NCBI GenBank assembly: GCA_903871465.1
Contig: CAIQHB010000080.1
Span: 124,001-188,000, forward strand
Source: an uncultured Methanosarcinales archaeon
GTDB taxonomy: Archaea; Halobacteriota; Methanosarcinia; Methanotrichales; Methanotrichaceae
Direction: 5' to 3'
DNA length: 64,000 nt
The notes under the pieces are model-generated. The model had not been told where the DNA came from. It searched no databases and worked only from the letters and a program-made list of their open reading frames with translations. Position 1 is the stretch's first letter, and each line of letters begins with the position of its first letter. Below, in pieces: positions 1 through 64,000 of this stretch. The position numbers and the translations under genes were made by a program.

Positions 1-1041
1 GAGCGTCAGGCCTTCGAGAATGCTAAGGATATTCAGGCGGTGGTCTTCGACAAGACCGGCACTCTGACCGAGGGCCGTTTTGGTGTGACTGATGTCTTGC
101 CGCTGGAGGAGGCAAGCCTTGAAAGGATTCTGGTGCTTGCCTCCTCGCTGGAGGCCAGGGCCGAGCATCCTATAGGCCGGGCAGTGGTGGAAAAGGCGCG
201 AGAGATGGGCTTGGGGGCTTCGCCGGTTGAAGAGTTCAGCCTCATTCCGGGAGAGGGAATTTCCGGCAAGGTTGAAGGCAGAGATCTCCTGATCGTAAGC
301 CCCGGCTATCTTCGGGATAAGGAAACATCGTATCAGAATGAGCAGCTGGAGAATCTGCTGCAGCAAGGAAAGACGGTAGTTATTCTGCTGGAGAGAGAAA
401 TGGGGGGTGGAATGGAGGATGAAAAAGAGGGTGGAACGGAGACGGGAATGGCGGCCAGAAGGCCATTGAAACCATTGGGCGCTCTGGCTCTGGCGGACAT
501 TGTTCGCAAGGAGTCCAAGGAGGCGGTGGAGCGGCTTATGTCCATGGGCATAAGGTGCATGATGCTCACAGGCGACAATAGGTTCGTAGCCGAGGCGGTG
601 GCGAAAGAGCTGGGCCTGGATGAGTTCTTTGCCGAGGTGCTTCCCGGTGAGAAGGCAGAGGCGATAAGGAAGGTGCAGGAGAAGAACGGATTCAAAGTTG
701 CCATGGTGGGAGATGGAGTGAACGATGCGCCGGCGCTAGCCCAGGCAGATGTAGGGATTGCCATCGGCGCCGGGACCGATGTGGCAATGGAGGCGGCGGA
801 CATAATACTGGTGAGAAATGATCCAAGAGATGTTGCAAATATCATCAGCCTGTCTCGCAAGACTTACTCCAAGATGCTGCAAAACCTGGCCTGGGCCACA
901 GGCTACAATGTCGTTGCCATACCTCTGGCTGCGGGCGTTCTCTATTCCTCGGGCATCCTCCTCAGCCCGGCGGCAGGAGCACTGCTCATGAGCCTCTCCA
1001 CGGTAATAGTGGCTGTAAATGCCAGGATGCTGAAGATGTAA
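1..1041 (+). CDS. Copper-type P1B ATPase, C-terminal part (5' end outside window)
   Basis: Membrane cation pump, probably copper, of the P1B family. The frame is open from base 1, so the ion-binding membrane helices are missing. The phosphorylation motif DKTGT lies at about codon 17, followed by the HP motif of the nucleotide domain (EHPIG), the TGDN loop and the GDGVND hinge motif. The last two membrane segments (ATGYN..AIPLAAG and SPAAGALLMSLST) look like the CopB-like branch rather than the CopA copy at 4764. A Glu/Gly-rich insert lies in the catalytic domain (about bases 394-470). Family certain; metal specificity is inferred. Confidence 0.9.
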   Translation, partial: ERQAFENAKDIQAVVFDKTGTLTEGRFGVTDVLPLEEASLERILVLASSLEARAEHPIGRAVVEKAREMGLGASPVEEFSLIPGEGISGKVEGRDLLIVSPGYLRDKETSYQNEQLENLLQQGKTVVILLEREMGGGMEDEKEGGTETGMAARRPLKPLGALALADIVRKESKEAVERLMSMGIRCMMLTGDNRFVAEAVAKELGLDEFFAEVLPGEKAEAIRKVQEKNGFKVAMVGDGVNDAPALAQADVGIAIGAGTDVAMEAADIILVRNDPRDVANIISLSRKTYSKMLQNLAWATGYNVVAIPLAAGVLYSSGILLSPAAGALLMSLSTVIVAVNARMLKM

Positions 1042-1259
1042 GACACGATTAGCGATTAATTTTTAGCTCTGCTTCTGAATTCGCTCTTCTATCAGCATTT
1101 ATGTTTTCCGTCTCCGGACGGGATTCTGCGCGCCGGAGGCAGCCGTTGCCTCTCCTGGTCAGGCCGGCCAAGCGACGAACAGCGATTAAGCTACAGACGT
1201 AATTGGATATGCAGAGATATGGCCTATCCTCCATTCAGAAGAATACCATATAGACCACT
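1042..1259. other. Intergenic, convergent genes, no gene seen
   Basis: About 220 bases between two converging genes. The 61-residue minus-strand frame here has no ribosome site or recognisable family. No clear terminator hairpin was seen. Confidence 0.5.
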
Positions 1260-2045
1260 TCACCCCACAATTTTCTGATGCTTCGGACAGTAATAGCTGG
1301 TCCTTCCTCCGATCTTCTCATGCTTGAGTTGAGAGCCATCCCAGGGGCAGGTTCCGGCTTCATGGCGGTGCGGTAAGAGATAGGAATCGGGAAGATTGGC
1401 AAGGTTCGCCCCTGTGGATAGGGCCGTCTTCAACACCGCCTGAATGGATGAAAAGAGGGCAACAAGCTCTTTCTCATCCAGGCCGCGAGACCGAGGGCAG
1501 ATGCCTGCTTGAAAGAGAGATTCGTCTGCATAGAGGTTTCCAAGGCCCGCGACGAGACCCTGGTTGAGGAGCATAGCCTTGATTACGCCCCGTCTGCCGC
1601 GCATAATCTCCAGAAAGCTATCCAGGCTTAACTGCAGTGCGTCGGGGCCGATCTTTCGCTCAGCCAGCAAAATGGACGGGCTCTTTGTCAGCCCCACCTC
1701 ACCGAAGATCCTCGGATCATCGAAGGCCAGACTGCAGTCGTTCTGGAAAGAGACCAGCAGGCGGGTATGACGGGGCTCATCCTCTTGGGCCTGGAGATAG
1801 ACAAGCCTCCCGGTGAGACCGAGATGCAGCGTGAGCCAGAGATCATCCTGCAGCCGCAGAAAGAGCCTTTTTCCGTGCCTTTGAATGGATATGAACTGCT
1901 TTCCTGCCAGACTGAGCTCCAATGCCTTTGCCGAGACTCCGAATAGGATGCGTTCGTCCAAAACCGCAACGGCTCTTATGGGCTGGAGCAGTATTGTGGC
2001 TTGCAGATACATTCGGGCCATCTCCACCTCTGGAAGCTCAGGCAT
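1260..2045 (-). CDS. Formamidopyrimidine-DNA glycosylase family (Fpg/Nei)
   Basis: Base-excision repair glycosylase that removes oxidised bases and nicks the strand. The protein begins MPELPEVE, giving the catalytic Pro2 and the Glu3 of the family, and contains the helix-two-turn-helix region (NQGLVAGLGNLYADE). Length 261 is a little short of the bacterial 270. The C-terminal zinc finger is unusual: where Fpg has CxxC...CxxC, this protein has CPWD...CPKH, so two of four cysteines are Asp and His. Start is fixed because Pro2 must be exposed. It is divergent from the gene at 2141. Confidence 0.92.
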   Translation of the reverse strand: MPELPEVEMARMYLQATILLQPIRAVAVLDERILFGVSAKALELSLAGKQFISIQRHGKRLFLRLQDDLWLTLHLGLTGRLVYLQAQEDEPRHTRLLVSFQNDCSLAFDDPRIFGEVGLTKSPSILLAERKIGPDALQLSLDSFLEIMRGRRGVIKAMLLNQGLVAGLGNLYADESLFQAGICPRSRGLDEKELVALFSSIQAVLKTALSTGANLANLPDSYLLPHRHEAGTCPWDGSQLKHEKIGGRTSYYCPKHQKIVG

Positions 2046-2108
2046 ATCTCAAACACTCTTCCTTTGGTCAATCATGTCTACTGTGTCTGCCATATTTTGG
2101 GCGCGGAA

Positions 2109-2118
2109 GTATTATAAT
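2109..2118 (+). promoter_or_regulatory. Possible TATA box for the 2141 gene
   Basis: The AT-rich run gtattataat sits about 25 nt before the ATG at 2141, the spacing expected for an archaeal leaderless transcript. It lies in the divergent spacer next to fpg. Confidence 0.4.
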
Positions 2119-2140
2119 GCTCGTCTGCGTTGCCAAACGC

Positions 2141-2608
2141 ATGACCGACGTCCCTGATATTCCTCTTGAGCAGATCCAGCAGCGCGTGGTGGCCATGTGG
2201 ATGGGAAGCTTCTACGGTAGCAGCGGATATGTAGCTCGAAAGCTTGGCAAAAAGGGCCTGCGGGAATTTCAGGATATTGGAGCCCGCCAGGTAGCTGCTA
2301 CCTTCAAGCAGCTTGGTCTGACGGAGCCTGAAGCAGTGGCACTGGCCATTGCGGCCAATGATAAGAACCTTTTCGGAAGCGTGGTGGAAGTCATTGTTGG
2401 GAAGGGCTTTGTGGAGATCAAACGTCATCGCTGCGGATTGATGGAAGGAGCCAAATCCTTCGCACGGGTGGGAGCCAGCTTGATTGCCAAGGAGCATTGC
2501 AAGACCTGCGTGGAAAGCCACTGGCAAAAGGTCTTCTCGGATCTGAAGTTGAAGATGGAAGTGGAGCATACGGAAGATGGATGCGTCATGAGAATCTCAA
2601 AGCATTAG
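2141..2608 (+). CDS. Conserved-looking protein of unknown function, about 155 aa
   Basis: Soluble protein I cannot name with certainty. It has evenly spread His/Cys residues (KRHRCGLMEG, AKEHCKTCVESHW) that resemble small metal- or cofactor-binding proteins such as the L-2-amino-thiazoline-4-carboxylate hydrolase-like group, but that is only an impression. The frame is open far upstream; ATGs exist at 2117 and 2141. I chose 2141 because a TATA-like element lies about 25 nt upstream and because an earlier start would overlap the fpg gene or its promoter. It stands alone between fpg and an exported protein gene. Confidence 0.7.
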   Translation: MTDVPDIPLEQIQQRVVAMWMGSFYGSSGYVARKLGKKGLREFQDIGARQVAATFKQLGLTEPEAVALAIAANDKNLFGSVVEVIVGKGFVEIKRHRCGLMEGAKSFARVGASLIAKEHCKTCVESHWQKVFSDLKLKMEVEHTEDGCVMRISKH

Positions 2609-2804
2609 CAAGAAAGAAATAAGCAAGAGTCTTCATATTGGATCGCAGCCCCATGAATCCATATCACCAAATAGGGAACTTATTCATTGAAATGTATAAC
2701 AAATCCAAATGATGATATCTATTCTCGCGCCTCAGGATCAATAATACCCTCCTGGATACTCCCATCTGATAATAAGGCTGAGATGATAGATGTTTTGAAG
2801 GATA

Positions 2805-2870
2805 AATTTATATAATATAAATGTAAGATATTAGTTTTGAGCATAATTAGCTTATTTGGCTAAATTAGCT
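2805..2870 (+). promoter_or_regulatory. Promoter region of the exported protein gene at 2909
   Basis: A strong TATA-like stretch (aatttatataatat, 2805-2818) is followed by the direct repeat aattagct at 2845-2852 and 2863-2870. Bases 2850-2869 also form an imperfect inverted repeat, gcttattt...aaattagc. If transcription starts about 25 nt after the TATA box, these repeats fall in a 5' leader of about 65 nt. The 300 bases between 2608 and 2909 hold no other gene that I see. Confidence 0.5.
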
Positions 2871-2908
2871 CATATTAGACGCTTAAAAAAATAGGGGGCA
2901 AAAAGAAA

Positions 2909-3709
2909 ATGAAGGGAGTAGTAATAGTAGCACTTATGTTAGCGATTGCCTTTATAGGGGGTTGCAGCACGGTGCTGGCTAATCCACCGTTGATACCACC
3001 GGTGCAATATGAACAGTTCTGTGATAATCAAAAGGTCTCCGGGTCGGGAATTATCGATGTCAGCACATCGATAATCGACAAGAAGATCGCTCTCGAGTAC
3101 TATAACACAATGGCGGGAGACGGCGACCTGGAGCTTGACTCTGAGCATACCTACTCGCAAGACCCGGAAAAGCTCAGGAGAAATGTAAGCTCTGTGAACG
3201 ACAGCAACGAGTCTGCCTTTAATATGTTCGAGACAACAAAGATGACATATAAAGGCGAGACGCCTCTGGTCGGCGGTAAGTCTCTGACCTCCAAGGCGTT
3301 TTATGGAGGCATCGGTGCTAATGTTCAGGAGATGTTCTCCGTAAATGAGATGGAAAAGGATGAGACAGCCTACTTTGCCTCGACAACTCCATATCAGCCA
3401 CAGGGTAACGTCAGCCCTAAGGACCTGATCAAAAAACTCAAGGAAGCGGGCAGGGATACGGATAAGGTCGGAGATCTCATGACGGCCAAGAATGGCGTCT
3501 ATGATCCGGCACATCTTGTTGGAATGGAGACCAAGAACACATTCAATGGTACTTGGGGCACAGATGCCACATGGCACAAGATATTCTACAAGGATATCAA
3601 GGCGCACGAGATGTTCACGGGAACATTCGAGACCGATAAGACCATCAAGTTCCATGAGAACCCCGTGCCGGAAAAGATCAATGCGATCTGCGGCGGCATA
3701 GACTGCTAG
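2909..3709 (+). CDS. Exported protein, family unknown, paralogue of 19131
   Basis: Predicted secreted or lipid-anchored protein of 266 residues. It starts with a hydrophobic signal segment (MKGVVIVALMLAIAFIGGC) whose Cys19 could be a lipobox; the rest is hydrophilic with N-glycosylation sequons. The mature part begins with a serine/glycine motif (VSGSGIIDVSTS) and ends with MFTGTFETDKTIKFHE. Both ends match the layout of the protein at 19131 (VRGSGDVSIKGS, TYSGSFQTQKNIEF), so the two look like diverged members of one surface family. AGGGGGC ahead of the start gives a ribosome site. The minus-strand frame across it lacks a signal peptide and is a shadow. Function unknown. Confidence 0.8.
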   Translation: MKGVVIVALMLAIAFIGGCSTVLANPPLIPPVQYEQFCDNQKVSGSGIIDVSTSIIDKKIALEYYNTMAGDGDLELDSEHTYSQDPEKLRRNVSSVNDSNESAFNMFETTKMTYKGETPLVGGKSLTSKAFYGGIGANVQEMFSVNEMEKDETAYFASTTPYQPQGNVSPKDLIKKLKEAGRDTDKVGDLMTAKNGVYDPAHLVGMETKNTFNGTWGTDATWHKIFYKDIKAHEMFTGTFETDKTIKFHENPVPEKINAICGGIDC

Positions 3710-3877
3710 GGAAAACCTGGCAGCCGACTTTTTTTGAATATTCACGAATTATAAAAAACATTGCAGTCAGGAATCAATTTTCAAACGCGTTCTCTCCCAG
3801 GAATTCATTCTCCCTGAGTACCTATTTATCCGTCAAGGATGCATAATCTCATGGTATCATCTTATGGTTGTGATTTT
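3710..3877 (+). terminator. T-rich terminator and spacer
   Basis: A run of seven or more T (about 3728-3735) follows the stop codon after a G/C-rich stretch, a typical archaeal T-tract terminator for the exported protein gene. The rest is the promoter spacer of the glutaredoxin gene. Confidence 0.4.
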
Positions 3878-4153
3878 ATGAATTCCGAACACGTAGCTGG
3901 AAATGATAAGGGCAAGATCATGCTTTATGCATTAAGCACTTGCATCTGGTGCAAGAAGACAAGAGAGCTCCTACAATCGTCGGCCGTGGCCTTTGACTAC
4001 ATTTATGTGGATCTTTTGAAAGGAGAAGATCGGGTCCAGGCCATCGATGAGATCAAAAAATATAATCCTGGCACATCTTTTCCGACCTTGGTAATAGACG
4101 GGAAAGCCATCGTAGGCTTTAGAGAGAAAGAGATCAAGGAGGCTCTAGGTTAA
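3878..4153 (+). CDS. Glutaredoxin-like protein
   Basis: Small thioredoxin-fold disulfide reductase of 91 residues. The CxxC centre is CIWC (Cys22 and Cys25 from this start), with the cis-proline segment TSFPT and a GF..xEI end typical of glutaredoxin/NrdH-like proteins. In-frame ATGs also exist at 3839 and 3851; I prefer 3878, which starts just before the first beta strand. Its stop codon overlaps the start of the next gene (TAATG), so the pair is translationally coupled to a ferredoxin:disulfide reductase, its probable electron donor. Confidence 0.88.
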   Translation: MNSEHVAGNDKGKIMLYALSTCIWCKKTRELLQSSAVAFDYIYVDLLKGEDRVQAIDEIKKYNPGTSFPTLVIDGKAIVGFREKEIKEALG

Positions 4154-4716
4154 TGGAAAACGATTATCCAGAGCCTTCGCCTGAAGAGATCGACAGACTG
4201 TACTCGCGCCTGGAGAAGGAGGCAAGACAGGGGGGATACAATCTCAACTCCGACGGGGAGTTTGCGAGGGGCCTGGTGAAGGGCCTGCTTGTAAACGAGA
4301 GACGATACGGTTACCAGGCCTGCCCTTGCCGCCTGGCAGCTGATGATAAGATTGCCGATCTGGACATAATCTGTCCCTGCTACTACAGAGATGCGGATGT
4401 CACAGAATTTGGCGCCTGCTACTGCGCGCTTTATGTCTCGAAAGCTGTCCTCAAAGGCGAGCAGAAACTGGGTTCCATTCTGGAGAGAAGGCCTCCAAAA
4501 GAAGAGAGGCAAAAATTGCAGCCACAGCCAGAGCCACAGTCAAAGTCACTGCTATCAGCATCCGTAGCAGAGCCGAGAGCCGGGCCCGGGACTCTGAAAC
4601 TATCCGTGCCCGTCTGGAGGTGTCTCGTCTGCGGCTACCTATGCGGCCGCGATGGGCCTCCTGAGATCTGTCCCATCTGCAAAGCCGGGAAAGAGAGATT
4701 TGAGCGGTTCATTTAG
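4153..4716 (+). CDS. Ferredoxin:thioredoxin reductase catalytic-type protein with rubredoxin-like domain (FDR)
   Basis: Uses electrons from ferredoxin to reduce disulfides by way of a 4Fe-4S cluster. The catalytic chain pattern is complete: CPC (57-59), CPC (74-76) and CYC (89-91), matching the CPC...CPC...CHC signature of plant FTR beta. A Pro/Gln-rich linker leads to a C-terminal rubredoxin-like domain (WRCLVCGYLC...EICPICKAG). Fusion of these two domains is known from the Methanosarcina ferredoxin:disulfide reductase. It overlaps the glutaredoxin stop by one base, suggesting that glutaredoxin is its substrate. The 46-base gap to copA includes an octamer repeat. Confidence 0.9.
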   Translation: MENDYPEPSPEEIDRLYSRLEKEARQGGYNLNSDGEFARGLVKGLLVNERRYGYQACPCRLAADDKIADLDIICPCYYRDADVTEFGACYCALYVSKAVLKGEQKLGSILERRPPKEERQKLQPQPEPQSKSLLSASVAEPRAGPGTLKLSVPVWRCLVCGYLCGRDGPPEICPICKAGKERFERFI

Positions 4717-4718
4717 TG

Positions 4719-4750
4719 TAATAAAGTAATAAAGTAATAGAGTAATTCAG
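4719..4750 (+). repeat. Four tandem octamers upstream of copA
   Basis: Four 8-bp units in a row: taataaag, taataaag, taatagag, taattcag. They fill the gap between the FDR stop codon and the copA start at 4764. They could contribute a TATA-like element or a regulator site; no function is shown. Confidence 0.75.
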
Positions 4751-4763
4751 TTTAGAGAGATTC

Positions 4764-7229
4764 ATGGCGGAAAAAAGGATTGCGGAGCTGAAGGTAGCTG
4801 GTATGGTATGTGCCGCCTGCACGGCAGCCATCGAGAAGGCCCTCAAAAAGCTGGATGGAGTCTCCAGAGCAGAGATCAATCTGGGGACTGAGATGGCATC
4901 GGTAGAGTACGACCCGGAGAAGCTCGGGCTCATAGATATCGAAAAGGCGATCCGGGATGTCGGATACGACGTAATCGACCAGAAGGTCGTTCTGAAAATA
5001 GGCGGCATGGTCTGCGCCATGTGCGTGGGAGCGCTGGAGATCGCCCTCAAGAAACTGGACGGGGTCGTGGACGTGCGCGTGAACCTGGCAGCAGAAAAGG
5101 CCTACGTCACCTTCAATCCCAGGATGGTCGGCCTGGCTGATATGAAAAAGGCAGTCGAGGAAACGGGCTACCAGTTCCTGGGGCTTGCCGGCGATGAAGC
5201 CGGGGCCGACAGGGAAAGAGAGGCACGTGAACTGGATCTGCGGGACAAGAAGCGGCGCATCATCATCGGCTTTGCCACCAGCCTCTTTCTCATGGCTGTG
5301 ATGTATCTGCCGGTGCAGGTCATCCCCATGGGCATCCTCATGGTTGTTCCCAATTTCATGAATCTGTTCATGCTGGTGGTGTCCGCCCCGGTCTTCGTCT
5401 ATGTCAGCTATCCCATCTTCAAGGCCGCCATAAGGGCGCTGAAGAACAGGAGCCTGGACATGGATGTCATGTATGGCATGGGCATCGGCGTGGCCTACGG
5501 ATCAAGCATTCTTGGCACCTTCGGAATTGTGCTCACTCCGGACTTCATGTTCTATGAGACTGCCGTTATGCTTGCCTCCTTCCTGACGCTGGGCCGCTAT
5601 CTGGAGGCCAACGCCAAAGGCCGCACGTCTGAGGCCATCAAGAAGCTGGTGGGCCTGCAGCCCAAAAGGGCCACCATTCTGAAGGACGGTCGGGAGATCG
5701 AGGTGGCAGCGGAAGAGGTGCAGGTAGACGACCTGATCCTGGTGAAGCCGGGCGAGAAGGTTCCTGCCGATGGCCTCGTCGTCGACGGACAGAGCTATGT
5801 GGATGAGTCCATGATCACCGGGGAGCCGGTTCCGGCTCTGAAGGAAGCGGGGCAAAAGGTAGTGGGAGGCACCCTCAACAAGAACGGCGCCCTCACGTTC
5901 AAAGCCACAAGGGTGGGCAAAGACACCGTTCTGGCGTCGATCATAACCCTGGTGGAGGAAGCGCAAGGCTCGAGGCCGCCCGTGCAGAGGATTGCCGATA
6001 GAGCGGTTGCCTATTTCATTCCCACCATTCTCACCATAGCCGCGGCTGCATTTGTCTACTGGTATTTTGTAGCCCATAATACGCTGCTCTTCTCCCTGAC
6101 CGCACTCATATCCGTATTAGTAGTGGCCTGCCCCTGTGCCCTGGGGCTCGCGTCCCCGACCGCCATAACCGTCGGCATCGGCAGGGGAGCGGAGCTAGGG
6201 ATTCTCATCAAGAGCGGCGAGGCTCTGGAGGCGTCGGACAAGCTCAATGTGGTGGCTTTTGACAAGACCGGCACCCTGACGGTAGGCAGGCCGGATGTTA
6301 CAGACCTTGCCGCCTATGGAGTGGATGAGAAGGAGCTCTTGCGGCTGGCAGCATCTGCAGAGAAGCCGTCAGAGCATCCCCTGGCCGAGGCTGTCGTCCG
6401 CAAAGCAGAAGCGGAGGGGATCGATCTCGTCAATGCCACCAACTTCGAGGCCAGGCCCGGGAAAGGCGTGCTGGCAAAGGTTGGTGCAAGGAGCGTGGTG
6501 GCCGGAAACAGGATGCTCTTCCAAGAGATGAAGATCGATATCGATGACAACCTGCTCAGCAAGGCATTAGCATATGAGGAGCAGGGAAAGACAGCCATGC
6601 TGGTGGCCCTGGATGGAAAGGCCAGCGGGATTCTCGCCATCTCCGACCAGCTCAAGAGCTCGGCAGTGGAGGCGGTGGCCGAGCTGAAGAAGATGGGCCT
6701 GCAGGTAGTGATGATAACCGGCGACAATGCCCGCAGCGCTGCGGCAGTGGCAAGCCAGCTCGGCATCGATCAGGTCCTTTCCGAGGTTCTGCCCGAAGAG
6801 AAGGCCATGGAGATCAAAAGGCTGCGCCAGGCCGGGGATAGAGTAGCCTTTGTGGGAGACGGCATCAATGACGCTCCGGCGCTGGCAGAGTCGGACGTAG
6901 GCATTGCCATCGGCAGCGGCACTGATGTGGCCATAGAGACCGGCGAGATCGTTCTGATGAAAGGCGACCTGCGAGATGCCGTGGCCGCCATCCAGCTCAG
7001 CCGCAAGGTCATTTCCAGAATCAAGCTGAATATCTTCTGGGCCTTTGCCTATAACGCGGCGCTCGTTCCCGTGGCCGCAGGCGTGCTCTATCCAAATTTC
7101 GGCATAACCTTCCGGCCGGAGCTGGCGGGTCTCGCCATGGCCCTGAGCTCTGTGACCGTAATCTCGTTCTCGCTCCTGCTCAAAAAGTATATACCGCCCG
7201 CAACGCATAGGGAGCGCATTGGAGGATAA
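4764..7229 (+). CDS. copA: Copper-translocating P1B-type ATPase CopA, two heavy-metal domains
   Basis: ATP-driven copper(I) exporter in the cell membrane, 821 residues. Two N-terminal heavy-metal-associated domains carry CAAC (16-19) and CAMC (84-87). The membrane ion site is CPC (about residue 456), the phosphorylated aspartate lies in DKTGT (about 500), the HP motif in SEHPLAE, and the hinge in GDGINDAPAL (about 698). These are all the marks of a CPx ATPase of the Cu+ group. Length is normal. The next gene starts five bases after the stop and encodes a YHS-domain protein, supporting a copper-handling operon. The truncated ATPase at base 1 belongs to a different branch. Confidence 0.96.
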   Translation: MAEKRIAELKVAGMVCAACTAAIEKALKKLDGVSRAEINLGTEMASVEYDPEKLGLIDIEKAIRDVGYDVIDQKVVLKIGGMVCAMCVGALEIALKKLDGVVDVRVNLAAEKAYVTFNPRMVGLADMKKAVEETGYQFLGLAGDEAGADREREARELDLRDKKRRIIIGFATSLFLMAVMYLPVQVIPMGILMVVPNFMNLFMLVVSAPVFVYVSYPIFKAAIRALKNRSLDMDVMYGMGIGVAYGSSILGTFGIVLTPDFMFYETAVMLASFLTLGRYLEANAKGRTSEAIKKLVGLQPKRATILKDGREIEVAAEEVQVDDLILVKPGEKVPADGLVVDGQSYVDESMITGEPVPALKEAGQKVVGGTLNKNGALTFKATRVGKDTVLASIITLVEEAQGSRPPVQRIADRAVAYFIPTILTIAAAAFVYWYFVAHNTLLFSLTALISVLVVACPCALGLASPTAITVGIGRGAELGILIKSGEALEASDKLNVVAFDKTGTLTVGRPDVTDLAAYGVDEKELLRLAASAEKPSEHPLAEAVVRKAEAEGIDLVNATNFEARPGKGVLAKVGARSVVAGNRMLFQEMKIDIDDNLLSKALAYEEQGKTAMLVALDGKASGILAISDQLKSSAVEAVAELKKMGLQVVMITGDNARSAAAVASQLGIDQVLSEVLPEEKAMEIKRLRQAGDRVAFVGDGINDAPALAESDVGIAIGSGTDVAIETGEIVLMKGDLRDAVAAIQLSRKVISRIKLNIFWAFAYNAALVPVAAGVLYPNFGITFRPELAGLAMALSSVTVISFSLLLKKYIPPATHRERIGG

Positions 7230-7233
7230 AGAA

Positions 7234-7413
7234 ATGGCTATAGATCCGGTATGCAAGATGACCGTCGACGAGAAGACGGCGAAGATCAAGAGCGACTACA
7301 AGGACAAGACTTACTACTTCTGCGCCCCAGGATGCAAGAAGGCCTTTGACGAGAATCCGGCCAAGTATCTGGGCAATGAGACTGCGAAAGGATGCGGGTG
7401 CGGCTGCAGGTGA
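7234..7413 (+). CDS. Small YHS-domain metal-binding protein
   Basis: A 59-residue protein made almost only of a YHS domain: DPVCKMTVDE, then TYYFCAPGCKKAFDENPAKYL, which supplies paired cysteines for metal binding. The C-terminus adds a cysteine cluster (GCGCGC). YHS proteins are often encoded beside or fused to copper ATPases. I chose the ATG at 7234 because GGAGG at 7221-7225 sits eight bases before it; the upstream TTG at 7219 would overlap copA. Likely role: holding or delivering copper (inference). Confidence 0.88.
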   Translation: MAIDPVCKMTVDEKTAKIKSDYKDKTYYFCAPGCKKAFDENPAKYLGNETAKGCGCGCR

Positions 7414-7428
7414 AGAGCTCAGCCTCAG

Positions 7429-7440
7429 TTTTTTTTTTTT
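7429..7440 (+). terminator. Poly-T terminator after the copper operon
   Basis: Twelve T in a row sixteen bases after the YHS stop codon, a strong archaeal T-tract terminator. Confidence 0.7.
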
Positions 7441-8185
7441 GCAACCGGTATCCATAAGGAAGATTTGAGGAGCTATTTGGCGTACATACCGCCGTTATGG
7501 GTCCGAAAAATCTGTTTTTGCTATTCGTCTAAATGTCTTATACGTTAAATTTTATATTTATCATCAAGTCATGAGCTTGCACTAAGCAAATGCCAGGGGT
7601 CTTGGTAGAGGTTGCAGAAGCCACATTTAAAACCAAGACGAATTCAAAACTAAAGATATTCTTGATCAGGTCATGGCAAGAGCGGAAGGAATGTTGCGGC
7701 CGTTGCGCTTGCTAGAATGGTCCTTTGCATTTACTATCACTTGCTTATGAAACCGAGATGATTACAGGAGCCTGAGGTCAACAAACCAAAAGATATCTGT
7801 TTGCATCTCACCCATAAGCATAATTTATATCAATGGAATAATAAAATTCATTCACAAGGCGGATACTTGGTGGAAAAAGATTTGAAGGAGGGATGCGGGT
7901 GATCGCACCATCTTGTTTTATATTGATGGTTCAGGTGAAACAGTCAAGGGCCTAATTCTTCAACGTTACTTCCAGGTCGTGGTGATGTTACGGAATCAAT
8001 AGGCTATAGCAAGTCCATGAAATCAGTTTAAGGCCGTATATCAGACTTACTGTATATATCAGACTTACCGCAAAGGTGATATATTCAGCCTGCAAAACCA
8101 GCCGAAAAAGTGACATATGAGGCAGGATAGAAAAGACCGCTAATTGAACGATTCATGACTAATTCACCCTCTTAGGAAGGAAATA
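7441..8185. other. AT-rich gene-less stretch before the TIR gene
   Basis: About 745 bases without a convincing gene. Short open frames (for example 7762-7902) are no longer than chance. A 14-base direct repeat, tatatcagacttac, occurs at 8037-8050 and 8055-8068. Base composition falls compared with the copper operon and stays low through the next two genes. GGAAGGAA just before 8186 is the ribosome site of the TIR gene. Confidence 0.55.
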
Positions 8186-9412
8186 ATGCAAGATGATAAA
8201 ATTACCCCAAATAATAGCAATAATCGAGAAGTCTTTGTGTCATGGTCGGGAGAGTGGAGCAAAAGAATAGCAGCTCTTCTCATTGAATGGATACCTAAAG
8301 TCCTCTCTGTTAAGTTCTTTTTTTCTCCGCAAGATATGAGCCTCGGAAAGGTATGGGTTAGGGATTTGTCACAGCATCTTGCGACAAGCAAATTTGGGAT
8401 ATTGGTGATTACTCCTGAAAATGTAAATTCTCCCTGGGTCATATTTGAAGCTGGAGTTTTGATGAAAGATTTTGATAGCGGGAGAGTAATCCCTTATCTC
8501 GTATCTTTCGATGGAAAAGATTTGGAAACTGGGCCATTAGCCATGTTGCAGGCAACAAAGGCGGACGAAAATGGAACAATGCAACTTATTAATGCGATTC
8601 GAATTTCTCAAGATAACTCCGAAAAAGAAAAAGATGATGTTATCAAATGGCGCTTTAATCAATGTTGGAAAGAATTCTCAGAAGAGATTGATAAAATTAA
8701 TTCAAAATTTCGTAAAAAAGAGGACCTAACGACTTCTCAAGGAAGCATATGCATTTTTCAAGACCAATTGGAGACCAATCCGCATTTATATAATTATATC
8801 AATCAAGAGAAATATAAAAATATATATATGATAGAATATAGCTCCTCTACAACGAGAGAATTAATACAAAATGCTATTAAAATTAATTCTAAAGTTAATA
8901 TATATATTTTATTGCAGCATCCTAAAACAGGCAAAGAATACGATGGTCAGGAAAAAAGAATTATCGATCATTTGGAAGGTTTTTACTATATTCAAAAAGA
9001 TATGAGGAATTGCAATAATATTAAAATCCTATTCTATAAACAAAGAGCATCAGTTAGAGGAAGAAATTTTGATGATAAATTGATCAATCTCGGTTGGTAT
9101 AAATATGTATATTTTGATAGTAAATGTAATAAAGATAAAGTTGAGGGTCATAACGGAATAACGATACTTATTGGAAAAGATAATAATAATTTCAATGTGG
9201 CTAAGAATTATTTCAATGAAACTTTCAAAGAGATGTGGCTCAATGCAGATACTGTTAAAGATGTTTGCTCGTTGTACAAAGATAAAATAAGCGATTATGA
9301 GGATGAATCCTTTAAGATTTGGTGCGATCATGTCAGTATTGAAAAGAAAGATCGAATTGTTGAACTTTCCACAGACCCTTCCACAAAAGGTGATATAATT
9401 AAAATTAATTGA
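8186..9412 (+). CDS. TIR-domain protein with uncharacterised C-terminal domain
   Basis: 408 residues. The N-terminal ~170 form a bacterial/archaeal-type TIR domain: VFVSWSG at 16-22, FFFSPQDMSLG at 44-54, GILVITPENVNSPW at 71-84, and the putative catalytic glutamate E88 in IFEAG. Such TIR domains usually cleave NAD+ and act in antiphage defence; that role is inferred here. The ~220-residue C-terminal part (IYMIEYSSS, NIKILFYKQRASVRGRNFD, GHNGITILIGKD) is not one I recognise; a sensor domain with a phospholipase D-like or Rossmann-like fold is possible. The gene is clearly more AT-rich than its neighbours, with many ATA/AAA codons, suggesting transfer. It overlaps the next gene. Confidence 0.85.
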   Translation: MQDDKITPNNSNNREVFVSWSGEWSKRIAALLIEWIPKVLSVKFFFSPQDMSLGKVWVRDLSQHLATSKFGILVITPENVNSPWVIFEAGVLMKDFDSGRVIPYLVSFDGKDLETGPLAMLQATKADENGTMQLINAIRISQDNSEKEKDDVIKWRFNQCWKEFSEEIDKINSKFRKKEDLTTSQGSICIFQDQLETNPHLYNYINQEKYKNIYMIEYSSSTTRELIQNAIKINSKVNIYILLQHPKTGKEYDGQEKRIIDHLEGFYYIQKDMRNCNNIKILFYKQRASVRGRNFDDKLINLGWYKYVYFDSKCNKDKVEGHNGITILIGKDNNNFNVAKNYFNETFKEMWLNADTVKDVCSLYKDKISDYEDESFKIWCDHVSIEKKDRIVELSTDPSTKGDIIKIN

Positions 9413-10148
9413 TAAGGTAGCTTTGATAACTGGTGCCGGCCAAGGTATCGGAAGAGCGATCGCGCTCAAATTCGCAAAAGAGGGAACCTCTGTAATTGTG
9501 AATAATGTCACCGAAGACAAAGCAAAATCCGTTTCTAAGGAAATTGAGGAAATGGGTGGATCTGCAACACCTATTCAAGCCGATGTAGCTCATCAAGACG
9601 AAGTTACAAATATGGTTTCAAAAGTTATGGATGAATTTGGCAAGATTGATATCTTGGTGAATAACGCGGGAATCCAAACATCAAGTCCATTTTTGAAATT
9701 GCCGGTTGCTGAATGGGATCGCATTATAGATGTCAATTTGAAGGGTACTTTTCTATGCAGTCAACTTGTGGCAAATAATATGATAAAAAATAATTATGGA
9801 AAAATAGTTAACATAGCTTCAATCCATTACATCATTCCTAGGCTCAATAGGATTCATTATGATGTCTCAAAGGCGGGAATTGCAATAATGACTAAGGAAA
9901 TGGCGCTAGAATTGGCAAAGTATAAAATAAATGTAAATTGCATAGCGCCGGGATTTATTGCCACCGAAATGAATAAAGAAATACTTGGGTCTCCCGAGAA
10001 ACTGAATGAAAACATTTCGAGAATCCCCTGGGGAAGGATGGGAGAACCGGAGGATATAGCTAACGCGGCATTATTTCTGGTCTCGGATGAAGCAGAATAT
10101 ATTACAGGTGCAATTCTCAATGTGGATGGAGGGCTAGGATTAAAATGA
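9408..10148 (+). CDS. Short-chain dehydrogenase/reductase with non-standard start
   Basis: NAD(P)-dependent oxidoreductase of the classical SDR family (FabG or glucose-dehydrogenase-like). Cofactor motif TGAGQGIG, structural NNAG, catalytic Ser (NIASIH) and YDVSK, and the C-terminal ITGAILNVDGG end are all present. There is no ATG or GTG: the frame opens after a stop at 9396-9398 and the homologous N-terminus (IDKVALITG) would need ATT at 9408. The first usual start is TTG at 9423, which would cut into the first beta strand. A good GGTGAT box lies at 9388-9393. The ATT overlaps the TGA of the TIR gene, so the two are coupled. Substrate unknown. Confidence 0.82.
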   Translation: MDKVALITGAGQGIGRAIALKFAKEGTSVIVNNVTEDKAKSVSKEIEEMGGSATPIQADVAHQDEVTNMVSKVMDEFGKIDILVNNAGIQTSSPFLKLPVAEWDRIIDVNLKGTFLCSQLVANNMIKNNYGKIVNIASIHYIIPRLNRIHYDVSKAGIAIMTKEMALELAKYKINVNCIAPGFIATEMNKEILGSPEKLNENISRIPWGRMGEPEDIANAALFLVSDEAEYITGAILNVDGGLGLK

Positions 10149-10343
10149 TATTCGAGTAATTCAAGACAAATTCTCCAACCACAGAGTGCCCAAAGCTTAT
10201 AATGTACGTGCAAAGACGATCAAGAGGTTTATGCCTCAGTCATAATCTCTAAAGTCACACAATTCAGCGAACAGCCATTCAAAAAAAGGCCCCAATTCCC
10301 GCAAATATTTATCCAATCAAAGCCCTTCTAAAATCTCGATATC

Positions 10344-11792
10344 ATGGATAAATTCGATCTCATCGTAATCGGCTCCGGAGCAGGGGCGCACGTCGCTTCC
10401 CAAGCCGCGCGTTCCGGGTTGCGGGTCGCTCTGGTGGACAGAGGCCCCACCGGTGGCACCTGCCTGAACACCGGCTGCATCCCTTCCAAGCTGCTCATCT
10501 ATCCGGCAGACGTCATCAGAACCATCCAGGAGGCAAGAGCCGTAGGCGTTTACGCCAGCATAGACAAGATCGATTTTACAAAGATTATGAGCCGCATGCA
10601 CAAGGTCGTGGACAGGACGCGCACCGACCTCGAAGCGGCGCTTGCTGCCAAGAAGGGCCTGACCTACTACCAGGAGAAGGCGGAGTTTGTCGGGGACTAT
10701 CTTTTGAAAGTGGGAGAAAGGACGATCACGGCCCCCAAATTTGTGATCGCCACAGGCGCCCGCTCGCTGGTTCCGCCTATCCCGGGACTGGAGGAGACCG
10801 GCTTCCTTGACAACGTCAGTCTCCTCAAACTGGAGGCAGCCCCAAAAAGCCTGATCATCATCGGAGCAGGCTACATCGGCTGCGAGTTTGGCCACTTCTT
10901 CTCGGCCATGGGAACGGACGTGACCCTTCTCGGTCGCAGCCCGCAGGTGCTCAAAGGCGAGGACCCGGAGGCATCAGGACTGCTGGGAAAAGTGCTTTCC
11001 CAGTACTGCCGGGTGATCACCGGCCAGGAGGTCGTTTCGGTTGAGCGAAAAGGCGATAAGAAGATCGTCTCGGCCAAAGATGTCAAAGAAGGCAAGATAC
11101 AACAGTTCGAGGCGGACGAGATTCTCCTGGCATCCGGCCGCAGATCCAATGCCGATATCCTCCACCCCGAGAAGACGGGCGTGGAGACCGACAAGCACGG
11201 CTGGATCAAGGTGAACGAATACCTGGAAACCGGAAAAAAGGACATCTGGGCCATAGGAGATGCCACCGGCAAGCACATGTTCCGCCACACTGCCAACTAT
11301 GAGTCGAATGTGGTGATACACAATCTCCTGGAGGCCCCAAAAAAGGGTGACAGGGAAAAGGTCGACTACCACGCCGTTCCTTATGCCATCTTCACCCATC
11401 CGCAGATCGCAGGCGTGGGCATGAAAGAGGCAGATGCCCTGGCAGCAGGCCTGCGGGTTTTGGTGGGTCGGGCCAGGTACATGGACACGGCCAAAGGCGT
11501 GGCCATGGCCGAGGATAACGGCTTCGTGAAAGTCATCCTGGAGGAAGAGACGGGTCGAATCCTGGGCGCGACTGTGGTGGGCTCCAGCGCATCAGAGCTC
11601 GTGCAGCAGGTGGTCTACCTCATGAACACCGAAGACCAGGATCTCAAGCCGGTTACAAGATCGCAGGTCATCCACCCAACCATCAATGAGGTGCTGGTGA
11701 AGGCTTTCTCGGAGCTGCAGAAGCCTGATACGCCGGACCGGAATTGCTGGATGATTGCCAAGGAATTCATCAAGTGCTCTCCAGCTGAATAG
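10344..11792 (+). CDS. FAD-dependent pyridine nucleotide-disulfide oxidoreductase (dihydrolipoamide dehydrogenase type)
   Basis: 482-residue flavoprotein that passes electrons between NAD(P)H and a redox disulfide. It has the FAD motif GSGAGAHVA near the N-terminus, the active-site disulfide GGTCLNTGC, the second nucleotide motif GAGYIGCEF, the ATG and AIGDA flavin motifs, and the C-terminal HPTINE that supplies the catalytic His-Glu pair from the partner subunit. This matches dihydrolipoamide dehydrogenases, but no lipoyl-dependent 2-oxoacid dehydrogenase gene is near, so the real substrate is open (another disulfide, or a metal ion). It stands alone, with base composition back to normal after the AT-rich island. 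Confidence 0.88.
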   Translation: MDKFDLIVIGSGAGAHVASQAARSGLRVALVDRGPTGGTCLNTGCIPSKLLIYPADVIRTIQEARAVGVYASIDKIDFTKIMSRMHKVVDRTRTDLEAALAAKKGLTYYQEKAEFVGDYLLKVGERTITAPKFVIATGARSLVPPIPGLEETGFLDNVSLLKLEAAPKSLIIIGAGYIGCEFGHFFSAMGTDVTLLGRSPQVLKGEDPEASGLLGKVLSQYCRVITGQEVVSVERKGDKKIVSAKDVKEGKIQQFEADEILLASGRRSNADILHPEKTGVETDKHGWIKVNEYLETGKKDIWAIGDATGKHMFRHTANYESNVVIHNLLEAPKKGDREKVDYHAVPYAIFTHPQIAGVGMKEADALAAGLRVLVGRARYMDTAKGVAMAEDNGFVKVILEEETGRILGATVVGSSASELVQQVVYLMNTEDQDLKPVTRSQVIHPTINEVLVKAFSELQKPDTPDRNCWMIAKEFIKCSPAE

Positions 11793-11805
11793 AATATGGG
11801 AGATG

Positions 11806-11840
11806 GGAAATAGGAAATAGGAAATAGGAAATAGGAAATA
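11806..11840 (+). repeat. Five tandem heptamers GGAAATA
   Basis: Five perfect copies of ggaaata in a row, 14 bases after the preceding stop codon. The array is too short and has no spacers, so it is not CRISPR. Such a tract can vary in copy number. Confidence 0.85.
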
Positions 11841-12003
11841 ATGCAGAGATGCAGAAAGAAATGCATCTGTAGCCAAAAAAAAATGCGCATAAAGGACTGT
11901 TGGACTGGATCTGTATTAACGGTATAAGCCTGCTGGCCTCATAGATCCAGCCCGGCCAGGCTCTAAAGATTTCTCATATTTATTGTGTGATTATAAAACC
12001 GGC

Positions 12004-12120
12004 TCAATTGTCGTTATGATCCTCCATCAAGTGAAATTTCAGTTCTTCTTTGGACTCAAAGTTCATTCGACAGACCTTACATTTGAATTTGCCTTCTCTA
12101 TTAGATCCGGTGCCAGCCAT
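12004..12120 (-). CDS. C2H2 zinc-finger microprotein, 38 aa
   Basis: A small gene missed by length filters. It encodes a single classical C2H2 finger: FKCKVCRMNF, twelve residues between the second Cys and the first His, then H-LMED-H near the C-terminus. The start ATG at 12120 is preceded by GAGGTG about six bases upstream on the minus strand, a good archaeal ribosome site. A basic N-terminus precedes the finger. Single-finger proteins are known in archaea as nucleic-acid or protein binding factors; the target here is unknown. It is divergent from the rubredoxin-FprA operon. Confidence 0.75.
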   Translation of the reverse strand: MAGTGSNREGKFKCKVCRMNFESKEELKFHLMEDHNDN

Positions 12121-12186
12121 TTATAACACCTCGAATCGATATCATAATTGAAACTCATTATTATTTAGCTTTTTTGTTGCCCTCAG

Positions 12187-12214
12187 AACGCTCCCAGAAC
12201 GCCGCCAGAGCGTT
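12187..12214. other. Inverted repeat, possible hairpin
   Basis: aacgctc at 12187-12193 pairs perfectly with gagcgtt at 12208-12214 across a 14-base loop. It lies in the divergent spacer between the zinc-finger gene and rubredoxin. It may be a regulator site or chance. The rest of 12215-12449 shows a TATA-like ctttatactt near 12374 and no gene. Confidence 0.4.
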
Positions 12215-12449
12215 GGGTCCCGTGGCTGATGTTCTAATTCTAACAATATGAGAAATGATCTGCTTTGCGGATACGGTTTAGGGATAGGTATGTGGAACTG
12301 TTTATGGACCCGGTTATGCCCCTGGACTGACCTGAACCACTAAATTCATTCCCGGCTAACAGTTGCGATCTAGCTTTATACTTTGCAGACCACACCAGAA
12401 TAAAATATTGAATAAAAGCAAGGATAAAAGCAAGAGGGAAGTTATTCGC

Positions 12450-12614
12450 ATGGCTCACAAATATCAGTGTACTACTTGCGGTTACATTTACGATCCCGAG
12501 AAGGGAGATCCAGACTCGGGAATTGCCCCTAATACGCCCTTCGAGGCCCTGCCCGACGACTGGAGCTGCCCGCAATGCGGCTCTGCAAAAGATAGTTTCA
12601 AAGAGCTTGCCTGA
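12450..12614 (+). CDS. Rubredoxin
   Basis: A 54-residue electron carrier with one iron bound by four cysteines: [16 protein letters not shown] and [13 protein letters not shown]. Length and sequence are textbook. The frame is open upstream, but the ATG at 12450 gives the standard rubredoxin start. It lies 31 bases before the flavodiiron protein gene, its likely electron acceptor, as in many anaerobes. Confidence 0.95.
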
Positions 12615-12645
12615 ACTTGGAAGAAATCCGAAATGGAGGAAAAAA

Positions 12646-13833
12646 TTGACACTAACAAGAGAGATTAAGCCGGGAGTGCTCTCGGTCGGAGCAATAGACT
12701 GGGACCGCAGACTCTTTGATGCCCTGATTCACCTGCCCGATGGAACCAGCTACAATTCTTACCTGATCCAAGGCCAGGATAAGACTGCACTCATCGATGC
12801 CGTGGACGCAACCATGGCCGATGTGCTGATAGATAACCTGAAAGCACTGGACATTAAAAAGATAGACTACATCATAGCCCAGCACGCCGAGCAGGACCAC
12901 TCCGGAAGCCTGAAACGGCTCGTTGAGATTTATCCCGACGCCAAGGTGACGGGCTCTGCCAAATGCCTGGAGCTGCTCAATGAGTTCGACCTCGTGAGCA
13001 AGGAGAGAATGCAGGAGGTGAAAGACGGCGAAGTGATCGATCTGGGCGGCAAGACTCTGCAGTTCATCAGCGCTCCCTGGGTGCACTGGCCGGACACCAT
13101 ATTCACTTATCTTGCGGAAGAGCGGGTCCTCTTCACCTGCGATTTTCTGGGCTCGCATCTGGCCACCAGCGACCTCTATGCCACGGACGAAGCTACCGTC
13201 TATAAAGCGGCTAAGAGATATTACGCCGAGATCATGATGCCCTTCCGGCAGCTCGTAAAGAAACACCTGGAGAGGATCTCGACCCTCCAAATTGACATCA
13301 TCGCCCCCAGTCACGGACCGGCTTACAATAGGCCTGAATTCATATTGGGCAGTTACCGGGATTGGGCTTCGGACAATGTTAAGAACCAGGTGGTTCTGCC
13401 CTTTGTCTCCATGCACGGCGCCACAAGGACCATGTCGGACTACTTCGTTGATGCTCTTATCTCCAGAGGAATCGGGGTTTTGCGATTTGATCTCACCAAC
13501 AGCGACACAGGCGACCTGGCAGAGGCACTGGTGGACGCAGCAACCGTAGTCATAGGCACACCTACAATTCTTGCCGGTGCTCATCCCCTGGCACTTTATG
13601 CCGCCATCCTCGCCAATGCGCTGCGGCCGAAAACAAGGTACGCCTCCATCATCGGCTCTTTTGGCTGGGGAGGCAAGATGCTGGAGCAGATAACACTCGC
13701 CCTGCCCAATCTGAAGCTGCAATTCCTCGATCCTGTGGTGGCCAAAGGGCACCCCAAAGAGGCTGATTTCAGGGCCCTCGACCGGCTGGCGGACGAGATC
13801 CTGGCGAAGCACCGGGAGCTTAAGATCGTTTGA
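12646..13833 (+). CDS. fprA: Flavodiiron protein FprA (F420H2 oxidase type)
   Basis: Reduces oxygen to water at a diiron site to protect the anaerobe; in methanogens the electron donor is F420H2. 395 residues. The N-terminal metallo-beta-lactamase-like domain has the iron ligands HAEQDH (80-85), H in APWVHW, D in CDFLGSH and H in PSHGP; the C-terminal flavodoxin domain starts near SMHGATRTMSDYF and includes the GSFGWGG loop. The open frame begins earlier, but a TTG at 12646 preceded by GGAGG (12635-12639) matches the family N-terminus. Rubredoxin just upstream and a TSUP transporter just downstream suggest one oxidative-stress operon. Confidence 0.94.
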   Translation: MTLTREIKPGVLSVGAIDWDRRLFDALIHLPDGTSYNSYLIQGQDKTALIDAVDATMADVLIDNLKALDIKKIDYIIAQHAEQDHSGSLKRLVEIYPDAKVTGSAKCLELLNEFDLVSKERMQEVKDGEVIDLGGKTLQFISAPWVHWPDTIFTYLAEERVLFTCDFLGSHLATSDLYATDEATVYKAAKRYYAEIMMPFRQLVKKHLERISTLQIDIIAPSHGPAYNRPEFILGSYRDWASDNVKNQVVLPFVSMHGATRTMSDYFVDALISRGIGVLRFDLTNSDTGDLAEALVDAATVVIGTPTILAGAHPLALYAAILANALRPKTRYASIIGSFGWGGKMLEQITLALPNLKLQFLDPVVAKGHPKEADFRALDRLADEILAKHRELKIV

Positions 13834-13840
13834 GACGGAC

Positions 13841-14692
13841 TTGATCTCTGAACCCCTGGCTCTCTACGCTCTTGTGCTGCTGGTCACGGGCATAATCGTG
13901 GGATTTGCCTGTGGCCTGCTGGGAGTAGGCGGCGGCTTCATCATGGTGCCGGTGCAGATCTGGGCCCTGACGTCCACAGGGATTGATCCAACGCTCGCAA
14001 CCAGGATCGCCTTTGGAACATCTCTGGCCGTCATCCTTCCTACTTCCCTGAGCGGATGCCACGGTCATAGCTGCCGGGGCGTGGTCCTGTGGCGACCGGG
14101 AATCACCATGGGCCTATCCGGCCTCGCTGGTGCCTTTTTGGGTGGAACAGTCGCCTCTCATGCCCCCGGCGATCTTCTCAAAATGATCTTCGGAATTGTG
14201 GTCTTATTAGGAGCCCTGCGCCTGCTCTTCGCCGGTAAGCTGCAGCCCGGGCAGAACAGCCAGACCTCGGTGGACAGGTCAAAGGACAGCCTTCTGCGAT
14301 ATATTCTGTGGGGAATGGCGGTAGGCATTGTGTCCGGGCTGACCGGGATTGGCGGCGGCGTAATCCTGATTCCGGCCATGGTTATTGCATTTGGTTTCGG
14401 CATGTATCAGGCTATCGGCACCTCTTCTGTAGCGATTGCCTTCAACTCTGTGGGAGGGATACTCGCCTACGCCATCAATGGATGGGGCGTGGCCGGGCTT
14501 CCGGCTTATTCTGTGGGCTACATCGACCTGTTGCAGTTTGCCCTGCTGGCCGGAGGAAGCGTGCTGGCAGCCAAATACGGCGTAAATGCCGCCCACAGGC
14601 TACCGGCGGAGAAGCTAAAATACATCTTTGTGGCGCTGATGATCTTCATTGGGCTGAAGATGATTGGGGTCTTTGGTTGGATGGGATTCTAG
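13841..14692 (+). CDS. TSUP family (TauE/SafE-like) membrane permease
   Basis: Integral membrane protein of about 283 residues with two repeated halves, each opening with the family motif (ACGLLGVGGGFIMVP and SGLTGIGGGVILIPA). TSUP proteins export sulfite, sulfoacetate or related sulfur anions. It begins with TTG seven bases after the FprA stop codon, so it is probably co-transcribed with rubredoxin and FprA. A loop in the first half has Cys/His residues (GCHGHSCRG) that are unusual for the family and could bind a metal. Substrate is inferred only. Confidence 0.87.
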   Translation: MISEPLALYALVLLVTGIIVGFACGLLGVGGGFIMVPVQIWALTSTGIDPTLATRIAFGTSLAVILPTSLSGCHGHSCRGVVLWRPGITMGLSGLAGAFLGGTVASHAPGDLLKMIFGIVVLLGALRLLFAGKLQPGQNSQTSVDRSKDSLLRYILWGMAVGIVSGLTGIGGGVILIPAMVIAFGFGMYQAIGTSSVAIAFNSVGGILAYAINGWGVAGLPAYSVGYIDLLQFALLAGGSVLAAKYGVNAAHRLPAEKLKYIFVALMIFIGLKMIGVFGWMGF

Positions 14693-14728
14693 CACATTGA
14701 TTTGCTATTCGAAAAGAGACGGGCTGAT

Positions 14729-14905
14729 CTAGATAATCCCTTTGGCCCTTAAAGCCGTCTTCTCCTCGACCATATCTGCCTTTATGAGCATTCTATGCCG
14801 CCGGAACAACGAATCAGCTGCCGCTCGTTCACCGCCCGAGCCGAAAGCCCTGCCAAATATCCTTTCAGTTAGGTAAATAAAGGAGTGACATATCAGCAGT
14901 ACCAT
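14729..14905 (-). CDS. Possible small protein, 58 aa
   Basis: An open frame on the minus strand in the 240-base gap between two plus-strand genes. It runs from ATG at 14905 to TAG at 14729 and encodes a basic C-terminal half (LFRRHRMLIKADMVEEKTA). Codon use resembles real genes of the window, but I see no strong ribosome site and know no family. It may be a real small gene or a chance frame. Confidence 0.28.
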   Translation of the reverse strand: MVLLICHSFIYLTERIFGRAFGSGGERAAADSLFRRHRMLIKADMVEEKTALRAKGII

Positions 14906-14936
14906 TCCAATCTTGCATGTTGGACGGCAGGTATTG

Positions 14937-16139
14937 ATGATGGCAGATGTGGCAGAGGCGGATAGAATGGAGTATGTTCTTCACCCCAAGTCGGAAGTCG
15001 ATTGCAGGATAAAAAGGCTCCAGTCGCAGATGGGCGAGATGGATGGAGCACTTCTATTTCAAGCGGTGGATATGTGCTACTTTTCCGGCACCGCTCAGGA
15101 TGGCCTGGTCTACATCCCCAAAGATGGGGAGCCCTTGGTGATGATGAAAAGAAGTCTCGATAGAGCACAGGAAGAGTCGCCACTGGAGGTCCTGCCGCTC
15201 AGGAACATGAGAACTCTGAAATCGGACCTCGGCATTCCAGATAGTGCTATCATAGGTCTGGAAATGGATGTACTTCCCTGCAGCTTCTACTTTCGAGTGA
15301 ATAAAGCCCTTGGAAATGCCACGTTTATTGATGTGGCCGAAAAGATCAAGCATATCCGCTCTGTCAAGTCCGAGTTCGAGATTGGCCTGGTAAAGGAAGC
15401 GGCAAGGATTCTGGAAGCCGGATTCTCATCCGTTCCTGATTACATTCATGAGGGAATGACTGAGGTGGATCTGATGTGCCGCATGGAGTCGGAGATGCGA
15501 TCCATAGGCCATCAGGGGTCGCTGCGTTTTCGCAGGTTCAACAGCATTGTTCCACTGGGCCATATAATGTCCGGAGCCAGTGCGGCCATCCCCAGCTTCC
15601 TGGCTTCACCTACCGGAGGAAAGGGAACATCGCTTGTATTTCCTCATGGACCAAGCTTCGGAAAGATAAAGAGAAATGAACCTGTCTTTGTGGACACAGT
15701 AGGCATCTTCAACGGCTATATCGCCGATGCCACAAGAATATTCTCCCTGGGCAAGATTGCGGCAGAACTGGAGGACGCCTATCAAGCCGCCTGCCATATC
15801 GAAGAGGCCATTGCCAGGGAGATGAAGCCGGGCAGGACTGGAAGGGAGCTATTCGAGCTCTCTCTGGCGGAAGGAGAGAGGTTGGGCTACAAAGACTTCC
15901 TGGGAGGACCAGTCGGCAGCAAATGCGGTTTTGTGGGCCATGGAGTGGGGCTTGAGCTGGATGAGTACCCGGTGTTCGCCCCCCTGGATCACGAAATTCT
16001 GGATAACATGACCATTGCAGTGGAGCCCAAGATGATCTATCCGGATAAGGGCGTCCTGGGAATCGAAGACACCTATCTGACGACCTCATCAGGAGCGAAG
16101 AGATTGACAAATATGCCGCGAGAGATATGGCAGGTTTGA
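14937..16139 (+). CDS. M24 family metallopeptidase (Xaa-Pro aminopeptidase-like)
   Basis: About 400 residues: an N-terminal creatinase-type domain and a C-terminal pita-bread domain. The five metal ligands are visible: Asp in VFVDTVG, Asp in IADATRIF, His in GHGVGLELDE, Glu in AVEPKM and Glu in GIEDTYL. It probably cleaves the residue before proline in peptides, or acts as a related hydrolase. ATGs at 14937 and 14940 fit; a TTG at 14913 is also in frame. Single gene, no operon partner. Confidence 0.88.
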   Translation: MMADVAEADRMEYVLHPKSEVDCRIKRLQSQMGEMDGALLFQAVDMCYFSGTAQDGLVYIPKDGEPLVMMKRSLDRAQEESPLEVLPLRNMRTLKSDLGIPDSAIIGLEMDVLPCSFYFRVNKALGNATFIDVAEKIKHIRSVKSEFEIGLVKEAARILEAGFSSVPDYIHEGMTEVDLMCRMESEMRSIGHQGSLRFRRFNSIVPLGHIMSGASAAIPSFLASPTGGKGTSLVFPHGPSFGKIKRNEPVFVDTVGIFNGYIADATRIFSLGKIAAELEDAYQAACHIEEAIAREMKPGRTGRELFELSLAEGERLGYKDFLGGPVGSKCGFVGHGVGLELDEYPVFAPLDHEILDNMTIAVEPKMIYPDKGVLGIEDTYLTTSSGAKRLTNMPREIWQV

Positions 16140-16192
16140 GGACTGAGTCCGACAGCCTGAAAGACATAGCGGAATCGCGGAATGGCAGAATG

Positions 16193-17170
16193 CTAAGCCA
16201 CCCGCGCCTCATTATTTTCCACCTGGACCCGAACTGATCCATAGCCAGAGGCAGCACTTGCTATGCTCCATGAGTTCATCATCTCCAGCTTAACAACAGG
16301 ATCATAGTACTCCAAAAGCCATGATCCGTTTCGCTCCGAAGCGTTTATGGCAACGGCGTAAGCCCTCCACCGGAAGAGCTTGACTTGAGGGAGACTCTCA
16401 GCCAGTTCGAGTGCTCTTTCTGACGCCATTGACTGGGATGAAATGTTCAGGTGGAGAAATGTTGAGCTATGCGGCATCTCCCCGTAGAGAGAGTTGAACT
16501 CATAAACATGGAAGCGGTCGCTATCATTCTCCAGGATGGCCCACTGGAAGAGGTTGGAATCCGGGGAAACCTCTGCGCTTTTATCATTGAGGAAGCCCCG
16601 GGCCATCTCCTTACCTTCTAATCTGATGCCGCCAACTATCAGAAGAAAGGCCACGAATATTATGAATAAGTTTTTATTAAATTTTGCCCTTGACCGTTCC
16701 CGGTAGAGTTCTGCCAGAACCAGAAGGCTGGCGATCATTATGATTATCTCTATCATAGAGAAGATCTCAGCCGAATATCTGGCAGCAACAAATGGGTAGA
16801 AGAGAGGAACGCCCCTCGTGGTCAGATAGTCCAGAAAGAGGTGGCTGATTATACCGGCATAGGCAAATGCGAGGCAGGGGGCGGAAAAATCAAGATCTAA
16901 ACTGATAAACCTCTGTGCTCCGGCCAAAACTCGGTCGCGCGAGGCCAACAAGAGCATAAATACTGCTATGAAGAAGCCGAAGAAGAAGGTATGTGTAAAT
17001 CCTCTGTGCACTATGAGCAGGGAAGTTGGATAGATATAATTGATCCAGACCACCAGCATATCCAGGTCCGGCGCAATCCCGCCCAGCACCAGGGCTGCGA
17101 GATACTTTTTTTTGAGCCCGAGGAAGCTGCCCAATAGATATGGCAGCACAGCATGGGAAAAGAAGTCCAT
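16193..17170 (-). CDS. DUF457/YdjM-type membrane-bound metal-dependent hydrolase-like protein
   Basis: 325 residues with four or five membrane segments in the first 170 and a soluble C-terminal part. The N-terminus has the family's His and Asp pattern: MDFFSHAVLPYLLG, GGIAPDLDML, VHRGFTHTF and SHLFLDYLTT, likely a metal site in the membrane. The C-terminal ~150 residues (PDSNLFQWAILENDSDRF) follow the pattern of archaeal and bacterial proteins annotated as metal-dependent hydrolases. Substrate is unknown. A perfect 14-base palindrome directly abuts its start codon. Confidence 0.8.
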   Translation of the reverse strand: MDFFSHAVLPYLLGSFLGLKKKYLAALVLGGIAPDLDMLVVWINYIYPTSLLIVHRGFTHTFFFGFFIAVFMLLLASRDRVLAGAQRFISLDLDFSAPCLAFAYAGIISHLFLDYLTTRGVPLFYPFVAARYSAEIFSMIEIIIMIASLLVLAELYRERSRAKFNKNLFIIFVAFLLIVGGIRLEGKEMARGFLNDKSAEVSPDSNLFQWAILENDSDRFHVYEFNSLYGEMPHSSTFLHLNISSQSMASERALELAESLPQVKLFRWRAYAVAINASERNGSWLLEYYDPVVKLEMMNSWSIASAASGYGSVRVQVENNEARVA

Positions 17171-17184
17171 TAAACTATAGTTTA
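17171..17184. promoter_or_regulatory. Perfect palindrome at the start of the DUF457 gene
   Basis: taaactatagttta reads the same on both strands and touches the ATG at 17170. It could be an operator covering the transcription or translation start. Confidence 0.45.
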
Positions 17185-17365
17185 GTCCATTGAGCTATTT
17201 TTGTCTTTTGTCTTGTGGAGCCCGGGAATTGAGGAAAGAGTTAGAGAAGATGTGCCGATTTGGAATCACAATTCAATTGCAGGAACAGAAAGAAAAACAC
17301 AAATGCTGTCGGAAGATAAAAAAAATAGTAAAAATAGACAATGGATTTGAATCTTGGGTTTTCCT
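17185..17365. other. Spacer between convergent/divergent minus-strand genes
   Basis: About 180 bases; A-rich (aaaaaaatagtaaaaatag on plus near 17320). No gene supported. Confidence 0.4.
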
Positions 17366-18151
17366 TCAGGGCAAGATCAATTTCTTGCTGATCTTCTCAT
17401 TGCTCTTCGATTCCGTCTTCAATCCGGATGCTTCCGGAACCGTCTCGCCCGTCTGGCTCGTATTTTCTGTCAGGAAAAAGGTTTGAACGTTCTGGGAAGC
17501 CGGACCGGGCTGAAGGGTCTGAGCGGGAAGGGACGCGGTGGGATAAGGCATTATCATAAGATACGGCCCCTGGCCGCTTTCCCGGGAAAGGAAGTCAATT
17601 TCCGAGCTACTGTTGCTGATGGCCTCCAGGAGGAAGGATATTTTATTCCCTTTCTTTTTGGCATCCATCAATTTTTTGGATACGTCAAAGGCGAAGATCT
17701 TATCGCCATCGGTGTTGCTGCTCATTTGAGTCAGGTCATTCTTCTTTATGATGCTCCAGGCAGGAAGGATGTTGACCAGGAAGGTCGTCATATCCGATTC
17801 TTCATTCCATTCCGAGCCGATGGTAAGCAACGCTACCATAGCGGAGGGGTCCGGCTGCCGTACAGCTGCAGCCTTGAGCACGAGAATCGCGACATCGTTA
17901 TCCGTGATATTCAGGCTGGAGATATCAAACTGGATTACCGGAACTCCGGGATAGTTGCTCACACTGGTATTATTGGCCTCTGTCACATTGATTCCGCAGA
18001 GAAGGACGCCGGTTTGATTGTACACCATCTCATTTCCCGTGCCGAGGCTGATGTAGACATTCTGGCTGGCGGGAATATTGGTCGCCATGCATTGTGCGCT
18101 GCCGGCAAACACAATCGCCAGCATCAAAAGAATTATCCCCCTTCTATCCAT
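17366..18151 (-). CDS. Exported DNRLRE-type (disaggregatase-related) domain protein
   Basis: Secreted protein of about 261 residues. A signal segment (RRGIILLMLAIVFAGSAQC) is followed by a beta-rich domain with the DNRLRE pattern: VIQFDISSL, ILVLKAAAV, EWNEESDMTTFLVN, then FDVSKKL and FLLEAI. Related domains occur in Methanosarcina disaggregatase-like surface proteins and bind or cut cell-wall polysaccharide. A Ser/Thr/Pro-rich C-terminal tail follows. I chose ATG 18151, with GGAGAG upstream on the minus strand; an ATG at 18169 would add six residues. The long plus-strand frame across it is a shadow. Confidence 0.72.
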   Translation of the reverse strand: MDRRGIILLMLAIVFAGSAQCMATNIPASQNVYISLGTGNEMVYNQTGVLLCGINVTEANNTSVSNYPGVPVIQFDISSLNITDNDVAILVLKAAAVRQPDPSAMVALLTIGSEWNEESDMTTFLVNILPAWSIIKKNDLTQMSSNTDGDKIFAFDVSKKLMDAKKKGNKISFLLEAISNSSSEIDFLSRESGQGPYLMIMPYPTASLPAQTLQPGPASQNVQTFFLTENTSQTGETVPEASGLKTESKSNEKISKKLILP

Positions 18152-18267
18152 AAGCCATTCTCTCCTCATTCATTTCTTTCTCAAGAATGATATACCTTAA
18201 AATCGATTGATATTTAAAATTATAGTTCTCAGTGGTATCTTCTATAGCTCACATACGAATTAACAAA

Positions 18268-18975
18268 TCAATCATATCCTGGGAAAAATTCCTTCTTGAT
18301 CTGCTCTTCAGGAATCCTCATTTCTTTGAGTAGAGAAAGCAATGAGTCCACCATTCTTGTGGGACCGCTAATGTAAAAAACTCGATCCAGGTAGTCAGGC
18401 ATGTACTTCTGGATCATATCAGCACTAATCCGACCGGTTATTCCCTTCCATGAGGGGGCTGGCATTGTCACCGTGTTCGCGACATTGAATTTCGGAAATT
18501 TTCTTGTCAGATCTTCGAATTCCTTCTTAAAAGCGATGCTTTCTTCATGCCGATTCGAGTAGAAGAGGACTATATCTGTATCAAGCATTTTATCACACGC
18601 ATACTTGATCATGCTGCGAAGAGGGCTTATGCCTATTCCTCCAGAAAGCATCCCAATCTTTTTATGTTCTCCTGCATCTCCTGCCAAAGTAAATTTTCCA
18701 AACGGTCCCCTGAGCCTTACTTTATCGCCTTCCTTAAGCGCTGCCAATGCGTTCGCAAAAGGATGGCCCGTCAGCCTCTTGGTGACCTCCAAAAAGCCTT
18801 CCGTCGGACTGCTGGAAATGGATAAGTGCTTTGTCACCTCGCCGTCTCCACTGCCAACGGTAACAAAAATAAACTGACCAGGGCTATAATCAAATTCCGC
18901 AGGCCTGGCGAATCTGATGGAGATGATATCTCCGGTTCGTTGAATTGATTCCGTAACATCCGTTTCAAAATTCAT
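18268..18975 (-). CDS. Ferredoxin-NAD(P)+ reductase family oxidoreductase
   Basis: 235-residue flavoprotein module. The FAD domain shows YSPGQFIFVTV and KHLSISSSP; the nucleotide domain shows MLSGGIGISPLRSM and VFYISGPTRMV. It lacks a ferredoxin domain of its own, so it probably works with a separate electron carrier such as a ferredoxin or flavoprotein partner. It resembles the reductase parts of phenol hydroxylase and sulfhydrogenase gamma subunits. The start ATG 18975 is followed by a normal family N-terminus. Partner not evident nearby. Confidence 0.85.
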   Translation of the reverse strand: MNFETDVTESIQRTGDIISIRFARPAEFDYSPGQFIFVTVGSGDGEVTKHLSISSSPTEGFLEVTKRLTGHPFANALAALKEGDKVRLRGPFGKFTLAGDAGEHKKIGMLSGGIGISPLRSMIKYACDKMLDTDIVLFYSNRHEESIAFKKEFEDLTRKFPKFNVANTVTMPAPSWKGITGRISADMIQKYMPDYLDRVFYISGPTRMVDSLLSLLKEMRIPEEQIKKEFFPGYD

Positions 18976-19130
18976 GATTTTCCCACCGTCCAGTTTCTTA
19001 GCAGGATCATAAAATAGCTACTCTCAAAAAGTCCTTGTGGTACAGTGCCAAGGTTGTAGCCAGGTTATCGAAAATTCTCCTTAGATTGGAACAAAAGATT
19101 AATTATCTCAACCAGCCATCATGATTTTTA

Positions 19131-19793
19131 GTGAAAGGGAATTTGCTCGGTCTAATCGTCATCGGAGTTGTGGCCATAACCCTGGTAGCTGGCTTTTTCT
19201 ACAGTGCAAAAGCTGCAGAGTATGGCCCTAATGTGCCCTATTTTGCTCCTCACTATGGCCCAAGGCAACATATAAATGAGAGTTCCTTTGCGGATAAGGG
19301 ATTTCTTTTTGATGAGTCATCAACGGTAAGAGGTTCAGGGGATGTTTCCATCAAAGGATCATTTCACGATCGTGCCGTGGATTCTCGCAGCTGGATGAAA
19401 GGCTCCGGATCAATCAACCTCGAATCTCTACGAAACATGAATAAGATTCGCCACAAGGTCGACTTCACTCAGAAGTCCGATCTGGTTTTTACTGGTGGGC
19501 AGCTCAAGAATTGGAAAAGCATGAATCTACCGCTATTCGAGAATGGCACTGGTGCCAGTGTAAGCGAGAGGTTCAATCTAAGCCACGTGGACAAGAGTGA
19601 GACTGATCAGATCAGGTCCATCAACCGCTTCAATAATACAATGGTTTATGCCACAGCACTGGCTTTTGAGGGACTCTGGGATATCAAGAACATGCAAGGG
19701 TGGTCGATCGCCAGGAATAGACGCGAGCAGACCTATTCGGGGTCTTTCCAAACTCAAAAAAATATTGAGTTCAATGATTCTGCCCAAACTTAG
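19131..19793 (+). CDS. Exported protein, paralogue of 2909
   Basis: 220 residues. An N-terminal membrane/signal segment (LLGLIVIGVVAITLVAGFF) precedes a polar domain rich in Ser, Asn and charged residues. The motif VRGSGDVSIKGSFHDR near residue 65 and the end TYSGSFQTQKNIEF correspond in order and spacing to those of the larger exported protein at 2909. Likely a cell-surface protein of a methanogen family with no assigned function. The start is GTG at 19131; the ATG at 19121 is out of frame. Confidence 0.72.
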   Translation: MKGNLLGLIVIGVVAITLVAGFFYSAKAAEYGPNVPYFAPHYGPRQHINESSFADKGFLFDESSTVRGSGDVSIKGSFHDRAVDSRSWMKGSGSINLESLRNMNKIRHKVDFTQKSDLVFTGGQLKNWKSMNLPLFENGTGASVSERFNLSHVDKSETDQIRSINRFNNTMVYATALAFEGLWDIKNMQGWSIARNRREQTYSGSFQTQKNIEFNDSAQT

Positions 19794-19980
19794 AGTTGCA
19801 TACCCGCCCACAACTACCGAATGGAGATCCTGTATTTCTGGTCTTATGAATCCCATATTTGCCGTTATTCATTTTACCAAGTTCATAGCTCGTGCTGGCT
19901 GAAAACTGAACTGCAATATGAAAATTAGTGGGTTATCCTGTTCCAAGGGAGATATCCACTAAATCATTCCTTTATTTGCA

Positions 19981-20922
19981 TCAAATATACTCAATAGTAC
20001 AGCACTCCTTGTTTACAGCCACATGCTCGGAATTGGGAAGCTTGGCAAGGGTAACGGTGATCTGTCCATTCAATGGTATCTTATCCGCCGGAATCATCAA
20101 GTAACCTGATGTCTGATAGCCCCAGCCCATAGTGTCTGCAGGCATCTGGAACTCTGGGTGCATGTTTTTTAGAGCAACGGCTGAATTTATGCTTCCAGTT
20201 CTTGTCGCATAGGTGATCCTCGCATCAGTAGAGTATCCGCTGCCTCCGCCGTTTCCAGACGGACGGGTGACTAATGGAGCGAGATAAATGTACAATTTTC
20301 TATCGGTTGGCAGATTGTAAAAAGTCCAGGTTGCAGATTGTCCTGGCTGCCTTAACCATGTCCAACCTGAAACATAGTTCCCGGAAGTAACATGATAATC
20401 AGCATCATTCTTGACAGAGACTACATTTACAGGACCAAATTGTTCAGCGTCGTCTGGAATGGTTGCTGCGAGTGTGGTCCAGGTATAATCGAGCGGGCAC
20501 ACCCAGCTTGATGAGGTGGCATTTTCGGGCATCCTTTGCCAGCCGTCAATCACGGTACCGTTTGAGGCATTGGTCACAAAAGCACATTCCTTCGCTAAAT
20601 CATTCTTTATCAGATTTGTGCAATCACCAGATGCGCCTGAATGCTTCTCGGTGCAACAATGCTCGCGCTCGAGTCCCTTGCAATTCCCATTTACAGTAAC
20701 CAATGTATAGCTCTCTGGGCAGGATGTATATGGGCCCAATATCTCCCAACCTTCGGGCGGCGTGCAGTCCATGCATTCATCTCCCGGCAGGAATCTGGCA
20801 CACTGCATCGAATCATTGTTGACTATCATCTGAAGTGGCAATGGCGCGGCCATTACAGGTCCTGCCAGCATGAAAATAAGTACGGCAAGTACGGCAAGTC
20901 CGGAATTTTTCATGAATTTCAT
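19981..20922 (-). CDS. Cysteine-rich exported protein
   Basis: 313 residues with a signal segment (SGLAVLAVLIFMLAGPVMA). The first half contains about ten cysteines in spaced pairs (DECMDC, TSCPES, EHCCTEK, GDCTN) suggesting an extracellular disulfide-bonded domain; the second half is beta-rich with aromatic residues (GWTWLRQPGQSATWTFYNLP), like a carbohydrate-binding or jelly-roll fold. It ends with KECCTIEYI. No family recognised. Surface location is inferred. The start region holds a short tandem repeat (agtacggca, about 20878-20898). Confidence 0.75.
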   Translation of the reverse strand: MKFMKNSGLAVLAVLIFMLAGPVMAAPLPLQMIVNNDSMQCARFLPGDECMDCTPPEGWEILGPYTSCPESYTLVTVNGNCKGLEREHCCTEKHSGASGDCTNLIKNDLAKECAFVTNASNGTVIDGWQRMPENATSSSWVCPLDYTWTTLAATIPDDAEQFGPVNVVSVKNDADYHVTSGNYVSGWTWLRQPGQSATWTFYNLPTDRKLYIYLAPLVTRPSGNGGGSGYSTDARITYATRTGSINSAVALKNMHPEFQMPADTMGWGYQTSGYLMIPADKIPLNGQITVTLAKLPNSEHVAVNKECCTIEYI

Positions 20923-20979
20923 GGATAATTATTGTTGAGATCCTGTATATTTTTCTTACGAACGCGAAAGAAAAGCCAA

Positions 20980-22074
20980 TCAGGAGAGATGCTGCTTAAA
21001 CAGATCTCTATAGAGCCTCTGCACATTCTCCTGAGTTTTGGTCATCTCCGGGAATCCATTATATTTCATGGCCTTCTCTGCATCTTCAGGAAGCTTAAGC
21101 TTATACTGGCTGCGAGAGAGGAACCAGCCCTGTTTGGCATAATAACGAGAGAGGTACTCCTGTTCGGTCTGGCCGGGAGTAGGTGTGAAGAGACCGTGCT
21201 TTTTGTCCAGCTCCGCCATCTCCATCATAGTGGTATAACCGGATCTTGTGATCACGAATCGGGCCCGGTTCATGAGCTCCACCTTCTCTTCCGTAGAGAG
21301 ATAGGAATGCACGGTGGTATGCTCATCCAGTTTCCTGTGGAGATCCTTTTGCGGGCTTCCCAGAAGGACAACCTTTTCTCCGGGTAACTTCGTCACCTGC
21401 TTAAGAATTATCTCTTCCAGCTTCGTCCTCTGCGGCTCAGGGCCGGATACGAGTATCAGGTAATCCAGGTCCTCATCCATCTTCATCTTTTTCGTACTGG
21501 TCAATATCCCTGCAAAGTAGGCCTTCCTATTGGTGGCCTCCAGATTGGAGCGGCAGAGCTTGCCGCTGAGATTGGGGAGATCGCCGTAGGGATCGATATC
21601 CGGCACAATCACACCATCGTATTTGGTGTGGAAGAAACTATTGACTGGGATGGTCAACATCTCAAACGGATAAAGGTAGCCAGGCAAGCTGAAGCGAAGC
21701 TGGTGGGTGATGAAGTAGCTTGGAATCACATGAGAGTAGACGCCCATGCGGTTATCGCTTATGATCAGGTCATACTTATTCTCGGATAAAATCTGGGTCA
21801 GCTTTTTTCTCTCTCTGGCCAGTGCCCGCAGAAGGATGGGAATGCTGGCCACGAACTTGGGCAAAAAGAATCGTGATGCGCTATAGGGCGCAGGATAGTC
21901 CTTGAAGAGTATAAAGTCGCATTCCGGGCATTCTCTCTTCAGAAGAGTTAGAGCATTGCCGCTGGTACCTATTGTTACCTCATGGCCATGCCTTTGGAGC
22001 TCCTCGATGATGGGGATGTCGCGAGTGGAGTGGCCCAAACCCCAGTTAAGAGGGCTCAAAAATACTTTACCCAT
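20980..22074 (-). CDS. MurG-like (GT28 type) glycosyltransferase
   Basis: 364 residues. The N-terminal motif (SPLNWGLGHSTRDIPI) and the C-terminal donor site (ARFVITRSGYTTMMEMAELDKKHGLFTPTPGQTEQEYLS) follow the pattern of archaeal GT-B transferases related to MurG and UDP-sugar glycosyltransferases. It probably adds a sugar to a lipid or surface polymer; neither donor nor acceptor can be read from the sequence. No transmembrane segment; acts at the inner membrane face (inferred). Confidence 0.82.
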   Translation of the reverse strand: MGKVFLSPLNWGLGHSTRDIPIIEELQRHGHEVTIGTSGNALTLLKRECPECDFILFKDYPAPYSASRFFLPKFVASIPILLRALARERKKLTQILSENKYDLIISDNRMGVYSHVIPSYFITHQLRFSLPGYLYPFEMLTIPVNSFFHTKYDGVIVPDIDPYGDLPNLSGKLCRSNLEATNRKAYFAGILTSTKKMKMDEDLDYLILVSGPEPQRTKLEEIILKQVTKLPGEKVVLLGSPQKDLHRKLDEHTTVHSYLSTEEKVELMNRARFVITRSGYTTMMEMAELDKKHGLFTPTPGQTEQEYLSRYYAKQGWFLSRSQYKLKLPEDAEKAMKYNGFPEMTKTQENVQRLYRDLFKQHLS

Positions 22075-22267
22075 TGTGATGGTGAGGAGCGGCTGATGAT
22101 ATAAAACATTTTCTCGGAGGATGAATCACTGCATCTCGCGACACAATCCTAGGTAGCGCTGCCCCGGTCCGTCTCAATCGTTGTACTCTACCCGATAGAA
22201 CAGTTAAAGGGCATCCAGCAAGCCATTGGAAAAGGCATAAATACGAATCTCATACAGCTATGAATCC

Positions 22268-22513
22268 GTGTACAAACAGATAGAGCAGGCTCTGAAAGAT
22301 GTGGATGCCAAAAATGCGCCGGACCAAGAGAAGATCAGGGCCATCCTCAAGAGATATGCGGCGGAAGAGATCGGCCTTGACGAGGCATACTACGATCTAT
22401 TGGAGGATGATCTCATCCCCATGCCCCAGAGGTGCGCCCTGTCCGCCAGGATACCTCAAACGGCAGATGATGAGATAAGGCTTAAAGAGATGATAAGGAG
22501 CAAGCTCTCCTAA
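22268..22513 (+). CDS. Small soluble protein of unknown function, 81 aa
   Basis: Acidic, helix-rich protein (DEAYYDLLEDDLIPMPQRC) starting with GTG. A TATA-like cataaatacg lies about 30 bases upstream. I recognise no family. It stands alone between a divergent glycosyltransferase and a convergent membrane protein. Confidence 0.6.
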   Translation: MYKQIEQALKDVDAKNAPDQEKIRAILKRYAAEEIGLDEAYYDLLEDDLIPMPQRCALSARIPQTADDEIRLKEMIRSKLS

Positions 22514-22546
22514 AGATATTTCTCTTGTGACAATCCCCATTCGTCA

Positions 22547-22888
22547 TTAATTCTTGCCGCCTTCTTCCATAACCACAACGGAAGCTGTCTGATCGAAGGG
22601 ATTGGTCCTCATGCCCTCAATCTCGGGGTCCGTATCGGAGAGATAGGCGAGAAGATCTGTGCCCACTTCGACAAAGAAAGCCCCTATCACCATGTTCAGC
22701 TTCTCCAAACGGTTGCGCCTCTCCATGTACCTTAAGAGCCGGTCTATGACCAGTGTCACCAGGAGAACTTCGAGGGGCAAGAAGGCGATCTCCCCCAACA
22801 TGAAGGTTATTATCTCATGAAGATTCCCAAAAACCGCGTAATCTAAGAGATAGAGGATTACCGATGATATCATGATAATCGGACACAA
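22547..22888 (-). CDS. Membrane protein of unknown function, possibly shortened
   Basis: About 113 residues with two hydrophobic segments (IIMISSVILYLLDYAVFG, LEVLLVTLVIDRLLRYM) and a cytoplasmic helix (RRNRLEKLNMVIGAFFVEVG). The same N-terminal pattern is familiar from longer bacterial and archaeal membrane proteins, so this one may have lost its C-terminal part. The start is a TTG; the frame is open another 20 codons upstream with family-like residues (LDWIDHVIV) but has no usual start codon there. Confidence 0.6.
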   Translation of the reverse strand: MCPIIMISSVILYLLDYAVFGNLHEIITFMLGEIAFLPLEVLLVTLVIDRLLRYMERRNRLEKLNMVIGAFFVEVGTDLLAYLSDTDPEIEGMRTNPFDQTASVVVMEEGGKN

Positions 22889-23070
22889 TACAATTACATG
22901 ATCTATCCAGTCAAGGATTTTTCGCCCGAGGGTTTAGGATAGAAATCTCCATGCGATCATACCTTGACGGCTGGGGGGCCCACGGGGGCAAGAATAGGAA
23001 AGTGGATTAAGACGAACGTAGTGCTTCTTGTGAAGAAGAAAAAGCAGACGATCTGGCAGTGGTGAGCACA

Positions 23071-23256
23071 ATGGTGGAAAAGAGCGATGCAATGAGGCAG
23101 CATGAGAAATGGATAGAAGAGACCATGAAACATAAGCCCAAGCATAAGAGTGAGGGTTTGCCGGTTCAACCCTGGCATGTTCTCATCTTCGTAGGGGGAT
23201 TATTTGTCTTGGCGATACTGATCGGCTACTTGATCCATGGCAGACCATCTGTATGA
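23071..23256 (+). CDS. Small single-span membrane protein, 61 aa
   Basis: Charged N-terminal half (EKWIEETMKHKPKHK) followed by one membrane helix (VLIFVGGLFVLAILIGYLI) and a short tail. GGTGAG at 23061-23066 is placed five bases before ATG 23071, which decides the start over the GTG at 23059. Function unknown; it may assist a larger membrane complex. Confidence 0.65.
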   Translation: MVEKSDAMRQHEKWIEETMKHKPKHKSEGLPVQPWHVLIFVGGLFVLAILIGYLIHGRPSV

Positions 23257-23351
23257 ATCAATAGCTCCACAATTCTTCATGAAGCCCTATTACAGGTCAC
23301 TAGCCATTTACATCAATAAAGAGATATAGTCAATATGTACCATCCTTGATC

Positions 23352-24023
23352 ATGGGCATTTCCGGCCGCATCACCTCTGTCGAATTGAGGGATTTGTTTT
23401 TATCGCTGGTAGCACTGGTTATCGCTTTCTCAGTGCTGGGTGGACGGGGACTGCCAGGATTGGATACAATTCTGATTTCGACAGTAGGCGTATGCACCGG
23501 ATTCTTGCTGCACGAGATGGCTCATAAATTCATGGCCCTGCGCTTTGGCTACAGAGCTGAGTACAGAGCCAACATGGCGGGCCTTGTGTTGGCTATAGTT
23601 ATGGCCTTTTTCGGCTTCCTCCTGGCCGCGCCAGGTGGGGTCATGATAAGCAAGCTTGACGCACCTCAGGAATTATATATGCAGGATTCCTTCGGACAGG
23701 AGGAGCAAAGGAGACGGGAAAAGAGGGAAATGCTGTGGATATCCCTGGCCGGGCCCATGACGAACATCATACTTGCCGTCTTTTTCTTCCTGATATTTGT
23801 CTTTTTGCCTGTAAGCAGTGGGGATGCCGAAAGCAGTCTGTGGATGCTGGCAGCAAACTTCGCCATCTTCATCAACCTCACTCTGGCAGCCTTCAATATG
23901 CTGCCCTTTGGGCCACTGGACGGAAAGAAAATATTCGATGGCAATAGGCTGGTGTGGGGACTAGTGGGCGTGCCAACGATCCTGGTGGCGTTGACGCTAT
24001 TGTTTTATCCGAGAATTATATAG
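23352..24023 (+). CDS. Site-2 protease family (M50) membrane protein
   Basis: 223-residue intramembrane metalloprotease. The zinc motif HEMAH (HExxH) is in the second membrane helix and the third ligand region is NMLPFGPLDGKKIFDG, the archaeal form of the N-x-x-P-x-x-P-L-D-G motif. Membrane segments fill most of the protein, with a soluble loop (SKLDAPQELYMQDSFG) between. It probably cuts a membrane-bound regulator; the substrate is unknown. ATG 23352 is preferred over TTG 23346. Confidence 0.85.
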   Translation: MGISGRITSVELRDLFLSLVALVIAFSVLGGRGLPGLDTILISTVGVCTGFLLHEMAHKFMALRFGYRAEYRANMAGLVLAIVMAFFGFLLAAPGGVMISKLDAPQELYMQDSFGQEEQRRREKREMLWISLAGPMTNIILAVFFFLIFVFLPVSSGDAESSLWMLAANFAIFINLTLAAFNMLPFGPLDGKKIFDGNRLVWGLVGVPTILVALTLLFYPRII

Positions 24024-24147
24024 AAGCGGCAACCGCAAGATCAAAGTGATCGCATAATTGATCCGATCCTTCTGCGAGACAAAAACTGTGACAAACTGCG
24101 GCCAGAGGAGAAGAATCATATATCATCGAAACATAAATTTTCTAGAG

Positions 24148-24675
24148 ATGCATAGATTAATCGCCCATGTCTCGGGAAAGGTCCAGGCAGTAGGATACAG
24201 GTCGTTGGTAGTGATAATGGCCAGGACCCTGGACATAAGAGGATTTGTTCAGAACCTCCCTAACGGTAAGGTTTTCATTATCGCGGAGGGGCCCAGAGAG
24301 GACCTGGCGAGTTTTGTCAAGTCCATCAGGATCGATAACTCGCGGATCAGGGTAGAAGACATCTTTATTGATTGCAAAGATGCATTGGGCGAATTTAATG
24401 GATTTTATAAAATAGATTCAAAACACGCGATAGAGACGCTGGCGGCCAAGCCTTCCCAACGCCAAAAAGAGGGCTTAATGCCTCCAAGAGGCAAATACCT
24501 GGCCGCATCCTCCGGGCTGGAAAAAATCGCCTTTGAGACAGAAAAAGTAAAATGCAAGCTAGAAAAGATAGTGAACGGCCGGGAAAAGCTAAAGGTGGAG
24601 ATAAAATCGCGTTCTGATGAAATTGAGATCGACCGGGAGGATGCATCCGAAAACCGCTCGAAAACAGGTCTGTAG
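24148..24675 (+). CDS. Acylphosphatase-domain protein with charged C-terminal extension
   Basis: 175 residues. The first ~90 are an acylphosphatase fold: SGKVQAVGYR contains the catalytic arginine and GFVQNLPNG the catalytic asparagine. Normal acylphosphatases end near there; this one goes on for about 85 more residues rich in Lys and Glu (KVKCKLEKIVNGREKLKVE), likely helical. It would hydrolyse acyl phosphates; the tail could bind a partner. The frame is open from 24058, but the ATG at 24148 begins exactly at the domain start. Confidence 0.78.
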   Translation: MHRLIAHVSGKVQAVGYRSLVVIMARTLDIRGFVQNLPNGKVFIIAEGPREDLASFVKSIRIDNSRIRVEDIFIDCKDALGEFNGFYKIDSKHAIETLAAKPSQRQKEGLMPPRGKYLAASSGLEKIAFETEKVKCKLEKIVNGREKLKVEIKSRSDEIEIDREDASENRSKTGL

Positions 24676-24744
24676 AAAGCGTCGGCAAATCGCGGGGATC
24701 AACTATATTTATTTCCTGATTCAAAGGGGAAAAAATGGACGTGA

Positions 24745-24981
24745 ATGACAATGGCAGAAGATGAAGTTCTCCACGAGATTTCGGAAACGCTTATTTCGAT
24801 CAGCGACAGCCTGGAAGGAATAAATGCAGAGCTCACTGATATCAGTATGTCGAGCAAGATGCTGATATTTTTCAAGTTGATAGAATTGAGACCGGATATG
24901 AAAGACAAGCTAGGGCCCTTGATCAACGATCTGGCCGAGTCTATGGACTTTGATATGGATGACGAGCCTGAAAAGGTCTAG
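24745..24981 (+). CDS. Small acidic helical protein, 78 aa
   Basis: Begins MTMAEDEVLHEISETL and continues with heptad-like Leu/Ile spacing, then a very acidic tail (DFDMDDEPE). Could form a coiled coil. Start could also be the ATG at 24751, which has GTGA six bases before it. No family recognised. It lies just before the convergent prenyl synthase gene. Confidence 0.6.
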   Translation: MTMAEDEVLHEISETLISISDSLEGINAELTDISMSSKMLIFFKLIELRPDMKDKLGPLINDLAESMDFDMDDEPEKV

Positions 24982-25004
24982 CATTTAGATAATAAAAAAG
25001 CTGT

Positions 25005-25976
25005 CTAATACCGCCTTCTTATCATGAAGTCGGCAAGCTCCAGCATTGTCGTCTTGGCATCCGAGTCCGGCAGAACTTGCAGGGCTTTCTTGCCTTGAGC
25101 CACCATCTCCTCAGCGCGGGAGCGAGCGTATTCGATCGATCCGCTCTTCTGCAGAATAGAGATGGACTGCTGGATCTGTTCGGAGGTAGCCTCTTTCTTG
25201 CCGAAGACCGGCACAGAGACATTGTTTGCGAGGGCATGAATGATTATCAGTGTCTTCTTCCCCTCAATAAGGTCCCCGCCCTGCCTCTTTCCTGAGACCT
25301 TCTCAGGAGTGGTAAGATCGATGACGTCATCCTGCAATTGGAAACCCATGCCAGTAAGCCTGCCGAACAAATCCATTGCCAAAACGACCTCAGTCGAGGC
25401 TCCGGCCAGAATTGCACCCATGCCGGCGGAAGCGCCGTACAGAACTCCCGTCTTCTTCTCGATCATCTCCATGTACTCCGCCTCCGAGACGCTATCTCGG
25501 GCCTCAAATTCCATGTCCAGCCACTGGCCTTCACAAATCGCGGTGCAGGTTCTGGAGAGCATATTCATGGCACCCAGGAGTCTCTTGGGATCGGCAGGCG
25601 TCAATCCCAGAACCTGGAAGGCCTTGGAGTAGAGAGTATCTCCAGCCAGAATCGCACCCGACTCACCCCAGAGCTTATGGACGGCAGGCCTGCCTCGCCG
25701 TACATCGGCATTGTCCATAATGTCGTCATGGATAAGCGTGAAGTTATGGATCAGCTCTATGGAGACGGCTGCCGGAGCAAGAGCTGCGGCCTCGCCGCCC
25801 ACGGCTTCAGCTGCAAGCAACAGCATGGATGGCCGCAGCCTCTTTCCGCCTGAGTCCACCAGGTGCCGGCTCGCCTCATACAGCCCGCTCGGGTGCACCA
25901 CCGGCAGCAGCTGCTCGATGGCATCCGTCACCAGGGCGGCACGCTTTTCCAGCTCCTCTTCCATCATCATCCTCAT
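25005..25976 (-). CDS. idsA: Short-chain isoprenyl diphosphate synthase (GGPP/FPP synthase)
   Basis: Condenses IPP with allylic diphosphates to make the C15/C20 chains of archaeal ether lipids. 323 residues; the first aspartate-rich motif is DDIMD (with RRGRPAVH after it) and the second is QDDVIDL. The residues before the first motif (TLIH) decide chain length, and fit the C20 class only by analogy. Last gene of the minus-strand isoprenoid operon, after RNase J. ATG 25976 has GGAG upstream. Confidence 0.93.
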   Translation of the reverse strand: MRMMMEEELEKRAALVTDAIEQLLPVVHPSGLYEASRHLVDSGGKRLRPSMLLLAAEAVGGEAAALAPAAVSIELIHNFTLIHDDIMDNADVRRGRPAVHKLWGESGAILAGDTLYSKAFQVLGLTPADPKRLLGAMNMLSRTCTAICEGQWLDMEFEARDSVSEAEYMEMIEKKTGVLYGASAGMGAILAGASTEVVLAMDLFGRLTGMGFQLQDDVIDLTTPEKVSGKRQGGDLIEGKKTLIIIHALANNVSVPVFGKKEATSEQIQQSISILQKSGSIEYARSRAEEMVAQGKKALQVLPDSDAKTTMLELADFMIRRRY

Positions 25977-26033
25977 AACTCATTCTCCTGATCCTGATTT
26001 AGTATCCGATCTTGGTAGCTCAATCTCCGGTCA

Positions 26034-27371
26034 TCAATCGATGAGCAGCTCCTGGCCGTTCCTCACCAGATGGATATTGGAGCCCAGGGAGTAGCCAGTC
26101 TCCTCGGCCATCATGAGGTAGCTGCCGTGAGAAGGCAGGGTTCCGTGGCTGGGAATGACATGCTCCGGATTTATCATGCGCAGGAGCTCCCAGTGATCCT
26201 CCCGGCAGGCATGCCCGGAGACGTGCACATTATCGTAAATCCTGCCACCCCGCATCTTGATCTTGGTTACTACTGTGTGGCGGTTGGATTCATTCAGGGG
26301 CTGAGGAATGATTCCGGCGGAGAATATGACTTTGTCCCCTGACTCGACCAGGTAATCGGTCTCGCCATTGGCGACCCGGCTCAAGATGGCGCCCGGCTCC
26401 CCCTGATGGCCGGTCATGATGGGCAGATATTTGTCCTTGCCTTCGGTCATGATCCTCTTCAGGGCTTTGTCCACCGACTTTCTTCTCCCGAAGACCGTCA
26501 CCTCTCCTTGCCCGGCATATCCCGTCCGCACAGCCGTGCCCCAGTATTTCTCCATGGACCGGCCAAGAAGTACAGGTTTTCGGCCCATCTTGTGGGCGCC
26601 TTCAATTATAGCCCTGATGCGGGCAATATGAGAAGAAAAGGTCGTGACCATGACACCGGATTTCGACTCTTCCGTACCGATGAGCACATCCATTACCAGG
26701 TCTTTGGCGATCTTCTCGGAGGGCGTCTTTCCCGATATGGAGGCGTTCGTGGTCTCGGTGATAAGTGCCAGCACACCTTCCTTTCCCAGAGCTCTGAGCC
26801 TGGCAAAGTCTGGAGGCTCGCCCAAGGTCGGGCTCCGGTCGATCTTGTAATCATTCGCATATATTATGATGCCTTTTGGGGTGTGAATGGCAGCAAACAC
26901 GGCATCTACAATGCTGTGCTGCACGCGAACGAACTCCAGCTCGATATCCGGGGTGACCTGAAAGCGTTCTCCTGCATTCATGGTCTTGAGTGGATTGTTC
27001 ACTCCGAATATCTTCTCCGACTTGATCTCCTGATTGATGAGATCCGCAGTAAACGGCGTGGCTACGATTGGAGCATGATACTTATGGGCCAGTTTAGAGA
27101 TGGCACCAATATGATCCAGGTGACCGTGCGTGCAGGCAATTGCCCTTACTTTTCCATCAATGTTCTCCATTATGCTGTCATCGGGAATGGCGCCCATGTT
27201 GATCAGGTCAGCGGCATGCAGTGACTCCACGTCAGTGTCTTCATGAATCTGCACACGATCCAGCCGGATGCCCATATCCATTACCACGATATCTTTTCCG
27301 ATCCTTATCGCCGTCATGTTACGGCCAATTTCGTTGTAGCCGCCCACAGCGATGATTGCAATGTCTTTCAT
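26034..27371 (-). CDS. rnj: Archaeal RNase J, metallo-beta-lactamase/beta-CASP nuclease
   Basis: 5'-3' exoribonuclease of RNA turnover, 445 residues. Metal-binding motif HGHLDHIG, beta-CASP histidines in VHVSGHACREDH and IPSHGTLPSHG. Its start overlaps the stop of the isomerase gene (ATGA), so the two are translationally coupled. Placement of RNase J between isoprenoid genes is common in euryarchaea and here links RNA processing to the ribosomal operon upstream. Confidence 0.93.
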   Translation of the reverse strand: MKDIAIIAVGGYNEIGRNMTAIRIGKDIVVMDMGIRLDRVQIHEDTDVESLHAADLINMGAIPDDSIMENIDGKVRAIACTHGHLDHIGAISKLAHKYHAPIVATPFTADLINQEIKSEKIFGVNNPLKTMNAGERFQVTPDIELEFVRVQHSIVDAVFAAIHTPKGIIIYANDYKIDRSPTLGEPPDFARLRALGKEGVLALITETTNASISGKTPSEKIAKDLVMDVLIGTEESKSGVMVTTFSSHIARIRAIIEGAHKMGRKPVLLGRSMEKYWGTAVRTGYAGQGEVTVFGRRKSVDKALKRIMTEGKDKYLPIMTGHQGEPGAILSRVANGETDYLVESGDKVIFSAGIIPQPLNESNRHTVVTKIKMRGGRIYDNVHVSGHACREDHWELLRMINPEHVIPSHGTLPSHGSYLMMAEETGYSLGSNIHLVRNGQELLID

Positions 27372-28468
27372 CTTGCCAACTCTCTATAAACAGAATATTT
27401 TCTCAAATCGAAACCCCGTGCATCCAGCCAATCTCTGGTCCTTCCTAGAACCACGAGAGGAACACTTGCCAACTGTCGCACTTCCTCACATCCGGTGAGG
27501 AACATTGAGATCCTCAGCGCCCGGATATAGGGATTCATAGCCTTAACAACCGATTTTGTATCTATTGTGGCAGGTTTGAGCATGGGAAGAGCAGTCTCCG
27601 CCAGACTGGCGCCAACGGACAGGCTCTTGGCTACATCCAGGCCGTTACGAACTCCTCCGGAAGATATGACGTCCAATCCCTGTGCTTTGCACTCGATAAT
27701 ACTTACTGGCGTAGGAATTCCCCAGCTCCAAAATAGCCGCCCCATCTCTTCCAGTTCACTGTCCCCTACCTCTGCTGCGCGATAAGCCTCAACCCCGGCC
27801 CAGGAAAGACCGCCCACGCCTGAGACATCAACTATCTTGACTCCTGCTTTTGCCAGTTTCAGAGCGGCCTCGAGAGATATGCCGGCACCAGTCTCCTTGA
27901 CGATGATGGGAACCCGTCCCCTGGCTGCAGACTCAATCGCCTCCAGAATGCCGGAAGCCTCTTTGTCGCCTTCCGGTTGAATGCTCTCCTGCAGGAAGTT
28001 CAAATGAACTGCAACTGCATTTGCGTCTATCATCTCTACCAGGCGGTCTATGACCTCCGGTCCTGATCTCTTCAGCTGTACGGCACCAATATTGCCGATG
28101 ATGGGGATGTCCGGAGCCGCATCCCGGACGGCTGAGAAGGTATCCTCAAGACTTTTGTCCTCGAGTGCAGCCCTCTGTGAGCCTACTCCCAGGGCGATAC
28201 CTAATTCGGATGCTGCCTCTGCCAGGCGAACATTAATCTCTTTGACTAGAGGATGGCCTCCCGTCATGGCGCCGATGATGAGGGGAGCAGATAGCCTCTT
28301 TCCGAGAAACCGGCAAGTGGTATCGATATCGGCCTCATTGATCTCGGGAAGAGCCTTATGGATGAGCACAAGATCGTCAAAGGGTCTGGAGTTCGCTTCC
28401 ACAGGCTTTTCCAGGCAGATTCTGATATGATCGAGCTTGCGGCTGGATGTGGTCAATTGGGCCTCCAA
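27368..28468 (-). CDS. fni: Isopentenyl-diphosphate delta-isomerase, type 2
   Basis: FMN- and NAD(P)H-dependent enzyme that converts IPP to DMAPP. 366 residues with a TIM barrel: substrate motif TTSSRKLDHIRICLE at the N-terminus, GAMTGG, the flavin motif DVSGVGGLSWAGVE, and SSGGVRNGLDVAKSL. It overlaps the kinase gene by 16 bases and RNase J by 4. Part of the alternative mevalonate pathway with the two kinases just upstream. Confidence 0.95.
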   Translation of the reverse strand: MEAQLTTSSRKLDHIRICLEKPVEANSRPFDDLVLIHKALPEINEADIDTTCRFLGKRLSAPLIIGAMTGGHPLVKEINVRLAEAASELGIALGVGSQRAALEDKSLEDTFSAVRDAAPDIPIIGNIGAVQLKRSGPEVIDRLVEMIDANAVAVHLNFLQESIQPEGDKEASGILEAIESAARGRVPIIVKETGAGISLEAALKLAKAGVKIVDVSGVGGLSWAGVEAYRAAEVGDSELEEMGRLFWSWGIPTPVSIIECKAQGLDVISSGGVRNGLDVAKSLSVGASLAETALPMLKPATIDTKSVVKAMNPYIRALRISMFLTGCEEVRQLASVPLVVLGRTRDWLDARGFDLRKYSVYRELAR

Positions 28469-29205
28469 ACTCTCGTTCCTATGGACTCACCCCGCAAGGC
28501 ACATACAATGTTCCCCCGTCTGGCGGCGTTGAATATAACTGAATCGATTCCCGTATCTGCCAGATTCAGTAATTCCTGGAGCTTTCCCCTCATGCCGCCT
28601 GTAACGTCAACTCCTGCGCTCTCCCCAATGGCGCATTCGATTGCAGGAAGATCAACCCTTGTAATCTCAGAGAGAGGCCGACCGGAAAGAAGCACCCCAT
28701 CGACATCGCAACCCACGGCTACGACCTCGGCCTGCAGAGCTCTGGCAAGAAATGTGACGAGCTGGTCTCCGGAGACGATCCCGGCTTTCCTCGTTGCATC
28801 CATGGCCACATCTCCGTGCAGTACCGGCATTAGGCCATCTTTCAGCATGGCTTTCAGCGGCTCCAGGGCAAAGCTATCTATTCTGCCGTTCGATAGGAGA
28901 ATGCAGGAGAGAGGATGAACCGGCAATGAATCTACGCCCGCGCGGCTCAAGGCCTTGACCACAAGATCATTCAGCCTGGCCACAGATGCGTGCGTCACTC
29001 TCAAACCTTCCGGACTGAAGCACAAGGGCAGACCGTACCTTTTGGCGGGGAAGTGCCCAAAGGACCCTGCACCATGTACAAGCACCAGGTCTTCCGGACG
29101 GGCTGCAATCTCCTGAGCCACGCGTGATATCTCATCCCGGCGGGCGGCATTATCTCTGGTTTTATCTGTCAAGATGCTTCCCCCGATCTTCAAGACCTTA
29201 GTCAC
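28453..29205 (-). CDS. ipk: Isopentenyl phosphate kinase
   Basis: Phosphorylates isopentenyl phosphate to IPP, the last activation step of the archaeal mevalonate route. 250 residues of the amino-acid kinase fold: KIGGSILTDK at the N-terminus, HGAGSFGH with the catalytic histidine, and the VDGVLLSGRP loop. Starts with GTG overlapping the mevalonate kinase stop codon by four bases (GTGA). Gene order mevalonate kinase - IPK - isomerase is typical of archaea. Confidence 0.94.
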   Translation of the reverse strand: MTKVLKIGGSILTDKTRDNAARRDEISRVAQEIAARPEDLVLVHGAGSFGHFPAKRYGLPLCFSPEGLRVTHASVARLNDLVVKALSRAGVDSLPVHPLSCILLSNGRIDSFALEPLKAMLKDGLMPVLHGDVAMDATRKAGIVSGDQLVTFLARALQAEVVAVGCDVDGVLLSGRPLSEITRVDLPAIECAIGESAGVDVTGGMRGKLQELLNLADTGIDSVIFNAARRGNIVCALRGESIGTRVWRPN

Positions 29206-30158
29206 GAGTCACTCTCCAGCCTCACTCCCTCGCATCCAGTTTTAACCGCAAAAGCCGATCCTCTTGCCTGTCTCAGAGCCGCCATCAATGCTTCTCTGGG
29301 ACCGGTCTGCGGCAAAGCTATTATGCAACCGCCACCGCCTGCGCCGGTAAGCTTTGCTCCCAGGGCACTCCCAACATTTCGCGCTGCATAGACCAATTCA
29401 GATAGCTCCCTGGTGCATACGCCGAGGGCCTCCAGCAAGCCGTGGTTGAGGTTCATCAGCTCTCCCAGCCTTGACATCTCCTGCTCTCTGATCAGGGGAA
29501 CCGCTCGCTCCGATATGGCTCCAATGGCCTGGAATATGGGCTCGACGACATCAGGATAGCATTCCTTCAGGCGCTGAACCTTCTCCACCTCGGAAAACGT
29601 ATCATGGGACATTTTTGTACATCCCACAATCAGATCCAACTGGGGGAGATCGATGGGCTGGACCTCTCTTGTGACCCGGCAGTAGCCTCCAAAGGTGGCA
29701 AGAGCGGTATCCATCTGGCTTCCGAGGCCGTTTTGAACCCGCTTTTCTATATGGTAGGCGGTGGATGCAATCTCTTTTCGGGAGAGCCCGAGGCCCAGGT
29801 GTTCGTTTATAGCCGTCACTGTGGCGACCACGATGGCAGCCGAGGATCCCAAACCTGCCGCAGGGGGAATATCCGATTCGATCTTGACGGATATATCTCG
29901 TATCTCAAATTCACGAAGTGCTGCTGAGACGTATCGTGTAGCATGCACTGCATCCGAGGACATGAGCTGGCCGGTGATCAGGTCCATAGAGAATCCACTC
30001 AAAGCAAGGTCCTCTGTCTCAATCAGGACTTTTCCGGGCAGATCCTGCAGTGTAACCTTTGCTCGCAGGTCTATGGCTCCGCCCAACGCAGCAACTCCAG
30101 AGACGACGGCATGCTCTCCAAAAAGGATGATCTTGCCGGGAGCCGAGGCCGTTGTCAT
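29202..30158 (-). CDS. mvk: Mevalonate kinase (GHMP family)
   Basis: First kinase of the mevalonate pathway. 318 residues with the three GHMP motifs: APGKIILFGEHAVV, the ATP loop PPAAGLGSSAAIV, and KLTGAGGGGCIIAL. The catalytic aspartate is in NGLGSQMDTALATFGG. Begins 13 bases after the MEMO-like gene and is coupled to IPK. Confidence 0.95.
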   Translation of the reverse strand: MTTASAPGKIILFGEHAVVSGVAALGGAIDLRAKVTLQDLPGKVLIETEDLALSGFSMDLITGQLMSSDAVHATRYVSAALREFEIRDISVKIESDIPPAAGLGSSAAIVVATVTAINEHLGLGLSRKEIASTAYHIEKRVQNGLGSQMDTALATFGGYCRVTREVQPIDLPQLDLIVGCTKMSHDTFSEVEKVQRLKECYPDVVEPIFQAIGAISERAVPLIREQEMSRLGELMNLNHGLLEALGVCTRELSELVYAARNVGSALGAKLTGAGGGGCIIALPQTGPREALMAALRQARGSAFAVKTGCEGVRLESDS

Positions 30159-30170
30159 AAGAGACCCACC

Positions 30171-30959
30171 TCAGGTGAAGACAATCGCTCCGTATCCGAC
30201 TACCTGGCCGTAGTCGCCACTGACGTCTCCACTGGTAGCATAACGGAGCAGTTTGCCACTGACACATCCCATGTCCGCTGCGGCCGTGATGGTTGCGGCT
30301 ATCGGCCCGTAGCCACATGCTGTCGCACTGTAGCGAGAAACTCTGGCGTAGAGCTCCGGGACATCCATATTCAAGATGGCCTCTATCAATTGGGCATCCA
30401 CCTTTCGTGCGGTCTCTTGCGGCTCATAGTGAGTGAAATCGCTGCTGGCAATCACGGTACAATTTCGCTTCAGTTTTCGAATGGCCAACGCTAGCTCCCG
30501 ACCTACCTCCGCCGCCGTTTCTTCATCCTGCATTCCCATGGAGATAGGAAGAATCTTGAATTCCTGAAAACGTGACTGAAGAAATGGGATCTGGACCTCA
30601 ATAGAATGTTCATGCTGGTGAGCAATCTCATCCTGGTCAATAATCGTCCCTTCCAGGGCCTCGGCCAACTCCAGATCCGGCTGAACGACTCCGAGAGGCG
30701 TTTTCCATGAATCACGAGAGAGAGCCACAGGTGAACCGAATCCGTGATGATTGGGTCCCAGTATCACATAGGTTTCTCTTTTCGGGAGGCGAGAATAGAC
30801 CTCACCGGCAACAGCACCCGAATAGATATATCCCGCATGTGGTACCACGCCCCCATAGATCGGCATCTCTTCCGCCTGTGGCAGCATATCTTCCAGCTGA
30901 TGCTTCAGCTCTGCTGCATTGCCTGGATAGAACTGTCCTGCAACAGCCGGAAGACGCAT
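30171..30959 (-). CDS. MEMO1 family protein (AmmeMemoRadiSam system protein B)
   Basis: 262 residues of the MEMO/class III extradiol dioxygenase-like fold: AVAGQFYPGNAAELK at the N-terminus, VVPHAGYIYSG, LGPNHHGFGSPVALS, and SSDFTHYEPQ. The archaeal MEMO gene regularly sits between rpsB and mevalonate kinase, but its reaction is not settled; a role with radical SAM/AMMECR1 partners has been proposed from gene neighbourhoods. Those partners are not in the window. Confidence 0.93.
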   Translation of the reverse strand: MRLPAVAGQFYPGNAAELKHQLEDMLPQAEEMPIYGGVVPHAGYIYSGAVAGEVYSRLPKRETYVILGPNHHGFGSPVALSRDSWKTPLGVVQPDLELAEALEGTIIDQDEIAHQHEHSIEVQIPFLQSRFQEFKILPISMGMQDEETAAEVGRELALAIRKLKRNCTVIASSDFTHYEPQETARKVDAQLIEAILNMDVPELYARVSRYSATACGYGPIAATITAAADMGCVSGKLLRYATSGDVSGDYGQVVGYGAIVFT

Positions 30960-30962
30960 GGA

Positions 30963-31583
30963 TCAAAACTCCATCTCGAAGTCCGAGATAGTGTATTTGA
31001 AGCGATCTTCTTCGCCGCGCTCGCGCAAGACCTGACGGGCCAAGAGCCAGTAGATAAGCGTTAGAGCCTTTCTGCCCTTATTGTTGGTGGGTATCACCAG
31101 GTCAACATTGGAGGTCATATTGTTGGTATCGCACAGAGCGATTACCGGTATGCCTATATCCACGCCTTCATTGACTGCCTGGGCATCTCCGCTGGGATCT
31201 GTGGTTATGAGAGCATCTGGTTCCATGAAGCCCCGGAAGGCCGGATTGGTCAGGGTATTGGGCACAAACCTGCCTACGTTCGCACTGGCGCCGATGGCCT
31301 TGGCGAACATGGTGGCCGGCCTCTGGCCGTATTGCCTGGCAGAAACGACCAGTATGTTTGCCGGGTCGTACTTGGCCAGGAATTTGGCAGCCAGACGGAT
31401 GCGCTTGTCAGTGGACTGAACATCCAGGACATAGAGCCCGTCCGTCCTCACCCTGTAAATGTAGGGCATCATATCATTTGTTTTCTGCTGAGTACCAATG
31501 TGCACGCCCGCTGCGAGGTACTCGTCGATTGGTATGAGAGTCTCATATTCTCCCGCTACCGTTATCACCTCATCTTCTACCAA
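30963..31583 (-). CDS. rps2: 30S ribosomal protein S2
   Basis: Small-subunit ribosomal protein (uS2). 206 residues with the archaeal features [16 protein letters not shown] and FVPNTLTNP, and the [14 protein letters not shown] segment. Starts with TTG at 31583, preceded by GGTGAA. Only three bases separate its stop from the MEMO gene. Member of the L18e-S2 operon. Confidence 0.97.
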
Positions 31584-31588
31584 CTAAT

Positions 31589-31777
31589 TCACCTACCTAA
31601 ATTGCGATCGCGTTTTACAGTGATGGGAATTACGCCCAGTTTCATCTCTTCAAGCGCTATTTCGAGAGGGTCGGTTAAACTGGTATCGATCAACACTGGA
31701 GCGCCCATGAAAACTTGTAAAGCCCGTGCTCCTACAATGCGCGCACGTTCATATCTGGTATATTTCTCGCCCTTCAA
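31589..31777 (-). CDS. rpoK: DNA-directed RNA polymerase subunit K (Rpo6)
   Basis: 62 residues, homologous to bacterial omega and eukaryotic RPB6; helps assemble the polymerase. The signature [22 protein letters not shown] and [20 protein letters not shown] are complete. The start is TTG with GAGGTG upstream. It follows the tRNA-Pro gene in the operon. Confidence 0.96.
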
Positions 31778-31804
31778 ATAGACACCTCAAAAGGAAGAGT
31801 ATGA

Positions 31805-31879
31805 TGGGGTTGCTGAGATTCGAACTCAGGTCACAGCGTCCCGAACGCTGTAGGATGGACCAGGCTACCCTACAACCCC
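31805..31879 (-). tRNA. tRNA-Pro (anticodon CGG)
   Basis: On the minus strand the acceptor arms ggggttg and caacccc pair perfectly with discriminator A. The D-stem (gggt/atcc), the anticodon stem cagcg/cgctg around the loop ttcggga, and the T-arm with gttcgaatc all form. The loop reads anticodon CGG, so it decodes the proline codon CCG. No encoded CCA is present. It sits between rpoN and rpoK, inside the ribosomal operon, and must be cut out of the same transcript or carry its own promoter. Confidence 0.95.
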
Positions 31880-31882
31880 CTT

Positions 31883-32068
31883 CTACTGGTACCGCCTAAG
31901 CGTTTCCACTATCTCCACATGAGAAAGAAGCATGCGCCTGCAGCAGTATTTCTCTATTCCCAAGTCATCTAAGACTTTGCCGGGAGGCTCGGTCTTGATG
32001 CGCTCCCGGTATTCCTCCCAGACATGGGAGATCACTTTGCCACAGGAAAAGCACCTGACTGGAATCAA
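31883..32068 (-). CDS. rpoN: DNA-directed RNA polymerase subunit N (Rpo10)
   Basis: 61 residues, homologue of eukaryotic RPB10, with the zinc motif CFSCGK near the N-terminus and YCCRRM further on. Starts with TTG at 32068, with AGGTGA upstream. Only three bases lie between its stop and the tRNA-Pro gene. Confidence 0.97.
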   Translation of the reverse strand: MIPVRCFSCGKVISHVWEEYRERIKTEPPGKVLDDLGIEKYCCRRMLLSHVEIVETLRRYQ

Positions 32069-32074
32069 GCCGTT

Positions 32075-32473
32075 TCACCTGTAGGACTTCTGGTACTTAG
32101 ACCTGGCACCGAGACCACCGAACTTTTTTCTCTCCTTATGGCGATGATCGCTGACAAGGAGATTTCGGTCATATTCGGAGAAGGCCTCTTTTAATGCTGT
32201 ATCCCCGGTCCATTCCACAATGCCTTTGGCGATTGCAGTGCGGACGGCGTCTGTCTGGCCCATTGTTCCGCCACCGCTCACCACGACATCGATATTCATC
32301 CCTTTGATCAGATCTCCCGCGATCTGAACGGGTTCCTGAATCTTGAGTCTGGCCAACCGGGGCTCATGGATCTCAAGGGGCACTTTGTTGATGCGAACAA
32401 TGCCCTTTCCTTCCTTCAGAGTGGCCCTTGCAGTTGCCGTCTTCTTCTTTCCCGAGGTATTAATTATCTTCAT
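32075..32473 (-). CDS. rps9: 30S ribosomal protein S9
   Basis: uS9, 132 residues. Shows [18 protein letters not shown] at the N-terminus, [19 protein letters not shown] in the centre, and the basic tail ([17 protein letters not shown]) that reaches the P-site tRNA. ATG start with GAGGTT upstream. Confidence 0.97.
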
Positions 32474-32483
32474 AGCGAACCTC

Positions 32484-32903
32484 TCAGAAGTTTGCTCCGA
32501 GCCTCTTGCTCAAGGCGCCAAGCTCGATATATTTGTTATTGCTCTCAGTTCTCATCTTCGCAGCATCAGGCTGCTCCAATGGCAATCCCTTTAGTTCTCG
32601 GGGGATGCCAACGTATGTCTTGAGCCGGGAGAATGCATCTCGTCCCCTTCTCATCTTGTGGGGAAGCATGCCGCGTACGGTCCTCTTGAGAATCATCTCC
32701 GGCCTGCGGGGGAAGTAGGGACCTCTCTCCTTATGACCACGAGCCCTAGTTTGGCCGTAATCGCCGAAAATGTAATCTCTTCCGCCGGTAATGAGGACCT
32801 TCTCAGCATTGACAATCTTGACCTCTTCGCCAGCCAAAAGGCTCTTGGCGGTTACACTCGCCAGGCGTCCCAGGACCAATCCAGTTGCATCTACTACTAT
32901 CAT
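32484..32903 (-). CDS. rpl13: 50S ribosomal protein L13
   Basis: uL13, 139 residues. Conserved parts: [18 protein letters not shown], the [18 protein letters not shown] loop and [21 protein letters not shown] 32903 with GAGGTGA upstream. Confidence 0.97.
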
Positions 32904-32907
32904 TGCT

Positions 32908-33267
32908 TCACCTCAAAATCTTTATGCCTGATCCCTTGGGGTGCTCTTGCACCAGCTTTTCGATTAGCAAGCACTTACCGCCGGCACCTGTAATCTTGGA
33001 CATGGCCTGGCTGCTAAAATTGAGTGCGGCGACTGTTACACTATGTTCCAGATCGCCAGAGGCCAGAACCTTTCCCGCCACAAGGACCGTATCATTAGGC
33101 TGGGTGTGCCTGTTGATCTTGCTGAGGTTAACAGCAGCATAGTTGCGACTGGGCTTCTCCAGTCTCTTGGCTATATCACGCCAGAGAGGAGCGCCATTCT
33201 CGCGAGAGGCCGCCTTAAGATCGCCAATAAGGCGGGCTATTCTTGGATTTGTCTTCTCAAATGTCAT
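32908..33267 (-). CDS. rpl18e: 50S ribosomal protein L18e
   Basis: Archaeal/eukaryotic eL18, 119 residues ([43 protein letters not shown]). First gene of the operon. ATG 33267 is preceded by GGAGG. Its leader of about 100 bases is highly structured. Confidence 0.96.
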
Positions 33268-33292
33268 TTAAATCCTCCGCATGGCCTCAATA

Positions 33293-33360
33293 GGGCCGAC
33301 TCACGCGCCAAGCGCGCGTTCGAACCTGTCGGTTCATGCGCCCAGGGCATCTTATCCCTG
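33293..33360 (-). promoter_or_regulatory. Structured 5' leader of the L18e operon
   Basis: Two adjacent hairpins in the untranslated leader. The larger one nests ggg/ccc, ccgac (33296-33300)/gtcgg (33328-33332) and acgcgc (33303-33308)/gcgcgt (33314-33319) around a 5-base loop. The smaller pairs caggg (33343-33347) with ccctg (33356-33360). No tRNA or known riboswitch fits. Autoregulation by a ribosomal protein is possible but inferred. Confidence 0.55.
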
Positions 33361-33388
33361 TGCGGAATATGTAGATCGATAATGCGTC

Positions 33389-33405
33389 AGTATTTAAGGG
33401 TTTGC
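33389..33405 (-). promoter_or_regulatory. TATA box and BRE of the ribosomal operon
   Basis: On the minus strand, caaaccc followed by cttaaatact resembles BRE plus TATA box. A start about 25 bases later (near 33365) would place the two hairpins at the 5' end of the transcript. Confidence 0.6.
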
Positions 33406-33585
33406 CAACGCGGAACGCGACAAAGCGAACACTTCGAAGAGATCGCTTCTCGACGAGGAGCCAATTCCCGGGACAACAGCTCGAACCCACGGGTAAAAGC
33501 CATAGGTCGAAGCCAGAAGTAAGATATTAATATGGCGAGAGTAACTTCTTACAAATTAGAAGAAAGTTAAATCGGGCGAAGTTAA

Positions 33586-34857
33586 ATGATCGACATCAAC
33601 AACATAGTACCTGTCGTCTGTGTAGCTCTGGGTTTTGCACTGGGGATTCTGAGCGGCCTTACTCCTGGATTGCATCTGAACAACTTTGCGGCTATGCTTC
33701 TTGCCTTGTCGCCCAGTCTCATAAACATGGGTCTGACGCCCTATGAGATTGCCTCGATCATCCTTGCCGCCAGCATCTCTCAGACCTTCTTCGACGCCAT
33801 TCCGGCGATCTTTCTAGGCGCGCCGGACTCCGAAACCGCTCTTACCGTTCTTCCCGGCCAGAAGCTTATGCTGGAGGGACGGGGCATCGAGGCGATACGC
33901 CTGTCCGCCCTGGGAAGTGCGGGCTCGATCATATTTGCCCTGCTTCTGGTCGCACCTCTATCCTGGGTCGTCTCCAACTATTACGATTATCTAACTAAGT
34001 ACGTGGGAGTTCTACTCCTCGCCATCGTCCTGATGATGATCAAGTCCGAGAGAGGACCAGTGATCGACGGGCAGGGCTCGCTTGTGCACTGGAAGTACAA
34101 GACCCTCGCTTGTCTGCTCTTTCTGACCAGCGGCTTGCTTGGCGTCTTCGCCTTCAATCACGAGAGCATGATCAATTCACCACTGGGCCTGGAGCCACAG
34201 GTGCTACTTCCTCTGCTCTCGGGAATCTTCGGCGCATCGTCTCTGCTGCTGAGTCTATCCACAGATACGGAGATTCCCGAGCAGGAGGAGAGCCGGATCA
34301 AGATGACTGCCCCAACTTTGGTCAAGGCGATATTCGCCGGCAGCCTCGGAGGCTCCGTCGTGGCATGGATTCCCGGAGTCTCGCCATCTGTTGCTTCCAT
34401 CGCGGCCCGTTTGGGCGCGCAGGCCTCGGCGGAGGAGTTCCTGGTATCCATAGGAGGAGTAAACTCCGCCAATGCTCTCTTCTCGCTGGTGGCACTCTAT
34501 GTGATAGACAAGCCTCGCAGTGGAGCCGCGGCTGCAATTCAGCAGCTTCTGACTCTAGATCAGAGCATGGTGATGCAGATGATAATAATAATCGTAATTG
34601 TGGCCGCGGCATCCTACCTGGCCTGCATCGGTGCCGCTCGCCTGGCAGCACGGACCTTATCCCGGCTCAATTACAGATGGCTATGCCTGATCGTTTTGAC
34701 CTTCCTGGTGGCCATGACCTATGCATTCACCGGGCTTTTCGGCCTTTTCATCTTCTTCATGTCCACGGTGGTGGGCCTGATTGCGCCCGTGGCCGGTATC
34801 CACAAGACGCACGCCATGGGGGTGCTGATGCTGCCGCTGATTGTGAGATACATTTAG
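33586..34857 (+). CDS. TctA/DUF112-like membrane transporter
   Basis: 423 residues with about ten membrane segments. The opening GILSGLTPGLHLNNFAAML and the second half WIPGVSPSVASIAARL are the paired family motifs of the tricarboxylate transporter TctA group; SQTFFDAIPAIFLGAPDSET also fits. No TctB or TctC partner is nearby, as usual for the archaeal form, so its substrate is unknown. ATG 33586 starts the first helix. Confidence 0.85.
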   Translation: MIDINNIVPVVCVALGFALGILSGLTPGLHLNNFAAMLLALSPSLINMGLTPYEIASIILAASISQTFFDAIPAIFLGAPDSETALTVLPGQKLMLEGRGIEAIRLSALGSAGSIIFALLLVAPLSWVVSNYYDYLTKYVGVLLLAIVLMMIKSERGPVIDGQGSLVHWKYKTLACLLFLTSGLLGVFAFNHESMINSPLGLEPQVLLPLLSGIFGASSLLLSLSTDTEIPEQEESRIKMTAPTLVKAIFAGSLGGSVVAWIPGVSPSVASIAARLGAQASAEEFLVSIGGVNSANALFSLVALYVIDKPRSGAAAAIQQLLTLDQSMVMQMIIIIVIVAAASYLACIGAARLAARTLSRLNYRWLCLIVLTFLVAMTYAFTGLFGLFIFFMSTVVGLIAPVAGIHKTHAMGVLMLPLIVRYI

Positions 34858-34926
34858 TTAAGGGATTGACATAAAGTCAAACAGCGCACCCCTCTGCGAG
34901 CAGCGGGGCATGTTCGCGCCGTTTGA

Positions 34927-35297
34927 CTGGCAGCCTCGCTGGCATTCCTCTTTGTAGTAACAGCTGCGGCCTCCGATGATCTCTCCGGACTCTGGAAGAT
35001 AAGCTATGTTGTTCAGAGCGGCAGCCCTGACGACGGAGCCGATCCCGTGAGCTTCACTCCCACAGACGATGACCTCCTTCCAGAGCCAACCGAATACCTG
35101 GACCCGGAGGGGGAACTGGAGCGCCCAGCAGGAGAGTGGTGTGAAAGAGACCAATCGTCATCAGATATCAAAAAAATACCATCCTCATGGTCCAGAACAA
35201 GTCCTTCATCTGGCAGTGGTGTTGTAACACAGGTTTACGAGGCCATTGGCGTTTGACAAGGCCATTGAGACATGGCCGGCTAACGATACAGAGATGA
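34927..35297 (+). pseudogene. Decayed exported-protein gene (tentative)
   Basis: Right after an in-frame stop comes a signal-like stretch (SLAFLFVVTAAASDDLSG) with no start codon, leading into GLWKISYVVQSGSPDDG and an acidic Pro-rich part. At a run of seven A (35170-35176) the sensible reading moves to another frame (NTILMVQNKSFIWQW). The pattern suggests a secreted protein gene broken at the 5' end and by a frameshift. The minus-strand frame over the same bases is the alternative reading. Confidence 0.3.
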
Positions 35298-35298
35298 T

Positions 35299-36678
35299 TC
35301 AAGATTCATCTACCCGGTTTGCCACAGCGATGTATCTTTCCGGAACCTGCATTACATAAGACTTTTGGGAGATTCGCAGCCATAGCGCCACACACACAAG
35401 TCCGACCATGATCATAATTATGCCCAGGACCAAAATTGTATTACTCCAGTTCAGGGAAATGATGGTCATGCCAATGCTTCCCACGAAGATGCCAAAGCAG
35501 CTCAACAGAGCAGCCGCAGATCCTGTATCCTCTCTTTGCTGCTCCAGCACCAAATTGGCCAGGGGAGTGCGCACACAGCTTGCACAAATGGTTGCCGGCA
35601 AGAGCGCAATGGTCAGCATCCAGGGCTGAAAACCGCCCACAAATGATATGAGAAGACCGCAGGCAGATACCATCGCAAAGCAGGTGATGATAATCGATCT
35701 TCTGCGGTATTTTCTGGATATTCTCATGTACAGCATCGGCCCCGTGATCATGCCCAGAGCATTTATGGCGAAATAGTAGCTGTAAACCTGCGGGCTGAGT
35801 CCGAATTTATTTATATAAATATATGATGAAGAGGCTATGAACGCCATCGAGGATATGCTCGGCAAGGAAGAGAGGGCGATGAGAGACGAAAAGCCTGAAT
35901 TCTTGGCGACTATGCCTAGCCTTCCCAATGCCTGCAGCATGGAGCCCGTGTTGCGTTTGTCTATTGTCTCTTGCAGGGCAAGGCTTCCGGCCAAAGCCAG
36001 CAAGCCGATGAAAGCCAGGGCCAAGAACACACCCCTCCAGGACATGAACTTCAGCAGAAGTGCACCAAGGACCGGGGCTACTGTAGGAGATATCAAGACC
36101 ATGGACTGGACCATAGCTAAAATCGGCTCTCTGCTCTCCCTGTCATAGACATCTTTGATCATTGCCGTGGCCACGGCAAAGGCACCGCTGCCTCCGATGG
36201 CCTGCAGGATGCGAAATGCTATCAAGTGATAAATATCCCAAGAGCCTGCGCAGGCAAAGCTTGCGGCAGAATACAAGGATATCCCGATCAGCAATACCGG
36301 CCTACGACCGTACTTATCACTCAATGGTCCCCAGAAAAGCGTTCCTATGGCGAAAAAGACGAAAAACAGAATCAGCGTGAGATTGGCCAGGTCTGCAGAG
36401 ACGCTGAAATACTTCGCCATTCCGGGAAGTGCGGGGAGATAAAGGTCTGTTGACAGCGGAACAAAGGCGCTAAGAAATGTTATAAGCGCGATCAATCCTT
36501 TTTCTCCCAGATATTTTTGTTTGCGAGCAAAAGAGGACGTGGTCATGTTTGATCTCTGGAATTTTGTGACGTGGGGCCCCGTCTCTGACAAAGCTGCTTT
36601 TTCATCCTGCGATCCATCTCCAGGCAGTTTTACCGCCTCTCCGACTTTGGTTTTCGACTGCGTCATTGATTTGCTCAA
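35299..36678 (-). CDS. MFS transporter, Bcr/CflA multidrug type
   Basis: 12-helix proton-driven exporter of the drug-resistance type, 459 residues. Motif A is GPLSDKYGRRPVLL and the Bcr/CflA mark PLSTDLYLPALPGMAKYF opens helix 1. The N-terminal ~45 residues are polar and not typical; an ATG at 36546 (MTTSSFARKQ) would remove them and may be the real start. A single gene without a clear regulator. Confidence 0.88.
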   Translation of the reverse strand: MSKSMTQSKTKVGEAVKLPGDGSQDEKAALSETGPHVTKFQRSNMTTSSFARKQKYLGEKGLIALITFLSAFVPLSTDLYLPALPGMAKYFSVSADLANLTLILFFVFFAIGTLFWGPLSDKYGRRPVLLIGISLYSAASFACAGSWDIYHLIAFRILQAIGGSGAFAVATAMIKDVYDRESREPILAMVQSMVLISPTVAPVLGALLLKFMSWRGVFLALAFIGLLALAGSLALQETIDKRNTGSMLQALGRLGIVAKNSGFSSLIALSSLPSISSMAFIASSSYIYINKFGLSPQVYSYYFAINALGMITGPMLYMRISRKYRRRSIIITCFAMVSACGLLISFVGGFQPWMLTIALLPATICASCVRTPLANLVLEQQREDTGSAAALLSCFGIFVGSIGMTIISLNWSNTILVLGIIMIMVGLVCVALWLRISQKSYVMQVPERYIAVANRVDES

Positions 36679-36713
36679 AACTTCTTTGATCCTTTTCTCA
36701 ACTCTAAAAAAGT

Positions 36714-37127
36714 TTAGAGTTGATTAAGCAAGTCGTTGCCGTCTACTTTCACTTCGTAAACTGGCAAATCGTAAGTTTTGATTAAACTCTGATTCTCGCC
36801 TATTTGCTGAAACATTTGCTTCATTGCTTTTTGAACTTCTTCGGGGCACTTGGCAAACATGTTATCAGACCCGCTACCCTCCAGTTTAGCCCCAGATATT
36901 AATTTCTCTGTGGTTACGTCAAATCTTGAAAAATGCATAGGACAGGTAACAATTGTGTTAGTTAGCGTGCCCAGGGAGAGTCTAGCATTCTCGTGACCGC
37001 ACCGGTCCCCGATCACGTAAAACTTACCAATGACATTCGCGATGCACAGCTCTTTCCCGTCGACCTCAATGTGTTTCATGGTCCCGTCAGGTATCTCGCT
37101 TACCTTTGCAACTTTGACAAAACTCAT
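36714..37127 (-). CDS. Rieske [2Fe-2S] domain protein
   Basis: 137-residue soluble Rieske-type ferredoxin. Cluster ligands: CGH and CPMH in DRCGHENARL and VTCPMHFSRFD. The end of the protein (LPVYEVKVDGNDLL) is the usual closing strand. An insert with many Lys/Gln lies between the cluster and that strand. I place the start at ATG 37127 because a GGTGTGAG box lies just upstream; a longer frame to 37241 would include the tail of another gene (next entry). Role: electron transfer, partner unknown. Confidence 0.82.
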   Translation of the reverse strand: MSFVKVAKVSEIPDGTMKHIEVDGKELCIANVIGKFYVIGDRCGHENARLSLGTLTNTIVTCPMHFSRFDVTTEKLISGAKLEGSGSDNMFAKCPEEVQKAMKQMFQQIGENQSLIKTYDLPVYEVKVDGNDLLNQL

Positions 37128-37220
37128 ATTACTCACACCGGCAGAGGACATACTCCGCTGGACGAAAACACTATTTTTATCTGTTAATAGCTCCAATTTT
37201 CCATCTATTAAGTTTGCCAT
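37128..37220 (-). pseudogene. Transplanted 5' end of an isochorismatase-like gene
   Basis: Just upstream of the Rieske start, in the same frame, sits a fragment starting MANLIDGKLELLTDKNSV. The intact isochorismatase-type gene at 55255 starts MTNSKDGKLELLADKNSF, and the DNA matches closely over about 50 bases. The similarity stops where that enzyme would go into its catalytic aspartate (VDYQ). The fragment either lends the Rieske gene its promoter and an N-terminal tail or is a leftover. Confidence 0.65.
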
Positions 37221-37340
37221 TTTTTTGGTACCCTCGCCCACTGAATGCAGGCATTTACAATGTGCCTCCTTATATCCTGAATCGAAGCATTTCCTCTTGC
37301 ATTTTCATCATCCATATATACCACAATTCGATCCTCTCTT

Positions 37341-37742
37341 CTAGTACTCCGTTCGTTTGATGACAATGGTATTAGAAATTCTATTGAATAAACGCTGCCT
37401 GCTCTTTCGGAAAAAAAACCAGCATGCAACGCAGTCCAAAAGAAGTAAAAATGCCTTTCCAAAGCATTCCAATGCAGCGTCTCTAAACCTGATACTCTCT
37501 CCAAGAGGACCTGTTACAACTATGTTAAAGAGCATCTTCCCTAGCGACTGACCTCTATAACCCTCCAATACGGTCCAATAAATGAACAACAAAGCTGCTA
37601 GCAGAAATACACCACTGAGGCTAAAAGCATCTATTTTTAAAACGGTCAGAATTCTGTACCAGAGGATGCCCATAAGAAGAACATCGATCAACCAGGCCCA
37701 AAAACGATCTTCCCAGCTTGACAATACTATTATCTCATTCAT
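37341..37742 (-). CDS. RDD family membrane protein
   Basis: 133 residues with three membrane segments. The RDD marks are EDRFWAWLIDVLL at the start, GYRGQSLGKMLFNI in the middle, and KSRQRLFNRISNTIVI at the end. RDD proteins have no settled function. Located between the Rieske gene and an RND exporter cluster on the same strand, but with gaps over 100 bases, so no operon. Confidence 0.83.
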   Translation of the reverse strand: MNEIIVLSSWEDRFWAWLIDVLLMGILWYRILTVLKIDAFSLSGVFLLAALLFIYWTVLEGYRGQSLGKMLFNIVVTGPLGESIRFRDAALECFGKAFLLLLDCVACWFFFRKSRQRLFNRISNTIVIKRTEY

Positions 37743-37859
37743 AGGAACTCCCTTCGAGACAACCAGATTCCGCCCATTCGTATCCAGATTTTAACTATTT
37801 GTATCCGCGATTTGACCTGATTTTTTTAGCCCCCAAAAAAAGGAGGAAGGGGCTGGTGC

Positions 37860-38915
37860 TCAGCAGGCCTTCTTCTGTTTCTTCCGGTACATGTATCCGC
37901 CTGCTGCGACTATGATGATGAGAACTATTGCTGCAGGCAAAAGCAATGACGAGGATGCGGCCTTGACCGTTAATGGTATCTTCATGCTCTCCGAGATGAC
38001 GGTGTCGCCGTTGATATCAGTGTACTTGATTTCACTGTTAATTCCATAATCCTTGGGAGTGGCATCGGAGTCCACATCCAGTCTAAAGACAACCGTCTTC
38101 TCCTCTCCTGGCCCCAAGGTGCCAACGAAAGCCTGGTCATCAGTAGATGAAAATGGCTTGAAGATAGACAGCCTTGCAACTGCATCCGTGATGGGATCAT
38201 CGCCGATATTCTTATAGGTCGCAGAAATGGGCGCCTTTTTGTCTCCGGCAGAGAGAACTCCGGTGGCGTTCAAGATCAAAAAGTCCGCCTTCTTCTTGAC
38301 GACGATGCTAATAGGTACCGTCTGATTGGCCTTATGATAGATGTAGGATTCTCGGAAATTTGCCAGAGTCGGCGAGCTTCCGCTGGTAACAAGCTCTGAG
38401 GCATAAACCCGAACATTGTCCTGATAGTCGTAAGACAGGTTCAACATCAGAGGATATTTTCCAGCAGGGGCGTGCTCTCCGATCTTTAAGGTGAACTTCA
38501 AGGGCGCCTGGGTCTTATCACCTGATTTAAGAGACTGAACCACCTGATCGCCTGACTTTACATCGATCTGCTGGTTGTTTGAACTCAGGCTGGCGGTGAT
38601 CCCCAACGCTGTAGGCTTCTTATACTCTTCCTGCAGCTCAGCGTTAGCCAGAGCGAACTCTTTGGGATTCTGGGGAGTCTGATCCTCGTCAAACCCTAAT
38701 ATCCGTCCATAGTTGGTCAGATCCACGTACAACGTGACGGTATCTCCGCGCTCGAACTCATCCGTTCCCGAAACACTGGCTGAGATACTCGGACCACCAT
38801 ACATGGTGTAATAGTTGTCTCCACCCAGCTCAAAGGGTATATAGGTGTTCTGAGCATGAGCTGTTGCCAGGAGTGTCAACATGCAAGCCAAAGCTATCGC
38901 ATACTTAATTTCCAT
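37860..38915 (-). CDS. Exported COG1361-like protein, C-terminal membrane anchor
   Basis: 351 residues: signal segment (ALACMLTLLATAHA), then two or three beta-sandwich repeats of the NEW3/CARDB kind (FERGDTVTLYVDLTNYG; KKAPISATYKNIGDDPITDAV; GPGEEKTVVFRLDVD), then one membrane helix (LLLPAAIVLIIIVAAGGY) with a basic end. Such proteins in methanogens pair with RND-type exporters. Overlaps the exporter gene by 11 bases, so the two are made together. Probably faces the cell outside. Confidence 0.83.
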   Translation of the reverse strand: MEIKYAIALACMLTLLATAHAQNTYIPFELGGDNYYTMYGGPSISASVSGTDEFERGDTVTLYVDLTNYGRILGFDEDQTPQNPKEFALANAELQEEYKKPTALGITASLSSNNQQIDVKSGDQVVQSLKSGDKTQAPLKFTLKIGEHAPAGKYPLMLNLSYDYQDNVRVYASELVTSGSSPTLANFRESYIYHKANQTVPISIVVKKKADFLILNATGVLSAGDKKAPISATYKNIGDDPITDAVARLSIFKPFSSTDDQAFVGTLGPGEEKTVVFRLDVDSDATPKDYGINSEIKYTDINGDTVISESMKIPLTVKAASSSLLLPAAIVLIIIVAAGGYMYRKKQKKAC

Positions 38916-41250
38916 TGATTATTCTCCGTGATTGATTATTGATTAGCCTAATTGCTTTCTTAAGTTCCTGTTTAGCGTTTCCCAGCACTTCGCGTTGAAT
39001 TTCCATACGAATCATCAGAACCACAAATACTGTGAAAGTGGTGATGAGGGCAAAGATAATCGACAACACTGTCACAAGCCCGAAGTTGCTGACTATGTTG
39101 AAGGGCGATGACATCAGAGCTGCAAACCCGAAGACGACAGTCGCTCCCGATGCCACCAATGCAGAACCTATGCGATTGGCAGTGATCTTCAGCGCCTCAT
39201 AAGGGTCTCCCACATTGTTCAGTTCTTCATAGAAGCGCTCCATCATCAATATGGCATATTCCGAGCCCACACCCAAGACCAGAGCACCCAGAGTGGCTGT
39301 GAGGGGAGTGTACTTCAATCCACCTAAGTACATAACCCCGCCCATCCAACCTATCACTACGAGCATGGGCAGCACCGGCAGCAGGGCCTTGATAAGGTCT
39401 CTGTATATTACTAAGAGCAGGATAAAGATCATGACCAGGCCTAATAGCGACATCTCTACCCTACCAGATGTCAGTGCATCCATGACAGTTGTCATGAGCA
39501 CTGGTTGGCCCGTTATCCTAACTGAAACTCCGGGAGGCGGAGTCATCCAGGCCAGGTCGTCTTCGTACGACTTGATGAGCCGGGCCATACCTTCCGTACC
39601 CAGGTTGGTCTGAGCATCGCCTATATTTACATCTATAATTGCCAGGTTATGGCCGCTCAGATACGTATCTTGTACAGCCACTGGCAGGGAGGCAATTATC
39701 TCTCTTATCAGGGTTCTATCATCAGGTATCTCTCCGCCGCCCGCCTCTTTAACATAGGTGGCTATGCTTGTAGCGCTTTCAGTCCTATCCTCTCTGGATG
39801 TCAGCAGATAGTTGCCAAAATCATCCATCCACATGAGATTATCCGGATCAGTAACATCGTCAGCCTGAACTAAGAACTTAATTGAATCGGTTCCGCCGAA
39901 AAACGCTTTCATATGGTTCAAGGCGATCAGAGGTGATAGATCTTGAGGGATGTAGTTCTTCGTATCCGTTTCTATGGGGACCAGCGTGTCGGCATAATTT
40001 CCCGCAAGAGCCAGGATCAGAGCCACGGCCAGCACCGCTTTCCACTTTTCGACACAGAAATTTGCAGTCTTCGCGATGAATGCGCCAATTGCAGAACCAT
40101 CTTCCGAATGGCCTTCAGCCTTCTTTTTTCTGGGCGATTTTCTTTCTGACAGATAAAGGACCGTTACATCCACGAAGAGAGCGGAGAGGTAGCACATGAC
40201 AAGACCGATCATACAGACCTTTCCGAAATCATTGATCGAGGGGACGGTGGAGCTGAGAAGTGACAAGAAGCCTGCCTCGGTTACAACCAGGGCGATGGCC
40301 ACAGGAATGGCCACGTGGTTGACCGTACTGATGGCGGCTTTCACTGGGGACTTGCCCTTGAGCAACTCCTCATCTATCCGGTTGTGGAACTGGATGGCAT
40401 AGTCTATGCCAAGTCCTATCATGATAGGAAAAGCAGCAAATGTGACCATGCCCATAGGTATATGAAAAAAACCCATAGCTCCGAAGGTCCAGATTATGCC
40501 CAAAAAGACTATGGGCAAAGGAAGCAGAGACCATCTGACATGTCTGAAGACCAGGAGCAGGGCTACTATCATCAGCACTCCGCACAGGGCAAGAACCGAG
40601 CCATTGCTACTGTTCATTGTCGCCACAATAGAGGCCTGGAAGGAAGGATCTCCCGTGACGGTGATGCTATAGCCTGCGGGAAATTCTGCAAAACCAACTG
40701 CATGATTTAATTCCACAAGAAGCTCGCTACGTTGTGACTCTGTCAGGGTGGCGGTGGTAGGCATCCCCACGATCATCCTGGCATGCCTGCGATCAGGCAT
40801 GAGCCCCTGGATTGAGGAGCCGGCATCGGCCAGGATCGCATCTATCCTCTCCTGAGAGGGAATACGACGGATGCCACTACTTTGATATTCAGCGTCGGCC
40901 ACGATGTCGGCTATGCTCTGGACACTAATCACATTAGGAACCTGCTTCATGTGATCGGATAAGCGCAGGCTGGCCGACAGAACATCAACTTTTGCCACGT
41001 TATCGCCTTCTATCAGAATCACATTGCCGTCTGCACCGAAGTTTTCCAGATACAAGTGGTCATATAATTGATAGAGGGCCGAATCTTTTGACACGAAACT
41101 CTCTGTAGTCATGCCATGGCTCTCTACCTGCTGAGCATAGTTTACGGAGACCAGTGTCAAGAGAACTGCTACGACGATGATTATTACAGGATTCTTGGTG
41201 ATCCACACACCTAGTCGTTCCATGCCAATCATGCCAATAAGACCATCCAT
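38905..41250 (-). CDS. RND superfamily exporter (MmpL/HAE3-like)
   Basis: 781-residue transporter with two halves, each with one helix, a large outer loop and a cluster of about five helices. Sequence marks: PIMIGLGIDYAIQFHNRIDEE in the first half and LGVGSEYAILMMERFYEE in the second, with the proton-relay Asp/Glu in those helices. The archaeal HAE3 group may move lipids or hydrophobic compounds; substrate unknown. Divergent from a GbsR-like regulator, which probably controls it. Confidence 0.9.
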   Translation of the reverse strand: MDGLIGMIGMERLGVWITKNPVIIIVVAVLLTLVSVNYAQQVESHGMTTESFVSKDSALYQLYDHLYLENFGADGNVILIEGDNVAKVDVLSASLRLSDHMKQVPNVISVQSIADIVADAEYQSSGIRRIPSQERIDAILADAGSSIQGLMPDRRHARMIVGMPTTATLTESQRSELLVELNHAVGFAEFPAGYSITVTGDPSFQASIVATMNSSNGSVLALCGVLMIVALLLVFRHVRWSLLPLPIVFLGIIWTFGAMGFFHIPMGMVTFAAFPIMIGLGIDYAIQFHNRIDEELLKGKSPVKAAISTVNHVAIPVAIALVVTEAGFLSLLSSTVPSINDFGKVCMIGLVMCYLSALFVDVTVLYLSERKSPRKKKAEGHSEDGSAIGAFIAKTANFCVEKWKAVLAVALILALAGNYADTLVPIETDTKNYIPQDLSPLIALNHMKAFFGGTDSIKFLVQADDVTDPDNLMWMDDFGNYLLTSREDRTESATSIATYVKEAGGGEIPDDRTLIREIIASLPVAVQDTYLSGHNLAIIDVNIGDAQTNLGTEGMARLIKSYEDDLAWMTPPPGVSVRITGQPVLMTTVMDALTSGRVEMSLLGLVMIFILLLVIYRDLIKALLPVLPMLVVIGWMGGVMYLGGLKYTPLTATLGALVLGVGSEYAILMMERFYEELNNVGDPYEALKITANRIGSALVASGATVVFGFAALMSSPFNIVSNFGLVTVLSIIFALITTFTVFVVLMIRMEIQREVLGNAKQELKKAIRLINNQSRRIINGN

Positions 41251-41318
41251 TTGGATTTTACAGAACGAACCGAAGGAACATAAAATACTTAAACGTTGCG
41301 TTTGAATTGAGTAATGTA

Positions 41319-41858
41319 ATGGACGAAGAAATGCTGGCGCTAAAAAGGCCTATAATTGACGCATGCATCAAATCCGCCAAGAGAAATGGGTGGAGCGATG
41401 CCATGGGAATACTGAGAGGTATTCTCTTCCTGGAAAGCGAACCAATGTCCCTTGATATGCTGGCAGAGAAGACCGGCTACAGCAAAACGACTGTTCGATC
41501 TAATATGAACTACCTTGAAAACCTGGGTTTGGTCATTCGAGTTGTGGGTCCTTTGGGCAAGCAGCATCGTTATAAACAGCACCGCTATGCATTGGTGAAT
41601 GAAGCGGAAGTCATGAGGGTTATCTTGTCTGCTGCGAAGGAGGAGGTACATTCGATCTTACAGGCCCTCATTCGAATCGAAAAAAATCATAAGGACAACA
41701 GCATGGAAGAGGCAAGATTAAGCGTTTTATTGGCCGAAACAATACAATTTTATGAAGAAAGGAACAGAATTTTGGATCTCATAAGCGAGTACACGTCGAA
41801 AGAACTTATTGAGATCTTAGAGAGCAAAAAAAATGAATCCTGCAGAATCACACAATAG
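41319..41858 (+). CDS. GbsR/MarR-like transcriptional regulator
   Basis: About 179 residues with a winged helix domain (RGILFLESEPMSLDMLAEKTGYSKTTVRSNMNYLENLGLV), a wing (GKQHRYKQHRY) and a long C-terminal coiled region. ATG 41319 is in frame with TTG 41307; I prefer the ATG. A TATA-like aaaatacttaaac at about 41281-41293 lies 25 bases upstream, so a near-leaderless message is likely. Divergent placement suggests control of the RND exporter operon. Confidence 0.82.
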   Translation: MDEEMLALKRPIIDACIKSAKRNGWSDAMGILRGILFLESEPMSLDMLAEKTGYSKTTVRSNMNYLENLGLVIRVVGPLGKQHRYKQHRYALVNEAEVMRVILSAAKEEVHSILQALIRIEKNHKDNSMEEARLSVLLAETIQFYEERNRILDLISEYTSKELIEILESKKNESCRITQ

Positions 41859-41925
41859 TGATGAAATTGCGTTATATTGAGAATCGATATCATTGGCGGA
41901 TGTTGCTTTAAATTGGCTCCATTGT

Positions 41926-42136
41926 TTATGTGAATGAGTACGGTTGCCACGGTCCATTGAAGTGAATCGTAACGCCTTCTTCACACTCGATCTCATCCAG
42001 TACCGACCCAAGAGCTTTTAGGCCAGCCCAAGCTCCACTGACCAGATCCATTGCGGATATTCCGGGACCCCCCGGGCCCTGTGAGCCAGCCAGGCACCAG
42101 GACTGCATCATAGGTATCTCAATCGTCTCCCCAAAA
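41926..42136 (-). pseudogene. C-terminal remnant of a phytoene-desaturase-like FAD oxidoreductase (tentative)
   Basis: A 70-codon open stretch reads IPMMQSWCLAGSQGPGGPG, then GISAMDLVSGAWAGLKAL. This follows the FAD-closing motif at the C-terminus of CrtI-type oxidoreductases (AGxxxxPGGGxxxAxxSGxxAA). The catalytic front is absent because the sensor kinase gene ends at 42137, so only the tail survives. It could also be read as a chance frame. Confidence 0.35.
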
Positions 42137-45100
42137 CTACCCGGGCTGCAAGCTGTCACCTCTCGTTTTTGCCAACCACCTGGCGAGCACTTCCGCCAGT
42201 TCCCCCGGCTTGACCGGTTTGGCAACAAAATCGTTCATTCCAGCCTTAATGCATCTCTCCCGGTCTCCATGCATGGTGGAAGCGGTCATGGCGATAATAG
42301 GAATGTCTGGGTTGAGCACTCCCGATGCTTCCTTACGGATGAATCTAGTGGCCTCGAAACCGTCTATCTCCGGCATAAGGCAATCCATCAGCACCAGGTC
42401 GTAGGGAATAATCCGGAGCTCATTGATGGCTTCCTGGCCATTGGCCACCACATCAGCCCGGATGCCCATCTTTCTCAGTATGGCCTGTGCTACCTTCTGG
42501 TTTACGGGGTTATCTTCAGCCACCAGGATGCGGATTTTGTGCTTGACATTCTCTGAGATAGTAGGCCAGATGTAGGAACGCTCAACAGCACCCTCGCCCG
42601 CAGATCCGGGCCTTGCCGACTGCTTCTTAAATGCAGCCGTGAACCAAAATGTGGACCCTTTGCCCTCTTTGCTTTCCACGCCGATTCTTCCGCCCATCAA
42701 TTCCACTAGCTGTTTGGAGATGGCAAGACCCAGACCGGTTCCCCCATATTTTCGCGTTGTCGAGCTATCTACCTGTGAGAAGTGTGTGAAGAGAATGTCC
42801 TGCCGGTTTGCCGGGATGCCGATGCCGGTGTCGCTGACAGAGAAACGAAGCAACGCAGTTTCTTCATCCGCACTCTCCAGGCTGGCGCGAATCACTATCT
42901 CCCCCTCGGCGGTGAACTTCACGGCATTTCCTCCCAGGTTGACCAGAACCTGACGCAGCCTTCCCGGATCCCCGCGCAGGAGCGATGGAACTTCTGGGTC
43001 GACCAGGCAGACCAGCTCCAGACCTTTTTCATGAGCACTGATGGCCAGCATATCTACCATATCCTTCAGGGTGGAATGCAGATCGAAGTTCAGCATTTCC
43101 AGCTCTAGTTTACGTGCTTCGACCTTTGAGAAGTCCAGGATATCGTTGATGAGAGAGCGAAGTGCCTCGCCACTGCTTTGAGCCATCTCTGCATATTCAC
43201 GCTGCTCAGGATTCAAGTTTGTATCCATCAGCAATCCGGTCATACCGATGATGCCGTTCAAGGGGGTACGGATCTCATGGCTCATGCTGGCCAGAAATTC
43301 GCTCTTGGCGGCGTTGGCCTTCCTGGCCTGCTTGACTAATTCATTGGACTGTTCGATGGCACTTTCCAGATCCTCATTAGTTTTTTGCAGCTCTTCCTCC
43401 ATGTGCTTGCGGTCAGTAATATCGAACAGAAATACCGTTAGTCCGATGACGGACGAGTCTTCTCCCATGATGGGGCTGTAATGGTCCTCATAATAGCGGC
43501 GCTGGAGATTGTTATCTCCATACTCCTCAACAATAACCAGGTGCTCGCCTGCCAGGGCTCGATCGAAGTTGTCCTTCGCCTTATTACGGTCGGCGGGATT
43601 CGTAATGCATTCCAGCATATTTGCCCCAATTTCGATGTCAACACCCCAAATGGCCGACATGATCTTCTTATGATTTTGATTAAAAGCCATATATCTGCAG
43701 TCTCTGTTCAACGCGAAAACGACAATATCATTGGAGCTTGCCATTATTGCCTCGAGCAGCGAATTTGATTGTTGGATCAACGCCTCTGATCTCTTCAAAT
43801 CCACAAGATTTGACTTGATCTCTTCCTCCGACCTCTTGCGCTCGGTGATATTCATAGCCACATGGACGACTCCCTTGACGATGCCGTCGGAATCCTTGAT
43901 AGGAGAGCCGCGAGATATCCAGGTCTTGCCATCCGGGGTCACCAGCTCTCCATCCTGGGAGTGACAAGTCTCGATGGCTTTCAAGGCCGTGCATCCAGGA
44001 CAGGGCTTCTTCAGGCCCTGAAGGAGTTCGAAACAGTGCTTTCCCCTCAGCTCGTCCATCGATAATCCGAGGGACATTTGCACGGCCTCATTGACCCAGA
44101 TGATGCGCATGCCGGGATCCAAGTACTCCACAGCAACGTGCCGGAGACCGCTCAAGATCGCCGCCTTCTCTTGCTCCGACTCCCTCAGCGCATTCTCCGC
44201 CTGCTTGCGGTCGGTTATATCGGATATAATGCCGAGCAATCCCGTGAACTCACCCTTCGACCCAACCATCCGGCGGCCATCTAAATATCCCCAGAAATCG
44301 CATCCATTCCCGCGGAGATAATGTCGCTCCGTACCTACAGCATCGACCTTGTTTTCTATCATCGCTTGCAGGATTTTTTCCCCTTCCAGTCGTTCGTCAG
44401 GATGAACAAAGGAAGTATACGGAGTGCCGATCATTGTCTCCAATGGGCATGCAAACAGTTCTGCCATCCGTTGGTTGGCTTGCGCGATCTGCCCAATGGT
44501 ATCAACTACGATTATTCCTGCGCTGGATGTGTCGAAAATGGTCCTTAGCCTTAACTCGCTCTCGCGCAGCGCCTCAGCAGCCCGTTTGCTCTCGGTAATG
44601 TCGCGAATGGATTCTATTGCCCCAACCACGTTGCCGCTGCTGTCGTATAGAGGCGCAGCAATGCACCAAAGATAAGCGCCTTTGCCTTTGCAAAGCTTGG
44701 GAGCAAAGACTTCTGCGGTCAGTTGATCTCCCTTTTTCAAGACAAAGTCATACTCGTTTTCAATATCTTTTTGGTCCCTGAGTATCAGGTCCATGAGGAT
44801 GGGCCGATTATATCCGTAGAACGGAACGGCATGGGCAAAGCCTTTCTTGCCCAGAATCTCATTCTTGGAGGCGCCCGTCATCTCCTCGACGGCCCGGTTC
44901 CAGGCAATGACCTGTCCATTTAGGTTAATTGCAAATGTTGCATCGGGCAGAAAATCAATTATATGTGCTAGTTGGCTCTCTGATTCCCGCAGTGCTTCTT
45001 CTGCGGTCTTCTGTTCAGTGATATCACTGAAGATGGTAGCAAATCCATTCTGACCCCACGGAGATACTGAAATCTCAAAATACTTGTTCAAAGGCGGAAA

Positions 45101-45829
45101 GTATGTTTCAAAATGTTTGGGAGTGCCGCTTCGAACAACGGCAGAGTATTCGGACAGGTAGGGAGGAAGAGTGGTGCCATAAGCCTCTGTCGATAGCTTA
45201 TTGATTATCTTATCTCTCGTTATGTCGAGGATGGACTCAAATTTGGGATTCACGTCCACAATTCTGTATTCAACTGGCTGTCCCATTTCATCACAAACGA
45301 GCTCATGTAAGGCCACGCCCTCTTGCATATTATTGTAGAGAGTGTGATATTTATCTTCGCTCCGCCTTAGCGCCTCTTCTGCTCGCTCATGCTCGGTTAT
45401 TTCGCTTATGCATCCAAAGCAGATGATTAGACCATCTGGTTGAGAATATGCTTTGCCTCTGGAACGGACCCAAAGCGTCGTACCATCGGCCTTTCTCAGA
45501 CGGTATTCAGCGGTTTTTTCCTTTCCAAACGTTCGCATCCCTTCGGAGAGCATCTCCTGCGCGGCTGGCAAGTCATCAGGATGAATATGCAAGAAAAGTT
45601 CCTCGAAGCTGTTCCCTATGGTGCCGGCCGGCAAGCCCAGCATCCTGTCTGCTACCGGCGAGATGTAAGTGCCGACATGCTCTCCAATGGCCGAGAGATC
45701 ACAGCGCCAGATGATATCGGAGATTATCGAAGCTATCTGCTCGAACTGGGCCTTACCGACCTCAGCGGCAAGCTTTGCATCTCGCAAAGCTTCCTCAGCC
45801 CACATGCGATCAGTGATGCCATCGCTCAT
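42137..45829 (-). CDS. Soluble multi-PAS hybrid histidine kinase with receiver domain
   Basis: About 1230 residues. I count six PAS modules in a row (for example [34 protein letters not shown]), each followed by a PAC-like end. Then the HisKA helix [16 protein letters not shown] with the phosphorylated His, the ATPase domain ([30 protein letters not shown]), and a receiver ([25 protein letters not shown] with the phospho-Asp). No membrane segment, so it senses a cytoplasmic signal, perhaps redox or a small ligand. Start uncertain: ATG 45829 has GGGTGA close by, but the frame is open to 46090. Confidence 0.9.
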
Positions 45830-45997
45830 GGTCACCCTTAATGAATAATTCTGTATAAACATCTGTCGGAAGATCTGCATACAGGCCTCTGCCTGCGAGA
45901 AGAACTGGAGAAAAATAGGCAAGGACCTCAAGCCCCGTGAGATAGTGGTGGTCAATACCAGAGCTGGATCTAGATAATGGCCAGCCAGACTATACAT

Positions 45998-46290
45998 CCA
46001 CTGTCGGTAGGCATGGGACGAGATGCGACGCTCTGCATTCTGGAGCGAAGCATACGCATGAACGGCATCGATAGCTGGTTCTGGGATAGCCCCCTACATA
46101 CCGAGAAGAAGTTTATGTAGACGGGAGATGCCGAACTGATTTCTTTGAATTGCTCTCCATATTTGCCGGTATTAAGTTCTAAGTTGCAAGCATGGGGGTG
46201 TTCATTTTGAATAAATACGCAGATTTAATTTTTCCAGCAAAAAAAGTTTCCCATTAATTTTCAATAGCCCTTTGTGAATAGCGGCGGAGT
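45998..46290 (-). other. Open but start-less frame upstream of the kinase
   Basis: The kinase frame continues upstream without a stop to a TAG near 46090 (residues like AIDAVHAYASLQNAERRISSHAYRQ) but shows no plausible start before 45997. It could be part of a longer, degraded N-terminal domain. 46100-46290 shows no gene. Confidence 0.3.
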
Positions 46291-46698
46291 TCAAGCCGCT
46301 ACTTCTGTCTTGGCTATATATTCAATTAACCCTTTACCCAATTTTGAAGTCTTTTGGACCTCTCTTGCCATCTCTTCTTTGGAAACACCCTTTTCGGCCA
46401 GGGACTTGATTGCCTTCAAGGCCTCGTCTGGGACGGTGAAGTACTCGTCAATATCCTTTCTATGGCCCCAGACATCGCCTTCCAGGAGATTGACTCCCTG
46501 CATCTCCAGGAATACGCCGGTGGCTTTGGACATGGTCCTCATGTATGAAGGCGGGACCTGGATCATCTGAAGTCTGGGGGATTTTTGGATCAGATTGAGG
46601 AAGTCCACATTGGATGGTCTGAACGACAGATGGATCGCCTTCTCGTTTGGACGAAGGGAATTGATCTCTTCCCTGGAACTGATTATTCTAATCTTCAT
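46291..46698 (-). CDS. DUF1699 protein
   Basis: 135-residue soluble protein with the family's conserved stretches: RIISSREEINSL, HLSFRPSNVDFL, VPPSYMRTMSKA and EGDVWGHRKDIDEYF. DUF1699 is found in methanogenic archaea and has no known function. It has a clear promoter: TATA at 46750-46757 and GGTGAT about five bases before the ATG. Confidence 0.85.
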   Translation of the reverse strand: MKIRIISSREEINSLRPNEKAIHLSFRPSNVDFLNLIQKSPRLQMIQVPPSYMRTMSKATGVFLEMQGVNLLEGDVWGHRKDIDEYFTVPDEALKAIKSLAEKGVSKEEMAREVQKTSKLGKGLIEYIAKTEVAA

Positions 46699-46705
46699 AG
46701 CTTAT

Positions 46706-46757
46706 CACCATTATCAAATTCAACAATACTATATACGACATATAACGTATATAAATC
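46706..46757 (-). promoter_or_regulatory. Promoter and ribosome site of the DUF1699 gene
   Basis: On the minus strand tttatatacg (46748-46757) is a TATA box, and ggtgat at 46706-46711 is a canonical archaeal ribosome site. The + strand here also reads tatacgacatataacgtata, partly palindromic. Confidence 0.65.
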
Positions 46758-47056
46758 TTTTGCATTACGGCAAAAAGCGCGAAGTTCCTTAGGCTTTGGT
46801 CTCAGAGCATCCGAAGCCAAGCCCCTGGTTCAGATAGTTTTCTGGCCCATTTCAAAGGATAAGTAATTTACTTTCCGTTGGCATTAAGCTTAATTATAAA
46901 TATTATTAAATATTTAAGAATGGGTTGATAAGATAGTCTATCGGGATTGCACTGAAATTCGGTTTCTTGATTCCGTAGTACTCTTCCCCCCTAACTGATC
47001 TTTGCGGCTGCTCCAAAGGAGACTGATGCGGGTGGTTTGCACCACAGGCACGAATC
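46758..47056. other. Gene-less spacer
   Basis: About 300 bases with an AT-rich core (tataaatattattaaatattt near 46896-46916). No open frame of note on either strand; the minus-strand frame near 46906-47202 overlaps the rhodanese gene and is a shadow. Confidence 0.45.
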
Positions 47057-48100
47057 TCAGGCTGCCATATTATTCGAGGTGACCACCGCCCCCTCGTGAG
47101 CCTGCCAATCCTGCCACGTATAGGTTCCGGAGTCAAATCCCATAAGCTGCAGGGCATACCAGACCAGAGATGCATTAAGGAGATCATTGGAGTAAACCGC
47201 AACCGTTTGGCTCCGGCTTAGCCTGGCGAAGGTGTCATTCAGGTTTGATGCGGCCTTGATCCGGCCACCTTCCAGGAGACTCTCCGGGCCGATGAAGATG
47301 GCATTAGGAATCCTGCTCTTGCCATAGTCCTGAAAAGTTCGGGCATCCACCAACTGGGCTTTGCCGGACTTGATAGAATCATAATCGAACAGAAGCTCGG
47401 GCCTCAGATGAGGAACATATTTGCTTTGGGGCCGGACGTTCTCTTTCGTCTGCAAAGGCAGGCTGGCAGCGGTCCAATCCTGCAAACCGCCATCCAATGC
47501 CCGGACATTCTCCTGCCCCAGATAGCGAAGCATCCAGAGAACGAAGGCGGCCTCGCCAGAGCTGAAGGTATCCGAGTAGACTACCACTGCATCTTTGTCG
47601 GAGATGCCGGCTTTGCCGAGTTGTGCGACCAGTTCCGAAACCGGGCGCAAGGTTCCATTATCATATAGGAAGCTCTTCGAGGGAATCCGGACGGCTCCAG
47701 CGATATGAGCCTCTCCTGGCGACCTTTGGTTGGATACGTCCAGCACCACATCATTTCCAGGAAAGCTGTTCATCGGCTCAATTAGCTGGGGAGACAAAAA
47801 CAGCTCAGTCCTGGAATCCGGTTGAACATATTCCGCCCCGATATTGGGAATCGTCTGGCTTCTGGTTGTGTTCACTTTCCCACTTTCGGGTACACCCACT
47901 TTGAAGCTGCTGGACGGCGTATTTTGGTTCTGAGACACGCCCGAGATCGGGGCATCTGAGCCGATAAAAGACTGTGCCGATGCCGCCCAGGCATCATCGC
48001 CACCGCCGCAACCTCCCACAGTGCATATTCCACCTGCCAGGGAGATCAAGAGCAATGCTGCGATCATAGATCCCAAAAATGCCAGTAAGCGAATTTTCAT
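47057..48100 (-). CDS. Exported double-rhodanese-like protein lacking catalytic cysteine
   Basis: 347 residues with a signal or lipoprotein start (LGSMIAALLLISLAGGICTVGGC) and two rhodanese folds: VVLDVSNQRSPGEAHIAGAVRIP..VVVYSDT and LVDARTFQDYGKSRIPNAIFIG..TVAVYSND. In thiosulfate sulfurtransferases the second domain holds Cys in the loop after the YC motif; here it is YSND, and the first is YSDT, so neither has the nucleophile. It may bind sulfane or anions rather than transfer sulfur. The arsenite methyltransferase gene lies 18 bases upstream, so both probably share a transcript. Confidence 0.83.
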   Translation of the reverse strand: MKIRLLAFLGSMIAALLLISLAGGICTVGGCGGGDDAWAASAQSFIGSDAPISGVSQNQNTPSSSFKVGVPESGKVNTTRSQTIPNIGAEYVQPDSRTELFLSPQLIEPMNSFPGNDVVLDVSNQRSPGEAHIAGAVRIPSKSFLYDNGTLRPVSELVAQLGKAGISDKDAVVVYSDTFSSGEAAFVLWMLRYLGQENVRALDGGLQDWTAASLPLQTKENVRPQSKYVPHLRPELLFDYDSIKSGKAQLVDARTFQDYGKSRIPNAIFIGPESLLEGGRIKAASNLNDTFARLSRSQTVAVYSNDLLNASLVWYALQLMGFDSGTYTWQDWQAHEGAVVTSNNMAA

Positions 48101-48118
48101 CCCAACATCACCCCACGC

Positions 48119-48949
48119 TTAATCAGGCTTGAATGCGCTGACCTTTATGCTCATAACCGAATCTGCAACCTCTTTTTGCTGCTCAATGGAAATGGTGGGC
48201 TTCTCAGTGACGGCGGAGGCAGTTGTTTCCGAGATCAGCGTCTCAACTGGGAATCCGGACTCGGCTGCAACCACAACATCATGAAAACCTGCGCTCCTTA
48301 TGATCTCAAGATACTCATCTTTCATGATCGCTCCAGCCAGGCAGCCGATATAGGCCTCGTTGGACCTCTTCACAAACTCAGGCAGCTCTCTGAGCAGAAC
48401 GACATCAGAAACCGCCAGTCTTCCGCCAGGCTTCAGAACCCGAAAGGCCTCCTTAAAGGCCATAATCTTGTTGGGGATGAGATTGATGACGCAATTGGAG
48501 ATGACCACATCAACGTAATTGTCCGCTACCGGCATATTCTCCAGGTCCCCCTGTCTAAAGTCTATGTTGGAATACCCGCATTTTCGTGCATTGGCCCTGG
48601 CCTTTTCAACCATCTCCGATGTGATATCTACGCCAATGACCTTCCCTGAAGATCCGACTCTGGTAGAGGCAAGGAAGCAATCAAATCCGGCTCCTGCACC
48701 CATATCCAGAACAATCTCTCCTTCACTTAAGGATGCCAGGGCAACTGGATTGCCGCAGCCCAATCCGAGGTTGGATTCAGGCGGAGCAGCCTGAATCTCC
48801 TCGTCAGTATAACCCATCCTTTTGCTGATCTCTTCAGGAATATCGGCATCACAGCAACTTCGGGAAGCATAATAAGAGGTAGCATGCTTTGCTATGCGGG
48901 CATAGCCTTCTTTCACGGCTCTCTTGATCTCTCTTTCTTTCATGGTCAT
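48119..48949 (-). CDS. arsM: Arsenite methyltransferase ArsM
   Basis: Methylates arsenite with S-adenosylmethionine, giving volatile methylarsines; a cytoplasmic detoxification enzyme. Contains the SAM motif LDMGAGAGFDCFLA, cysteines of the arsenic site (RSCCDAD, ISNCVINL and YIGCLAG), and GGRLAVSDVV. 276 residues. The ATG at 48949 has GGTGG seven bases upstream, preferred over the GTG/ATG further upstream at 48973. Followed directly by an exported rhodanese-like protein. Confidence 0.92.
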   Translation of the reverse strand: MTMKEREIKRAVKEGYARIAKHATSYYASRSCCDADIPEEISKRMGYTDEEIQAAPPESNLGLGCGNPVALASLSEGEIVLDMGAGAGFDCFLASTRVGSSGKVIGVDITSEMVEKARANARKCGYSNIDFRQGDLENMPVADNYVDVVISNCVINLIPNKIMAFKEAFRVLKPGGRLAVSDVVLLRELPEFVKRSNEAYIGCLAGAIMKDEYLEIIRSAGFHDVVVAAESGFPVETLISETTASAVTEKPTISIEQQKEVADSVMSIKVSAFKPD

Positions 48950-49186
48950 TATAATCCCACCGTCTATGAGCATTCTAATTTGGCATTAAATATTGGCTTT
49001 CGGCAAAATGTATCTTTTCTTCTAGATCATAGGCTTTAATTAAGGTTTCCTTATCATGATAATTAGTGAGAAGAATTGTATTCGGAAAGCATCAGGTCGT
49101 CCAGTTTTGAGCAAATCAGCCATTCCCAAATTTAATAAATCTATAGTGATTAAAAAGTGAGATAAGACGGGCGAATAAATAATGAA
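48950..49186. other. Spacer, promoter of arsM
   Basis: AT-rich spacer. No gene. TATA-like aaatattggc lies about 30 bases upstream of arsM on the minus strand. No ArsR-type regulator is next to it. Confidence 0.4.
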
Positions 49187-49741
49187 TTAGGGGCCCATTT
49201 GCCTCTTTTTCTCGACGGGCTCATAATCGCCTATGTTCTTTATAAGCGTCTGATGCCTCATCCACAGGGCGATGATAACAGCTAGAGACAGGACCAACCA
49301 GACCGCAAACCATAGCCGCACAAATTTCTCAGTCCAGCTCTGCTGGGAGTGTATAACGGCTGCTGCGCCAAGTGTTACTATTACCGAGAAGAACATATTG
49401 GCGGAAGTCGCCAGGCTATCTCGATAAGAGGTGCAAAAACGCTCCCACTCCTGTTCCGCCTTTCCTGCCAGGGAAACCGGATTCCTGCCCAAAAAGATCC
49501 CTATTCGCTTGATCCTGGAATCGGCAGACATGATATAGAGATCGTAGCTTATAGAAACCAGGGGAACAAAATATATCAGCCAGAATATATCAGCCATATC
49601 GATTTTCATATTTACAGAACTCAGTCCAAAGAGGACTGTGACAAAGGCAAGTTTCATGGTGACAAGCTTCGCCCGCTCGTTCTGGGTTCGAATTTTTTCC
49701 TCATGAAGCGCGCGCAAAAACTCTTGATCATACTCTTCCAA
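49187..49741 (-). CDS. Four-helix membrane protein of unknown function
   Basis: 184 residues with membrane segments at about 30-45, 50-72, 117-135 and 143-165, charged ends outside. Start MEEYDQEFLRALHEEKIRTQN. I recognise no family. Alone, between an AT-rich spacer and the divergent regulator gene. Confidence 0.65.
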   Translation of the reverse strand: MEEYDQEFLRALHEEKIRTQNERAKLVTMKLAFVTVLFGLSSVNMKIDMADIFWLIYFVPLVSISYDLYIMSADSRIKRIGIFLGRNPVSLAGKAEQEWERFCTSYRDSLATSANMFFSVIVTLGAAAVIHSQQSWTEKFVRLWFAVWLVLSLAVIIALWMRHQTLIKNIGDYEPVEKKRQMGP

Positions 49742-49882
49742 TGCCAGTTCCCCAGTAGGGATATGTATTCATGCTATTAATAACTTTTGTCTGTAATTTC
49801 TAAGGTCTTTCCCCGTACGAGCCTACCAGGAGCCAATTTTTTTATCCACATCTACGCTAATCAGCCTTCAAGAAAAAGTAAC

Positions 49883-49895
49883 TGTTTTAATATAA
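49883..49895 (+). promoter_or_regulatory. TATA box of the 49921 gene
   Basis: tttaatataaata is 26 bases before ATG 49921, consistent with a leaderless transcript and fixing that start over the internal ATG at 50005. Confidence 0.6.
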
Positions 49896-49920
49896 ATATA
49901 CAATTTTGATAATATACTAA

Positions 49921-50424
49921 ATGGAGGAACAACAAGAATTTATTTTTAGGAAGAAATTATTTATAGAAGATTGTATCTTTGATATACATAATCAAAAAAG
50001 GGGGATGCAAGAGATGAAGGGGCGGGCAAGGGTACTGGATAGTAGATACGTGGAATTCATCGAATACCTGAAAAAATTTGGAGAACACCAGAATGTAACC
50101 AGAATGATTCATCGACTCTCCAATCCGGAGTATGATGCAGTGGAAACGGTGAAGATCGGTCTGGTTATGGAGATGGGCGGAACAGACAAAATGATATACT
50201 CATTTTGGCGGAAAGGGTGGATTGAGATTCGCGAGATGGAAAAGAAGAGAAAAAATGGTTGCGACAAAGAGTACACACTCAAGGTCCGCCTGGAAGATAT
50301 TGTCGACTATTTTGCTCAAGAGAGGCAGGAAAGATCTGCCAGGGCCAAATCATCCTTTTTGAGTTCCAGATTTGATAGTCATCCCAATATTCATCAGAAA
50401 TATCTCAATCCTACAGGAAATTGA
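49921..50424 (+). CDS. Predicted DNA-binding protein, unknown family
   Basis: 167 residues, basic, with a helix-rich centre (VEFIEYLKKFGEHQNVTRMIHRL, KIGLVMEMGGTDKMIYSFWRKGWIEI) that looks like a winged-helix repressor with the wing KKRKNGCDKEY. A C-terminal Ser/Arg-rich tail follows. The family is not one I can name. It precedes the R15P isomerase gene by 30 bases and may form an operon with it. Confidence 0.6.
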   Translation: MEEQQEFIFRKKLFIEDCIFDIHNQKRGMQEMKGRARVLDSRYVEFIEYLKKFGEHQNVTRMIHRLSNPEYDAVETVKIGLVMEMGGTDKMIYSFWRKGWIEIREMEKKRKNGCDKEYTLKVRLEDIVDYFAQERQERSARAKSSFLSSRFDSHPNIHQKYLNPTGN

Positions 50425-50454
50425 TTTATCCTAATCCTGCTCAAGGGTGAACGG

Positions 50455-51384
50455 ATGAAACCGATGGATCAGGTATTGGAGACTGCAGAAAAGATTAGAA
50501 GCATGGAAGTCAGAGGTGCCGGACGAATTGCCACGGCTGCGGCCGCGTCTTTGAGGGATTTCTCCATGACTCTTGAAGTGAAGAGCCTAGACGAGTTCAA
50601 TGCAGAGCTGGAGAATGCGGCAAATCTGCTCCTCAAAACGAGGCCTACGGCCGTCTCTCTCTCTAATGCCATACGCATGGTAAGGAAGTACAAGGCAGAG
50701 GATGTGGATGGTGCTCGTCAGGCTGTGGTTTTGAATGCCAATAACTTCATCGAGAACTCACAGAAGGCAGTAGAGAAGATCGGCCAGATAGGCAGCCGCA
50801 GGATCAGAGACGGCGATACCGTTCTTACGCACTGCAATTCGCAAGCCGCGATCTCCGTCATCAGTGCCGCCCATAGCTCGGGAAAGAAGATCAAAGTGAT
50901 TGCCACAGAGTCGCGACCCAGGTTTCAGGGCATCACCACTATCGGAATGCTGGAGAAGCTCGGAATCGAAACAGAGCTGATTGTGGACTCGGCGGCAAGA
51001 AGCGTCATGAATGAAGTGGACCTGGTGGTAGTAGGAGCAGATGTGATAACGGCTAATGGCACTCTTGTCAATAAGATTGGCACGGCTCAGATTGCCCTGT
51101 GCGCCCGCGAGGCGCGCACGAGCTTCATGGTGGCAGCCGAGACCTACAAATTCAGCCCAAAGACGATACTGGGAGAGCTTGTAACTATTGAGGAGCGCGA
51201 ACCTATGGAGGTGTTACCTGATATCTCCAAGTATCGGCATGTCAAGGTGCGTAACCCTGCGTTTGATGTTACGCCTCATCAGTACATCGATTTGATCTGC
51301 ACCGAGGCGGGAGCGATATCTCCTGAGATGAGCTACTTGATTATCAGAGAGCGTCTGGGCTGGGATATGGATGAAGAAGTTTGA
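50455..51384 (+). CDS. Ribose-1,5-bisphosphate isomerase
   Basis: Archaeal eIF2B-alpha-like isomerase (309 residues) that turns ribose 1,5-bisphosphate to ribulose 1,5-bisphosphate in the AMP salvage route ending in RubisCO III. Marks: RGAGRIATAAAASL, the catalytic Cys in THCNSQAA, and the catalytic Asp in VVVGADVIT. ATG 50455 has GGTGA right upstream. AMP phosphorylase and RubisCO are not in the window. A homologous translation factor or methylthioribose isomerase is the alternative but is less likely given length and motifs. Confidence 0.88.
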   Translation: MKPMDQVLETAEKIRSMEVRGAGRIATAAAASLRDFSMTLEVKSLDEFNAELENAANLLLKTRPTAVSLSNAIRMVRKYKAEDVDGARQAVVLNANNFIENSQKAVEKIGQIGSRRIRDGDTVLTHCNSQAAISVISAAHSSGKKIKVIATESRPRFQGITTIGMLEKLGIETELIVDSAARSVMNEVDLVVVGADVITANGTLVNKIGTAQIALCAREARTSFMVAAETYKFSPKTILGELVTIEEREPMEVLPDISKYRHVKVRNPAFDVTPHQYIDLICTEAGAISPEMSYLIIRERLGWDMDEEV

Positions 51385-51433
51385 GCCGGCCAAAAAGGCC
51401 TAGATGAAAAAATGAAGCGATTTCGGGAATTCG

Positions 51434-52033
51434 TTAGCGCCTTATCCACCACATGATCAGCAACAGGGCAAGCACTGCCGGAATGACGCCCAAAGCCGGT
51501 GTTCCCCTGGCCACGGGCCCGGGGGCGGCATGATTTGTGGCTGCAGTCTGATTTGTCAGATTGACTTTGGCCTCCTCCGATCCCTGAATAAATTGCGACT
51601 GATTCTCCAAGGCGTACTGATTCGACCGGGATTCGATCGCCTCACCCTTCCCTGGTGCTACCACATTTACATAGGCCGTCTTCTTGCCGGAGGGCGCTCC
51701 CTTCGCGGCTACGTCCACCACAAAGGAGTAGTTGCCGGAGGAAATATCAGCTGACTTGACGGTGCAGTTGTACTTTGTCGTGCCTGTCGGAAATACGTAC
51801 TTGATCAATTTATCGCAGGATGTATCAATCCCCTGGCTCTTGTTCAGAAATCTCAGCTGCACGTACTCACCCTGGCTTCCCATGCCCTTAACCGAGACTG
51901 TGAAGTTGGCCTCGCTGTTTGGCATCATGATTATGGGCGATATTTGAGTCACCTTGAACCAGTAAGAAGCGTTTGCCTGGCCTGCCAGCAGCAATAGAAG
52001 CAAAATTAGTAGGATAGAAGTTGCAGTTTTCAT
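51434..52033 (-). CDS. Exported beta-rich protein with C-terminal membrane segment
   Basis: 199 residues. Signal segment (SILLILLLLLLAGQANA), a single beta domain with two cysteines (CDKLIKY, YNCTVKS), a low-complexity Asn/Gln linker, and a terminal membrane helix with two arginines (GVIPAVLALLLIMWWIRR). This end resembles archaeal surface proteins that are sorted or anchored at the C-terminus. Start at ATG 52033 preferred over the longer 52081, which would put 16 residues before the signal. Function unknown. Confidence 0.75.
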   Translation of the reverse strand: MKTATSILLILLLLLLAGQANASYWFKVTQISPIIMMPNSEANFTVSVKGMGSQGEYVQLRFLNKSQGIDTSCDKLIKYVFPTGTTKYNCTVKSADISSGNYSFVVDVAAKGAPSGKKTAYVNVVAPGKGEAIESRSNQYALENQSQFIQGSEEAKVNLTNQTAATNHAAPGPVARGTPALGVIPAVLALLLIMWWIRR

Positions 52034-52195
52034 GCGCAGTAGATTGTTTTGAAGATTTAAAGAGGTTTCGGGAATAGACATTTTTGGAGGGCATAGGCAG
52101 GAAGCGTCCCAAAAGGAATCATCCTCAAAGAATTGCTAACGAAAAAATGATGAAATGAGAGCCGGAGAGGACCTCTTCCTTTTGAGGCCGGGCTC

Positions 52196-53647
52196 TCACC
52201 ACAATCGGAAACCAACATACCTGACAGCGTATATCACACCCACTACTATCACCAGCAGCCCGAAGAATTTGGTGGTCCATTTCCCCACAGAGATATATCT
52301 ATCCCCGATCCTTCCTCCGACCGCCCGGGAGAAGGTGGCAATGGGAATGATGGGCGCTCCGTGACCGAGGCCGAAGAAGAAGAGCATCATGCCGCCAGTC
52401 AGGGGCGTTACATTTTGCGATGCCAGCCAGATCAAAGCCGTCATGATCATGGAAAGAGCACAGGGTGCCCATCCCAAGGCAAAGAAGATGCCCAGAGTGA
52501 AGGCTCCAAGGAATGCAGAATGCTTGGAGATGCCGATGGAGGCCTCGACCGCCCTTTGCAGCAGGCTCTTTTTCGTCTCACAAAATTCGCCCCGGTCGGG
52601 TCGAATTCGGGATGTTACAGGCTCCAGAATCTCTCCCAATGGCTTGAAATTGCTGATGCCCAAAATGATCATGATCGAACCTGCTATCAGGTCGAAGAGC
52701 TTTGAGTCACTGACGAACATTCCCAGTTGGGATACGAAAAGGCCCAGGACAAAGAAAACCAGGGCCAGGCCAAGGGTGAAGGCTATCCCCATCATGAACC
52801 CCTCTCTCGATGTGGAGGCGCTCTTCGCCAGGTACTCGTCCTTCCTGCGGACGGTCATGACATAAGAGAATACTGCGATCATCAGGGCGATGGAGCAGGG
52901 CGCAATTGAGGTCAAGATGCCCAGGATAAACATCCCCAACGCTGTAACATCCTTCCGGGAGACCTCATCCTCAAGCCATTTTCGCCATGAAATAACTGTG
53001 CTGCTTATGAGGCCTGTCTTTTGATCCGTCGGGGAGCCACCATTCTGCCCCGTCCATTGCGTTCCATTCAGGTCCCGCAGCTTTTCCTGAAGAGTCCCTG
53101 CCTTTTGTACGCCATCTATCTCGCCCTCGCCCACCTTGTAGACGTGATAGACTGCGGCGATGTTGCCATCTTTATCGATCAGGATGACAGTGGGATTGCT
53201 GGTTCCACCTCTAACATTCAGGTAATCCAGATACTTGCTGGCGATGGTATAGGGTTCAATATCTTCGGTCCAGGGCCAGGTTATATTGACCTTCCACCAT
53301 TTTTCAGACAGGGACTTTCCGTCCCTTGAATACGGATTTTTCCTGAGGTTCAAAGTGACTATCTGGACCTTTGGGTCCATAGCCTTGAGCCTGGCGAGCT
53401 CCTGCACCTGGCCTTTTAGGGACTTTTCGCACTCAACGCATAATGGGACCTCGATGTTGGTTATATGCAAAACCAATGGAGCCCCGCGAAAGTCGCTAAG
53501 TGAGAAATTTTTTCCATCTGAACCTGTGGCGCTGAAATCCGGGGCCTTGACGTTTTCAGAAAAGACAGGATTGATGAAGCAGGAAAGTGCTGCAAAGGAT
53601 AAAAGAAAGATAAGAGCAATTGTTTGCAGTTTCTTTCTGTAGGGCAT
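52196..53647 (-). CDS. Exported redoxin fused to a CcdA/DsbD-like membrane domain
   Basis: 483 residues. After a signal segment comes a peroxiredoxin/TlpA-type thioredoxin fold (APDFSATGSDGKNFSLSDF) with CVEC as the redox pair, then six to eight membrane helices of the CcdA type with the cysteines SIAPCS and GWAPCA that shuttle electrons across the membrane. It would carry reducing power from cytoplasmic thioredoxin to exported proteins. Located 10 bases downstream of the exported thioredoxin gene, so the two form one system. Confidence 0.87.
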   Translation of the reverse strand: MPYRKKLQTIALIFLLSFAALSCFINPVFSENVKAPDFSATGSDGKNFSLSDFRGAPLVLHITNIEVPLCVECEKSLKGQVQELARLKAMDPKVQIVTLNLRKNPYSRDGKSLSEKWWKVNITWPWTEDIEPYTIASKYLDYLNVRGGTSNPTVILIDKDGNIAAVYHVYKVGEGEIDGVQKAGTLQEKLRDLNGTQWTGQNGGSPTDQKTGLISSTVISWRKWLEDEVSRKDVTALGMFILGILTSIAPCSIALMIAVFSYVMTVRRKDEYLAKSASTSREGFMMGIAFTLGLALVFFVLGLFVSQLGMFVSDSKLFDLIAGSIMIILGISNFKPLGEILEPVTSRIRPDRGEFCETKKSLLQRAVEASIGISKHSAFLGAFTLGIFFALGWAPCALSMIMTALIWLASQNVTPLTGGMMLFFFGLGHGAPIIPIATFSRAVGGRIGDRYISVGKWTTKFFGLLVIVVGVIYAVRYVGFRLW

Positions 53648-53657
53648 TATGCTCCAC

Positions 53658-54218
53658 TCACTTCCATCCAGCCGCGTTCTGCTTATGATAATAGATGGAA
53701 TCCGACACGAAGGAATTGATCTCGTCCTGGCTCATGAAATCCAGCTGGCTATGCCAGGCTACGTCCACTTTTCCATCTGAGCCTTTGATAAGTGTAACAA
53801 AGATTGTTGTGGGCACATATTGTGCTCCTCCGAGGGGGTTATAGATATCCAGGATCGCCATCGCCTTTTGGATGCTGCCGCCTTCAGCCAGCACATCGTA
53901 GTAGGAAAGGTCGCCGCTATTGCTATCCACAGCACTCTTAATTCTGGGTATCTGAACCAGGCACGGCTTGCAGTTGCTGCTGTGAACCAGTATAAGCAAC
54001 GGCTTTTCTTTGAGTGCATCCAGAACCCAGGAGGGGTGATCTACAGTTGAGCCGGAATTTTCATTTTGATCCGGGTATGCCGTCCACCAATCATTATTTC
54101 CAGATCCAAGTGTATGGGCCGGACTGTAGCTGTTCCAATCTGCAGAAAGGGCAACATTCGTCATAGCTAATGTAGCCAATACCAATAATGCCAAGAAGTC
54201 CCTAAATCCAGTTAGCAT
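53658..54218 (-). CDS. Exported thioredoxin-like protein
   Basis: 186 residues with signal segment (LALLVLATLAMTNVALS) and a thioredoxin fold with the CxxC pair in SSNCKPCLVQIP. The conserved proline before the last strands is in YVPTTIFV. Acts outside the membrane, probably reducing or oxidising exported proteins; partner is the CcdA-like gene next to it. Confidence 0.82.
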   Translation of the reverse strand: MLTGFRDFLALLVLATLAMTNVALSADWNSYSPAHTLGSGNNDWWTAYPDQNENSGSTVDHPSWVLDALKEKPLLILVHSSNCKPCLVQIPRIKSAVDSNSGDLSYYDVLAEGGSIQKAMAILDIYNPLGGAQYVPTTIFVTLIKGSDGKVDVAWHSQLDFMSQDEINSFVSDSIYYHKQNAAGWK

Positions 54219-54719
54219 GATTTAAACCCCTGAAATCTCCTTTGTTCCATTAGCCCTTTTATATTTAGAGTTTCTCTTCAATTAATGTTAGAACCATTCC
54301 GCGTGATCGTATCTTTCAAGACGGAAATGTAGTTGTGAGAATTCAGCATATCCCGAGATCTTTGAAAGATCCTTAGAAAATCGCCAATCTCCTGATTCTT
54401 TGCCCTTTGTATTTTTCGCATAGAACCATTTATGAGAGACTTAGTTGTTAATGCTTCATATTTATTGTTTTTGGCGGGAATCGTCTATTGTCGACAAGCT
54501 GCAGGATAGTTTATGTTCTAAAGTCGAGGTATGATGATTAGTAGTAAACAAGAGACTAGGACGTCGTATGCCAGGGCTCTAGACGATGTTAAAAGTTTAA
54601 TTTTTTTGGAGTCGAGCGATAATGCACTGATCGACACATCTCTTGGTGCTTTGTTACCGATAACCCTTAAATTCAAAGAAGACATATTAAATGCAGACAC
54701 ATAAAAGGAGGATTTAATA
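54219..54719. other. Gene-less spacer before the DUF2582 gene
   Basis: About 500 bases, AT-rich. I see no gene on either strand: a minus frame ending at 54518 overlaps the next gene and is a shadow. GGAGG before 54720 is the ribosome site of the next gene. Confidence 0.5.
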
Positions 54720-55109
54720 ATGGCAAATAAAACTATGAAGAAAGTAAAGGATAATGTAAGAAAAGGGATGGCTGAAGTTGGGAAGACCGCTGCCCATTTG
54801 AAGGCTGATGCAAAGGCTGAAGTAACCAGAATACGGGTTACTGATACTGATGCTGAACCCCTGCCTGTTTCCGGAAATAAGATAGACGCAGAAAAGGCGA
54901 GCGAGTCCGTCGAATTGATTTTTGGCATTAATGCCGGCATCATCTGGGAGTCACTCAATCAAAATGGTCCAATGACAGTTAATGATCTTGCAAAGACTAC
55001 AGCTTTGCTTCCTGAGGACATCTATGGTGCATTGGGCTGGCTTGCCCGCGAGAACAAGATCTCCGTGGAGAGAGAGGGAACGGTAAGAATCTACTTGCTA
55101 AAGCTATGA
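54720..55109 (+). CDS. Winged-helix DUF2582 protein
   Basis: 129 residues. The C-terminal half is the winged-helix domain of PF10771 type (GINAGIIWESLNQNGPMTVNDLA and GALGWLARENKI); the N-terminal half is basic and helical. Probably DNA-binding, target unknown. Start at ATG 54720, seven bases after GGAGG. Confidence 0.83.
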   Translation: MANKTMKKVKDNVRKGMAEVGKTAAHLKADAKAEVTRIRVTDTDAEPLPVSGNKIDAEKASESVELIFGINAGIIWESLNQNGPMTVNDLAKTTALLPEDIYGALGWLARENKISVEREGTVRIYLLKL

Positions 55110-55254
55110 ATTGAGCCCCGGTGTCAGGCCAATGTCATTCACACTGAGTGTATATGAAATTCCCTGTCTCAGGACGAGCTCATAAGTAACTGTGAAATTT
55201 GAATCAAAATGCTTTGACATCTGAAATTCGACTTCATGGGAATAGGGAAGCGAT

Positions 55255-55866
55255 ATGACAAATTCAAAAGACGGAAAATTGGAGTTACTGGCCGATAAGA
55301 ATAGCTTTTTGATTTTAGTGGACTACCAGCCTGCAATGTTTAAGGGTGTCGGCTCAGGGGACAAGACCGTAATTAAGACGGCGGCAATTTGTGCGGCGAA
55401 AGCGGCCCGCATACTGAACGTCCCTGTTGTCTTGTCATCCATTAGTCCTAAATCTATGGGTGAATTTATTCCGGAAATCGCCGGTCTGTTCCCCGGTCAA
55501 ACGGCATTTGCAAGAAAGATTCCAAGTTTTGATGCTCTTGAAGACGAGGGAACGATGGACGCCGTCAAGAAGATAGGGAGGACGAAATTGGTCGTCTCCG
55601 GATTATGGACCAGCATGTGCTTTGCATATACTGCTCTGCATGCTATTAGGGATGGATATGAAGTCTATGGATTAGTCGACGCTGCAGGTGATTCCACTCT
55701 CGATGCCCACAAGTATGGGATCAAGAGAATGCTGCAAGCAGGTGTCATTCCAATAACTCTTGAGTCACTGGTGTCAGAGTGGATGCATGACTGGAATAAT
55801 CCGAAAGCAGGCGAGCTTGTGAAAGAAGTCTATTCAAAGTATGGGGCGATGATAGGCTTCCAATAA
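55255..55866 (+). CDS. Isochorismatase-family cysteine hydrolase
   Basis: 203 residues. Catalytic triad: Asp in LVDYQP, Lys in ARKIPSF and Cys in SGLWTSMCFAY. Hydrolyses an amide or N-carbamoyl bond; nicotinamidase-like or isochorismatase-like substrate not settled. The front 15 residues (DGKLELLADKNS) match the relic at 37128. ATG 55255 has a weak upstream site (GGGAAG). No operon partner. Confidence 0.85.
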   Translation: MTNSKDGKLELLADKNSFLILVDYQPAMFKGVGSGDKTVIKTAAICAAKAARILNVPVVLSSISPKSMGEFIPEIAGLFPGQTAFARKIPSFDALEDEGTMDAVKKIGRTKLVVSGLWTSMCFAYTALHAIRDGYEVYGLVDAAGDSTLDAHKYGIKRMLQAGVIPITLESLVSEWMHDWNNPKAGELVKEVYSKYGAMIGFQ

Positions 55867-56121
55867 TGCAATCTCTTTGATAAAAATATTGAGGATCGAG
55901 CGACCAGAAGAGACTGATTAGAGACCACATCACATAACAAAGATATTGTATCCGAAAGAACCTCTTATACGAAGGACAAAAAAGGTTAAAATATTCATAT
56001 TTGCAGCTTGATTTGGCCTGCTCGCCTTCTGGCCGTCTACGGGTGCTTGGACAATTACATACAGCCCCTTGTTATCCCTGGATCGATATAACGATCCTGA
56101 AGCTCGGCGCCCGATCGAAGC
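55867..56121. other. Gene-less spacer
   Basis: Roughly 255 bases between convergent genes, with a T-rich tract typical of terminators. No gene seen. Confidence 0.4.
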
Positions 56122-56442
56122 TCAATGTTTACCTGATATGGTCGGCAAATTGCTCCATATGAAATTAAAAAATTTGTGTAGTCTAGTGATCATCCCCCGG
56201 TAAGATCCTTCTTCTCCATCTCTGGATGAGAATGGATATTTGCCATAGCTGTTGTAATTTCGAAATCTTCCATTTTCTCCATGAATAATGCACTCAGCGC
56301 CTTCGTTCTTGCATATCTTTCGCGCACGCAAAATGGCTTCGGCCTTTGTCCCGACATGACTCGATGCCCTTTCTGCATGAGGTTTCTTAATATCCCAGCC
56401 GCTTTCCGGATTCTTTACCACATGTCTTTCATTTCGAGCCAT
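56122..56442 (-). CDS. DUF2188 protein
   Basis: 106 residues. The first ~60 match the DUF2188 pattern: RHVVKNPESGWDIKK, SSHVGTKAEAILRAR, and EGAECIIHGENGRFRN. Family function is unknown. The rest is a degenerate tail. ATG 56442 is near-leaderless (TATA near 56462-56475 on the minus strand) and preferred over a TTG at 56451. Confidence 0.72.
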   Translation of the reverse strand: MARNERHVVKNPESGWDIKKPHAERASSHVGTKAEAILRARKICKNEGAECIIHGENGRFRNYNSYGKYPFSSRDGEEGSYRGMITRLHKFFNFIWSNLPTISGKH

Positions 56443-56857
56443 AGAGTCCAATATGGTATCTTAAAATATATAAAAAATGTGGTTCAAGTTGAAATCCCGG
56501 GTCCAGATCGAGAAATATTTCTTGCATTTTGATTTAAAAAAGAAGTTTTATTTAGGTCGTTCCAGCACCGATCACCGCCGTTAAAGCTTGCTAGAAACCG
56601 TAGGACAGCGGTGGGAGGAAATCAGGCGGATCGTCTTGGATATAACGGGTGGTTACAGGAGCGATACATACATAGATAGTTGTGTCGCCTATTGTCTCAC
56701 CTCATAAATATATTAGTAGTTATTACTATTTCAACTTATTCCCAAGGCATGAGGTAGGCTCTCCAATCTCTCTCGGTCAAGAGGTTTAGGCCTACGATCT
56801 CACACACTCAACGGGGATAGGACCCAAGACCGTTGCTCTTTTTGCCCACTCATATTC
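56443..56857. other. Gene-less spacer
   Basis: About 415 bases, no gene supported. Only short frames; sequence near 56580-56700 has no resemblance to an element I know. Confidence 0.45.
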
Positions 56858-57325
56858 TCAGAGCAGGAACTGAACTCCTACCACCGTAGCCGTAACGATG
56901 ATTCCGGCGATGATGACACCTGCAGCGTTGGCCGCGAAGGCATGCCAGAAACGAAAGCCGAGCAGGAAAGCAACCAGGCAGCCAGTCCAGGCTCCGGTCA
57001 TCGGCAGTGGAATGGCGACGAATATGGCCAGCGCCGTCAGACCAAAGTTTTCATGATCCTGGATGTACTTCCTGCGGGTGCGGGCGAAGAGCCAGGTGAA
57101 GAACTTATCTCCAATGGCAAAACGCCTCAGGTAATCTGAGACCGGGCCCAGAAACAAAAGCAAGGGAATTATGGGCAGCAGATTGCCGAAGACTGATAAT
57201 AGATACGCCTGCAGGGGCGAGAATCCGTAGACTCCTATGGCCAGCGGTATGGCCCCCCGGACCTCTGATATGGGGAGCGCTGCCACGATAATCGTAATCA
57301 GCCATGCAGGAACTATAAAGACCAC
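56858..57325 (-). CDS. Small multidrug export family membrane protein (PF06695 / COG2426)
   Basis: 155 residues with four membrane segments. Matches the family signs: LPISEVRGAIPLAIG at the N-terminus, LLPIIPLLLFL, and FVAIPLPMTGAWTGCLVAFLLG. Drug export itself has hardly been shown for the family. Start ATG 57325. Isolated gene. Confidence 0.83.
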   Translation of the reverse strand: MVFIVPAWLITIIVAALPISEVRGAIPLAIGVYGFSPLQAYLLSVFGNLLPIIPLLLFLGPVSDYLRRFAIGDKFFTWLFARTRRKYIQDHENFGLTALAIFVAIPLPMTGAWTGCLVAFLLGFRFWHAFAANAAGVIIAGIIVTATVVGVQFLL

Positions 57326-57391
57326 CAGGATATTCCTTCAATGCTAACTATCCCATCAGCAAGTCTCGAAATCGTGAATTTATCGATACGA

Positions 57392-57835
57392 TCAGGCTCC
57401 TACAGTTCCTTTGATCTCCACCTTGAATACCGTCTCCTGCGTCGGAGAAGACACGGATATGGTCAGGTCCACGGGGATCTTTCCGATGGCAATGGACAAG
57501 GGAGCTCCGGAGTTGGCGACCTCTATCTTTACCCCCTGGGACAATTTTGTAAGAGCGCCGACGATGGCACCTATATCGATCGTCTGTGAGACGACACGCA
57601 AATCTGGAATTATGGTGATCGGTGCAACCTCGATCGGCTCAATGGCAATGGGATTCTGGGAGTCGCCGGACACCCTGGCAGATATGGGGTTCTGGCCCTC
57701 TCCTGAGACTTGGATGCTTAAGGCACCATCCTTCCCCGTTCCTTTAACCTTGGCTACAATCGGGTACTTCTCCTGGTCCTCTGATCCCTGTACTTTTGCC
57801 CTTGCATCCGCATCTATTTTGAAGGTCACCATCAT
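57392..57835 (-). CDS. Protein of unknown function, beta-rich
   Basis: About 147 residues, lacking Cys, with repeated beta-strand stretches (KYPIVAKVKGTGKDGALSIQ; NPISARVSG; NPIAIEPIEVAPITI). The three SGxxQNPI repeats are like a short beta-helix or sandwich. I know no family. The start is ATG 57835: a TATA-like ctttatatct lies about 25 to 35 bases upstream on the minus strand, which argues against the earlier GTG at 57880. Confidence 0.6.
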   Translation of the reverse strand: MMVTFKIDADARAKVQGSEDQEKYPIVAKVKGTGKDGALSIQVSGEGQNPISARVSGDSQNPIAIEPIEVAPITIIPDLRVVSQTIDIGAIVGALTKLSQGVKIEVANSGAPLSIAIGKIPVDLTISVSSPTQETVFKVEIKGTVGA

Positions 57836-57983
57836 ATCACCGCAAGTTGCTTTGCCTTTTCTCAGATATAAAGATGGCACAGGGCTCGGCCACCGGCTCG
57901 GGGCACGCTCTGGTCAACTGGGACTGGTGAAAATGAAGGGCGAAAATGGATAAGCAGAGACGGCTCCGCCTTCAAATTCCCTT

Positions 57984-59075
57984 ATGATTATAAAATATTA
58001 TTTAGAGTATGGAAGCGAAAGCCTGATATCTTTATCCAACACTGATCGGGTTCTGATGCTTGAAGTTGGATATCTACATATTGATAATCCCATTGCCATC
58101 ATTTCTTCTCATGACAGGTCGGATTTTAACAAATCAGCCGGCTTGCTTTTACTGGAAGGCTTCGATCTGGATGAGGTTCCCATTACGGAGATGCAAGCCT
58201 GCCTGGATAAATTAATTAAAAACCAGGAACAGAACGCTGCGGATGGATCATGCGGATCAGATAGATCAAAGGGATCAGGAGCATTTGGCCTCTCCGTCAC
58301 CTGTTCTAAGGATGAGCCGCTCTTAGAAGCAGCCAGGATCGCGAGCCGAAATCTCTGCATGCTCGAGCTCAGGATGTCTAAGATCCGAGATCCGATCCGG
58401 CTTTTGGAGCTGATTCCAAGCCTGAAACGCTGCGGAGTCACACTCTCTCTTCGAATCAGGCCGGAAGACCTATCCGATGTTCTTTTGCAGAAACTCAATG
58501 AGACAGAGCTGGACATAATTCACCTCGACCTGAGGGGCTTGAATGGAGCCAGCCCCAAAATGGTGAAGAAAGCTGCTGATATCCGCGGCCCGGTGATCAT
58601 GGCGCTGGCTGATGTAGGCGAGTTTGAAGATGCCAAGAGTCTCCTGGCCATGGGAGCGGATGTCGTCTCGCTCCGCGGAGCAGACCCCGAGTTTGCCGAA
58701 TGGCTCACGGGAGCATTACTGGAATACGACTCCTTGAGCGGCTGGTGCAATGCGCCCAAGCATATCTGCGCCGGCGGAGACCTGCGCGGCCTGGCCTATT
58801 GCTGCCCTCCCGTCAAGCACTGCGCCATGTTTGGAGCCCTGAAGAGAGCGGGCATGACACCGGAGGAGTTCGTGGAAAAGAAGCTCTCCTTTGCCCGAGG
58901 TACGCCCCTGGAGAAAGGGGATGGCACATGCTTTGGCAGTCTGGTGTGGTGCTGCAAGATCAGCAAACTTTGCTACCTTCGAGATGCGGCACTATCCAAA
59001 ATCGGGCTCACGGGAAAGGAATACATGGAACTGAAAAAGAAGCTGGCAGAGGACCTGCTTCGCAAGTCCTCTTGA
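57984..59075 (+). CDS. Methanogenesis marker 9 domain protein
   Basis: 363 residues; found only in methanogens and related archaea. The C-terminal third has the family cysteine pattern: ICAGGDLRGLAYCCPPVKHC and GDGTCFGSLVWCCKISKLC, a probable Fe-S or metal site. The middle looks like a TIM barrel (IHLDLRGLNGASPKMVKKAADI). Its role is unknown; presumed in methanogenesis cofactor or enzyme maturation. First gene of a four-gene plus-strand run that ends in radB. Confidence 0.9.
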   Translation: MIIKYYLEYGSESLISLSNTDRVLMLEVGYLHIDNPIAIISSHDRSDFNKSAGLLLLEGFDLDEVPITEMQACLDKLIKNQEQNAADGSCGSDRSKGSGAFGLSVTCSKDEPLLEAARIASRNLCMLELRMSKIRDPIRLLELIPSLKRCGVTLSLRIRPEDLSDVLLQKLNETELDIIHLDLRGLNGASPKMVKKAADIRGPVIMALADVGEFEDAKSLLAMGADVVSLRGADPEFAEWLTGALLEYDSLSGWCNAPKHICAGGDLRGLAYCCPPVKHCAMFGALKRAGMTPEEFVEKKLSFARGTPLEKGDGTCFGSLVWCCKISKLCYLRDAALSKIGLTGKEYMELKKKLAEDLLRKSS

Positions 59076-59087
59076 TTGAGATATGTC

Positions 59088-59945
59088 ATGAATGACCCAG
59101 ACCGCACGGCCCAGTGCGCAGTGCTGGCCATGCTCTTCGAGCTTTCTTCCAGTCCCAAGCCCGGCAACGTCGACCGCTGCCACGATTTTTCTGATATCGG
59201 CTTTCATCACTTCCTGGCAAGTGCCGTCTCCTCTTATCCCGTCTTCAGAAAGGCGGCCCAGGGATTGGGTCGCCCAGGCTCGCTGATTCTGGAGGGAGTG
59301 CAGGCCTGGAGAACCTGGAATTTGAGCAGCAATACTCACTTCGGCTCCCTGGTGCTCATGATTCCAATTGCCCTGGCTGCGGGCACTGCAAGCAGGGAAG
59401 GCGGCGATCTGGAAGAAGAGCTGGCTGGAATCCTGGGGGGGACCACCGTCCAGGATGCCATCGACTTCTACCGAGCCTTCGAATCGGCCGGAGCCAGAGT
59501 GACAGAGGTGGAGTTGTTCAGCCTGTTGGACAGGGGCTCTGAAAACGCCCTCTGCCAGAGCGAAAAGACGCTGCTTGAGCTCATGAGGCTCTCTATGGGC
59601 CACGACATTGTGGCTCGCGAATGGGCAACAAATTATAGGCGGTCTTTTCTGCTCGCGAAACGACTGGCGGAGCAGACTGAGAAGTTTGGACTGAACGAAT
59701 GCGTCGTCAGAACTTTCCTGGAAGCGCTGGCCGAGGTGCCGGACAGCCTGATTTCCGCCAAGTTCGGACCGGAAAAGGCCCGGCAAGTCTCCCGGCAGGC
59801 AGCCCTGGCATTAGCAGATAGCACACTGGAAACGGCCCGGCAGATGGATTGCGATCTTCTTAGCCAGGATATCAATCCCGGCTCCACGGCAGACCTGATT
59901 GCGGCATCTTTATTTATCTCCCTTCTGAGGAACTTGAGGTTTTGA
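59088..59945 (+). CDS. CitG/MdcB-like triphosphoribosyl-dephospho-CoA synthase family protein
   Basis: 285 residues. Conserved family motifs SSPKPGNVDRCHDF near residue 21 and DINPGSTADLIAASLF near the end fit CitG. CitG makes the prosthetic group of citrate lyase or malonate decarboxylase, neither of which is seen here; archaeal members are thought to do something else, perhaps in pterin or nucleotide chemistry (inference). Start ATG 59088 preferred over TTG 59076. Two bases separate it from the DUF447 gene. Confidence 0.8.
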   Translation: MNDPDRTAQCAVLAMLFELSSSPKPGNVDRCHDFSDIGFHHFLASAVSSYPVFRKAAQGLGRPGSLILEGVQAWRTWNLSSNTHFGSLVLMIPIALAAGTASREGGDLEEELAGILGGTTVQDAIDFYRAFESAGARVTEVELFSLLDRGSENALCQSEKTLLELMRLSMGHDIVAREWATNYRRSFLLAKRLAEQTEKFGLNECVVRTFLEALAEVPDSLISAKFGPEKARQVSRQAALALADSTLETARQMDCDLLSQDINPGSTADLIAASLFISLLRNLRF

Positions 59946-59947
59946 TC

Positions 59948-60541
59948 ATGCTTTACGGCAATGAAGCTCTGGACGAGCTTGGCATACTGGACGGCATAAA
60001 TGAGGTGATCGCGACTACGGAGAGTCGTGATCGGATCAATGCGGCGCCTCTGGGCATCGTCAGAGACGGCGACAGCCTGTACATCCGTCTCTTCCTTGGA
60101 ACTCACACTTATGAAAATATCCTGACCAAAGGGTGGTTCGTGGCCAATGTAACCCATGATGCCTGGCTCTTCGCTGAGACTGCTCTGGAGGACCTCCCAC
60201 CCGAGTATTTCACGCGCCGCGAAGACTTGCCCCTGCTGAAGGAGGCAGAGGCCTGGGTGCTGTTCAAATGCGATGCCTTTGCCTCGGATATTATCATCGC
60301 CAAAGTGGAACCGGTAAAAGGGGAAGTATTGAGAAAGGACTTTCGCGCCTGCAACCGGGGAGCAAACCTGGTGATCGAAGCGGCCGTAGCCGCAACGAGG
60401 TATCTGGCTCTTCGCACAGATTCCTATTTTGAGGAACTGATGAAGACGCAGAGGATCATCAATCGTTGCGGCGGTCCGAGGGAACGGGAGGCCATGGACC
60501 GGCTCATGGAAAGGATCGACAGCTTTTCGCATGTGAGATAG
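59948..60541 (+). CDS. DUF447 family protein
   Basis: 197 residues. Family stretches: ESRDRINAAPLGIVRDGDSLYIRLF, LTKGWFVANVTHDAWLFAETAL, and VIEAAVAATRY. This fold resembles flavin-reductase-like split barrels. Gene pairing with the CitG-like gene is common in archaea. No activity is known. Confidence 0.82.
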   Translation: MLYGNEALDELGILDGINEVIATTESRDRINAAPLGIVRDGDSLYIRLFLGTHTYENILTKGWFVANVTHDAWLFAETALEDLPPEYFTRREDLPLLKEAEAWVLFKCDAFASDIIIAKVEPVKGEVLRKDFRACNRGANLVIEAAVAATRYLALRTDSYFEELMKTQRIINRCGGPREREAMDRLMERIDSFSHVR

Positions 60542-60550
60542 AATGATAAA

Positions 60551-61222
60551 ATGAACATGCTGGAACGCTTGCCTTCGGGCTGCCAGAGCCTGGATCTCCT
60601 CCTGGGCGGAGGATTTGAATCAGGCATAATAACACAGATCTACGGCGAGTCGGGCACAGGAAAGAGCAACATCGCCTTGCAGCTGGCGGTACAGGCCGTA
60701 GCCCGCGGCTTTCGCGTCATCTTCATAGACACGGAGGGCTTCAGCGCAGAGAGGTTCAAGCAAATCGCCGGCCCCGGCGCGGAAGAGATGGCGGCTAAGA
60801 TCATGATCTTCGAGCCCATGAGCCTGGAGCAGCAGGCGATAGCCATCAGAGAGGCCTCTAAGATTGCCGGCCGGGATCTGGGGCTGATAGTTCTAGATTC
60901 TGCGACATCCCTTTACCGCGTGCTCTTAGAGGCAGATGATAACCGGCAAGTGCGCCGGACTCTGACCGTCCAGCTCTCCGAATGCCAGGAGATCGCTCGA
61001 AAGCATAGAATTCCAGTAGTGATAACCAATCAGGTCTATATGGATATCGAGAACAACGCGGTGAGGCCTTTAGGCGGAACGTCACTGGAGCATATGTGCA
61101 AAGCGATCGTCTTTTTAGAGAAGAAGGGAGAAGGGCTGCGAAGCGCCCGGCTGATGAAGCACCGCTCCCTGCCGGAGGGAGGATTGGCGGAGTTCCGGCT
61201 GACGGCACGGGGCGTAGAGTAG
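60551..61222 (+). CDS. radB: DNA repair and recombination protein RadB
   Basis: RecA-superfamily recombination mediator of euryarchaea, a RadA paralogue without the N-terminal DNA-binding domain; 223 residues. Walker A GESGTGKSN and Walker B LIVLDSAT. The end includes SARLMKHRSLPEGGLAEF. ATG 60551 lies 9 bases after DUF447. End of the run. Confidence 0.93.
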   Translation: MNMLERLPSGCQSLDLLLGGGFESGIITQIYGESGTGKSNIALQLAVQAVARGFRVIFIDTEGFSAERFKQIAGPGAEEMAAKIMIFEPMSLEQQAIAIREASKIAGRDLGLIVLDSATSLYRVLLEADDNRQVRRTLTVQLSECQEIARKHRIPVVITNQVYMDIENNAVRPLGGTSLEHMCKAIVFLEKKGEGLRSARLMKHRSLPEGGLAEFRLTARGVE

Positions 61223-61357
61223 ATAGATTTGGGGCTCTGGGCTGTATCGGGCGGTTGAAGAATGTTCGAGTCCATGTCTTGCGTTTCTCTGCGAACTCTT
61301 AGTCTATGCTGTTGATATTCGTAGCCGAATAATTAAACCCTTGAGGTTACGGAAGAA

Positions 61358-61488
61358 AACCGCAGAGACGCAGAGCGCACAGAGACGAACAAACGGAGAC
61401 GACGATTGCACAGAAGAAATATGGGATTCTTTTCAATTGCCGGTAATAAGAAAATTCACGTCTCAGCGAACTCTGCGTCTCTGCGGTT
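61358..61488. repeat. Pair of perfect 18-bp inverted repeats in a 400-base gene-less spacer
   Basis: aaccgcagagacgcagag at 61358-61375 is matched exactly by ctctgcgtctctgcggtt at 61471-61488 across 95 bases. A degenerate cousin lies near 61280-61300 (gcgtttctctgcgaactc). The spacer 61223-61617 has no gene. It looks like a small palindromic or MITE-like repeat element. Confidence 0.65.
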
Positions 61489-61617
61489 AATAATCGGTAG
61501 CAGATAATCGAAACAAAGAGATTACGGAAGGAAAACACATAGTCACAAGCACAAGGAGAACCACGAAAATGACGTCGGATTCTTGTGACCCGCGCACGAA
61601 TCCGCACTGAATGGTGT

Positions 61618-61966
61618 ACCTAGAGGCGGAGCTTCATTATAATGGCCGCCTCGCCATCGGAGTAGTATGCAGGGACTATGCCGATCATCTGGAATCCCAG
61701 CGTGGAATAGAGCGCCTGTGCCTTTTTATTGCCAACTCTGACCTCAAGAGTGGCACTCAGCGCGCCCATATTCCGGAAGATCTTCAGAATACCCATCATG
61801 AGCCTCATGCCGATGCCGCGGCACTGGTAGCCCGGCTTTACTGCCAGCCAGAAGACCCTGCACTCGAAGGGCGCATGCTTGAATCCGAGGATAAAGCCAG
61901 CCACCTTTCCACCTACTTCGGCGACAAGAGTGCTGCCGGGATGGTATTCATAAAGAGCTGTAAAGT
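61618..61966 (-). pseudogene. 5'-truncated copy of a GNAT acetyltransferase gene
   Basis: Nearly base-for-base copy of the 3' part of the GNAT gene at 62699-63046 (offset 1079). It keeps the acetyl-CoA loop (CRGIGMRLM) and the C-terminus, but the similarity stops at about 61966, next to a stop codon (taa) upstream, so the front third is gone. A leftover ATG at 61904 would give a 94-residue fragment. Product probably inactive. Confidence 0.85.
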
Positions 61967-62043
61967 TGAGGAGAGATTAATTGAAGGATTTTAATAAGCT
62001 CCGACATCGAATATAAATACTAAAAAGACAAGACGAAGGAGAT

Positions 62044-62220
62044 ATGGCGTGCTCAGATCCACTTGAGGATGTAACTGGTATGATGCCCAAAGCAGAAGCC
62101 GTAAAGGAAGAGGAGGACTTCATTGAGGGTATCGCAGAGGGCCTAAAAGATTTTGCCGCGGGCCGTTATACTGTCTTCAAGGATGATGATGAACTGGAAG
62201 CTCATCTGATGAGCCTTTAG
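62044..62220 (+). CDS. Antitoxin of a RelE/ParE-type toxin-antitoxin pair
   Basis: 58-residue acidic protein (MACSDPLEDVTGMMPKAEA...) with a C-terminal stretch typical of antitoxins that mask a RelE/ParE toxin (AAGRYTVFKDDDELEAHL). Preceded by GGAG and a TATA-like atataaatac (62011-62020). It ends 21 bases before the toxin gene. Such antitoxins bind the toxin and repress their own promoter (known for the family). Confidence 0.8.
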   Translation: MACSDPLEDVTGMMPKAEAVKEEEDFIEGIAEGLKDFAAGRYTVFKDDDELEAHLMSL

Positions 62221-62241
62221 ATCTTCATCAATAGATCCAAT

Positions 62242-62628
62242 ATGGAATTTAAGTCCATCACCACGGGCTATTTTGATAAAAAATTTTCTAAATTAACTGG
62301 AAAGAATAGAACTTTTAAGGAGCAAGTTATAAATAAAATGAAAGGGATTCGTCAAAACCCAGAGATAGGCGAACCCAAAAGCCATAACCTGAGGGGACTT
62401 CGTGCCCTGCACATTTCGGAGCATTTCGTTATTGTTTATCTCATATTTAAAGATTATATTATATTTATAAATCTAGATTTCCATGATAAGGCATATGATG
62501 GAGATACCTCGAAAAGGCTGATAAAACGCTTATTAGAGGACGAAGGACTTCTGGAGTCGCTGAAGATATCTGATATTTCTGCAGAGGTTTTTGCCCGCTT
62601 TGTGATGACTTTAGGCAAACTCAAATAG
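62242..62628 (+). CDS. RelE/ParE-family toxin with C-terminal extension
   Basis: 128 residues. The core (YFDKKFSKLTGKNRTFKEQV, GLRALHISEHFVIVYLIF, INLDFHDKAY) is the RelE/ParE fold, the arginine and histidine residues being the expected active-site type. It is about 35 residues longer than usual, the tail (SLKISDISAEVFARFV) being helical. Would cut mRNA or poison gyrase; which one is not readable. Lies right after the antitoxin, between two copies of a GNAT gene. Confidence 0.8.
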   Translation: MEFKSITTGYFDKKFSKLTGKNRTFKEQVINKMKGIRQNPEIGEPKSHNLRGLRALHISEHFVIVYLIFKDYIIFINLDFHDKAYDGDTSKRLIKRLLEDEGLLESLKISDISAEVFARFVMTLGKLK

Positions 62629-62698
62629 ACATTATCCTGGCAGACTCGACGATCGGTTCCGGGAGCTCCGCGACTGACTGATCAAGATGAGTATCTAG

Positions 62699-63199
62699 CT
62701 AGAGGCGAAGCTTCATTATGATGGCCGCCTCGCCATCGGAATAGTAAGATGGGACGATGCCGATCATCTGAAATCCCAGCGTGGAATAGAGCGCCTGGGC
62801 CTTTTTATTGCTAACTCTGACCTCAAGAGTGGCCCTTAGCGCGCCCATATTCCGGAAGATCTTCAGAATACCCAGCATGAGCCTCATGCCGATGCCGCGG
62901 CACTGGTAGCCCGGCTTTACTGCCAGCCAGAAGACCCTGCACTCGAAGGGCGCATGCTTGAATCCGAGGATAAAGCCAGCCACCTTTCCGCCTACTTCGG
63001 CGACGAGAGTACTGCCGGGATGGTATTCATAGAAGGCCGCAAAGATGTTCGGATCGTACCCTCCGAAGACCTCACTGTCGATCTCCAGGGCTGCCTCCAG
63101 GTCGTCAGGTACAAGTCTCCTGATTATGACGGCATCACTGTGGATTGCCTCGCCAATCCCGTCCGTGAGCCGCCTCTGAATCTGTTCCTCTGGCCACAT
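62699..63199 (-). CDS. GNAT family N-acetyltransferase, intact copy
   Basis: 166 residues resembling RimI-like acetyltransferases: IIRRLVPDDLEAALEID at the front, the acetyl-CoA loop QCRGIGMRLM, and the core KKAQALYSTLGFQMIGI. The 3' two-thirds are duplicated at 61618. Target of acetylation (protein N-terminus or small amine) unknown. ATG 63199 chosen. Confidence 0.88.
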   Translation of the reverse strand: MWPEEQIQRRLTDGIGEAIHSDAVIIRRLVPDDLEAALEIDSEVFGGYDPNIFAAFYEYHPGSTLVAEVGGKVAGFILGFKHAPFECRVFWLAVKPGYQCRGIGMRLMLGILKIFRNMGALRATLEVRVSNKKAQALYSTLGFQMIGIVPSYYSDGEAAIIMKLRL

Positions 63200-63316
63200 T
63201 CCATCTTTGCCAGGGATTTTTCAACGGAAATAGTTTTTCCGACGGGAATTGAGAAAGGACTAAGGAGGCTTTCAGTTGATTTTATGGCCACTAATATAAA
63301 TAATCTGAAAAGTATT

Positions 63317-64000
63317 CTATTTCCCAACCGCCAGCGTCAGATTCCCGTGTGGCATCACCAGCATCCTGGCATCATTGCCCTGCCTCTCCCTCGCCACCGT
63401 TAGGGCCTCTTCCAGAGTTTTAGCAGGAGTCATGAAGCACATCTCAGCTTCTTCCCTGGGCAACGACGACACCAGTATCAAGTGATGCTGCAGGGACTCC
63501 CTGGCCAGGAATGCCGCCTTATGGCCTCCGAACTCGTACTCCCGTCCAAAGCGCTCCCAGCAATCTTCAGCAGATTTGGCTTCACATGCCCAGCGCTCGA
63601 ACACCGGATGGCCCAACCCCTCGCAGCACTCCGCCAGAAGGATGATTGTACCACCGGGCAGGGCAGCATTCTTGGCATTGTCCAGAGCCTTCTGTGCCTG
63701 GAAGAGATTGAGGTCCTTGGGCCTGCCGCCGGCGCAGGTCACAACGATCTCCGCAGGATCAACAGCGCACTTATACATCTGATCCACGGCTGAGGCTCCG
63801 CTTCGGTGCGCCTGGATAAAGTCGCCCGCAACCGATAAGACGATCTCTTTCCTGCTGTTCAAAACCGTATTCAAGATAAAATCAAGGCCTGCGACCTTTG
63901 CGGCGTCTTCCATGTCCAGGCGAACCGGGCTGTCCAGCCGCCCTGTAACTGCAGCCGGATCTCTCATCAGCTCATGGTTTTTGACTACTGACTGCTCTGA
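63317..64000 (-). CDS. LarA-family (nickel-dependent lactate racemase-like) protein, partial
   Basis: The frame stays open to the right edge, so the N-terminus is missing; 227 residues of the C-terminal part are visible. Marks: LDFILNTVLN, VAGDFIQAHRSG, EIVVTCAGGRPKDLNLFQAQKAL, and ILLAECCEGLGHP. LarA-like proteins use a nickel-pincer cofactor to racemise 2-hydroxyacids. LarB/C/E partner genes are not visible here. Confidence 0.87.
   Translation of the reverse strand, partial: SEQSVVKNHELMRDPAAVTGRLDSPVRLDMEDAAKVAGLDFILNTVLNSRKEIVLSVAGDFIQAHRSGASAVDQMYKCAVDPAEIVVTCAGGRPKDLNLFQAQKALDNAKNAALPGGTIILLAECCEGLGHPVFERWACEAKSAEDCWERFGREYEFGGHKAAFLARESLQHHLILVSSLPREEAEMCFMTPAKTLEEALTVARERQGNDARMLVMPHGNLTLAVGK

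Follow-up and report, generated by a model that had tools for sequence, protein, structure and literature searches.

A TIR protein of a known phage and prophage defence family with an undescribed C-terminal module, at a variable spot of an archaeal chromosome

In Thoeris, a TIR protein makes a nucleotide messenger for a separate effector, and the system needs a ThsB-type TIR with an adjoining ThsA. In E. coli, the three genes of the AC1 locus confer protection against phages lambda, LF82_P8 and P2, and a nucleotide messenger has been suggested for this locus (Rousset et al. 2022, PMC9122126). The TIR protein of the latter (P2_AC1) gives a value of 2.7e-118 with the PADLOC TIR-TM model, and the same locus also holds a 1TM and a 2TM partner. 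No paper was found in the literature under the DefenseFinder-style name of the AC1 system.

The locus described here comes from a 3.1 Mb archaeal genome of the family to which Methanosaeta sp. PtaB.Bin039 belongs, and was analysed within a stretch of 64,000 nucleotides (the window, to which all positions refer). On its left are the genes of a CopA-type ATPase and a YHS protein (4764-7413, plus strand), in an order kept in three relatives (G017, G020 and G021), and on its right those of an Lpd-type flavoprotein, a rubredoxin and an FprA-type flavoprotein (10344-13833, plus strand), kept in several relatives; these names were read from the sequence, with profile tests for some of them. Between the two flanks, the gene of a 408-residue TIR protein (TIR-CTD; 8186-9412, plus strand), with the Shine-Dalgarno-like AGGAAGGA just 5' of its start, is followed by the open frame of a short-chain dehydrogenase (SDR; 9399-10148, plus strand). 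Both are real genes. A perfect 14-base direct repeat, TATATCAGACTTAC, with copies 18 bases apart, occupies positions 8037-8068 just 5' of the TIR gene.

The TIR domain, trailing helix included (residues ~15-184; 8228-8737, plus strand), matches TIR_2 of Pfam (PF13676; E 3e-8, 34.6 bits against a cut-off of 28), the PADLOC TIR-TM model (PDLC03016; E 1e-38 over residues 15-188, covering only model positions 2-174 of 293) and the PHROG family phrog_13899 (E 2.7e-39, residues 16-231). AlphaFold returned a high-confidence TIR model for residues ~11-184, and in fold searches of the PDB the modelled part resembles the solved TIR domains of SPARTA TIR-APAZ, SARM1 and plant proteins; sugar isomerases, which appeared in the first of these searches as long, low-quality matches beside the real TIR matches, were ignored. 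From viral contigs, 65 relatives were fetched, of ~234-345 residues, mostly single genes in phages and with diverse C-termini. Glu88, Trp84 and Gly90 are invariant in all 43 of those included in an alignment, the Glu, a residue that marks TIRs of the NADase type, standing four positions after the conserved Trp as in NAD-cleaving TIR enzymes. The putative NAD-cleaving Glu88 named by the first-pass annotation is thus upheld, and its sequence places the protein in a large TIR family that is frequent in the DNA of phages and prophages. The short prophage and archaeal members (~230-345 residues; L002-L005, L026-L030 and L042-L106) share the TIR domain at 28-39% identity but end in shorter C-terminal parts, which are not related to that of TIR-CTD. 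Compared as DNA with phages, the region as a whole gave no match. The same genome contains four more TIR_2 matches, in larger or different proteins (G000:C25:980, C9:44690, C9:50700 and C35:35175).

Compared with the described systems, the TIR domain is 35% identical over ~155 residues to the AC1 TIR of a P2-like phage, with which it shares the PADLOC and PHROG families and the invariant motifs, Glu88 included. The two differ in setting and in architecture: the AC1 TIR is a phage protein with 1TM and 2TM partner genes and a C-terminal domain unrelated to the present one, whereas TIR-CTD is encoded on an archaeal chromosome with neither partner nearby. A tblastn search with both partners found neither in the 64-kb window, and AC1-type 1TM and 2TM homologues were likewise absent from the flanks of the fetched TIR loci. 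With respect to Thoeris, TIR-CTD gives a weak and partial ThsB match (E 5e-5), and no ThsA effector gene was found beside it, the flanks consisting of the remains of an IS110 element, CopA/YHS, the SDR and Lpd.

The C-terminal domain (CTD) comprises residues ~184-408, i.e. ~225 residues, and, as had been claimed from the first reading, it is unrecognised: no match was found in Pfam, PADLOC, NCBIfam or the PDB sequences, and the PHROG match stops at residue 231. Two AlphaFold runs gave weak alpha/beta models of low confidence over the CTD (mean pLDDT 49.7 for the CTD alone), and a fold search of the PDB with such a weak model as query gave no match at E <= 0.001. A PLD-like fold, prompted by the order of strands and helices and marked in PLDc_2 proteins by an HxK motif, was not supported, as hhalign against 30 PLDc_2 relatives gave a probability of 0.9% and an alignment out of register, with a score within the shuffle range. 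An apparent alignment with an Enterococcus plasmid TIR was not trusted either. The profile and structure searches that the first-pass annotation had proposed for this C-terminus led to no known non-defence family, and sequence searches to one unnamed 2TM protein.

That single relative is a 269-residue protein of Methanosaeta sp. PtaB.Bin039 (genome G031; L006/L024), 33-36% identical over ~175 residues (E about 1e-23), with which the conserved part of the CTD is shared (residues ~184-372; 8735-9301, plus strand). It has two hydrophobic segments (about residues 20-47 and 51-72) followed by the CTD, so that two membrane helices stand in place of the TIR domain; its gene lies 3' of peptide-binding-protein-like genes, with no adjoining TIR or SDR gene and no recognised defence partner there. 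This copy was the only convincing one among 393 genomes of the phylum and 238 of the class, other matches (E 0.003-0.1) being short pieces or containing stops. None was found in plasmids, phages or viral contigs, and a scan of the genome collection returned the same relative, with automatic patterns poor enough for bacterial homologues to be missed. A constant C-terminal domain behind a changing N-terminal effector usually points to a module for sensing or regulation, and because the N-terminal effector differs between the two proteins while the CTD stays, the best reading of the sequences is that the CTD acts as a modular sensor/regulator, which would control TIR in the present protein and a membrane effector in PtaB.Bin039, on the strength of one swap. 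More tentatively, and at somewhat below even odds, it may represent a new family of immune sensors or regulators swapped between NAD-cleaving TIR and two-helix membrane effectors in methanogenic archaea. Many phage-borne TIRs carry C-terminal parts without an assigned role, and a CTD that also occurs behind membrane helices offers a direct handle on how such effectors switch on.

The TIR protein is a new variant in a known phage and prophage TIR defence family, with an undescribed C-terminal module. By taking these data into account, TIR-CTD is best explained as a horizontally acquired, probably single-gene immune effector regulated by its CTD, with the SDR outside the mechanism, a reading to which a probability of roughly 0.6 is assigned. 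The gene would have been acquired from the phage and prophage TIR family that includes the P2_AC1 TIR; once infection is sensed, the TIR domain would presumably cleave NAD, with depletion of NAD or production of a nucleotide signal as the outcome; the CTD would sense or regulate, controlling whichever effector precedes it (the TIR domain here, the two membrane helices in PtaB.Bin039), and the SDR would have come with the island or landed beside the TIR gene. In favour of this explanation are the family matches to the tested AC1 TIR, Glu88, the CTD found behind 2TM, the foreign composition described below and the adjoining IS110 remains; against it, the CTD swap is seen in one relative and the variable spot in three, and the AC1 system needs, or at least was assayed with, two membrane partners, which this locus lacks. 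Rather than acting alone, the TIR domain might supply a nucleotide messenger to a membrane effector encoded at another place in the genome, along the lines shown for Thoeris and suggested for AC1, but this is unlikely. Membership of the same family as AC1, with its 1TM and 2TM genes, and the occurrence of the CTD itself on a 2TM protein would agree with such a scheme, but the AC1-type partners are missing from the window and from the fetched TIR loci, and the relatives are mostly single genes in phages.

The two genes differ from their surroundings as first described: their GC content is 32.4% (TIR gene) and 38.8% (SDR), against roughly 45-59% for the other 34 genes of the window, and their codon-usage distances are the largest of the 36 genes tested. 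The stretch 5' of the TIR gene, initially read as AT-rich and gene-less, is AT-rich but not blank. Positions 7582-7919 (plus strand) are ~74% identical in DNA to an element of a relative (G004) present there in at least eight nearly unchanged copies, an intact copy of which encodes a 439-residue transposase with the Pfam domains Transposase_20 and DEDD_Tnp_IS110. Because the 3' end of this transposase aligns there with an internal stop (last 73 residues, at 7687-7899; tblastn E 2e-15), the gap is largely a relic, the decayed 3' end of an IS110-family transposase. The region as originally delimited, from 7441, covers this relic, and the genes proper begin at 8186.

The spot between copA-YHS and lpd (7414-10343 in the window) was compared in three informative relatives (loci L148:1451-8674, L150:6474-7450 and L152). 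The corresponding gap of G021 contains genes for a HEPN protein and a nucleotidyltransferase, and that of G020, 7.2 kb long, encodes among others a GmrSD_N protein and a Schlafen AlbA_2/HATPase protein. In G017 a distance of about 0.6 kb separates CopA-YHS from Lpd, and both the TIR gene and the SDR are missing. Because sister species hold HEPN/nucleotidyltransferase or GmrSD/AlbA_2 genes there, the spot is variable and defence-like, and TIR-CTD thus sits where the content elsewhere is of defence or toxin-antitoxin type. The defence context proposed at the outset is supported by this and by family membership, and further archaeal defence genes of this methanogen family may be worth seeking in the copA/YHS-lpd gap. 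A decaying island whose TIR protein has lost its function appears very improbable: the IS110 relic adjoins, the start of the SDR is missing or altered and TIR-CTD occurs in only one sampled genome, but its frame runs unbroken through 408 codons from a good start site, and almost every family-invariant residue is kept.

The SDR, announced as an NAD(P)-dependent dehydrogenase, is confirmed as such an enzyme by its profile match (adh_short_C2 of Pfam, E 3e-71). With the motifs TGxxxGIG, NNAG and YxxxK all present in the translation, it is by its sequence an intact classical SDR of the FabG/glucose 1-dehydrogenase type, 46-48% identical to archaeal and bacterial enzymes of this type, which is common in relatives and plasmids. 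It differs from these classical SDRs in adjoining a TIR gene and in lacking an ordinary start before the first strand. The frame is open from 9399 (LKLIDKVALITG...), and the first ATG, GTG or TTG is the TTG at 9423 (residue 9), inside the first Rossmann strand. Of the few-base gene overlap originally reported, it holds that the open frames overlap, by 14 bases, whereas the first standard start falls ten bases past the TIR stop. This arrangement would be explained equally by a start codon of non-standard type, by a change at the start, by a +1 frameshift out of the TIR frame or by an error of assembly. More remote again is the idea that TIR-CTD and the SDR are, or recently were, one fused protein, joined by a +1 frameshift or separated by a one-base difference, real or due to assembly: the frame is open to 9399 within the TIR frame, and a start at 9423 would miss part of the first strand, but the Shine-Dalgarno-like GGTGAT at 9389-9394 is as expected for a separate gene start, and no fused homologue was found in ~117 other TIR loci.

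The pairing itself was surveyed by tblastn of the SDR and of the CTD against the flanks of these loci, namely those of 18 close or weak TIR relatives in archaeal genomes (about 1.5 kb), of 65 viral TIR genes (up to 3 kb) and of 34 generic TIR genes, four others of the host genome included. A related SDR was found within 1.5-3 kb in none of the ~117, a count in which very divergent SDRs or neighbours past contig ends could be missed, and the CTD was absent from the same flanks. With no related SDR adjoining any other of the TIR loci surveyed, the SDR is most likely a passenger and an accidental neighbour of the TIR gene. The first-pass annotation had proposed a functional TIR-SDR unit and a count of such adjacencies elsewhere, and had held that the link would be accidental if no other genome had the pair and the C-terminus matched a known non-defence family; the unit is not borne out, the pair occurring in no other sampled genome, while the C-terminus has no known non-defence match. 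Least credible of all is a true two-gene unit, translationally coupled, in which the SDR would detect or replenish NAD(P)(H) or work on the TIR product, for although the genes adjoin on the same strand with abutting frames, are both AT-rich with unusual codon use and encode an SDR with intact active-site motifs, the SDR type is common, the CTD relative of PtaB.Bin039 lacks an SDR beside it, and no precedent for a TIR with an SDR was found in the literature. If real, such a pair would link NAD cleavage to a dehydrogenase; the survey argues against it. Elsewhere in the class, relatives of the SDR (L020-L023) adjoin an NAD-synthetase-like gene, and no TIR link was seen there.

Elsewhere in the window, two open reading frames (61611-61994 and 62954-63403) contain a near-identical peptide (MLESEDKASHLS.YFGD), which suggests a partial gene duplication; the second of them is antisense to a GNAT-like frame.
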